This document shows positions 1-32,028 of a stretch of DNA of 32,028 nt, piece by piece; position 1 is the stretch's first letter; each line of letters starts with the position of its first letter. Made by a program: the position numbers and the translations under genes. The notes under the pieces are model-generated. The model searched no databases. It was given only the letters and a program-made list of their open reading frames with translations, and was not told where the DNA came from. The stretch spans positions 1 through 32,028 of the IMG/VR virus record IMGVR_UViG_3300029262_000130; one strand, given 5' to 3'. The stretch comes from a virus.

Positions 1-300
1 GCTTATGATGGGAATAACAGCTGGGTAGAAGGTGTTAAGTCTGTCTCTACCTTAATGGGTGTTGTGCAAACAGGTAACAAGTTCTCTCAATTTGACGAGG
101 GCGAGGCTTTGCACATAGGAGACGGCGGTGAGAGATTCAGCGACTACAGAACCCTATATACAAAAACTATATACACTGTTAGTAAAGGTGATGTACTAAG
201 CTACCAAGGAACTTACTTTAAGGTCATACAGACTTCAGACGAGGCAACCTTTGGCTTTATGCACTACCTTCTTGAGAAACTGGAGAAGTTTACGCCATGA
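1..300 (+). CDS. Probable head-closure/neck protein, 5' end cut by window
   Basis: Reading frame 1 is open from the first base to the TGA at 298-300, giving at least 99 residues. An ATG at 55 is internal to this frame, so the gene almost certainly begins before the window. The C-terminal half has short beta-rich segments (GDVLSYQGTYFKVI) like those of small head-tail joining or stopper proteins, and the stop overlaps the next start (ATGA at 297-300), so the two are translationally coupled. Its place immediately upstream of the tail terminator and sheath also suggests a head-closure role. No catalytic motif is visible. The function is inferred from position and general fold character, not from a recognised family. 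Confidence 0.5.
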   Translation, partial: AYDGNNSWVEGVKSVSTLMGVVQTGNKFSQFDEGEALHIGDGGERFSDYRTLYTKTIYTVSKGDVLSYQGTYFKVIQTSDEATFGFMHYLLEKLEKFTP

Positions 301-836
301 CCCCAGATAGAGCTGATGTAATGGTAATGCAAGCCATGGTTGATCTAATGGTAGGAATAGAGAACTTCTCTTATCCTGCCAGACAGAAAGGATCTCCCAA
401 ACCTGCTGGAGAGTTTGCACACATTAGAGTCCTAGAAGAATACCCAGTAGGAATACCTAACAGAATAACTACTGCTCAGGATAGTCTTACAACCTCTTAC
501 CGGCACATTAGCCCTGCTAGACTGAGGTATAGAGTTGGTGTACAAGATACTAACGGTCTTGCTAGCACTAAAATTATGCATGGGTGGACTAGTGACGCCA
601 TGCGCAGACTCATGATTGATACAGGATACGGCTTTATTAAGTGTACTCCTATATCTAATGAGGATGCTAAGCTAGAGAGAGATTGGGAGTACAGAAAAGG
701 TTTCTCAGTGGAGTTGTATGTAACAAGGATATATGAAGAGTTAGTAGATAACATAACCTCTATAAATATCTCTTCAGCATTCTATGAGGGTAATCTAGCA
801 GCAGTGTTAGATACCTACAATATTAATAATATTTAA
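297..836 (+). CDS. Tail terminator (neck terminator, LIC_12616-like)
   Basis: This 179-residue protein matches in size and position the phage neck/tail terminator proteins that cap the completed tail tube and sheath and provide the surface that docks to the head. The middle (about residues 88-110) holds a segment containing GYGFIKCTPIS and the C-terminal part carries RDWEYRKGFSVELYV, the pattern I associate with the LIC_12616/gp12-like group: a central strand pair and then an aromatic-rich strand. The ATG overlaps the preceding stop, and the sheath gene follows after 13 bases, so it is part of a head-closure, terminator, sheath, tube operon. No signal peptide or membrane segment is present. 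Family assignment is from memory of the pattern and from synteny. Confidence 0.6.
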   Translation: MTPDRADVMVMQAMVDLMVGIENFSYPARQKGSPKPAGEFAHIRVLEEYPVGIPNRITTAQDSLTTSYRHISPARLRYRVGVQDTNGLASTKIMHGWTSDAMRRLMIDTGYGFIKCTPISNEDAKLERDWEYRKGFSVELYVTRIYEELVDNITSINISSAFYEGNLAAVLDTYNINNI

Positions 837-849
837 CAAGGAACAACAA

Positions 850-2304
850 ATGGCTATTGAAATTACAGAGTTTACTAATGTTAACATTTCAGTCTCTCCT
901 ACAGGAGTTGCTGGTGGTAATTTTGGTATTCTCGGATTCCTAACTAATGAGCTAGGAGTTATTGGCACAGCAGAACGTGCCCGAGCTTATACAAGCTTAG
1001 CAAGCGTAGGTGGCGATTGGTCCACAAGTACAGAAGTGTATAAGGCTGCTACAGCTTTCTACGCACAAACACCTACACCTAAAGACTTCACAGTTCTTAT
1101 GGCATTTGAGTCAGCTCAGCCTGCGGTACTAACAGGTGGTGACAGTGGTACACTAGAGGAGCTTAATCTTATTACTAATGGCTCTATGTCATTCACAGTA
1201 GATGGCTTACTAACTACACTAACTGGTGTTGACCTATCTACAGAGACTGACCTTGATGGAGTAGCAGCTGAGATTACAACCCTCATTACAGCAGCCAACT
1301 CAGCCTCAGAAGTTGCGATAGTAACCCGCACACCTTATGGTTTTGAAATGAAGTCTCAGGTAGATGGCGCTTCTTCTATCATCACCTTTGCTGTTGGTGA
1401 CACTGCTGAAGCTCTAGGCTTTGCACAGCATCAAGGTAAGATCTCTTTAGGTATCGACGCAGAGAATGCTGTAGCTGGCCTAGCCTCTGCACTTACACAA
1501 GGTATTCAATTTGTTGGCTTAGCTACTCACAAGAAGTACCGTGACATTGCTGCACAAGCCTCTGGAGAGAATACAGCTGATATAGCTGACTGGGCTGAAG
1601 CTGCTAAGAAGATCTTCATGAACACTACTAACAACCTTACTACATTGTCTTCTGCTATTAGCACTGACATTGGATCTGTGTTGAAGAGTAAGACTCTAAG
1701 ATTCTCTCTTACTACCTTTAGTAAAGCAGTTGATGCTTACCCATCTGTATCTGTATTTGGCCGTGCAGCCTCAGTTAACTTCTCAGGTATTGATACAACC
1801 ATCACACTTAACCTTAAGCAAATGCCTACTATCATTGCAGAAGATCTAACTCCAGGTGAGTACTCTGCTATGAAGGCTAAGAATGTTTCTGCTGTAGTTA
1901 AGATTGGTTCTTCTGTAAATGCTTATACAAGTTCACGTATGGCTTCTGGCTCATGGTTAGATACTACCCATGGCTTGTTGTGGTTAGAGAATAGATGTGA
2001 AGTAGATATGTTTAACCTGCTTTATGTCAATAACACTAAGCTGCCTTATACTCAAGAAGGCTTAAACATTGCTGCTGCCAGACTAACACAGTCTCTACAG
2101 GCTGCTGTACGTAATGGCCTTTCAGCTCCAGGCTACCTACCGAATGGAACTTTCCTACCAGAGGGCTTCAGAGTTACTATGGTATCCTTAGAAGATACCG
2201 CAGGTAGTGATAAGTCTAACCGAGTCTACAATGGCTTAGGTTTCGATATGGTTGGAGCAGGTGCATTGCACGAACTTACAATCTCTGGCAACTTCTCAGA
2301 ATAA
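850..2304 (+). CDS. Tail sheath protein (DUF3383 family)
   Basis: A 484-residue protein that begins with EITEFTNVNISVSPTGVAGG and contains the GILGFLTN segment and alternating Ala/Thr-rich regions typical of DUF3383 proteins, the contractile sheath of several myovirus groups. Sheath subunits assemble around the tail tube and contract during injection. The C-terminal third (about residues 370-484) has WLENRCEVDMFNLLYVN and an AAARLTQSLQAAVRNG helix, matching the conserved polymerisation domain expected at that end of sheath proteins. The start has AAGGA nine bases upstream. It is followed after 12 bases by the tube gene, the usual sheath-tube order, which makes a contractile tail the best reading. 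Length is within the normal range for sheaths. Confidence 0.85.
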   Translation: MAIEITEFTNVNISVSPTGVAGGNFGILGFLTNELGVIGTAERARAYTSLASVGGDWSTSTEVYKAATAFYAQTPTPKDFTVLMAFESAQPAVLTGGDSGTLEELNLITNGSMSFTVDGLLTTLTGVDLSTETDLDGVAAEITTLITAANSASEVAIVTRTPYGFEMKSQVDGASSIITFAVGDTAEALGFAQHQGKISLGIDAENAVAGLASALTQGIQFVGLATHKKYRDIAAQASGENTADIADWAEAAKKIFMNTTNNLTTLSSAISTDIGSVLKSKTLRFSLTTFSKAVDAYPSVSVFGRAASVNFSGIDTTITLNLKQMPTIIAEDLTPGEYSAMKAKNVSAVVKIGSSVNAYTSSRMASGSWLDTTHGLLWLENRCEVDMFNLLYVNNTKLPYTQEGLNIAAARLTQSLQAAVRNGLSAPGYLPNGTFLPEGFRVTMVSLEDTAGSDKSNRVYNGLGFDMVGAGALHELTISGNFSE

Positions 2305-2316
2305 GGAACTATATAA

Positions 2317-2802
2317 ATGTACCAGTACTCCTTCGCTAATGTCGACCTCATTTTAGAGTGTGACTTTTTTGGTAACACAAACCCTACCACCTTCAAGGTA
2401 AAGGGTTTCGCAACAGGTGAAAACCTAATCACAGTTAATCGTCGTGCACCTAATGCTACTACTACCTTTGGAGCTTATGGCCCGATGGTAGTTAACATGC
2501 AACGTATTCGTGCAGGTGACTTATCCTTCCCAGTTCTTATGAACGCTCCTGAGAATAAGTATCTTCAGGATTGGGCTAACCACTTTAATCAGCAAGCAGA
2601 TGCAGATGGTGAATTAATAATTCCTATCCAAGCAACACTAGTTGATAACATGGGTAAAGATGCAGCTGTTATGACTAACGGTATCATCCTTGCTATGCCA
2701 GCTATGGCTCGTGGGCAAACTATGAATACAGTCACTTGGGTACTGACCTTCGAGACAGTAACATATGTACGTGAGCATGGCGGCGACTACGACGCTTTAT
2801 AA
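2317..2802 (+). CDS. Tail tube protein (DUF3277-like)
   Basis: This 161-residue protein opens with MYQYSFANVDLILE, the characteristic YSF-x-DV start of DUF3277 structural proteins that pair with DUF3383 sheaths, and it has the right length for a tail-tube monomer (about 140-170 residues). Tube subunits stack as hexameric rings inside the sheath and form the DNA channel. Alternating beta strands through NPTTFKVKGFATGENLITV and a C-terminal TWVLTFETVTYVREHGG fit the tube beta-barrel. It lies directly downstream of the sheath and ends just before an intrinsic terminator hairpin, so it is the last gene of this transcript segment. I see nothing odd. Assignment rests on the N-terminal pattern plus synteny. 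Confidence 0.8.
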   Translation: MYQYSFANVDLILECDFFGNTNPTTFKVKGFATGENLITVNRRAPNATTTFGAYGPMVVNMQRIRAGDLSFPVLMNAPENKYLQDWANHFNQQADADGELIIPIQATLVDNMGKDAAVMTNGIILAMPAMARGQTMNTVTWVLTFETVTYVREHGGDYDAL

Positions 2803-2814
2803 TACCCGTACCAA

Positions 2815-2844
2815 AGCTCTATCCTTAACTGGGTAGGGCTTTTT
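2815..2844 (+). terminator. Intrinsic terminator after tail tube gene
   Basis: A 10-bp stem, AGCTCTATCC (2815-2824) with GGGTAGGGCT (2831-2840) allowing two G-T wobbles, closes a six-base loop and runs straight into TTTTT (2840-2844). It sits 13 bases after the tube stop codon. It is probably partly leaky, or the next gene has its own promoter, because the tail genes continue immediately. Such a terminator after the two most abundant tail proteins would lower downstream expression. Confidence 0.8.
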
Positions 2845-2899
2845 CGGTTTGTACTTAAATACATATACACTAGTTTAATAGCTAACTTGGAGACCCAAC

Positions 2900-3283
2900 A
2901 TGGCTGGATACTCAGCAACACTTAAAGATGGTAGTGAGATATATATACCAGCTTGGCCTGTAACAGTGGCCTTGGAAAACCTCACACTAGCTGGTCAAGT
3001 ACTAGGATCAGAGAATGTAGTAACTATAGCTGAACTAAACACAGCAGCTGTAGTAGTAGGAATAATGCAGGCTAGTGATGCTCACAAAGCAGCTAAGCTA
3101 CTTACACACTTCGTATGCCAAGTAAGAATTGATGGCAAGAAGATAGAAGCAAAGACAATAGACAGTATGTTTGAAAGTAAGCTAGAGTTAATTGTGGAGA
3201 TGTTTGCACATGTAATGCACTCACAGTTTAGCAGTTTTTTCGAATTAGGCTTAGCAAAGGCAGTCTCCCCAGAAGCTACGTAA
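2900..3283 (+). CDS. Tail assembly chaperone, short (zero-frame) product
   Basis: This 127-residue product is the equivalent of lambda gpG: a small helical protein encoded between tail tube and tape measure that coats the tape-measure protein during tail assembly. It begins at an ATG with GGAGA nine bases upstream. The region around residues 40-110 is predicted helical (Ala/Leu-rich, with KAAKLLTHFV and IVEMFAHVMH). The short form ends ELGLAKAVSPEAT. A perfect -1 slippery heptamer lies 14 codons before its stop and leads into a 76-residue extension, described separately. No sequence family is recognised; the role comes from genome position and the frameshift architecture, which is conserved across long-tailed phages even when sequence is not. 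Confidence 0.75.
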   Translation: MAGYSATLKDGSEIYIPAWPVTVALENLTLAGQVLGSENVVTIAELNTAAVVVGIMQASDAHKAAKLLTHFVCQVRIDGKKIEAKTIDSMFESKLELIVEMFAHVMHSQFSSFFELGLAKAVSPEAT

Positions 3284-3471
3284 CTGGTGAAGATGTAACT
3301 ATACCAATAGAATTTGGTGATATATACCCAGAACTTAATGGGTATCTTATTAGACCTTTACTAGTGAGTCCTCCCATGTGTTCTCTTAAAGAGTTACAAG
3401 ATGGGACTTATAATTTGTATGACCTAGAGATGTTTCATCAGATCATAGAAATTAAGGGACATACATCATAA
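2900..3471 (+). CDS. Tail assembly chaperone, -1 frameshift fusion (G-GT type)
   Basis: Ribosomes that slip back one base at 3235-3241 would read on in frame 1 to the TAA at 3469-3471, giving a product of about 190 residues: 114 shared residues plus a 76-residue extension beginning RIRLSKGSLPRSYVTGEDVT. The -1 frame is closed by TAG at 3229-3231 and the zero frame by TAA at 3281-3283, so only about 50 bases allow the switch, and the slippery run lies inside them. The extension has no plausible start codon and no ribosome binding site of its own near its beginning, which argues for frameshifting. In lambda the T extension recruits the major tail protein to the tape-measure-chaperone complex. 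I infer the same role here. Confidence 0.75.
3235..3241 (+). promoter_or_regulatory. -1 programmed frameshift slippery site (T TTT TTC)
   Basis: In the zero frame the bases read AGT TTT TTC, which contains the canonical X XXY YYZ heptamer U UUU UUC. After simultaneous slippage both tRNAs can re-pair. I do not see an obvious strong pseudoknot immediately after it; the surrounding sequence is AT-rich. The site is the only good slippery heptamer inside the narrow overlap of the two frames. Confidence 0.8.
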
Positions 3472-3473
3472 TC

Positions 3474-3499
3474 ACCTCCGCCGTAACTGGCTCGGAGGT
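3474..3499 (+). other. Hairpin between chaperone and tape measure
   Basis: ACCTCCG (3474-3480) pairs perfectly with CGGAGGT (3493-3499) across a 12-base loop, directly after the stop of the frameshift product and 24 bases before the tape-measure ATG. Only TTT follows, so it is at most a weak terminator. It may instead delay ribosomes or protect a processed mRNA end. The right arm contains GGAGG, but it is too far from the ATG to act as its ribosome binding site. Confidence 0.5.
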
Positions 3500-3522
3500 T
3501 TAATTACCTTAGAGGCTTTACG

Positions 3523-6500
3523 ATGGATTACGATGATTACGCAAGTGAGATGGATGGATCTAATGACCTACGCTCACAAGACGAGCGAGAAATAGAATTT
3601 AGAGGTACTGGCTTCCAAGGTGAGGAGCTAGATCTTAATGAAGGAATAGGAAATGACTGGTTAGCTCAGAATGATATCTCTGGTAATAAGGTCGATGTAA
3701 GCACTGGTGCAGATAGTACTGATAGTGTAAGAAGTGATAGACTGCTTAGCAGTCAAATAAGATACCTACCAGATCCTAGCAACCAAAATCCTAATCCTCA
3801 TTGGTCTGATGGTATTCCAGTAGATGGGCATGGGGTGGTAATAGAGGATCTAAATGAGGCCAGAATAGAAAGGCGCAGGCTTGAACAGGAAACTAGTGTT
3901 ACTGGGGGTGTGCTTCCACCTAATACTTATGGTACTGACACTGCACCAGATGTAACTGGAAGTATACATAGAGAGTATAACAAACATGGTGACCTTATAT
4001 GGAAGGATGCTAAATCTGCCCATACTATACAAGAAGCTATAGCTATAAACAATGCACGTGCAGCTGATGTAGCCAAGGCAAAAGAGGAACGAGCTGGTTC
4101 AGCTAGGGCAGAGAAGTCAGAGGAAGAGGCAATAAGTGGCCTGTCTGAATCACTACTAATAGAAAGAACAGGCCACCTTAGCCTAAGTGTACAAAGACTT
4201 ACCAGAGATATACTATCTGGTAACATAGATGTAAGCATTCACGGACTACGCCAGATAGATGTAATGGCATCAGTAGAGGCATTTGAAGATGCCACAGGCG
4301 TTCCTGCCGCAGAGACAGCAGCAAAGATGAACATGCCAAAGGATGCATACATAGGTGATATAACTACTATTGATCCTGTTACTATGAAACCTACTGAGGT
4401 AAGAAAGCATATACCCAGTAGGCAAGATGTAGTACAGACATTAGGAACTATGAGAAGTTCTGACGAGTACTTACAGATAGGCCCAGGTGGTAGGATGGTT
4501 GGCCAGAGGCTAAGTGAAAAAGCTAATGACAAAGCCAATGATCAACTCATGAATGCTTTCCAAGGCATAAGAGATATAGCCCCATCCTACTTCACTGACG
4601 CTGCTAAGAAGTACGGACCAACTAACTTGTATGCCCAGCGTACTAGGCAGTTGGAGGGAGAGCTTACTAACTGGATCTTGGATAAAGATAGATCTTGGAG
4701 TAGTGATGTATTCCTACCTACACCTAATGAGTTAAGTACAGAAGGGCTAAAAGCAACAGCATCTGTAGGTACGTTTGGTGGATTGAATAGTGGGCAGAAG
4801 AATACTACATCCCCATTTACCTACATACAACATGCTGCTGCAATTGAAAAAGCAAGAGGCCAAGGTGAAATTACTGTGGCTGAGCAAGAGAGTATTATAA
4901 AGTCTGCTCCAAGCCTATCCAATACATTAAGGCCTATTGATTGGAATGCTAGTGATCCTATCCACTCTCAAAAAGTTGCTATGGCAGAACTTGAATACAA
5001 GGTAAGAGGCATTAGAGATCCACTAAGAAGGTTTGCTTTAAGTACTAGAGATGAGTACCGAGGCAACACCGAGCGAGTACAAGGTAGAGATACAGTAGAT
5101 GACGAACAAGCTTTACAGTTTGAAGAAAGAAATCAGGTATCTTCATTTCTAGATATGGGTGGGTTAGATACTTATAGAAATCTAGGTGTAGAGGGAGATA
5201 AGTCAGAAGCTGATAGGTACATGGCAGAGATTAAGTCAGGAGTGCCTGATGAGTTTGATTTTAAGGAGGAAAAGGAATTTGACCCTGATCTTCCAAACTT
5301 CTTTAGACTTGATAAAATACACAAGCCAAACTTCTTTAATCCTACTCACAGCAAAGATTCTTTTGCAATGCCTGGCTCTGATGAGGAAAGGTATGCATTG
5401 CAAGTACTAGACAAAAACTCTCCTGAGCAAGGATCTAAAGAGTGGTTAGCTCAACGTGAAGGTATGGTAACTGGATCTAAAGCTAAAGAGCTCTGGAAAG
5501 GCAAAGGAGATGAAAGGCTAGCTATTACTCTTGCCAAAGAACGTATGGGTATTGCTGATGACATATCTAATGCTTACACAGTAAGAGGCTCAAAGAAAGA
5601 AGATGTAGTCCTTAGATCATTCATGGCAAACGAAGGAAAAGGACTAACTCATAGAGAGGCTTTCTTTGAGACTAATAGTAAGTTGTCTGGATTTGGTGCT
5701 TCTCCTGATGGCAGGTTGTTTGACTCAGAAGGTAAAAGTGCAGGCCTACTAGAGATGAAGTACTTTGGAGACAGGACTTTCCAGTCTGTGGTAAAAGATA
5801 CAATGCCTCAGATGCAAATGCAAATGATGGTTACTGGAGAGAAGCAGACTCACCTATACGCAATGAATGCTGATACAGGACAGATGAAGCACGAGGTAGT
5901 ATCTGCTGACAAAGAGATGCAGGATGAATTACTTGAACTTGGTATGTCTGCACTAGAAGTAACTAAAAGCTTAGATAAATATGGGAAGATCATTGATATG
6001 GAAGGAAAAGTAAAAGGTGCTAGGAGGCCGAAGTCTAGCACTGCTTCTCATGCATCGGAAAAGACTATGGAAAAGGCTACAGTTGTTGTCCTAACAGAAG
6101 AAGAACAGGCTGCAATGACTGCCTTTAACTACTCTGGCTCTAATCCAGTTAGTGAGGGTAATGGCTCTGCCGCCAATACAGTGTTTGCTGAGCAGATGCG
6201 AGCTATGCACAATAAAGAGCAGAGGGATAAAGCTAAAGCCATACTAGAAAGTACGAATAGCCCACTTAAAGGTTCTGACAGGAACAAAAAGAAAGGAGAC
6301 AAGGTTTCCAATCCTGTACCTGCACCTGCACAAAACTTCATAAGCACATCTAACCCATCTAACTCTGCTGAGGGAACTTTGTTTGCTGAGAAGATGATCA
6401 AGGAAGAACAAAGAGACCTAGCTAAGGAAGCTTTAGAGGGAGCTAAAGGTGTTGGTTATGAAATGACTATGACTAACCCAGAGTTCAAATCTCCTATTAG

Positions 6501-8694
6501 AGACTCAAGGAACCTTGAGAACTCTGCTTCTAATACATTGTTTGCAGAGAGAATGGCTAAAGCAGAACAAGCTAGTTTATCTAAGGAAGCTTTAGATGCT
6601 GCTAAAAGTACTAGTTATAAAATGACTATGACTAACCCAGAGTTCAAATCTCCTATTAGAGATTCAAGGAACCCTGATAACTCTGCTTCTGGCACCTTGT
6701 TTGCGGAGAAGATGATTAAGGCAGAACAAGCTAGCCTAGTCAAAGAAGCACTAGAAGATTCTAGAGGTGTTGGATATAGTATGACTATGACTAACCCAGA
6801 GTTCAAGCCTACTCCTATTAGAGATTCAAGGAACCCTGATAACTCTGCTTCTGGCACCTTGTTTGCGGAGAAGATGATTAAGGCAGAACAAGCTAGTTTA
6901 TCTAAGGAAGCTTTAGAGGAGGCTAAAGGTGTTGGTTATGAAATGACTATGACTAACCCAGAGTTCAAGCCCACTCCCATTAGAGATTCAAGGAACCCTG
7001 AGAACTCTGCTTCTAATACCTTGTTCGCTGAAAAGATGATGAAGGCAGAACAGTCAAGTCTAGCCAAAGAAGCACTAGAAGATTCTAAGGGTGTTGGCTA
7101 CGAAATGACTATGACTAACCCAGAGCTCAAGCCTACTCCTATAAGAGATTCAAGGAACACTGAGAACTCTGCCTCTGGCACCTTGTTTGCTGAACAGATG
7201 ATGAAAGAGGATCATAGGAATAAGCTTAAAGATGCACTATTAGAAGCTGGAAAGCCTGATGCTGTATACACAGATCCTAAGTATACTGCTATGGATCGCT
7301 ATGATGGAGTGGACAAGCCAGATGTAGCTAGGTCTGAATTTGCTGCATATGAAGAAGCTCAAAGTAGAAACATAAGGAGTTTGAATGATGCATCTAAATC
7401 CTTAAGTAACTTCCAGTCTGCTGTAGGTAAATCTATAGCAGTGTTAGGAGAGATTAGCAGTATTGCACTTAGTGGCACTGAGACAGGTATGGAAGAAATC
7501 AGACTCAGAAGTGAGGAAGGTTTCGAAAGTGCTGGCCATGCTAGGGGTACAAGGATAGCTCTCATGGCTGGTGGACTTAGTGACACAGGTGCAACAAAGG
7601 TTATGTCCAGAGCTGGCACCCTAGTTAAAGGCTTTGACAATAAAACTGAAGCAGCTAGGCTGTTTACAGAAATGCACGTAGCTAAGGGTAACGCAGAAGA
7701 TTCAATAAGGAATAAAGTTAACATACCTGATATTGATGTTCTAAAGTCATTTTCCCAACAAGAGATGCTTAAGTACCAAACTGGGGAGTTATCTAAATTA
7801 GACCCACAAGATAGAGCCTATGCAGCTGAATACCTATTTGGTAATAAAGAACTTGCAACATACGAAGAAGTAGAAGGCAAGAGTGTATTAGATGTTGACA
7901 AGTACATAGATCCTGATGGTACTCGTGCTCAATACAAGGGAGTTGTAAAGGGTGAGCTATTTAAGCAGAGGGCTACAGAAGAGCTAGGATCTGTCAATGA
8001 AGAGACAGGTTTTGCATCCGTAATGGGAAAGACAATATCTAATACTGCCACTACAATAGGGGGAGGGGTAGTAGGAGCTATAGCCACTGCTGCTGCAATT
8101 AAGGCTCTAAAGAGCAAGTTCTTCCCATCTACTGGTAACTTAGTAGAATCTTCTAGCGCTAATACTGACTCCACTAGGAGTTCCTTACAGAAAGCTAAAG
8201 ATGCTATCCTGAACAACAAAGGCAAGATAGGCGCTGCTGCGGTAACTGGATTAGCAGTGTATGGAATCAGGGAGATGCTAGATGTAGAGGAAGGAAGCAC
8301 TTTAGATACTATGCTAAACATAGGAGAAGGAGCTGCTAAGGGTTCTATATTTGGTCCAGTCGGTGCCATAGGTGGAGCTGCTGATGCTACGTTAAAAGAA
8401 ATGGTTGATACTAGCGGGGTGGCAACTCCTGGCCACTTCTGGAGTGGAAACAACCAAGGAGCTGCTGCTATGTTTAAGTCCGCACAAGAAGCGGATGAAG
8501 TAGTTGTACCTAGTAGTGATATACAGTACGTAGGAGATTCTATAGCAAAGGCAGGCAGTGAAAAGGCAGGCTATGTAGTAAATAATAATATCGAAGTCAA
8601 TACTAATGTTGACAAAGAAGGAATCAACTCAGAGGTCCTTGAGAACGGAGATGAACTCTTCAGAGATATTACAAAATGGAAGAGTGGGAGGTAG
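3523..8694 (+). CDS. Tape-measure protein with embedded YqaJ/lambda-exonuclease-like domain
   Basis: This 1723-residue protein, the longest gene, lies between the frameshifted chaperone and the baseplate hub, the invariant place for the tape measure that sets tail length and is expelled during infection. The N-terminal 600 residues are charged and unrecognised. Residues about 630-790 look like a PD-(D/E)XK nuclease of the YqaJ/lambda exonuclease type: GSKEWLAQREGMVTGSKA (from residue 637), GASPDG with Asp729, LLEMKYFG with Glu744 and Lys746, then PQMQMQMMVTG (762-772). Residues about 947-1236 are five tandem repeats plus a partial sixth. Two small-residue hydrophobic stretches (about 1510-1530 and 1567-1585) resemble tape-measure membrane segments. 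The start is set by AGAGG eight bases upstream. Tape-measure identity is from position; nuclease identity is from motif recognition and needs profile confirmation. Confidence 0.8.
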   Translation: MDYDDYASEMDGSNDLRSQDEREIEFRGTGFQGEELDLNEGIGNDWLAQNDISGNKVDVSTGADSTDSVRSDRLLSSQIRYLPDPSNQNPNPHWSDGIPVDGHGVVIEDLNEARIERRRLEQETSVTGGVLPPNTYGTDTAPDVTGSIHREYNKHGDLIWKDAKSAHTIQEAIAINNARAADVAKAKEERAGSARAEKSEEEAISGLSESLLIERTGHLSLSVQRLTRDILSGNIDVSIHGLRQIDVMASVEAFEDATGVPAAETAAKMNMPKDAYIGDITTIDPVTMKPTEVRKHIPSRQDVVQTLGTMRSSDEYLQIGPGGRMVGQRLSEKANDKANDQLMNAFQGIRDIAPSYFTDAAKKYGPTNLYAQRTRQLEGELTNWILDKDRSWSSDVFLPTPNELSTEGLKATASVGTFGGLNSGQKNTTSPFTYIQHAAAIEKARGQGEITVAEQESIIKSAPSLSNTLRPIDWNASDPIHSQKVAMAELEYKVRGIRDPLRRFALSTRDEYRGNTERVQGRDTVDDEQALQFEERNQVSSFLDMGGLDTYRNLGVEGDKSEADRYMAEIKSGVPDEFDFKEEKEFDPDLPNFFRLDKIHKPNFFNPTHSKDSFAMPGSDEERYALQVLDKNSPEQGSKEWLAQREGMVTGSKAKELWKGKGDERLAITLAKERMGIADDISNAYTVRGSKKEDVVLRSFMANEGKGLTHREAFFETNSKLSGFGASPDGRLFDSEGKSAGLLEMKYFGDRTFQSVVKDTMPQMQMQMMVTGEKQTHLYAMNADTGQMKHEVVSADKEMQDELLELGMSALEVTKSLDKYGKIIDMEGKVKGARRPKSSTASHASEKTMEKATVVVLTEEEQAAMTAFNYSGSNPVSEGNGSAANTVFAEQMRAMHNKEQRDKAKAILESTNSPLKGSDRNKKKGDKVSNPVPAPAQNFISTSNPSNSAEGTLFAEKMIKEEQRDLAKEALEGAKGVGYEMTMTNPEFKSPIRDSRNLENSASNTLFAERMAKAEQASLSKEALDAAKSTSYKMTMTNPEFKSPIRDSRNPDNSASGTLFAEKMIKAEQASLVKEALEDSRGVGYSMTMTNPEFKPTPIRDSRNPDNSASGTLFAEKMIKAEQASLSKEALEEAKGVGYEMTMTNPEFKPTPIRDSRNPENSASNTLFAEKMMKAEQSSLAKEALEDSKGVGYEMTMTNPELKPTPIRDSRNTENSASGTLFAEQMMKEDHRNKLKDALLEAGKPDAVYTDPKYTAMDRYDGVDKPDVARSEFAAYEEAQSRNIRSLNDASKSLSNFQSAVGKSIAVLGEISSIALSGTETGMEEIRLRSEEGFESAGHARGTRIALMAGGLSDTGATKVMSRAGTLVKGFDNKTEAARLFTEMHVAKGNAEDSIRNKVNIPDIDVLKSFSQQEMLKYQTGELSKLDPQDRAYAAEYLFGNKELATYEEVEGKSVLDVDKYIDPDGTRAQYKGVVKGELFKQRATEELGSVNEETGFASVMGKTISNTATTIGGGVVGAIATAAAIKALKSKFFPSTGNLVESSSANTDSTRSSLQKAKDAILNNKGKIGAAAVTGLAVYGIREMLDVEEGSTLDTMLNIGEGAAKGSIFGPVGAIGGAADATLKEMVDTSGVATPGHFWSGNNQGAAAMFKSAQEADEVVVPSSDIQYVGDSIAKAGSEKAGYVVNNNIEVNTNVDKEGINSEVLENGDELFRDITKWKSGR
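5431..5850 (+). other. Predicted YqaJ-like PD-(D/E)XK nuclease domain inside tape measure
   Basis: The block codes for the hallmarks of the YqaJ viral recombinase/lambda exonuclease family in the right order: a W-x-x-x-R-x-G-x-x-T-G-S entry motif, a G-x-S-P-D-G motif (catalytic Asp729), L-x-E-x-K (Glu744, Lys746), and a Q-x-Q-x-Q-M-M-x-x-G helix that in the family lies near the DNA end. Spacing D-x14-E-x-K is close to the lambda exonuclease triad (119, 129, 131). All metal-binding positions appear intact, so activity is possible. These enzymes usually stand alone as early recombination proteins; here the domain is continuous with a structural protein with no stop, start or frameshift between. 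Confidence 0.7.
6361..7230 (+). repeat. Tandem 53-54-residue repeats in tape measure
   Basis: Five units of 159, 159, 162, 162 and 162 bp start at 6361, 6520, 6679, 6841 and 7003, with a partial sixth from 7165. Each protein unit reads approximately NSAS-x-TLFAE-x-M, then a charged helix (KAEQASL-x-KEALE), then Y-x-MTMTNPEFK, then PIRDSRN. A more diverged copy precedes the array near 6150-6230. Units 3 and 4 are almost identical in DNA, pointing to recent duplication. In tape measures such repeats set length; here they could also be binding sites for another tail protein. Confidence 0.9.
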
Positions 8695-8695
8695 T

Positions 8696-9661
8696 ATGGA
8701 AAAGAAATTTGGACAGCATGTTACCCTCAAAGTTGTCGATGCAAGTGGTGAGGAAGTCTTTAAGACTTCCGAGCTTAGGGTAGATTTTGATATTAGACAC
8801 TTAGATGGGTTTGGCAGAGGTACTATAGTTATATATAACCTTAGTCGTGCAACAATAGAAAGCCTAGCCGATGGAGAGAATTACGCATCTATCACTACTA
8901 GGCTTCATGATGGCCCAAGTTATGTACTGGCAGATGAGTACTTTATTAGTAACATACTAGAGGAGAAGAAAGTACCTAACAGTATTACTACCCTCTATTG
9001 CTTTGACAAACTTAGAAAGACAGTACTGGAAAGGCAAATAGATGTAAAAGTATACAAGCCCACACTTAAAAAGGTCCTAAAGGAAATTTGTGATGCTGGT
9101 ATGTTTCTTGGTTCTGTAAAGTTTCAGAACTTTCCTGAGGGACTAACTGACCAAAGGACAGGACGTAGGTATTCTAATCATGCTGGAACTTTACAGGAGT
9201 GTATTAGCTCATTGCAAAAGACACACAAGTTTAGTATGTACACAAACGAAGGAGACTTGCATATGGTGTACTCTCCTGACTTAGATGAAGTTAAGCATAC
9301 TGACTTACCTGATAAAGATCCAGACATAGTAATCAACATAATAAACATGAGGGCCAATCCAAAGATAGGTCCAGGATCACTTAATATAACTAGCAACTTA
9401 GATCCAAGGATTAAAGGAGGATCTATACTAGATATTGCAAAGCTATTTGAATTAAACATAATAGGCACTAACTTGCAAGAGACGTCTCTGAGGGTATCCC
9501 CTGACCAACTAAACAATCAATTAGGGTTTTCTAAATATCAAGTAACTGATGCTATACATAAAGGATCCAACTACACTAGTGAGTGGAGGACTGTAGTAAC
9601 AGCAACTTCACCCACAAGAGGAAATAAGATGCCAATATTAAGCTGGCAAGGAGGTAAATAA
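8696..9661 (+). CDS. Probable baseplate hub protein
   Basis: The reading frame extends upstream into the tape-measure gene, but the ATG at 8696 has GGGAGG five bases upstream and directly follows the tape-measure TAG (8692-8694), so I take it as the start; the product is 321 residues. It opens with KKFGQHVTLKVVDASG and continues with VDFDIRHLDGFGRGTIVIYNLS, a pattern of small phage hub proteins in which the first domain begins with paired strands and an I-Y-N-L-S motif. Position right after the tape measure, and before a Dit-like and a spike protein, fits the gp27/gpD-like hub that forms the central ring of the baseplate and holds the spike. No enzymatic motif is visible. I infer the role from the N-terminal pattern and gene order. 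Confidence 0.6.
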   Translation: MEKKFGQHVTLKVVDASGEEVFKTSELRVDFDIRHLDGFGRGTIVIYNLSRATIESLADGENYASITTRLHDGPSYVLADEYFISNILEEKKVPNSITTLYCFDKLRKTVLERQIDVKVYKPTLKKVLKEICDAGMFLGSVKFQNFPEGLTDQRTGRRYSNHAGTLQECISSLQKTHKFSMYTNEGDLHMVYSPDLDEVKHTDLPDKDPDIVINIINMRANPKIGPGSLNITSNLDPRIKGGSILDIAKLFELNIIGTNLQETSLRVSPDQLNNQLGFSKYQVTDAIHKGSNYTSEWRTVVTATSPTRGNKMPILSWQGGK

Positions 9662-9662
9662 T

Positions 9663-10814
9663 ATGGCAGTACTAACGCCTGCACGTATTGAGTACTTTAT
9701 AGGTGACGTAGAGCAATCAATAAGATTTCATGCAATAATCTCAGAGTCACACCAAGCTTCATCTGAGATTACAAAGTATCCTGTTCAACTAGGATTTCTT
9801 GTAAGTAATCATGCTATACGTAGGAACAGAGTAGTCACAATAGAAGCTGTCATATCTAACAAACTGTTAAAGGGAGGTGCAACAGCCTACCAATATTCTC
9901 TTAGTAGTAATACTAAGTCTGTATTTACTATGATAGAAGATCTAATTAACAACAAAAGAAAAGCTACAGTCACGACTAACCTTGGGACATACTACCCAGT
10001 AATCTTTAATAGTTTTAAGACTAAACAAGAAGCTGGTATGGTTGACTCAATGAGGCTGACCATATCTGGTGAGGAGTTAATAGTAGCAGAGGATGTAAAT
10101 AGTACAGCACCTGTGCCTGTTACTTGGGTTCTACTAACTCCAGCAGAATCAGTAGCTAGGGAGATTGCACTTAACAGAGCAGGGTTTCCTACTAAGGTTG
10201 GTGCAATATTTGAAGAAGCGGTAGTATACTTAGGATCTAATTTCTCTATTGAAAGCTCAGATGATCTAGGTATATCAAGTATAGCCACCTACATAAACAC
10301 AGGATGGGATGCAATTACCAATGCCTACTCATATGTAGTTAATACATCTGACACAGGTATGTTCCAAGACATTAAGGATACTGTTGCGAACGTAGTAGCT
10401 CAGAGCACTGGCTTTGACATAACTGCTGGACTCGAACAAGTAGGAGATTGCTTGATTAGTGGAGGAGCAGACATACTAGAAGAGTCAACCCTTGACACTA
10501 TCAACACAGCTATGGGCGACCTAACAAGATCTATCTACGGTGCTAAGTACCGCATCATGCACATGGTAGATGATGAGGTTGGGCAGCAGCTACTAGGTAT
10601 GGCCTCGGGTTGTGTAGTGCGGGGAGTGACTGGGTATGAAGATCAATTCCAATGGAAGCCAGGAGAGTCTTTACCTTCAGCAGAAGATATACTCGGCGCA
10701 GCTAGGAGGATAGGGGATAGCATACTTGAGCCTACTAATAATAGCACGGGAGCAGTAAGTTCTCCTGCTACGCTCACTAGGGTTTCCTATACAGTTAAGG
10801 ATAATTTACTATGA
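9663..10814 (+). CDS. Baseplate protein with Dit-like N-terminal domain
   Basis: The first 70 or so residues contain ESHQASSEITKYPVQLGFLVSNHAIR followed by a V-T-I-E-A-V-I-S strand, which matches the N-terminal domain of Dit-like baseplate proteins, where the E-x-H-x-x-x-S-E-x-T-x-x-P motif is well conserved. In contractile tails such proteins form part of the hub or the ring joining tube to baseplate. The remaining 300 residues are of unclear fold; two cysteines occur in the last 130 residues (in CLISGG and CVVRG). AAGGAGG is ideally placed before the ATG. The gene starts one base after the previous stop and its TGA overlaps the next ATG (10811-10814), so hub, Dit-like and spike genes are coupled. 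Confidence 0.7.
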   Translation: MAVLTPARIEYFIGDVEQSIRFHAIISESHQASSEITKYPVQLGFLVSNHAIRRNRVVTIEAVISNKLLKGGATAYQYSLSSNTKSVFTMIEDLINNKRKATVTTNLGTYYPVIFNSFKTKQEAGMVDSMRLTISGEELIVAEDVNSTAPVPVTWVLLTPAESVAREIALNRAGFPTKVGAIFEEAVVYLGSNFSIESSDDLGISSIATYINTGWDAITNAYSYVVNTSDTGMFQDIKDTVANVVAQSTGFDITAGLEQVGDCLISGGADILEESTLDTINTAMGDLTRSIYGAKYRIMHMVDDEVGQQLLGMASGCVVRGVTGYEDQFQWKPGESLPSAEDILGAARRIGDSILEPTNNSTGAVSSPATLTRVSYTVKDNLL

Positions 10815-11494
10815 ATCTTGATGAAATGTATATAAGCCTTCCTGGGCGTATCGTGGAGTACTTCCCTGAAGATCAGACAGCTACTATACAAATATGTGTA
10901 GAGAGGCTGTCAAGTTCTACTGACGAGTCAAATGGAAAAGTAAAAAGGAATGCACTTGTCGATGTACCTGTACATACTCCCTCAGGTGGTGGGTGGTCTG
11001 TGACTATGCCTATTACTACAGGGAATACTTGTATGCTATTCTTTAGTCAGCAGGGCTATGACCACTGGCTTTTTGATGATAAGGATGAAGCAGGACTATT
11101 TAAGAGCAAGCCTATGACTTGGTTGAGCAGGAAGTTTGACATGCAAGACTGCTATGCAATAGTTGGACTAAACACACTACCTAGGGCTGTGAAGAATTAT
11201 TCTGCCACACACTCCCAGTGGAGAGACTTAGAAGGCACTCAGGTAATCAGCTTAAACTTAGACGAGACTATTACTATTGATAGTGTAAGTGAAGTAACTA
11301 TCACCGCACCCATAGTTAATATATTATCTAGTACTGAGATTAACCTAACTACGCCTACCATAAATTGCTCTGGAGACCTAAATGTTTCTGGCTCTATTGA
11401 GTCAGTTGGTGACATAACCGCAGATGGTGTGTCTATGCTAACTCATGTTCATAGACATATTGGGGATGGAGTTGATGGGGAGGTTGCACATTGA
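10811..11494 (+). CDS. Baseplate central spike, gp138/gpV-like
   Basis: A 227-residue protein with the N-terminal OB-fold signature of gp138-type membrane-piercing spikes: LPGRIVEYFPEDQTATIQI, DVPVHTPSGGGWSVTMPI and GNTCMLFFSQQGYDHWLFDD. The C-terminal half is a run of short V/I/T-rich strands (TITAPIVNILSSTEINLTTP) expected of the triangular beta-helix. It ends in THVHRHIGDGVDG, the H-x-H element that coordinates an iron ion at the tip of known spikes. The trimer forms the needle at the centre of the baseplate and perforates the outer membrane on contraction. It overlaps the upstream gene by ATGA and the next by TTGA. Both end motifs are clear in the sequence, so the call is strong. Confidence 0.88.
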   Translation: MNLDEMYISLPGRIVEYFPEDQTATIQICVERLSSSTDESNGKVKRNALVDVPVHTPSGGGWSVTMPITTGNTCMLFFSQQGYDHWLFDDKDEAGLFKSKPMTWLSRKFDMQDCYAIVGLNTLPRAVKNYSATHSQWRDLEGTQVISLNLDETITIDSVSEVTITAPIVNILSSTEINLTTPTINCSGDLNVSGSIESVGDITADGVSMLTHVHRHIGDGVDGEVAH

Positions 11495-11850
11495 GTACTC
11501 ACTTAGCATTAGGTAAAAACACCAACGACTTAATATTCAGCAGTACTGGAGTTGAAAGGGTAGATAAAGGCAGGTTCGTAGTACAGCAGGTAGCTTCCAA
11601 GCTAAGGGTATGGTTTGGAGAGTGGTCATTAGACCCCTCTATAGGCTGGGTAAACGAAACCTACTTTGAAAAGAACTTTGACCTGTTCGAAATAGAAGAT
11701 AGAGCTAGAAAGATAGTGCTTGCTACTGATGGAGTACTATCAATAACCAGTATTGAGTCTACCTATAAAGACAGGAAGCTCGACATTAGTATTATTGCGA
11801 CAACTAACTATGGAGAGATTTCATTAACCGTACCTTGGGAAGATAAGTAA
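11491..11850 (+). CDS. Baseplate wedge protein, gp25/gpW-like
   Basis: This 119-residue protein is of typical size for gp25/W baseplate wedge subunits. It contains the central pattern W-F-G-E-W-S-L-D-P-S-I-G-W, then R-A-R-K-I-V-L-A-T-D-G-V-L-S-I, then a C-terminal strand pair, matching the gp25-like fold; the E of the conserved E-P-R motif is not evident. The start is a TTG that overlaps the spike stop (TTGA), with GGGGAGG seven to eight bases upstream and no better ATG. The stop overlaps the ATG of the next gene (TAATG). In T4-like baseplates gp25 joins the wedges to the inner ring and starts sheath polymerisation. Position directly before a J-like protein is the conserved W-J order. Confidence 0.8.
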   Translation: MSTHLALGKNTNDLIFSSTGVERVDKGRFVVQQVASKLRVWFGEWSLDPSIGWVNETYFEKNFDLFEIEDRARKIVLATDGVLSITSIESTYKDRKLDISIIATTNYGEISLTVPWEDK

Positions 11851-12992
11851 TGGCAGGATTAACTAACGAGGGCTTTACTGCCCTTACGCATAACGAGATA
11901 AGGGATAGGATACAGGCTAAGTTCTTGGTAAATAATCCTGACTTTGATGTATCCCCTGAGTCTCCTGATGGACAAAACATAGAGATATTTAGCTTTGAGT
12001 TAGCTATGGCTTGGGCACAACTAAGTCAAGTATATAGCAGCTTTGATGTAACTAGTGCAGCTGGATCGGGCCTTGAAAACCTAGGCCACGTATCAGGTAT
12101 AGTATACCAGAAAGCAAATAGATCTTATGCAACTGTAAACCTACAAGGTGTTGCAGACACAATCATACCAGCTGGATCCCAAGTGTCAGATGAAGATGGG
12201 AATATATTTCAGACAGTATATGATTCTGTAGTACCTAACACAGCTCAAGTATACTCAGTACTAGCTGGACCAACACCAGTCACAATAGGGACCCTAGTAA
12301 ATATAGAGACTCCTGTAAATGGCTGGACTGGCATACTACAAGACGTAGAAGGTATCATGGGTGTGCTACCAGAGACTCAGCAGCAATTTAGGAATAGAAG
12401 AACTAGTGTTGTAATGTCACCATCACTATCTGTGGGGGATGCACTTACTGCTAAGATTGTCGAGTTAGGAATATCTCAAGTCGACATAGTTATTAATGAC
12501 ACTGATGCACAATTACTAGATGGGACACCCTCTGGGTACATCCACATCACTGTAGCAGAGTCCCTAATTTTAGATGTAGACATTGCTAGACAGATAATGA
12601 AGTACAAAGGTATGGGCGTACCAACTTATGGTAGTACTAGAGTAGATGTAGTTGACTCGAAAGGAGTATCACAAGTTATATTCTTTACTAAGGCAGCAGC
12701 AGTTGATATAGGGCTAGCACTAGATGTTACCTTCCTATCCAGCGATGTTGCAGGGGCTGAAGTATCAATTAGGGAAGCACTAATAACCTATACCAATGAC
12801 TTACTAGCGGGTGAAGATCTGGTGTGGTCTAGACTGTTTGGAATAATAACTCCTTATGGAAAAGCTCAGATCAACTCTTTGTCAATAGGTAAGGTTGGAG
12901 ATACACTTACTTCATCAAATGTACCAATAGAAGAAAGAGAGTTTGCAAGGATAGATACAGCAGGCATTACAATAACTGTGACAGATCCCTAA
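11850..12992 (+). CDS. Baseplate J-like wedge protein
   Basis: This 380-residue protein has the layout of baseplate_J (P2 J, T4 gp6 C-terminal-like) proteins: an N-terminal segment with DFDVSPESPDGQNIEIFSFELAMAW, a central beta domain with GVADTIIPAGSQVSDEDGN, and a second with ETPVNGWTGI followed by G-x-x-P-E-T-Q-Q-Q-F-R-N-R-R, an element I recognise as highly conserved in the family (the E-T-D-E-x-x-R-x-R motif). J-like subunits dimerise to form the baseplate periphery that opens on contraction and carries the fibres. The gene overlaps its predecessor and is followed after nine bases by the DUF2612 gene, in the usual W, J, I order. Confidence 0.85.
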   Translation: MAGLTNEGFTALTHNEIRDRIQAKFLVNNPDFDVSPESPDGQNIEIFSFELAMAWAQLSQVYSSFDVTSAAGSGLENLGHVSGIVYQKANRSYATVNLQGVADTIIPAGSQVSDEDGNIFQTVYDSVVPNTAQVYSVLAGPTPVTIGTLVNIETPVNGWTGILQDVEGIMGVLPETQQQFRNRRTSVVMSPSLSVGDALTAKIVELGISQVDIVINDTDAQLLDGTPSGYIHITVAESLILDVDIARQIMKYKGMGVPTYGSTRVDVVDSKGVSQVIFFTKAAAVDIGLALDVTFLSSDVAGAEVSIREALITYTNDLLAGEDLVWSRLFGIITPYGKAQINSLSIGKVGDTLTSSNVPIEEREFARIDTAGITITVTDP

Positions 12993-13001
12993 GGAGGATA
13001 T

Positions 13002-14153
13002 ATGTCAATATTTTTGGCTAAAGACTTAGATTCTGTAGTTAGTAAGACTAAGGGCACAGATGTATTTAATAAGATGCTCCTCTCTCAATATACAAACAGT
13101 CCTAATATAAATACGTATGCATCATTCTTCTTGGGTGAGTTTGATTTTCTATTTGAGCAGATAGAGAAAGTCTACTTAGGTAGATTCCTAGAGTACGCAA
13201 CAGGCACACAGCTAACTGTACTAGGAGATTTAATTGGCATTAACAGAGAGTTAAGTCTCGACCCTATTAACTTTGGATTCATAGAAGATCTTGGAGCTGG
13301 CTTATTTGGTACATCAAGCGACTCTAATCTTGGAGACATATGGGCGTCAACAAGTCCTACTAAGGATTTGATACAGTTAGATGATGAAGTATTTAAAAGA
13401 GCTGTACGAGCTAAGGCAATGTGTAATGGAACTAAGACTCAAGATGTAGAGTTTATGTATGAAGTTATATACACAATATTAGGAGTAGAACCAGAAGCTA
13501 TTAGCCTTAAAGCTGAGTTGGAAGTACCAGAAACAATCTTCTTTGGCTTTGACGAGAGTGAAGACTCAGACTCCTTTGGCTCGGTTAGTGATAAGTGTGC
13601 TGGAGCAGCTTGGTGTTCTCTATCTCCTACTTTAGAGTATGTAGTAGGCAATGCACATAGGATTACTTTATGGGTACCTTTGAATACCAACAACGTATCC
13701 CTTAATTTAATCAAAGCACTGAAACCCTACTTTATACCTGCTGGATACCAGCTAGTAATAAAGTTCATTCCACCTATAGCTGAGCAAGTACCAGTTGTAC
13801 TTACACCTGAACCAGAAGAGGAAGCAGTAGAACTTCTCTATGGCATTATTGCTAGTGTACTTGGAGTAAGGCCAGTAGAGGCTGCGTTCGATATTCTAGT
13901 TGAATATGATAACACAATCTTCTTTGGCTTTGATGGCAGTGAAGACTCAGACACGTTTGGTACTACTGGGGATGATGATGTTGGTAATGTATGGAACTCT
14001 GTTACAGGATCAATAAGACAAGTACTAGAAGAAAAGTTTGCAATATCACTGTACGTACCTACGGATATAGATCAACTATCCTTAGCTGTACTTGAATCCC
14101 TTAAGCCTCACTTCGAAGCTTTTGGTCATGAATTAGAAATAATATTTGTATAA
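13002..14153 (+). CDS. Baseplate/tail protein, DUF2612-like, with duplicated C-terminal domain
   Basis: The N-terminal part has NKMLLSQYTNSPNI and a helical YLGRFLEYATGTQLTVLGDLIGI motif typical of DUF2612 proteins, which replace P2 gpI between the J-like protein and the fibre genes. From about residue 143 a domain with TIFFGFDESEDSD-x-FG and a W-x-P-x-x-x-x-x-x-x-L final strand is present, and it repeats from about residue 270 with the same block (TIFFGFDGSEDSDTFG). A 20-base segment is identical at 13533-13552 and 13914-13933, so this is a recent in-frame duplication. AAGGAGG lies seven bases upstream of the ATG. The protein probably links wedge to fibres. DUF2612 proteins normally have one such domain, so the doubling is unusual. 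Confidence 0.75.
   Translation: MSIFLAKDLDSVVSKTKGTDVFNKMLLSQYTNSPNINTYASFFLGEFDFLFEQIEKVYLGRFLEYATGTQLTVLGDLIGINRELSLDPINFGFIEDLGAGLFGTSSDSNLGDIWASTSPTKDLIQLDDEVFKRAVRAKAMCNGTKTQDVEFMYEVIYTILGVEPEAISLKAELEVPETIFFGFDESEDSDSFGSVSDKCAGAAWCSLSPTLEYVVGNAHRITLWVPLNTNNVSLNLIKALKPYFIPAGYQLVIKFIPPIAEQVPVVLTPEPEEEAVELLYGIIASVLGVRPVEAAFDILVEYDNTIFFGFDGSEDSDTFGTTGDDDVGNVWNSVTGSIRQVLEEKFAISLYVPTDIDQLSLAVLESLKPHFEAFGHELEIIFV
13533..13933 (+). repeat. Internal direct repeat in DUF2612 gene
   Basis: The same 20-base sequence, ACAATCTTCTTTGGCTTTGA, occurs at 13533-13552 and 13914-13933, 381 bp apart. The flanking protein segments are also alike (EFMYEVIYTILGVEPEA versus ELLYGIIASVLGVRPVEA), so the whole 115-120-residue domain was duplicated and the two copies have since diverged except at this core. 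Confidence 0.8.
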
Positions 14154-14163
14154 GGAGCCAGAC

Positions 14164-14649
14164 ATGGCAGCATTAAAATTTCCCTTCTGGGGAACGGACT
14201 CAACTCCACTAGTAAATGGGGACGCTAATAAAGAAGACCCTGGAGTTGTAAAACAAGTACAAGGCTGGGTAATAGAAAAGCCTAAAGTAGGCTACATGAA
14301 CTGGTGGCAGAACCTAGTAGGACACTACGTAACAGCCAACAATGAAATTAAAGAAAAGTCTAGCCTATACATAGCTAGTGCAGGAGAGCATGTACTCTTA
14401 GACAATACCAGCTCTAGTGTGTTTGGGTTCTTGCCAGCTGATCCAGTTGATGGACAGTGGGTAGATTTTGGTGGCAAGGTAGCTTACACAAACTATGGTG
14501 TGAACATCAATGGTAATGGTAAGGATATTATGGTAGTAGGAACTACAAGTATTCAATTAGATATTGATAACCAGATGTTTAGGTTTCATTTTAGAGCTAC
14601 GGATAATATGTGGATGATTAGTCAAAGTAACTTAGTAGGAGCAGTATAA
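14164..14649 (+). CDS. Tail fibre adaptor or short fibre protein
   Basis: The frame is open upstream, but AAGGAG at 14152-14157 is correctly spaced for the ATG at 14164, giving 161 residues. The beginning, ALKFPFWGTDSTPLVNGDANKEDPGVVKQVQGWVIEKP, resembles the N-terminal attachment segment of phage fibres: F-P-F or W-A-T followed by a run leading to G-W or Q-G-W, then MNWWQN. The C-terminal half has repeated strands (LDNTSSSVFGFLP, YGVNINGNG) that look like a small trimeric beta-domain. The TAA is directly followed by the ATG of the large fibre gene, so the two are translated together. I infer a connector between baseplate and fibre; it could instead be a chaperone-like collar protein. Confidence 0.55.
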   Translation: MAALKFPFWGTDSTPLVNGDANKEDPGVVKQVQGWVIEKPKVGYMNWWQNLVGHYVTANNEIKEKSSLYIASAGEHVLLDNTSSSVFGFLPADPVDGQWVDFGGKVAYTNYGVNINGNGKDIMVVGTTSIQLDIDNQMFRFHFRATDNMWMISQSNLVGAV

Positions 14650-17073
14650 ATGACAGTACGTTCAGCAAGTGAGTTCTTTATATCAAGAGAGCAAGAACTA
14701 GATGTAATAGGGCAGCCACAAGTGGTATCCCCTACCAATGGTGCAACTATAGGAACAACAACACCTACACTAACGGCATCTGAATACAAGCACCTATATA
14801 GTCCATCGTCTGGTGGGGTGCATGCAGCTTCCGAGTTTAGAGTGTCTACTGATGCAGATATGTCTAATATAGTAGCTACCTCTGGCATACTTGGGGCAGT
14901 AGAAAGTTGGGTATCTGATGTAGTTGGTGTAGGAGACGAATACTTTTGGGATGCTAGGTATAGAGATACTGATGGTCTTTGGTCAGCTAGGTCATTACCA
15001 AGCAGCATGACGCTGCCAAGCATATCTATCGAGACCCCTATAGCCGTATCCCCAACAGACTTAAATACCCAAGTTGGGGACACTGTAGAGTTAACATCAA
15101 GTTCATTTGCACTTGTAGCAGGAGGAGTACCAGACCACATAGCTTCTCAGTGGCAGATAGCTGAAGACGAAAACTTTACAGGTACTATTACTGTTGATAG
15201 TGGAGAAGATGGAGTTAACCTAACTTCTTTTAACTATGCAGGATTGGGCCTCAACCTAGTAACCTATTACTGGAGAGTAAGATATAAGGATGCAGCCTTT
15301 GGTTGGTCTAACTTCTCAGAGGTATTTTCATTTACTACTGTAACAGAAGTAGTACAAACTCCTACTAGTACTTCACCTGCTAATGGATCTATAGATGTAA
15401 TAGAAGAAGTGACACTATCTGCCGATGCGTACACTCCAATAGGCAGCTCACAAACTCACATAGCAAGTCAGTGGCAAGCAGGTAACTCTGATTTCACAGT
15501 GGTCTACTTTGATAGTGGGGAAGATAATGTAAACCTAACCAGTATTGAAGCTACTGGCTATCCTGAGGGAGAGGTATTAGTATACTGGAGGGTTAGGTAC
15601 AAAGGTTCTGTTACAGGATTTAGTGCTTGGTCCCCTACTAAGACATTCACATCTATACTTACGTATACAAAAGTAGGCAAGCCTGTTAACGCCACACCAG
15701 TTGATGGTACTACAGGAGTAGAGACCAAGCAGACATTAGTGGCTAGTGCATTTAATCCCATTGGTGATGCTCAAACACATATAGCTAGTCAATGGCAAGT
15801 AGGCAATGATGCTAACATGACTGTTGTGCATTTTGATAGCGGGAATGATGTAAACAACTTAACCAACATATCAGCTACTGGCTACCCAGCACTATTAACT
15901 ACTTCTTACTGGAGAGTTAGGTACCAAGGATCAATAACTGGATTTGGTGATTGGTCAAATGCTATTAGCTTTTCTACGGTTAACGTGTTTACTGAGACTA
16001 GTACTCCAACCAACACTTCACCAAGCGATGCAGCTTCAGACTTAGGGGCTGAAACCGTACTTACAAGTAGTGCTTTTGCTGGTGTGGGAAGTGCGCAATC
16101 TCATGTGTCAAGCAAGTGGCAAGTAAGTACAGATGTTGGATTTTCTAGTATAGTAATTGATAGTGGGGATTCTGCTCCAAACTTAACTAGCTTCACAACT
16201 ACAGGACTGCTTGCAAATACCACCTACTACTGGAGAGTTAGTCACAAAGGAAATCTTGCAGGAGATAGTGATTGGTCTGCTGCTACTTCATTTAGTACCT
16301 TAGTAGTCTTTAGTGGAGAGGCTGTGTTCACAACTGCTGGGTCCTACACATGGATAGTACCTGCTGGAGTTACATCAGTATCAGTAGTGACAGTTGGTGG
16401 CGGAGGATCTAGCAATGGATCAGCCAGAACTGGTGGAGGGGGAGGAGGACTATCTTACGAAAACTCCATATCTGTTGCCTCTGGAGATAATATACCAATA
16501 GTTGTAGGGGCTGGAGGCACTAACAATGGCAATGGAGGTACATCCAGCTTTTCAGGTGTAGTCTCGTCTGGTGGTGGTGCCAGTGGCGGCGATGGCGGAA
16601 CTACTTTCTCAACTCCATACACAGGTGGTGGCAATGGAGGCAATGGAGGTGGCTTTGTAGGTGGAGGCGGAGGTGCTGGTGGATATACTGGTGCTGGTGG
16701 TGCTGGTGGTACTAACGGAAATGTTGGCAGTGGCTCTACTGGTGGTGGTGGAGGTGGTGGCCAAGGTGTTCAATCTTCTGGTGGTTCTGGTGGTGGCGGT
16801 GGTGTTGGATTATTTGGTGGCCCCATTACTACTACAACTGGAGGAAATAGCGGTAGTACTTCTGCTGGTGGCGGTGGAGAAGGAGGAATGGGCGGCGGAA
16901 CTGATGGAGAAGACAACCACGGTTCTGGTGTTGCTGGCCTTGGAGGAAAAGGAGGAACCTATGGAGGCGGTGGTGGGTACTATGGAGTACAGTACAATTC
17001 TGTAGATGGAGGAGGAGGTGCTGTTAGAATTATCTGGGGTGCTTCTAGGTACTTCCCAGCTAACGGAGCCTAA
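14650..17073 (+). CDS. Large tail fibre/receptor-binding protein, Fn3-like repeats and glycine-rich tip
   Basis: This 807-residue protein has about five 100-105-residue repeats (residues roughly 20-552) with the features of fibronectin type III modules: a P-x-x-x-x-P-x-x-G opening, H-I-A-S-Q-W-Q on the C strand, F-D-S-G-x-x-x-x-N-L-T-S in the middle, Y-W-R-V-R-Y-x-G near the end. Residues 553-807 begin GEAVFTTAGSYTWIVPAGVTSVSVV, the entry motif of phage glycine-rich fibre tips, and then become strongly glycine-rich (many G4-G7 runs) up to the end. Glycine-rich adhesin domains of this type in other phages, such as T-even gp38-like adhesins, form polyglycine helices and bind receptors. The gene has no spacer from its predecessor. 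Fibres usually carry a variable region, and this tip may be one. Confidence 0.75.
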   Translation: MTVRSASEFFISREQELDVIGQPQVVSPTNGATIGTTTPTLTASEYKHLYSPSSGGVHAASEFRVSTDADMSNIVATSGILGAVESWVSDVVGVGDEYFWDARYRDTDGLWSARSLPSSMTLPSISIETPIAVSPTDLNTQVGDTVELTSSSFALVAGGVPDHIASQWQIAEDENFTGTITVDSGEDGVNLTSFNYAGLGLNLVTYYWRVRYKDAAFGWSNFSEVFSFTTVTEVVQTPTSTSPANGSIDVIEEVTLSADAYTPIGSSQTHIASQWQAGNSDFTVVYFDSGEDNVNLTSIEATGYPEGEVLVYWRVRYKGSVTGFSAWSPTKTFTSILTYTKVGKPVNATPVDGTTGVETKQTLVASAFNPIGDAQTHIASQWQVGNDANMTVVHFDSGNDVNNLTNISATGYPALLTTSYWRVRYQGSITGFGDWSNAISFSTVNVFTETSTPTNTSPSDAASDLGAETVLTSSAFAGVGSAQSHVSSKWQVSTDVGFSSIVIDSGDSAPNLTSFTTTGLLANTTYYWRVSHKGNLAGDSDWSAATSFSTLVVFSGEAVFTTAGSYTWIVPAGVTSVSVVTVGGGGSSNGSARTGGGGGGLSYENSISVASGDNIPIVVGAGGTNNGNGGTSSFSGVVSSGGGASGGDGGTTFSTPYTGGGNGGNGGGFVGGGGGAGGYTGAGGAGGTNGNVGSGSTGGGGGGGQGVQSSGGSGGGGGVGLFGGPITTTTGGNSGSTSAGGGGEGGMGGGTDGEDNHGSGVAGLGGKGGTYGGGGGYYGVQYNSVDGGGGAVRIIWGASRYFPANGA
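14713..16305 (+). repeat. Five Fn3-like repeats in the fibre
   Basis: Approximately 300-bp units encode modules of about 100-105 residues that end in Y-W-R-V-R-Y or its variants followed 10-15 residues later by a W. The second, third and fourth are most alike (HIASQWQ, DSGEDNVNLTS). The first lacks the DSG motif and the fifth ends Y-W-R-V-S-H. They probably form the rod of the fibre. Confidence 0.75.
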
Positions 17074-17085
17074 CATCAAACTATG

Positions 17086-17105
17086 CCTGCTATACTAATA
17101 GCAGG
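17086..17105 (+). other. Hairpin between fibre and DUF4376 genes
   Basis: CCTGCTAT (17086-17093), a four-base loop and ATAGCAGG (17098-17105) form a perfect 8-bp stem. Only TAACTATACC follows, not a U-run, so it is not a good intrinsic terminator. It may stabilise or process the late transcript at the end of the fibre gene. Confidence 0.45.
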
Positions 17106-17140
17106 TAACTATACCTATAAAGTTAACTACGGAGAATAAG

Positions 17141-17800
17141 ATGCAGTTTATTATTGAGATAGAAGGCGGCGCGGCAAAAGGCCTGCCTATGCTACTATCT
17201 AATGCAAGGCAGACAATAGAAGAAATAAGAAGGTTGGACAAAATATCCTTAGAGTCAGATGATATTGCAGAGTTTGGCTATGGAGTATTTGTCCACACCA
17301 TACCAGAAGTAAATAGGGATACCACTAAACAGTATGTTGAAGTGCCTGCCACCAATCAAGATCTGGCAGGCAATTGGCTACAGAAGTGGGTATTAAATGA
17401 TATCTTATTTGCCAGTGAGTCGCTAAGGAACTATGAAGAGTTGGCAACTAAGACCCTACACAGAGAACTTATACTTAGGAGTCTAAAGGAAAAGTTTAAT
17501 GTTGTATCACTACGCCCAAGAGTAGATACTTCCCTTGGATTTGCAGTAGATGGCAGTCATGCTGACCTTCTTAACTTTCAAGTGGGACATGACTTAGGTG
17601 TTCTTACAGTTAGAGATGCTGATAATATTAGCCACGAGGTAGAGCTATCAGACTATGCTGGGATTATCCTTAGCATTAAGCAGAAAGGACTTAGCCTTAT
17701 ATCTCAAAACTGGGACTTTAAGGATCTTATAAACTCTGTGGATTTAGATCTAGATACTGCTAAGGCAGAGCTAGATAGCATAGATATAGAGTTTGTATAA
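17141..17800 (+). CDS. DUF4376-containing protein, fibre-associated
   Basis: This 219-residue protein has a C-terminal domain (about residues 126-205) with the DUF4376 pattern: R-V-D-T-S-L-G-F-A-V-D-G-S-H-A-D-L-L-N-F-Q, then L-T-V-R-D-A-D-N-I-S-H-E-V-E-L, then a helix with L-S-I-K-Q-K-G-L-S-L-I-S-Q-N-W. In many phages this domain lies at the end of a small tail-fibre or fibre-assembly protein; the work it does is not established. The first 120 residues are not recognised; they include KQYVEVPATNQDLAGNWLQKWV. GGAGA precedes the start. It follows the fibre gene, and I suggest a fibre cap or chaperone, with low confidence. Confidence 0.55.
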   Translation: MQFIIEIEGGAAKGLPMLLSNARQTIEEIRRLDKISLESDDIAEFGYGVFVHTIPEVNRDTTKQYVEVPATNQDLAGNWLQKWVLNDILFASESLRNYEELATKTLHRELILRSLKEKFNVVSLRPRVDTSLGFAVDGSHADLLNFQVGHDLGVLTVRDADNISHEVELSDYAGIILSIKQKGLSLISQNWDFKDLINSVDLDLDTAKAELDSIDIEFV

Positions 17801-17812
17801 GTAGGAGGCAGC

Positions 17813-18064
17813 ATGAAAAAGGTATTACTAGTACTAGTAATGCCCCTACTTCTGGTGGGGTGCATCAAGAGTGTGGCGCTAAGTGATGGCTACCAAATAG
17901 GTGATGGAGTTTCTACAGCATCGGAGAAAGCAGAACAATACTGTAGCACTACTAGTCCAATTACTAAGGCATTACTAGTCGCTTCTATGAGGGTATTCGT
18001 ACCTAACTGGAAGCCTGTGTGCACTATAAAGGATGGAATTGATGCAGTATTACAAGAGCCGTAG
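17813..18064 (+). CDS. Small lipoprotein
   Basis: An 83-residue protein whose N-terminus is a lipoprotein signal: MKK followed by a hydrophobic stretch and the lipobox LVGC, so lipidation at Cys17 and anchoring to a membrane are likely. The mature part has two more cysteines (in YCSTTS and KPVCTI), compatible with a disulfide in the periplasm. AGGAGG stands upstream of the ATG. It could be an outer-membrane spanin subunit or a superinfection-exclusion lipoprotein, but it is not proline-rich as typical o-spanins are and there is no obvious i-spanin partner next to it. It overlaps the downstream gene by 23 bases. I do not recognise the family. Confidence 0.65.
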   Translation: MKKVLLVLVMPLLLVGCIKSVALSDGYQIGDGVSTASEKAEQYCSTTSPITKALLVASMRVFVPNWKPVCTIKDGIDAVLQEP

Positions 18065-18446
18065 AACCTACATACTAGAGACTGAGGAGTGTTTCCAAAC
18101 AGTATTCAGGCCTAAAGATATCATAGTAACTATGTTCATAACTATGTATCCTGATGGCAGGGTTATTATAAGAAAGGGATATTCTTGGGATGGGGTTAGC
18201 GGCCCTGTCAGGGATAGGCCAGGAAACCTTATGGCTAGCTTATTGCACGATGCTTTGTATCAACTCATGAGAGAGGGCTTGGTGCCTAGTAAGTTATGGG
18301 CTGTAGCTGATGGCGAGTACTTTAAGCAACTTAAGAAGCAAGGCTATTGGACCATACTAGTGATTATACATATGGTTGGCTTGAGGTATGCTGGCGGTAA
18401 GTACGCTCAGGAAGGGTCTGTAGGTAAGGTAGTCTTTACTGTGTAA
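18042..18446 (+). CDS. DUF1353 family protein
   Basis: The 134-residue protein contains the core of DUF1353: T-M-Y-P-D-G-R-V-I-I-R-K-G-Y-S-W-D-G-V-S-G-P-V-R, then LLHDALYQLMREG near residue 65-78. The W-D-G and H-D-A-L-Y-Q-L are the most characteristic parts. The start may be the ATG at 18042, because AAAGGA (18028-18033) is eight bases away; an ATG at 18033 lies within that site and is less likely. The frame overlaps the lipoprotein gene. Members are common in phages near the lysis or fibre genes, but the function is unknown. It is the last gene of the tail module before the long leader of the RNA polymerase gene. Confidence 0.7.
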   Translation: MQYYKSRRTYILETEECFQTVFRPKDIIVTMFITMYPDGRVIIRKGYSWDGVSGPVRDRPGNLMASLLHDALYQLMREGLVPSKLWAVADGEYFKQLKKQGYWTILVIIHMVGLRYAGGKYAQEGSVGKVVFTV

Positions 18447-18468
18447 GTGATTAACTCGTTTACGCATA

Positions 18469-18501
18469 ATTAGTAGCGTATTAGTAGCGTATTAGTAGCG
18501 T
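18469..18501 (+). repeat. Three tandem 11-bp repeats (ATTAGTAGCGT)
   Basis: Exact copies lie at 18469-18479, 18480-18490 and 18491-18501, followed by a partial copy ATTACGG. They are in the leader before the RNA polymerase gene and could be protein binding sites about one helical turn apart. Confidence 0.9.
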
Positions 18502-18554
18502 ATTACGGCTTTTAAGGCTGTCTACACACCACTGTTTCGACTTAATACAATGGC

Positions 18555-18606
18555 CGCACTACGGCTTAAAACGTCCTAATTTAGGGCTAATAATAGCTGT
18601 AGTGCG
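18555..18606 (+). other. Long stem-loop, possible end of late transcript
   Basis: CGCACTACGGCT (18555-18566) pairs with AGCTGTAGTGCG (18595-18606) with one mismatch, and an inner hairpin CCTAA/TTAGG lies at 18575-18585. ACTTTATT follows, so it may be a terminator for the tail-gene transcript, but the U-run is interrupted. A structured RNA element is an alternative. Confidence 0.5.
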
Positions 18607-18659
18607 ACTTTATTGCTCTATTCTGTGTATTTGAACAATCTGAGTATATAGAATAGAGT

Positions 18660-18692
18660 GATCAAATAATGATCAAATAATGATCAATATAT
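18660..18692 (+). repeat. Tandem 11-bp repeat (GATCAAATAAT)
   Basis: Two exact copies at 18660-18670 and 18671-18681 and a changed third at 18682-18692. The array lies just after an inverted repeat (18616-18658). Each copy holds a GATC. Confidence 0.85.
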
Positions 18693-18786
18693 ACTTACAA
18701 AATCTAAGTAGTAAATAAAATATTATATGCTAGACCCTACTAAGATCCTATCACTGCCTTGCTTGGTTCAGTGGATGGGGACGCTA

Positions 18787-18835
18787 GGTAGGTAGTGAGT
18801 AGGCTTGGTAGGTAGTGGGTAGGCTTGGTAGGCTT
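18787..18835 (+). repeat. 20-bp direct repeats before RNA polymerase gene
   Basis: GGTAGGTAGTGAGTAGGCTT (18787-18806) is followed directly by the same sequence with one change (18807-18826), then a 9-base partial copy, GGTAGGCTT (18827-18835). The related TCTTGGTAG elements of the downstream non-coding region have a similar GGTAG core. Confidence 0.85.
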
Positions 18836-18992
18836 GGTATGGGTTCAAAATAATATTATATATGGTATGTGCTTGCGGGGCTTGGGTGGTGTGTGTGTAT
18901 AAGGAGTCTCTAAAGTCTTTTTGTATTCTATTGTGTGTGCTCATGTGAGTATGCAATTGCTTGACCTAACTAACTTACTAAAGGTAACTACT

Positions 18993-21245
18993 ATGTCTAT
19001 TAACTCTATGATTAACAATGCACTAACTAACGCAACTAATGCAACTAACGCAACTATAACTACTTCAAAGGTATCGCCAGCTATGAACTCACTCCAAACA
19101 CTGATCGCCAACACACAAGCTAAAGCAAAGGCTACTCAAGCTAACGTAGTAGTACAAAGTGTTGAGAACAAGACTAAGAAGATCCCGCAAAGCGTGAAGG
19201 TTGCAAGGATAACTCAGCAGCTATATCGTAAGTCTCAGCACAAGCTTACTGAAATACAAGCTCTTATCTTAGCAACATCATTCATAGTTAATGAGGCAAC
19301 TCTTACTAAGTCTCGTCCACAAGTATGGATTCGTAACATGAACAATAGCATCAATGGTGCAATACTTACAGCAACAAAGAAAACTGCGCTAGGTGATGAA
19401 GTAACAACAGTTGAAGAAATGGAGATTGATAACTGGTTTGAGTGCTTAGTCACAACAGACTTAATAACACGAGAAGGACTTGAAGGTAAGTATCTTGCAA
19501 TGCTTAACGAAGATCAGCCAAAAGCATATGCAAGACCTGCAACAGAAGGAATCAACAAGCAGAATAGACGTAAGCGTGTTGTTAAGAATGGTGCTAAGCT
19601 GAGTAAGCTATCACAACGTACACTTAACTTCCTACAGCTTAATGAGCGCACTATCTGCATACCAACGCTAGAGCTTGCCAAGTTAGTATTCGCTGGCCAG
19701 AAGGTAGTGGTTGAGCAGTTCGTAATCAGTGGTGCCCAGCATCAGGTAGATCTAGGTAACGTGCCTAGTGTTAACGAGTACTTCTTCGATACCCGCTTCC
19801 GTATATACCAAGGTGATGCTCATGGTGGTAACGTGCAGGCTTCAGACATGGCTAGAGCAATGGTTAGTCCATATGGTGTAACGCTTGACTATGATACAGA
19901 CAAGGCATTGTTAGTACTGATAGCTGAAGCAAAGGATATGATTAAGGGCTGTACAGTAGACCAAGCATTAGCTCAGTTGGCTAAGCTAGGGGATGTTGAA
20001 TTTATCAAGGCGTGCATAGATGATAATACTAAAGAGTCTAAGAAGATTAAGAAGCCTTGGGCATTTCATAAGATCGCTAACTTAATCAATCGCCTACGTA
20101 ATGGTGAGCAGCCTTACTTGGATATTACAGTAGGCTTGGATGCCAAGTGCTCAGGACCACAGCTAGGTGGCTTGATGGTTGGTGATGAAGATATAATAGC
20201 ATCTTGTGGATTTAGTGAATCAGTAGTTGATGATGCTTATATGGCATGTGTTGCGAACCTAAAAGCAGCTGGGTTTACATTTCCTGCATCTGGAGCAAGA
20301 GAGCTTATTAAGACTCCATACATGGGTATATTCTATGGTCAAAGCTGGATGGCATTTGCAGACGAGAGTTTATACATAGCTGATCCAAGTAAGAAGGATA
20401 TGGATATAGCGCTACTTCCAGTCATACTTAGCTATGATAACAACCTAGAAGAGGCTGCTAAGGTGTTCCACAAGGTAGTTGAGGGTAGCTTTGGTAGTAA
20501 GATGATTGCACTAAGAAATGCTATCAACGGACCTACATGTGCTCATTGGCACTTCGAACAGCAAGGTGAAGATTATGTACGTGTTATGGATACTGATAAG
20601 CCTACTTCATACTTCCTACCTGATGGACAATTAGTAGCTACATCTTATAAGGTAAAGAATACAATCCTTGGTACTGCGACTCTGGCACAAGCCGATGCAC
20701 CTAATGTATCACTAACAGTAAGAGGTGAGACATTCAAGTTTGATAAGCTAACATTCAAGACAGATGAAGAAGCTTTGTATGATTACTCACGTACAGGCTT
20801 TGTTAACTTCATCCAGAGCATGGATGGCTTGCTAGCTAGGCTGATTATCACTAAGCTAGAACGTCTTGGCGCTACCCACTGTGATTCTGTACATGACTGT
20901 TTCAGAGTATCAGTGCCTGACATGATCAGTGGTAAGCTACACAATGCTATCAAGTTCGCTTATAATAGCTTGTTTGGTTCACAATACAATAACACAACAG
21001 CTGAGCTACCAATGGGCAGTGATGCCTTAGTAATGTACTTTGAAGGCGTTAATAGAGCTACTAAGAAAGAGATGAAGCGCAGTGACAAGCTGATTAATAA
21101 GAAGCATGGACAGTTTGAGTATGATGTTATGTCTAAGTCATTCCTACGTAACCTATACTTAGAAGGTGTTGATATGCCTACACTGATTGGTGATATACAG
21201 AATGAGTTGGAAGGAACAGGCAACACTTACTTCTTCGCTAAGTAA
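18993..21245 (+). CDS. Single-subunit DNA-dependent RNA polymerase (T7-like)
   Basis: The frame is open from 18921, but AAAGG at 18980-18984 points to the ATG at 18993, giving 750 residues, shorter than T7 RNA polymerase (883). All catalytic motifs are visible: motif A L-D-A-K-C-S-G (Asp383, T7 Asp537); motif B R436-x3-K440-x7-Y448-G, equal in spacing to T7 Arg627, Lys631, Tyr639; and motif C S-V-H-D-C-F with His634 and Asp635 (T7 His811, Asp812). The segment between motifs A and B is 65 residues against 102 in T7, so the fingers are reduced. The C-terminus is T-Y-F-F-A-K rather than F-A-F-A. The enzyme transcribes the phage genome from its own promoters; candidates lie directly downstream. 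An N-terminal N-A-T-N-A-T-N-A-T stretch is low-complexity. Such enzymes are best known in podoviruses, so presence in a contractile-tailed phage is notable. Confidence 0.93.
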   Translation: MSINSMINNALTNATNATNATITTSKVSPAMNSLQTLIANTQAKAKATQANVVVQSVENKTKKIPQSVKVARITQQLYRKSQHKLTEIQALILATSFIVNEATLTKSRPQVWIRNMNNSINGAILTATKKTALGDEVTTVEEMEIDNWFECLVTTDLITREGLEGKYLAMLNEDQPKAYARPATEGINKQNRRKRVVKNGAKLSKLSQRTLNFLQLNERTICIPTLELAKLVFAGQKVVVEQFVISGAQHQVDLGNVPSVNEYFFDTRFRIYQGDAHGGNVQASDMARAMVSPYGVTLDYDTDKALLVLIAEAKDMIKGCTVDQALAQLAKLGDVEFIKACIDDNTKESKKIKKPWAFHKIANLINRLRNGEQPYLDITVGLDAKCSGPQLGGLMVGDEDIIASCGFSESVVDDAYMACVANLKAAGFTFPASGARELIKTPYMGIFYGQSWMAFADESLYIADPSKKDMDIALLPVILSYDNNLEEAAKVFHKVVEGSFGSKMIALRNAINGPTCAHWHFEQQGEDYVRVMDTDKPTSYFLPDGQLVATSYKVKNTILGTATLAQADAPNVSLTVRGETFKFDKLTFKTDEEALYDYSRTGFVNFIQSMDGLLARLIITKLERLGATHCDSVHDCFRVSVPDMISGKLHNAIKFAYNSLFGSQYNNTTAELPMGSDALVMYFEGVNRATKKEMKRSDKLINKKHGQFEYDVMSKSFLRNLYLEGVDMPTLIGDIQNELEGTGNTYFFAK

Positions 21246-21470
21246 TACTAAATAGCCTGACACCTAGCCTTCCTAGAGGGCTAGTTAGCTAGTGGTGCAT
21301 GCTTAGTAGCCCTACAATATTGCGGAAGATAAAGACCTAAGGAGTACCATAAGTCTGGGGCGTCCCGGCATCTATGTAGACTTTACAGTCTTCTAGTTCG
21401 CTGCGCTCACCCAGTCAAAAGACCTAAAACAAAGGTCAAGGTCAAGACAAAGTTCAAGAGACTAAGTTCA

Positions 21471-21482
21471 CAGTACTATAGG
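21471..21482 (+). promoter_or_regulatory. Candidate phage RNA polymerase promoter P1 (short form)
   Basis: CAGTACTATAGG, followed by TAGTC. It shares ACTATAGG with the T7 promoter core but lacks the TATGG upstream element of P2, P4, P6 and P7. It lies inside the loop of a 9-bp inverted repeat (GTCAAGACA at 21441, TGTCTTGAC at 21490). Confidence 0.4.
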
Positions 21483-21521
21483 TAGTCCCTGTCTTGACTG
21501 ACATTACTGACCTAAGTACTA

Positions 21522-21536
21522 TTATGGTTCTATAGG
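21522..21536 (+). promoter_or_regulatory. Candidate phage RNA polymerase promoter P2
   Basis: TTATGGTTCTATAGG, one of four long-form copies in this region. T7-type promoters end in CTATAGG with the start at the first G of the GG. P2 is the first half of the duplicated 37-bp block and reads rightwards toward the early genes. Confidence 0.65.
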
Positions 21537-21541
21537 TGCTC

Positions 21542-21552
21542 CATACTATAGG
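21542..21552 (+). promoter_or_regulatory. Candidate phage RNA polymerase promoter P3 (short form)
   Basis: CATACTATAGG, 16 bp downstream of P2 within the same repeated block. It may be a second start or simply a conserved initial-transcript element. Confidence 0.4.
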
Positions 21553-21595
21553 CTAGTAATAAGGGCGTCACAGTCTGCTGAAGTACCCACCTGCA

Positions 21596-21620
21596 TCATT
21601 TGTGTGTAGGTAGCAAATGA
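21596..21620 (+). other. Hairpin after P2/P3 block
   Basis: TCATTTG (21596-21602) pairs with CAAATGA (21614-21620) over an 11-base loop. A similarly placed stem, CTATGT/ACATAG, lies after the second block at 21737-21756. Both follow AAGTACCC. Neither has a U-run. Confidence 0.5.
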
Positions 21621-21668
21621 CTAGTGCCATACCAATCTTACTAGCTAGATAGATCTTGGTAGTAACTA

Positions 21669-21683
21669 TTATGGTTCTATAGG
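21669..21683 (+). promoter_or_regulatory. Candidate phage RNA polymerase promoter P4
   Basis: TTATGGTTCTATAGG, identical to P2 and part of the second copy of the 37-bp block. Confidence 0.65.
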
Positions 21684-21688
21684 TGCTC

Positions 21689-21699
21689 CATACTATAGG
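21689..21699 (+). promoter_or_regulatory. Candidate phage RNA polymerase promoter P5 (short form)
   Basis: CATACTATAGG, identical to P3, in the second copy of the block. Confidence 0.4.
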
Positions 21700-21736
21700 C
21701 TTGCTCAATCGGCGCTCCTGCCTGCTTAAGTACCCG

Positions 21737-21756
21737 CTATGTTCTTTGTGACATAG
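21737..21756 (+). other. Hairpin after P4/P5 block
   Basis: CTATGT (21737-21742) and ACATAG (21751-21756) form a 6-bp stem with an 8-base loop. The position relative to the promoter block matches that of the hairpin at 21596-21620, although the stem sequences differ. Confidence 0.45.
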
Positions 21757-21836
21757 ATAGCAGTAGATAGTGTATTAGCCGCTCTTGGTAAGTCTTGATA
21801 GATCTTGGTAGCAACTAGGTAGATCTTGGTAGTAGC

Positions 21837-21872
21837 TGGCTAAGTGATTGGCTAAGTAATTGGCTAAGTGAT
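21837..21872 (+). repeat. Three tandem 12-bp repeats (TGGCTAAGTGAT)
   Basis: Copies lie at 21837-21848, 21849-21860 (TGGCTAAGTAAT, one change) and 21861-21872. The array abuts a larger repeat, so the whole 21837-21960 stretch is iterated. Confidence 0.9.
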
Positions 21873-21874
21873 AG

Positions 21875-21960
21875 CTAGTTGAGTAAGAAGCTGGTTAGTT
21901 GATGGCTAGTTGATTACTAGTTGAGTAAGAAGCTGGTTAGTTGATGGCTAGTTGAGTAAG
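21875..21960 (+). repeat. Tandem 42-bp period repeat
   Basis: A 39-bp sequence starting CTAGTTGAGTAAGAAGCTGG occurs at 21875-21913 and again, identical, at 21917-21955, followed by a partial third copy at 21948-21960. The units contain GGTTAGTTGATGGCTAG. There are no unique spacers between copies, so it is not a CRISPR array. Iterated DNA beside promoters is compatible with an origin. Confidence 0.9.
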
Positions 21961-21990
21961 GTCTTGGTAGTTGTGATGGCGACTTGTTAG

Positions 21991-22047
21991 GGTTGGTAGA
22001 GCTTGGTGGGTTCAAAGCACCCAAGCCCTAAACAGCTCTCCCAAGCC
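21991..22047 (+). other. Predicted branched stem-loop, possible structured RNA
   Basis: GGTTGG and AGAGCT on the left pair with AGCTCT and CCAAGCC on the right (right arm 22034-22047), with one unpaired base and a bulge. Inside is a second stem, TGGGT (22007-22011) with ACCCA (22019-22023). About 13 outer and five inner pairs in 57 bases is more than expected by chance. No U-run follows, so a terminator is unlikely. Confidence 0.5.
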
Positions 22048-22242
22048 TAATCACCTATTAATTAGTCCTATCCAACTATCAGCCTAGTACTAATTAAGCT
22101 TGTTAGTCCCTAGTTAGTATCCAGTGATAAGACCTATCTAGTTACTGATAAGATCTTACTAGGTAATACTGGGGCTGTTTAGGTCCTACTTAGTGTCTAG
22201 AAAGATGGTCTAGTTAGGGTCTATAAGCCCAGCCTGTCCTCT

Positions 22243-22257
22243 TTATGGTTTTATAGG
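22243..22257 (+). promoter_or_regulatory. Candidate phage RNA polymerase promoter P6
   Basis: TTATGGTTTTATAGG, one base different from P2 (C to T in the core), followed by TAGTC as in P1. Confidence 0.6.
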
Positions 22258-22557
22258 TAGTCTAGTTAGTGGTGTATTGAGCAAGCCTTGATGTATAGGG
22301 TTTGATAGATACAGTACTTAACAACTAGTTAGTACTCTATATACCAAGCCAGATGTTATAGTTAGAATGTATAGCTATAACCAGATGTACCCACCAGTGT
22401 TCCAACACCACATGATGCTGGCATGTTCAAGTGGCTAAGGCTAATAACCTGTCCGATCCCCTATGTAAAGGGCGTCACATCAGGGAGTGGTACGTAAACC
22501 CACCCCGCTACGTGTACAAATATGTCCTAGCACTCTAGGATCACTCAGTAAGAATAT

Positions 22558-22572
22558 TTATGGTTCTATAGG
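22558..22572 (+). promoter_or_regulatory. Candidate phage RNA polymerase promoter P7 for first early gene
   Basis: TTATGGTTCTATAGG, preceded by an AT stretch (GAATA) and a hairpin at 22525-22540. It would start a transcript with an untranslated leader of about 79 bases, ending at the ATG at 22650. This is the most plausible single promoter for the early genes. Confidence 0.65.
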
Positions 22573-22649
22573 ATACCCATTCAAAACCTATAACTTAACT
22601 ACTATTGGCGACTTTGCCTAACTATTATTAATTCTAAAGGAATACTATT

Positions 22650-23093
22650 ATGTCTATTTTATCTAAGTTATCTAACCTTCGTTCTGCTTCTGATGTTGTT
22701 GCTCAAGTACCTATGACTGATACTGAAGTTGCCCAGTGTAAAGCTGCCCTAAAGCGTGATGCTCGTGGTCCTTCTGTGATGGTTAACAAATGGGATCGTA
22801 ATGTGCCTTATCGTGTGTCTACTATCCTTGACGATAATTTTACTAACCATGGCTCGTTCAAGTCTGCTGACGTGGCTGCTGCTGTTGGTACAATTGCTTC
22901 AATGTCTGTGTTTGGCGAGAAAGCTATCCGTGGATTGTTTGATGAATCCCTAGTAGAGAATGACGAGTCGTTCCAAGCTTGGTTACTTGACCCACGTAAT
23001 GCTGCGGTATTGGCACGTGTGAATGCTGGCACTTGCTTGATCGAAACTGCACCTAGTGTAGAAGCACCTGCTGATGATGGGCCTGTGTTTTAA
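22650..23093 (+). CDS. Unknown early protein, first gene after P7
   Basis: This 147-residue protein is not recognised. It begins MSILSKLSNLRSASDVVAQV and is mostly helical by composition, with a charged middle (KRDARGPSV) and an acidic, proline-containing tail. There is no signal peptide or membrane segment. AAAGGA at 22636-22641 is eight bases from the ATG. Codon choice differs from the tail genes, with frequent T-ending codons (CGT, GGT, TCT, GCT), which is often seen in strongly expressed genes. It is the first gene behind candidate promoter P7. The start context AATACTATTATGTCTATT closely resembles that of the RNA polymerase gene, suggesting a common leader. A role in host takeover is possible, but that is inferred from order alone. 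Confidence 0.7.
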   Translation: MSILSKLSNLRSASDVVAQVPMTDTEVAQCKAALKRDARGPSVMVNKWDRNVPYRVSTILDDNFTNHGSFKSADVAAAVGTIASMSVFGEKAIRGLFDESLVENDESFQAWLLDPRNAAVLARVNAGTCLIETAPSVEAPADDGPVF

Positions 23094-23107
23094 ATAGCAG
23101 CATTATC

Positions 23108-23132
23108 GATAGTCCTATTAGTTAGGGCTATC
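23108..23132 (+). other. Hairpin after first early gene
   Basis: GATAGTCCTA (23108-23117) pairs with TAGGGCTATC (23123-23132), ten base pairs with one G-T wobble and a five-base loop. TAGTAAATCT follows, so the U-run is weak. It could act as a weak terminator or as an RNA end signal. Confidence 0.5.
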
Positions 23133-23164
23133 TAGTAAATCTACTTAGCTAATAAGGAGTTATT

Positions 23165-23188
23165 ATGAGTTTACTACTGTACGTGTAG
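23165..23188 (+). other. Tiny open frame with good ribosome binding site (7 codons)
   Basis: AAGGAG (23154-23159) is five bases upstream of an ATG that opens MSLLLYV and then stops. The context GTTATTATG is like other starts in this region. A second 7-codon frame (MARNRKV) starts at 23190, directly after it. Either could be a phage minigene or a leader; there is no further evidence. Confidence 0.35.
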
Positions 23189-23354
23189 CATGGCAAGAAA
23201 CCGAAAGGTCTAAATAGACAACATACTAGGGTCTAGCTATTAAGGTAGCTCACCCACCCGTGGAACTATACACGCTAAACTAGTAGTGCTATCCAGCGCA
23301 CTTAGAGATTAACTGGACAGATGGATTGTGAGATCCTGTACGAGTAAGTATATC

Positions 23355-23378
23355 ATTAGTCTTCTTATGAGGACTAAT
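23355..23378 (+). other. Strong hairpin upstream of DUF2493 gene
   Basis: ATTAGTCTTC (23355-23364), TTAT loop, GAGGACTAAT (23369-23378): ten pairs, one G-T wobble. It lies 60 bases before the AAAGGGG site and could control or protect the leader of the following gene. Confidence 0.6.
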
Positions 23379-23438
23379 CAGTATATTAACTTAATGTTTA
23401 ACTGTTATCTTAACTTAGCTAACAAAGGGGTTCATAGC

Positions 23439-23861
23439 ATGAAAAAGGAACAATTTAGAGTCGTTATAGCTGGTGGTCGTAAGTTCTCGGACTTCGAGCT
23501 ACTAACCAAAACCCTAGACAGTCTACTACGTATTAAGAAAGATACTCACACAATAGTAATAGTATCTGGAAAAGCTACTGGTGCTGACAAGCTAGGTGAG
23601 CAGTATGCCAAGCTATGTGGGTATGATGTAGATTGCTATCCTGCTGATTGGAAAAACCTTGATGTTAAGCCTTGCCTGATTCGTGAGAATATATACGGTA
23701 AGTACAATGCATTAGCTGGTAACAACCGTAACGAGCTGATGGCTAAGAACTCAGATGCTACTGTAGCGTTCTGGGATGGTGTATCAACTGGTACTAAGGA
23801 CATGATTGAGCTGACTAAGAAGTATGATAGTTTGCTAAGTGTTGTTAAGTATATGACATAA
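23439..23861 (+). CDS. DUF2493 family protein (SLOG/YspA-like)
   Basis: AAAGGGG at 23424-23430 points to the ATG at 23439, giving 140 residues; the longer frame from 23328 has no start signal. Characteristic DUF2493 motifs are in order: V-V-I-A-G-G-R-K-F-S-D-F near residue 10, V-S-G-K-A-T-G-A-D-K-L-G-E-Q-Y-A about residues 45-60, and A-F-W-D-G-V-S-T-G-T-K-D-M-I near 110-123. The family belongs to the SLOG superfamily of Rossmann-like nucleotide-binding proteins; in phages the target ligand is unknown, and proposed roles include nucleotide sensing or processing. The gene is preceded by a hairpin and followed after 10 bases by a small unknown gene in the same operon. Recognition of the family is firm, function not. 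Confidence 0.85.
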   Translation: MKKEQFRVVIAGGRKFSDFELLTKTLDSLLRIKKDTHTIVIVSGKATGADKLGEQYAKLCGYDVDCYPADWKNLDVKPCLIRENIYGKYNALAGNNRNELMAKNSDATVAFWDGVSTGTKDMIELTKKYDSLLSVVKYMT

Positions 23862-23871
23862 AGGAGCTACC

Positions 23872-24078
23872 ATGCTAATAACAAGAACGTGCCCATTTAC
23901 AGGTGATCAAATAGCTAAGAACATTGCAGTTACTGAGTTGCAACTAAGAACTTGGAAGTCTGGTGTTCGTATTCAAATTGCTATGTCTAACTTGACTCCT
24001 GACGAGAGGGAGTTTATCAAGACTGGAATTACAAGTGAGGTTTGGGATAGAATCTTTACTTTTAATAGTCCTGACTAA
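23872..24078 (+). CDS. Unknown small protein (68 aa)
   Basis: An ATG with AAAGGAG upstream opens a 68-residue frame directly behind the DUF2493 gene. The sequence includes CPFTGDQIAKNIAVTELQL and a C-terminal TPDEREFIKTGIT. One cysteine precedes PFTGD, so a zinc site is not supported. No family is recognised and no membrane segment is present. The strong start signal and tight spacing support it as a gene. Confidence 0.6.
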   Translation: MLITRTCPFTGDQIAKNIAVTELQLRTWKSGVRIQIAMSNLTPDEREFIKTGITSEVWDRIFTFNSPD

Positions 24079-24119
24079 GTAATCCCTGACTAAGTACCTA
24101 ATTAACTGGAGTAAGAGCC

Positions 24120-24305
24120 ATGAGAATATTACCTATACAAAAGCTAGAAATTATCAATAAAATTCAGAAAGCTATGCAAAGCCCTACCAACTCAGCAAGT
24201 GGTGGTTTCAGTACAAAAGATAACTGGAGAGCTAGGAGCAATGCCAAGCCAGTAGTAAGGACTCGTAGCAAGCATCCAGAAGGAGCATATACTTATTATG
24301 TATAA
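24120..24305 (+). CDS. Unknown small basic protein (61 aa)
   Basis: The start ATG follows GGAGTAAGAGCC and gives a short basic protein (many Arg and Lys in the second half: RARSNAKPVVRTRSKHP). Its stop overlaps the start of the following gene. I recognise no family. The basic tail could bind nucleic acid, but that is speculation. Confidence 0.55.
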   Translation: MRILPIQKLEIINKIQKAMQSPTNSASGGFSTKDNWRARSNAKPVVRTRSKHPEGAYTYYV

Positions 24306-24492
24306 TTTTATTAAGTACACAGTACTTGGGTTTGCTTTAGGGTACTTCTATATATATTATGGGGCGGTATCAGCTGGCGTATTTTTAGTCACATTGCAGG
24401 TATTATCGAATATGGAGGATGCCCACACAGCTAATAGCATAAATCATAAGGAGCTACTAAATGCTATCAAAAATTCTAAATCTGGAGAGTAG
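24298..24492 (+). CDS. Small membrane protein (64 aa)
   Basis: AGAAGGAG lies upstream of the ATG, which overlaps the previous stop by eight bases. The first 38 residues form one or two hydrophobic stretches (YTVLGFALGYFYIYYGAVSAG, then VFLVTLQVL); the rest is hydrophilic and contains ANSINHKELLNAIKN. No lipobox and no cleavage site are visible. It could be an inner-membrane early protein of unknown role. It is distant from the peptidoglycan hydrolases, so a holin role has no support from position. Confidence 0.55.
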   Translation: MYNFIKYTVLGFALGYFYIYYGAVSAGVFLVTLQVLSNMEDAHTANSINHKELLNAIKNSKSGE

Positions 24493-24500
24493 AAATTATT

Positions 24501-24677
24501 ATGGCTAAGTTCATGGTAGAGGTCGATGTACCTAGTACAGTAGGAAAAGGCACACATTCAGTAAGATATATTACTGAATGTGAAGTGTTTAATTTATTTG
24601 AGATTGCTTTAAGAGAAAGTAAGGATTCATTGTTCTCTAAGGCTAGTATATTGGAGGTACACCCAGAACCATTTTAA
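24501..24677 (+). CDS. Unknown small protein (58 aa)
   Basis: The ATG at 24501 follows GGAGAG after a somewhat long gap and starts within nine bases of the preceding gene. The translation MAKFMVEVDVPSTVGKGTHS continues to a stop at 24675-24677. It alternates strands and a helix (CEVFNLFEIALRES) and ends LEVHPEPF. No family is recognised. It fills the only gap between the membrane protein and the helicase gene, and its codon use is like that of its neighbours. Confidence 0.6.
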   Translation: MAKFMVEVDVPSTVGKGTHSVRYITECEVFNLFEIALRESKDSLFSKASILEVHPEPF

Positions 24678-24701
24678 TCTAACCAGCCTAAGGAGAATCG
24701 C

Positions 24702-26054
24702 ATGGCTTTGTATGAAGATCAACAATCAGCTAGTGATAAATTCTTTGACTGGCTAGAGAATGACAAATCACTGGTAGCAGGCCTATGGGCTAGTGGTGGC
24801 TTTGGTAAGAGTCACATGTGTAAGCACCTAATTATACTTATGCAGCAGCTTGGCATTAACCTAGCTGTCACCTCCATGACCCATCAAGCTGTAGAAGTCC
24901 TTAGTGGCTTGACTGGCTTAGAAGTCCGAACTCTGCACTCTACGATGGGCTGGATACCTAAGTATGACACCAAGACAGGTGAAGAGTACTTGAAGGTCCC
25001 TAGTGAGACTAAATGCCCTTTGATAAAAAGTGGTGTTAGTTTCTTACTAGTAGATGAGGCTGGCCTAATGGCTACTGAGCAAGTTGCACTTCTAACTGCT
25101 AGGGCTAAGGTAGCTGGTGTTCGCTTACTATTTGTAGGTGATCATAAGCAGTGCTTCCCAGTTGAAAGAACTAAAGTTGCAAACCATATCCCAGCTTACG
25201 ATGCTACTGATTGCTATCTAGACCTATCTACTCCTAAACGAGTGGACGAGCACGATATGATATATAAGTTATGCACTAGCTACAGACGTACTGTGGATGG
25301 TGCTAGACAGCCAAACCTATTTACTATTCTTAACACTGATGGCTCAGGCAAGGGTGTACGAGTAGTAGATGATATCGAGGAAGCAGCTTACAAAGCATTC
25401 AATAAAGCTATTGAAATGAAGGAAGATGTTCGTAAGATTAAAGTACTAGCCTTCACTAACAAGCGTGTGATCTCCCTTAATAAGAAAATTAGAAAGAATG
25501 TATTTGGCATTAAAGATAATCGTCCCTATGTAGGCGAAGAAGTTCAAGCCAATACTACTATCTCTGACTCACTGGGCGAAGAGATCTTAATCAGAAATAA
25601 CCAGCTCTTAACAGTAACTAGTATTGAAGATGATACACAGTTTGGGATAGTTGGTTGGTGGCTAGGATTAAATGATGCTATTAATGACAGTCCAGTATCT
25701 GAGCCTGTATTTGTAGCATCTAGATGGGAGCAAGTGGATGCTAAGCGAAAGGCTCTAGTAGCTCAAGCTGGCAAGCATAAGAAAGCAGGACAGGCTAACC
25801 AAGCCCGTGACTGTTGGCTTCAGTACTTCAAGTTGAAAGAGTTCTTTGCAGATATACGTAATACTTATGCAGTAACAATTAACAAGTGTCAGGGATCTAC
25901 ATTGAAGCATGCTCTGATTGATATGGATAACATAGGTACCTGTAGAAGCAGTGAGCAAGCAGCTAGAATGGCTTACACTGGAGTATCAAGAGCCACTTGC
26001 TACGTGACTATTGAAGGTGAATTGGAAGTTAAGGATTGGAGGAAGAGGGCGTGA
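24702..26054 (+). CDS. Dda-like SF1 DNA helicase
   Basis: A 450-residue superfamily 1 helicase, close in length to T4 Dda (439). Walker A reads A-S-G-G-F-G-K-S at residues 30-37, Walker B L-V-D-E-A-G with Asp118 and Glu119, motif III G-D-H-K-Q at 146-150, motif V N-K-C-Q-G-S-T at 394-400 and motif VI Y-T-G-V-S-R-A in the last 30 residues. Motif V and the Q-G-S-T element are those of RecD/Dda-type enzymes, which move 5' to 3' on DNA and can clear proteins and start replication. AAGGAGA precedes the ATG. It overlaps slightly with the start of the next gene. The domain between motif III and motif V is about 240 residues, including a Lys-rich hairpin. A role in phage replication or recombination is likely. 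Confidence 0.9.
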   Translation: MALYEDQQSASDKFFDWLENDKSLVAGLWASGGFGKSHMCKHLIILMQQLGINLAVTSMTHQAVEVLSGLTGLEVRTLHSTMGWIPKYDTKTGEEYLKVPSETKCPLIKSGVSFLLVDEAGLMATEQVALLTARAKVAGVRLLFVGDHKQCFPVERTKVANHIPAYDATDCYLDLSTPKRVDEHDMIYKLCTSYRRTVDGARQPNLFTILNTDGSGKGVRVVDDIEEAAYKAFNKAIEMKEDVRKIKVLAFTNKRVISLNKKIRKNVFGIKDNRPYVGEEVQANTTISDSLGEEILIRNNQLLTVTSIEDDTQFGIVGWWLGLNDAINDSPVSEPVFVASRWEQVDAKRKALVAQAGKHKKAGQANQARDCWLQYFKLKEFFADIRNTYAVTINKCQGSTLKHALIDMDNIGTCRSSEQAARMAYTGVSRATCYVTIEGELEVKDWRKRA

Positions 26055-26056
26055 AT

Positions 26057-26698
26057 ATGAACTCTGCGCAGATAAAGGCAATGCTTGAGCAAACCACTAG
26101 GATGGCCAAGCGGAAAGGTAAGTTCTATAACTACATTATGAGGTTCAGGAACAAGCATAATGCCAAAAGGTTAAATCCTATTACGATAGAGGATTTAATT
26201 AGAGATGCTGGACAAGCTAGGTATATAGTTGGAGTAAGCAAGCATGTTAGAGATAAGGTCATGCGAGCTGTGGAATGTGCTGTACTAAATAACTTTATGA
26301 TGAAGATTCCAGAAGGACTAGACTGTGACCTAGGAGGTATAGGTAGGCCTTTAAAGTATGAACTTTGTCCAGAGCCTGCTCATGGATTTGATTTTAACCA
26401 ACAATTATTCAAAGAGAGAAATATAATGACAACTAAAACAGATAAGCAAACAGTAACATTTGTAGAAGCCCTTCGTACCCAGCATGCTAAGTTAGAGATA
26501 CAAGCAACTAAGCAGAAAGAGCTACAAAATACTGCTATGGAATCAATAGAAAAAGCAGAGATTAAAGTATCCGCGGCTTTGGAAGTACTTAATGCTGCAA
26601 GGCTTAAGAGTACTGCTTGCTCAACTAAGATCAAGAGCTTGAAGGGCGAGCAGCATAAAGTCATAGATACACTAGACAAACTGCATCGTACTATTTAA
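26057..26698 (+). CDS. Unknown coiled-coil protein with possible internal start
   Basis: The frame opens with TTG at 26036, but the ATG at 26057 lies after GAGGAAGAGGG and is the better start; 213 residues result. Residues 1-120 contain a helical basic section (RMAKRKGKFYNYIMRFRNKHNAKR). From about residue 124 the protein becomes a long coiled coil (MTTKTDKQTVTFVEALRTQ onward). AAAGAGAGAAATATAATG at 26411-26428 is nearly the same as the leaders of two neighbouring genes, so a second, shorter product (90 residues) may begin at 26426. No family is recognised. Its place after the helicase suggests a replication-associated role. Confidence 0.65.
   Translation: MNSAQIKAMLEQTTRMAKRKGKFYNYIMRFRNKHNAKRLNPITIEDLIRDAGQARYIVGVSKHVRDKVMRAVECAVLNNFMMKIPEGLDCDLGGIGRPLKYELCPEPAHGFDFNQQLFKERNIMTTKTDKQTVTFVEALRTQHAKLEIQATKQKELQNTAMESIEKAEIKVSAALEVLNAARLKSTACSTKIKSLKGEQHKVIDTLDKLHRTI
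26411..26428 (+). promoter_or_regulatory. Possible internal ribosome binding site and start
   Basis: AAAGAGAGAA followed by ATATAATG repeats the leader pattern of the genes at 26719 (AAAGAGAGAACTATTATG) and 27367 (ATAGAGAGAAATTTAATATG). A shorter coiled-coil product starting at 26426 would be 90 residues. Confidence 0.45.
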
Positions 26699-26718
26699 CT
26701 AGTAAAGAGAGAACTATT

Positions 26719-26973
26719 ATGAATGGAAAAAGAGCAAGACTACTACGTGGCCTAATGGGTGTTGAGTGCAACCAAGATACAACTAAATACTCAGCAGTAC
26801 CTCACACAGTACGTAGTAGGCCTGTAAAAATACCTAGCACTAATGCAGATGGTACAATGACTGAGAAGATCGTTGCATATGTAAATACAGCAACTTTAAA
26901 GGGTGATTATCGACCTCGTGCTTTGTACCAAATGATGAAGAAGGCTGCAGTCATAAAAGGAGCTAAGCACTAA
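26719..26973 (+). CDS. Unknown small basic protein (84 aa)
   Basis: The ATG is preceded by AAAGAGAGAACTATT. MNGKRARLLRGLMG at the start and several later Arg/Lys pairs make it strongly basic; the end is YQMMKKAAVIKGAKH. An M-N-G-K-x-A-R/K-x-L-R start is familiar from small phage proteins, but I cannot name a function. It may bind nucleic acid. It is followed by almost 400 bp without a gene. Confidence 0.6.
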   Translation: MNGKRARLLRGLMGVECNQDTTKYSAVPHTVRSRPVKIPSTNADGTMTEKIVAYVNTATLKGDYRPRALYQMMKKAAVIKGAKH

Positions 26974-27366
26974 GTAGCTCCCTAAAGAATTCCGTAAGGG
27001 ATAGTGTAGGTTGCACTCTAACTAACTTACCCGACTATTGGAATAGGGCAAGGGTAATAAGTCCTCAACAGTACCTGTGATGTTGTTAAATATACATTGG
27101 TGACAGGGTGGTGGCCGTATTTGGGAAACCTATACACACTAGACACTAATATGTCTATAACATGCGCATTGGAGGTGATGAGTTCGTTTCTTGGCAGCTG
27201 GGAAGACAGCAAAGTCTAGATGACTATAAAAGCTTAGGGTGTGCTTCACTAGAATTAAAGAGCTGACTGCTAGGAAAGACTAGCAACCTAGGTAGTACAC
27301 AAGTCCACATTTAGTGGAGCAAATAGAGCAACTAAGCTCAACAATCTATATAGAGAGAAATTTAAT
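26974..27366 (+). other. Non-coding region with hairpins, function unknown
   Basis: No good gene is present in these 393 bp. Features: TCCCT/AGGGA near 26979-27001; a full anti-SD match GGAGGTGAT at 27171 that leads only into frames of 10-34 codons; TGCTAG/CTAGCA at 27268-27285; TCCAC/GTGGA at 27304-27318. I found no tRNA. It may carry a structured regulatory RNA or the leader of the next gene, and it is the third of the long gene-free gaps after the RNA polymerase gene. Confidence 0.5.
27268..27285 (+). other. Hairpin in leader of small acidic protein
   Basis: TGCTAG (27268-27273) and CTAGCA (27280-27285) form a perfect 6-bp stem with GAAAGA as loop. It lies about 80 bp upstream of the next ATG. 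Confidence 0.5.
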
Positions 27367-27693
27367 ATGTCTAACAAAATTCAAGCAATCTTTGGCCAAT
27401 TCGCTGTTGAACTAGCTGCTGGTCCTGTACTGTATAAGACTGAAGCTGAAGCACAAGCTGCTTTATCTGAGTTCGAAAATGGTGCTGAGATGCGTGACCT
27501 TGCTGCAGACTTCTGTGCACACAAAGCTTCTGTCGGCAATGAGAAGTCTGCTAAGTCTTACCAAGACAAAGCTGCTGTTGGTAAGTCCAACGTAATTATC
27601 GACTTCCTATCTTGGGTAGACGCTGGAAAGCCTGGCCCTGTAGAGTCAACTGATGTCGAAATGGATGATGGAAAAGATACTGGCGAGTACTAA
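27367..27693 (+). CDS. Unknown small protein with acidic tail (108 aa)
   Basis: AGAGAGAA lies before the ATG. The product begins MSNKIQAIFGQFAVELAAGP, has a helical Ala-rich centre (AEAQAALSEFENGAEM) and ends in a strongly acidic stretch (DVEMDDGKDTGEY). It has many T-ending codons, unlike the tail genes, so it may be strongly expressed. An acidic tail is found in ssDNA-binding proteins and in DNA mimics, but the body shows no OB-fold pattern that I can see. It is followed by a strong terminator, so it is the last gene of its transcript. Confidence 0.7.
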   Translation: MSNKIQAIFGQFAVELAAGPVLYKTEAEAQAALSEFENGAEMRDLAADFCAHKASVGNEKSAKSYQDKAAVGKSNVIIDFLSWVDAGKPGPVESTDVEMDDGKDTGEY

Positions 27694-27740
27694 CCAGTAC
27701 TAAGTAACATTAAGTAGAAATACTAAGTAACATACATAAG

Positions 27741-27770
27741 AGGGACGCTAGATTGACTAGCGTCCCTTTT
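27741..27770 (+). terminator. Strong intrinsic terminator
   Basis: AGGGACGCTAG (27741-27751) and CTAGCGTCCCT (27757-27767) pair perfectly over an ATTGA loop, followed by TTTTAATT. It ends the transcript of the 27367 gene. Only this hairpin and the one at 2815 have the full shape of intrinsic terminators in this window. Confidence 0.92.
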
Positions 27771-27946
27771 AATTGTGGGCATCTATTGTAGGTTATCCAT
27801 GATGTGATTACTGTAGTGTAATTTCAACGTAAGTCTGTACTTTGACATGTAGATAAGTTAACTACCGCTCAAATAAGTTGAGTCACGTTCAAATTATACT
27901 GACTATACAACTAACTAATACTAACTAATACTGCTAAGGATATACT
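27771..27946 (+). promoter_or_regulatory. Leader of zinc-protein gene, promoter not assignable
   Basis: After the terminator there must be a promoter for the following genes. TTGACA at 27842-27847 is a perfect -35 box, but no acceptable -10 lies 16-18 bases away; TATACT at 27895 is a good -10 without a -35 at the right distance. ACTAACTAAT is repeated just before the ATG. I give no firm promoter call. Confidence 0.3.
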
Positions 27947-29089
27947 ATGTTTACTCAAAGATATGCTATGAATGGAGAGCAAATAGATTCTCTAATATTA
28001 CCTGAAGTACTAGAGTCCTTAGTATCATCAGAAAGAACAATAGATATGTACTACGCCCACGAGGATAACTTCAAAGGCTTATGTGGAGTTGATATGGATA
28101 CTGGACTAGTAGAGATACAGCTCAGTAAAGATAAGAAAGCTACTATGAAGATTGGTAAGTACCTTCGTAAGATTGGTAGGTCAGAAGATGTGTGTAGGGA
28201 GTACAGTGCTGAGCTGAATGCTGCTATAGAGATCATAAAAGGTACTGAGTTAAGCTTTACCACATGTGGAAGTGAGGCTGTTAAGGTGTATGAGAATGGA
28301 CCTGACTCTTGTATGTCAAAATGTAAAGGTGTAGCTATCTATGATGGAAATGATACTGCTGTAGCCTACGTAAAACTTAATGACAGAATAATTGCTAGAT
28401 CTGTAGTAGTTATTAATAAAGACCTTGGACTGAGGTACATAGAAATATATGGAAACTCAGAAATGATGCAACCACTACTAGATAGAGCTGGTTTTGTAAA
28501 GGGAGATTTAGATGGTTGTACCTTTCCAAAGCTAGAGGATGATAGGGGTATATTGTTTCCTTACTTTGACTGTGGTACTTATGTTGATATATATGATTAT
28601 TATCTAAAGGCTGATTCGAGTGGAGAGCTTGACTCGCAAATTACTGGTGGCTACATAGAATCCGCAATATGTGATAGGTGTGGTGATAATATAGTCAATG
28701 AATATGAGGCAAGGTACTGTGAGCACACTAACATGAATCTGTGTGAACATTGTTACGACGAAGATCATGTGTGCATAGATGGAGAATATTACCATAAAGA
28801 AAGTGATGACATTTGCCCAGTTGATGGTGAGTACATGTTTAAGTCTGATTGTATCTACATAGAAACTAGAGAGGAATGGATGCATAATGATGATGTAGCA
28901 TATAGCGAGTACACGCAAGAGTATATTGCTTGTGAAGATTCAGTTGATGCACTAACAAGGGTACATGATGCCGAAGGAGAGCCTTGCCATAGAGATGATT
29001 GCACTAAGTATGAAGGGGTATGGGTACATGATGATATACTATATGAGTACGAAGAAAGCTTAGACCAACAATCTGAGTTGTCTGAATAG
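27947..29089 (+). CDS. Cysteine-rich protein, probable zinc-binding
   Basis: This 380-residue protein has a mixed N-terminal half and a cysteine-rich C-terminal part that begins with C-D-R-C-G-D at residues 242-246 and continues Y-C-E-H, L-C-E-H-C-Y, H-V-C, I-C-P-V-D and S-D-C. At least seven Cys and two His within 70 residues form the type of pattern seen in RING-like or treble-clef zinc domains. The middle contains S-C-M-S-K-C-K-G and a region with IYGNSEMMQPLLDRAGF. Related phage proteins exist (a group with P-x-S-C-M), but I cannot give a tested function. It is acidic overall at the end. The start follows AAGGA. Confidence 0.7.
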   Translation: MFTQRYAMNGEQIDSLILPEVLESLVSSERTIDMYYAHEDNFKGLCGVDMDTGLVEIQLSKDKKATMKIGKYLRKIGRSEDVCREYSAELNAAIEIIKGTELSFTTCGSEAVKVYENGPDSCMSKCKGVAIYDGNDTAVAYVKLNDRIIARSVVVINKDLGLRYIEIYGNSEMMQPLLDRAGFVKGDLDGCTFPKLEDDRGILFPYFDCGTYVDIYDYYLKADSSGELDSQITGGYIESAICDRCGDNIVNEYEARYCEHTNMNLCEHCYDEDHVCIDGEYYHKESDDICPVDGEYMFKSDCIYIETREEWMHNDDVAYSEYTQEYIACEDSVDALTRVHDAEGEPCHRDDCTKYEGVWVHDDILYEYEESLDQQSELSE

Positions 29090-29098
29090 GAGAACTAA

Positions 29099-29542
29099 AT
29101 GTTTTTAGAACTAGTAATAGCAGCCAATATTGGCTACGGACAACCAATAGATAGTGTACAAGCTAGCTGTATTGCTAGTGCTATCTACCATGAAGCTAGA
29201 GATCAGCCACTACTAGGGCAGGCTGCTGTAGCGCAAGTTATATTAAATAGGATGGAGCCGAGGGGCAGGACTGCTTGTGGAGTTGTAAAGCAATATAAAC
29301 AGTTTAGTTTTACACTGTCCCCTTACTCTGAGAGGCTGGCATATTTTAAAGCAGCTAGCAGTATTGACAACAAAGCTAAGCATGTAGCAGTTCAGATTGC
29401 TTTGCAGAGCCTAACCGGTACTTTCAATGGTGTTGTTAATGGTGCCATGCACTACTATAACCCAGCTAAGGCTAACCCAGCTTGGAAGAGTGATTTCAAC
29501 AAACAACTAACTATAGGGGATCACCTATATGTTTATAAATAA
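29099..29542 (+). CDS. Cell-wall hydrolase (SleB-like), endolysin candidate
   Basis: A 147-residue enzyme of the SleB/hydrolase_2 type. The signature A-I-Y-H-E-A-R-D-Q-P-L-L-G-Q-A-A-V-A-Q-V-I-L-N-R lies at residues 28-51; Glu32 in H-E-A-R is the expected catalytic residue. The C-terminal NGAMHYYNPAKANPAW is also typical. Members cleave the glycan strand (lytic transglycosylase-like activity). There is no signal peptide, so release would need a holin. AGGAGA precedes the ATG. It is followed after 10 bases by a second peptidoglycan hydrolase candidate and then a tiny membrane protein, forming a possible lysis cassette that lies in the early/middle part and not with the tail genes. Confidence 0.85.
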   Translation: MFLELVIAANIGYGQPIDSVQASCIASAIYHEARDQPLLGQAAVAQVILNRMEPRGRTACGVVKQYKQFSFTLSPYSERLAYFKAASSIDNKAKHVAVQIALQSLTGTFNGVVNGAMHYYNPAKANPAWKSDFNKQLTIGDHLYVYK

Positions 29543-29552
29543 AGGGTAGGAA

Positions 29553-30017
29553 ATGAGAATGATAGAGCATAAATTTGAACTTGAACAACCTATACTAAAG
29601 CACTTTTGCGTGGAAGAGTTTATAGATAAAAAGACCTTTAGCATACGTGGTGATAACTCTATTCACATAATGGATAGAAGACTAGTGATGTTTGCTGACT
29701 GGCTACGAGAGAAGACTGGCTCTGGTCTTACTATAAATGACTGGCTATGGAATGGCAGTTACAACTGGTCTGGCCTGCGTACTGGGGCCAGTGGATATAG
29801 TAACTACTCAATGCACATGACAGGTAATGCTTTAGATATCAAGTCTAAGACACACACACCAAGAGAGCTACAGAAGCTAGTGGAGGACAACTGGGAAGAG
29901 TGCAAGGAGTATACTGGACTTATTGGTATTCGCATTGAACATACTTCCATGACGCCTACTTGGTTCCATGTAGACTCATTCCAATTTAATGGTGAGATCT
30001 ACGTATTCTATCCATAA
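29553..30017 (+). CDS. M15-like peptidase, possible second endolysin
   Basis: This 154-residue protein shows the zinc-site pattern of M15 (D-Ala-D-Ala carboxypeptidase-like) peptidases: S-M-H-M-T-G-N-A-L-D-I with His88 and Asp95 (H-x6-D), and T-W-F-H-V-D with His139. Upstream G-L-R-x-x-x-S-G-Y-S-N-Y-S completes the family motif. Such enzymes cut peptide cross-links. Start could be ATG 29553 or 29559, both acceptable. A glycan cutter and a peptide cutter next to each other could act together in lysis; alternatively one may remodel the wall at entry or modify it early. No signal peptide is present. Confidence 0.8.
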   Translation: MRMIEHKFELEQPILKHFCVEEFIDKKTFSIRGDNSIHIMDRRLVMFADWLREKTGSGLTINDWLWNGSYNWSGLRTGASGYSNYSMHMTGNALDIKSKTHTPRELQKLVEDNWEECKEYTGLIGIRIEHTSMTPTWFHVDSFQFNGEIYVFYP

Positions 30018-30037
30018 TGACTCTGAAGGAGTATGGT

Positions 30038-30130
30038 ATGTTTGATGAAGCAACAGTAATTTCAGTGTTGTCAATAGTGGTACTTTGTGTGGTGTTGGCA
30101 GCAGGAATTTGGGCAACAAGAAGGAGGTAA
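30038..30130 (+). CDS. Tiny single-span membrane protein, holin candidate
   Basis: AAGGAG (30026-30031) is six bases before ATG 30038, which opens a 30-residue frame ending at TAA 30128-30130: an acidic start (MFDEAT), about 20 uninterrupted hydrophobic residues and a basic end (ATRRR). The charge pattern fits an N-out, C-in membrane span as in pinholins or small holins. It lies directly after two peptidoglycan hydrolase genes and its stop lies between the ribosome binding site and the start of the next gene. It is below usual size cutoffs, so it can be missed. Holin identity is an inference from position and topology. Confidence 0.6.
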   Translation: MFDEATVISVLSIVVLCVVLAAGIWATRRR

Positions 30131-30135
30131 GTACA

Positions 30136-30798
30136 GTGGACAAGAACGATCAGAAAAATGAGCTTATAGATGTAGCAATCAAATGGGTAGAGAAGAAGGA
30201 CATTAACTACCTAGCTAAAGAAGGGCTGCTAGTATACTACACAAGCTTGACAGGAAGGAAGTATGATCTGCGTTGGCACAAGCTATCTCTTACTGAAGCT
30301 GTACGCATTATTACGGCCACTCAAATGTCAGCTGACTCTGCATCAACCCTTAAGCCAGAACACCTAATAATGGCCTGTCAAGAGCTGTCACGGGTATATG
30401 AGCATGGCGTATCCAGCCGATATCCAGTGACAGATGAAGTATTCAATTACTTGGCTAGGGCCGATATAGATTTGAGTGCTCAGGCTATGTCATTGTTAGC
30501 CAGAGAGCTATTGTCTGAGGGGTACATGGCATTTAAAATCAATGACCTGATTGAGATATACCGAGGATTAAATGAGCGCCTAGACCTCGGTACTGGCTCT
30601 GGTGCAATCAATGATTTAATTTGGGCACACTTCCCTCCTCTTGGATATGAGGTACGTATACAGCAGTATCGAGTAGTTATAAATAGTAAGAAGGTAGGTG
30701 TGGTTATGATGCCAGGAAGAAAGCCTAAACATGTTATAGATATCAGTGATGAAATGAAGTTATCTATTATCCGTAAGTTATTTAGTCAATTAAGATAG
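30136..30798 (+). CDS. Unknown protein before primase-helicase (220 aa)
   Basis: The frame extends upstream of the membrane-protein stop, but AAGGAGG at 30121-30127 is correctly spaced for GTG 30136. The product is mainly helical with conserved-looking ACQELSRVYEHGVSSRYP and a C-terminal part of V-R-I-Q-Q-Y-R-V-V-I-N and G-V-V-M-M-P-G-R-K-P-K. I do not recognise a family. The next gene is the primase-helicase, nine bases downstream, so a replication-related role is possible. The extended frame overlapping the membrane-protein gene has no start signal and is not used here. Confidence 0.65.
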   Translation: MDKNDQKNELIDVAIKWVEKKDINYLAKEGLLVYYTSLTGRKYDLRWHKLSLTEAVRIITATQMSADSASTLKPEHLIMACQELSRVYEHGVSSRYPVTDEVFNYLARADIDLSAQAMSLLARELLSEGYMAFKINDLIEIYRGLNERLDLGTGSGAINDLIWAHFPPLGYEVRIQQYRVVINSKKVGVVMMPGRKPKHVIDISDEMKLSIIRKLFSQLR

Positions 30799-30807
30799 GA
30801 GCCTAAA

Positions 30808-32028
30808 ATGGGCATATGTGTTGAAAAGCTACCATGCCCTGACTGTGGTAGTTCAGATAGCTTACAAGTATTTTACGATGATGTTAAAGATACACACTAC
30901 TCATTATGCTTTGGGCAGTGTGGACTAGCACCAAAGGGTAATCCCTATAAAGATGGAGAAGCACCACAAGTACAAAAGAAATCACAGGAGCAGATTGATG
31001 AAGATATCAGGGAAGTACAAGAATGTAAGATATTTAATCCTAAGAAGAAGCCGTGGCGTGGCATGCCAGGAAGTACGTTCAAGTCATGGGGAGTCAGGTT
31101 ACTGCTTTCAGAGTATGATGGGACAACTCCCTACGCTATAGGTTTTCCTATGTCTGATGAAGGTGACTTGGTAGGCTGGAAAGCTGTAGTACTCAAAAGT
31201 AAAAACTTCTTTGCCATAGGTGCAACTAGAGATTGTGATCCATTTGGCTTTGAAAGGGCCATGAAGATAGGTGGCAGGACTCTATACATTACTGAAGGAG
31301 AGTATGATGCAATCGCATTAGACTATTGCTTAGTTAAGAGTCAGGAAGGGACAGAGTATGGCAAGAAGATGTACCCTGTAGTAAGCCTCACATCAGGTGG
31401 TGGAAGCATCACTAAGAACCTGAAGAAAATCAGACGTAGAATAAAGAATAAGTTTAAAGAAGTTGTCTTAGTACTGGATGATGATACAGTTGGAAAGTTA
31501 GCAGAGAAACAAGCAAGGGAAGTAATGCCTGACATTCTTGTAGTCGATAAGCCGAGAGGATGCAAAGATGCTAACGATGCTGTAGAAGCAGGACTTCATA
31601 TGGAGATGGGCCAAGCTGCTAGATGGGAAGCTCATAAGCTACCAATTGAGGGTGTGGTCAGAGTAAGTACAATACTATCTAGAGGGCTACAAAAGCCTGT
31701 GATGGGTTTATCTTATCCTAGTGAGACATTGACAGAAATGACTTATGGACAGCGCTTTGGGGAAGCAGTATGTTTAGGTGCAGGAGTAGGCCTAGGTAAG
31801 ACTGTAACCGCTCATTGGTTTGCTAGTCATAACATGATACACCACAATGAGCCTTGCTTTAAGATATTATTAGAGGAGCAGAACGACTACACACTACGAG
31901 CTATATGTGCTCAGATAGATGGAGTGCCTTACAACAATCCTAAAGCTGAGTATGAGCAAGAACAACTGATAGCAACAGCAGAAGGATTACAAAACAAGCT
32001 ATACCTATGGGAGTCAGACGAAGATCAA
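30808..32028 (+). CDS. Primase-helicase, T7 gp4-like, 3' end cut by window
   Basis: The ATG at 30808 has TAGGAG upstream and opens a frame that runs without stop to the last base (407 codons). It begins with a zinc ribbon, C10-P-D-C13 and C34-x3-C38, followed by a TOPRIM domain: Y-I-T-E-G-E-Y-D-A with Glu163 and L-D-D-D with Asp224-226, then G-C-K-D-A-N-D-A. Walker A reads G-A-G-V-G-L-G-K-T at 324-332, the start of the hexameric helicase domain. T7 gp4 is 566 residues, so about 150-200 residues should be missing. The protein makes primers and unwinds DNA at the fork. Together with the RNA polymerase it gives the phage a T7-style replication and transcription core. Confidence 0.93.
   Translation, partial: MGICVEKLPCPDCGSSDSLQVFYDDVKDTHYSLCFGQCGLAPKGNPYKDGEAPQVQKKSQEQIDEDIREVQECKIFNPKKKPWRGMPGSTFKSWGVRLLLSEYDGTTPYAIGFPMSDEGDLVGWKAVVLKSKNFFAIGATRDCDPFGFERAMKIGGRTLYITEGEYDAIALDYCLVKSQEGTEYGKKMYPVVSLTSGGGSITKNLKKIRRRIKNKFKEVVLVLDDDTVGKLAEKQAREVMPDILVVDKPRGCKDANDAVEAGLHMEMGQAARWEAHKLPIEGVVRVSTILSRGLQKPVMGLSYPSETLTEMTYGQRFGEAVCLGAGVGLGKTVTAHWFASHNMIHHNEPCFKILLEEQNDYTLRAICAQIDGVPYNNPKAEYEQEQLIATAEGLQNKLYLWESDEDQ

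Follow-up and report, generated by a model that had tools for sequence, protein, structure and literature searches.

A SleB-like and M15-like enzyme pair with a 30-residue candidate holin in the lysis slot of a phage distantly related to Chaseviridae

Two predicted peptidoglycan hydrolase genes followed by an open reading frame (ORF) of only 30 codons raise the question of how the enzymes of this phage would reach the cell wall, and whether so small a membrane protein could act as their holin. The window, that is, the entire stretch analyzed, is a virus fragment of 32,028 bases, and the features relevant to this question lie near its right end:

27947-29089, plus strand: 380-aa protein, left flank of the lysis slot (a homologue abuts the slot in two of seven relatives)
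29099-29542, plus strand: SleB-like (Hydrolase_2) peptidoglycan hydrolase, 147 aa (Pfam, PDB 4f55, hydropathy)
29553-30017, plus strand: M15-like zinc peptidase, 154 aa (phrog_894, residue conservation, hydropathy)
30026-30031, plus strand: AAGGAG Shine-Dalgarno sequence of the tiny gene, 6 nt ahead of the ATG at 30038 (sequence)
30038-30130, plus strand: 30-aa single-segment membrane protein, candidate holin (ORF, hydropathy, shuffle test)
30121-30127, plus strand: AAGGAGG Shine-Dalgarno sequence of the next gene (GTG at 30136), contained in the final codons of the tiny ORF
30136-30798, plus strand: phrog_13087 protein, right flank of the lysis slot (matched in all seven relatives and in named Chaseviridae)
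30808-32028, plus strand: primase/helicase, truncated where the window ends (match present in all seven relatives)

An earlier note had described side-by-side SleB-like and M15-like genes followed by a 30-codon membrane ORF with a strong ribosome binding site, and all of these elements were recovered at their positions; the ribosome binding site reads AAGGAG, with a 6-nt spacing. The three genes run head to tail on the plus strand, separated by 10 nt (SleB-M15) and 20 nt (M15-tiny ORF), with a further 5 nt between the tiny ORF and gene 30136. Gene 27947 and those after it, up to the primase, may be transcribed as a single operon. Upstream, between genes 27367 and 27947, an inverted repeat at 27741-27767 appears terminator-like on the minus strand (the scan found 3 such sites against 2.7 expected); visual inspection also shows a short run of T behind it on the plus strand.

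The product of 29099-29542, which we predict with confidence to be a Hydrolase_2 member, scored 63.8 bits against Pfam PF07486 (cut-off, 27 bits) and matched the SleB structure 4f55 in a sequence search of the PDB at E 2e-7. It belongs to the IYHEARD subfamily, and Glu-32 in its IYHEARDQP motif is invariant among nine sequences, the window protein included, and aligns with a Glu of 4f55; we take this residue to be the catalytic Glu. Spore cortex-lytic SleB proper (TIGR02869) was ruled out, with 45.2 bits against an equivalog cut-off of 236.5 bits, and the enzyme is called SleB-like only.

The M15 assignment of the 29553-30017 product is less firm. The protein matched phrog_894, an endolysin family, at E 8e-15, while its scores against the Pfam models Peptidase_M15_3 (17.9 bits; cut-off, 23.2) and VanY (13.6 bits; cut-off, 25) fell short. 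A His-x6-Asp ... His arrangement, presumably the M15 zinc triad, is present, and its residues His-88, Asp-95, and His-139 are invariant in seven sequences including that of the window. The single-sequence structure model was poor (pLDDT 54); it gave no fold match at E 0.001, and none of the 50 fold-search matches listed for it was titled as an M15 enzyme. A profile search of the PDB retrieved no sequence match, and the single-sequence search returned only a chance row at E 0.26. Pattern scans of viral contigs and species genomes confirmed no homologue of the window M15. If the two family assignments are correct, the enzymes would be expected to cut different bonds, one in the glycan and the other in the peptide.

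Within their first 40 residues, the best 19-residue hydropathy reaches 0.92 in the SleB-like enzyme and 0.21 in the M15-like enzyme, which reveals no export segment in either and, specifically, no releasable N-terminal membrane segment of the kind that defines signal-arrest-release (SAR) endolysins. A holin is therefore to be expected. It is conceivable that the SleB-like enzyme exports itself through a short SAR- or signal-like N-terminus and makes a holin unnecessary; mild hydrophobicity (1.57) extends over its residues 1-13, and one of the relatives described below (contig G004, locus L091) encodes a GH24 lysozyme with an N-terminal hydrophobic stretch and has no phrog_2524 match within its 22.6 kb. 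The segment in the window enzyme is too short, however, with no positive charge before it and the low 19-residue value given above, and the M15-like enzyme possesses no such segment at all. We consider self-export highly improbable.

The comparison that bears most on the function of this locus came from seven IMG/VR contigs whose primase is 49-69% identical to that of the window over the matched part; the two largest measure 52.5 and 56.5 kb. All seven carry phrog_13087 and then the primase in the same order as the window, and in all seven the slot before phrog_13087 holds a GH24 lysozyme. Ahead of the lysozyme, six of the seven encode a phrog_2524 protein with hydrophobic segments, in G003 as a match divided between two frames. 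Family models covered L007 and L008, and the other relatives were matched to the L008 proteins by tblastn. On the left side, the position next to the slot, held by gene 27947 in the window, is taken by its homologue in G004 and G007; none was detected in the other five. By eye, GH24 ORFs with an N-terminal hydrophobic stretch occur at 7000-7722 of L008, 1706-2455 of L106, and 5345-5992 of L091; in L008 and L106, this N-terminal extension shares its DNA with the holin-like gene, which is read in a different frame, and the starts are candidates.

At an E-value of 0.05, tblastn detected no match to the window SleB, M15, or tiny protein in the seven relatives, nor any match to the relatives' GH24 lysozyme or phrog_2524 protein in the window. 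This reciprocal absence at a homologous locus indicates that one lysis module was exchanged for another. The function label of phrog_2524 itself is 'unknown', and one relative of the family is annotated as DUF3154, an earlier name of a gene-transfer-agent holin family. In the two largest relative contigs, the holin-like gene is located in the slot. The two kinds of slot share the locus, the right flank (phrog_13087 and primase), and presumably the role; they differ in that their proteins are non-homologous, a single enzyme was found in the relatives, and the relatives' holin-like protein has about 140-150 aa and lies upstream of the enzyme, whereas that of the window has 30 aa and lies downstream. 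In the slot where the likely helper of the lineage sits, the window encodes no membrane protein other than the tiny one, which makes it the best holin candidate. The earlier note's label of a lysis cassette is well supported, chiefly through the relatives' holin-like protein and GH24 lysozyme at this position.

The same comparison bears on the idea that just one of the pair serves as the endolysin and its partner works at a different stage, perhaps excluding superinfecting phages or remodelling the wall. A search confined to lysozymes found a single lysozyme gene in the slot of each of the seven relatives, as this idea would have it. Both window enzymes, however, are located in the swapped slot with short gaps, and the relatives' lysozyme is likewise placed just ahead of phrog_13087 and the primase, so a division of labor of this sort seems to us quite unlikely.

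The window primase/helicase is about 37% identical at best to Chaseviridae proteins among the matches listed. Like Chaseviridae, the window encodes a single-subunit RNA polymerase, phrog_13087, and the primase/helicase in this order; partial views of chaseviruses place the polymerase before the primase in PVN02 and phrog_13087 before the primase in 4HA13 and ST32. Judged from these sequences, the phage, known from a fragment, is a distant relative of Chaseviridae and is not called a member. Both 4HA13 and ST32 carry their endolysin gene ahead of phrog_13087 and the primase, which within this group sets a precedent for placing lysis genes in the early/middle set.

Several further observations concern the polymerase and neighboring regions. 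The window polymerase (18990-21245) is divergent, with no Pfam match and a phrog_414 match at E 4e-23. Contigs G001 (28233-30089), G006 (47897-49741), and G007 carry two single-subunit RNA polymerase genes each, a divergent copy upstream of the primase and a canonical T7-like polymerase far downstream. The canonical enzyme of G001 matched Pfam RNA_pol at E 3e-45, and the canonical type was matched in six of the seven contigs. Immediately downstream of the window polymerase-like gene, about 1.4 kb (21246-22649) are free of ORFs above 46 aa and look, on visual inspection, rich in short repeats. After the tail genes, 17813-18064 encodes an 83-aa predicted lipoprotein (MKKVLLVLVMPLLLVGC, lipobox identified by eye) with a weak match to Rz-like spanins (E 0.019); it could be an outer-membrane lysis partner, and it had no match in the seven relatives.

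Chaseviridae genomes measure 52-56 kb (ICTV profile), so that about 20 kb of the genome is probably unseen beyond the 32-kb record. This leaves room for a second reading, in which both enzymes serve lysis and the tiny protein is real but acts as an antiholin-like timing regulator or an unrelated membrane microprotein, with the true holin elsewhere. Besides the size difference from Chaseviridae and from the two largest relatives, a second, weaker candidate is available at 24298-24492, a 64-aa protein with weak hydrophobic segments; further, in phage swi2, which has two endolysins, the annotated holin showed no lytic activity according to the available part of its description. The holin-like gene of the two largest relative contigs, however, occupies this very slot, and the hydropathy of the 24298-24492 protein is weak (1.57), with no match in the seven relatives in a low-power search. 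A holin outside the slot remains in our estimate a minority prospect, one to be kept in mind.

The tiny protein consists of one hydrophobic segment between MFDEA and WATRRR, and its acidic N-terminus and Arg-Arg-Arg C-terminus fit a holin-like topology, in keeping with its candidate status. Initiation at an alternative in-frame ATG, located at 30017 and overlapping the stop codon of the M15 gene, would yield a 37-aa form. With a 19-residue hydropathy of 2.82, the ORF ranked highest among the ORFs compared, which were those of 20-150 aa lying at least half outside large genes. It occupies the space between the M15 gene and gene 30136. In a post hoc chance test, 20,000 dinucleotide shuffles of this 118-nt gap, which preserve the composition of the stretch, produced an ORF of at least 30 codons in 36% of cases, so length alone is not significant. 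Adding a Shine-Dalgarno match of at least 5 bases reduced the share to 1.4%, and adding a 19-residue hydropathy of at least 2.0 reduced it to 0.015% (0.00015).

Codon usage was less favorable. The ORF scored 0.038, below 99% of 280 in-frame 30-codon windows from genes of the same phage, and among 560 out-of-frame windows 12% attained this value. Two alternative readings of the stretch scored higher (+2 frame, 0.078; one minus-strand frame, 0.253). The low score could reflect the atypical composition of hydrophobic segments. No homologue of the tiny protein was found in the seven relatives or, at E 10, among 50,697 phage records, both searches having low power with so short a query. Weak family matches below cut-off were Pfam FixS (E 0.03) and NCBIfam GVDTG_CTERM (E 0.025), with phrog_22335 at E 0.15 for the 37-aa form, and no homology to a described holin family was accepted from Pfam, NCBIfam, phrog, or the phage records.

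The poor codon score, the lack of a homologue in these searches, and the position of the ribosome site of gene 30136 within the last codons would also be compatible with a stretch that makes no functional protein and serves as a spacer or translational-coupling leader carrying that site. Against this stand the strong ribosome site that the ORF has of its own, the tight spacing, and the top hydropathy among the window's small ORFs. A spacer would not need a 19-residue hydrophobic segment; yet the Arg codons AGA AGG AGG, which furnish the positive C-terminus, are also the next gene's ribosome site. On this evidence we regard a non-coding role as unlikely.

We favor the reading in which the lysis module of a myovirus-like phage replaced the phrog_2524 and GH24 module of the lineage, with the tiny protein acting as the holin, and taken as a whole chain we give it about an even chance or slightly better. 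Both enzymes, produced from a common transcript, would build up in the cytoplasm, as they have no export signals. The 30-residue protein would insert into the inner membrane with its acidic N-terminus outside and the triple Arg inside, accumulate, presumably as oligomers, and open the membrane at a set time. Through this pore, the SleB-like enzyme would then gain access to the glycan strands and cut them, and the M15-like enzyme would cut the stem peptides.

Comparison with described phages disclosed parts of this arrangement. In the chaseviruses 4HA13 and ST32, an endolysin gene follows ssb and, as in the window, precedes phrog_13087 and the primase. The 4HA13 enzyme is annotated as an L-alanyl-D-glutamate peptidase and has only a 22-residue motif in common with the window M15; 4HA13 also has annotated spanins, and the available part of its paper lists a holin. 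Unlike the window, the 4HA13 and ST32 stretches examined have no annotated SleB, and their only strong membrane ORF, of 79 aa, lies in 4HA13 and overlaps an annotated gene in another frame. For Pantoea phage PA1, also a chasevirus, no recognised holin is reported, and a neighboring lysis-related protein, PA1-LRP, is reported to damage cells. PA1 and SXP01 are published examples of phages with a clear endolysin and no recognised holin.

Pectobacterium phage CB7 (Certrevirus), in the part of its description available, combines a SleB-like enzyme with a T5-type L-alanyl-D-glutamate peptidase, a pair comparable to that of the window. Its holin candidate is a class II protein of 65 aa with two membrane segments that overlaps the SleB-like gene, against 30 aa and one segment here; the CB7 SleB has a signal peptide, and a classic lysis cassette is not part of the published description. 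The pairing of two wall enzymes in a Gram-negative phage is likewise recorded, in the accessible portions of their reports, for swi2, vB_Sal-S-S10, SXP01, and BME3. In swi2, the wall-enzyme genes adjoin each other and the holin has two membrane segments; no holin gene was found in SXP01; the BME3 candidates have 61 and 81 aa; and those portions describe no 30-aa partner in any of the four. Both the presence of two wall enzymes in a phage and, from CB7, the SleB plus M15-type combination are in this sense already known. In view of these several published cases, the earlier note is only loosely correct in calling a combination of two endolysins with different bond types uncommon.

Published size classes place class I holins above 95 aa and class II holins at 65-95 aa in the parts of the literature seen, and the tiny protein is far below both. 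It resembles class III holins in having a single predicted membrane segment and a position beside endolysin genes, by hydropathy and location, and departs from them in its shortness and in having no accepted family match. The open-licence literature yielded no holin of about 30 residues next to a SleB/M15 pair. In three of eight named loci (by judgement), a related endolysin gene has as its neighbor an annotated small protein containing a hydrophobic segment, namely in douglas 12A4 (83 aa), EniLVp02 (85 aa), and Nitrincola 1M3-16 (71 aa).

We also surveyed the sequence behind other SleB genes of the IYHEARD subfamily, using the best 80 of 109 IMG/VR loci, which are related to one another. In 78 of the 80, at least 150 nt follow SleB, and the other two were left out; the counts also exclude the named loci L145 and L146. 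The narrow test accepted ORFs of 14-40 aa that start from -5 to +25 nt of the stop and have a 14-residue hydropathy of at least 2.2, a criterion set after the first examples had been seen. Among these best 80 of 109, a tiny hydrophobic ORF of 15-25 codons directly follows SleB in 26 of 78 loci and 20 of 51 distinct contexts, compared with 4 of 356 control gene ends taken from these loci; in three of the four positive controls (L041, L067, and L074), the ORF either overlaps SleB or comes right after it. Of the 20 distinct contexts, 18 have a recognised ribosome-site motif. The printed Fisher value overstates the enrichment because of this choice of the best 80 and the relatedness of the loci. 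A broader test, for a small membrane ORF within 450 nt, gave no enrichment (18 of 68 for SleB vs 47 of 198 for controls).

The pattern was restricted in its distribution. In the CRP-type SleB subfamily (best 80 of 251), the counts were 0 of 77 loci and 0 of 55 distinct contexts, with 1 of 220 controls, and none of ten named isolates had a tiny membrane ORF with a ribosome site directly downstream of SleB; Cr30 has a 29-codon hydrophobic ORF there, inside the next annotated gene and lacking a ribosome site. A scan with the SleB alignment is no replication, as by eye it returned the same contigs. A second SleB plus M15 pair was absent from the best 80 of 109 SleB loci by profile (1437 ORFs, E 0.1), and tblastn with the M15 produced a single weak row, in L065, at E 0.45. 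Searches of the open-licence literature brought up no description of tiny membrane ORFs behind SleB.

Two families dominate the survey, one of 25 aa in 17 loci and the other of 18-22 aa in seven. The pN/pS of the 25-aa family is 0.28 and is no evidence of selection, since a value of 0.33 is obtained in the +1 frame. For the 18-22-aa family, four members yielded a pN/pS of 0.31, computed for a single frame; in six members, the differences by codon position were 49, 10, and 91, a pattern that looks coding in an alignment chosen by hand. The tiny peptides behind SleB have size, place, and hydrophobicity in common, not sequence. Examples include L017, L019, L012, L022, L047, L057, L066, L072, L083, L067, L071, and L074, among others; these are peptides of 15-26 aa on marine virus contigs, most with ribosome sites, encoded directly after SleB or one gene on. 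The tiny gene of the window follows M15, one gene beyond SleB, and one gene likewise intervenes in L041 and L067.

More broadly, the 30-residue protein could be one of a scattered set of minimal single-segment lysis peptides of about 15-30 residues that supply holin function behind export-less SleB-type endolysins in marine and related phages, a generalization that we put forward tentatively and hold to be rather doubtful. The slot comparison offers a clean natural case of lysis-module exchange, in which unrelated enzymes and an unrelated membrane partner occupy the same place. A gene for 30 aa can be missed in routine gene finding, and if the broader proposal is true, such lysis-peptide genes fall under the usual gene-caller cut-offs and annotation reports the holin as missing. 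Should peptides of 15-30 residues suffice, part of the missing-holin gap would be an artefact of annotation, and how small a holin can be would become a directly testable question.
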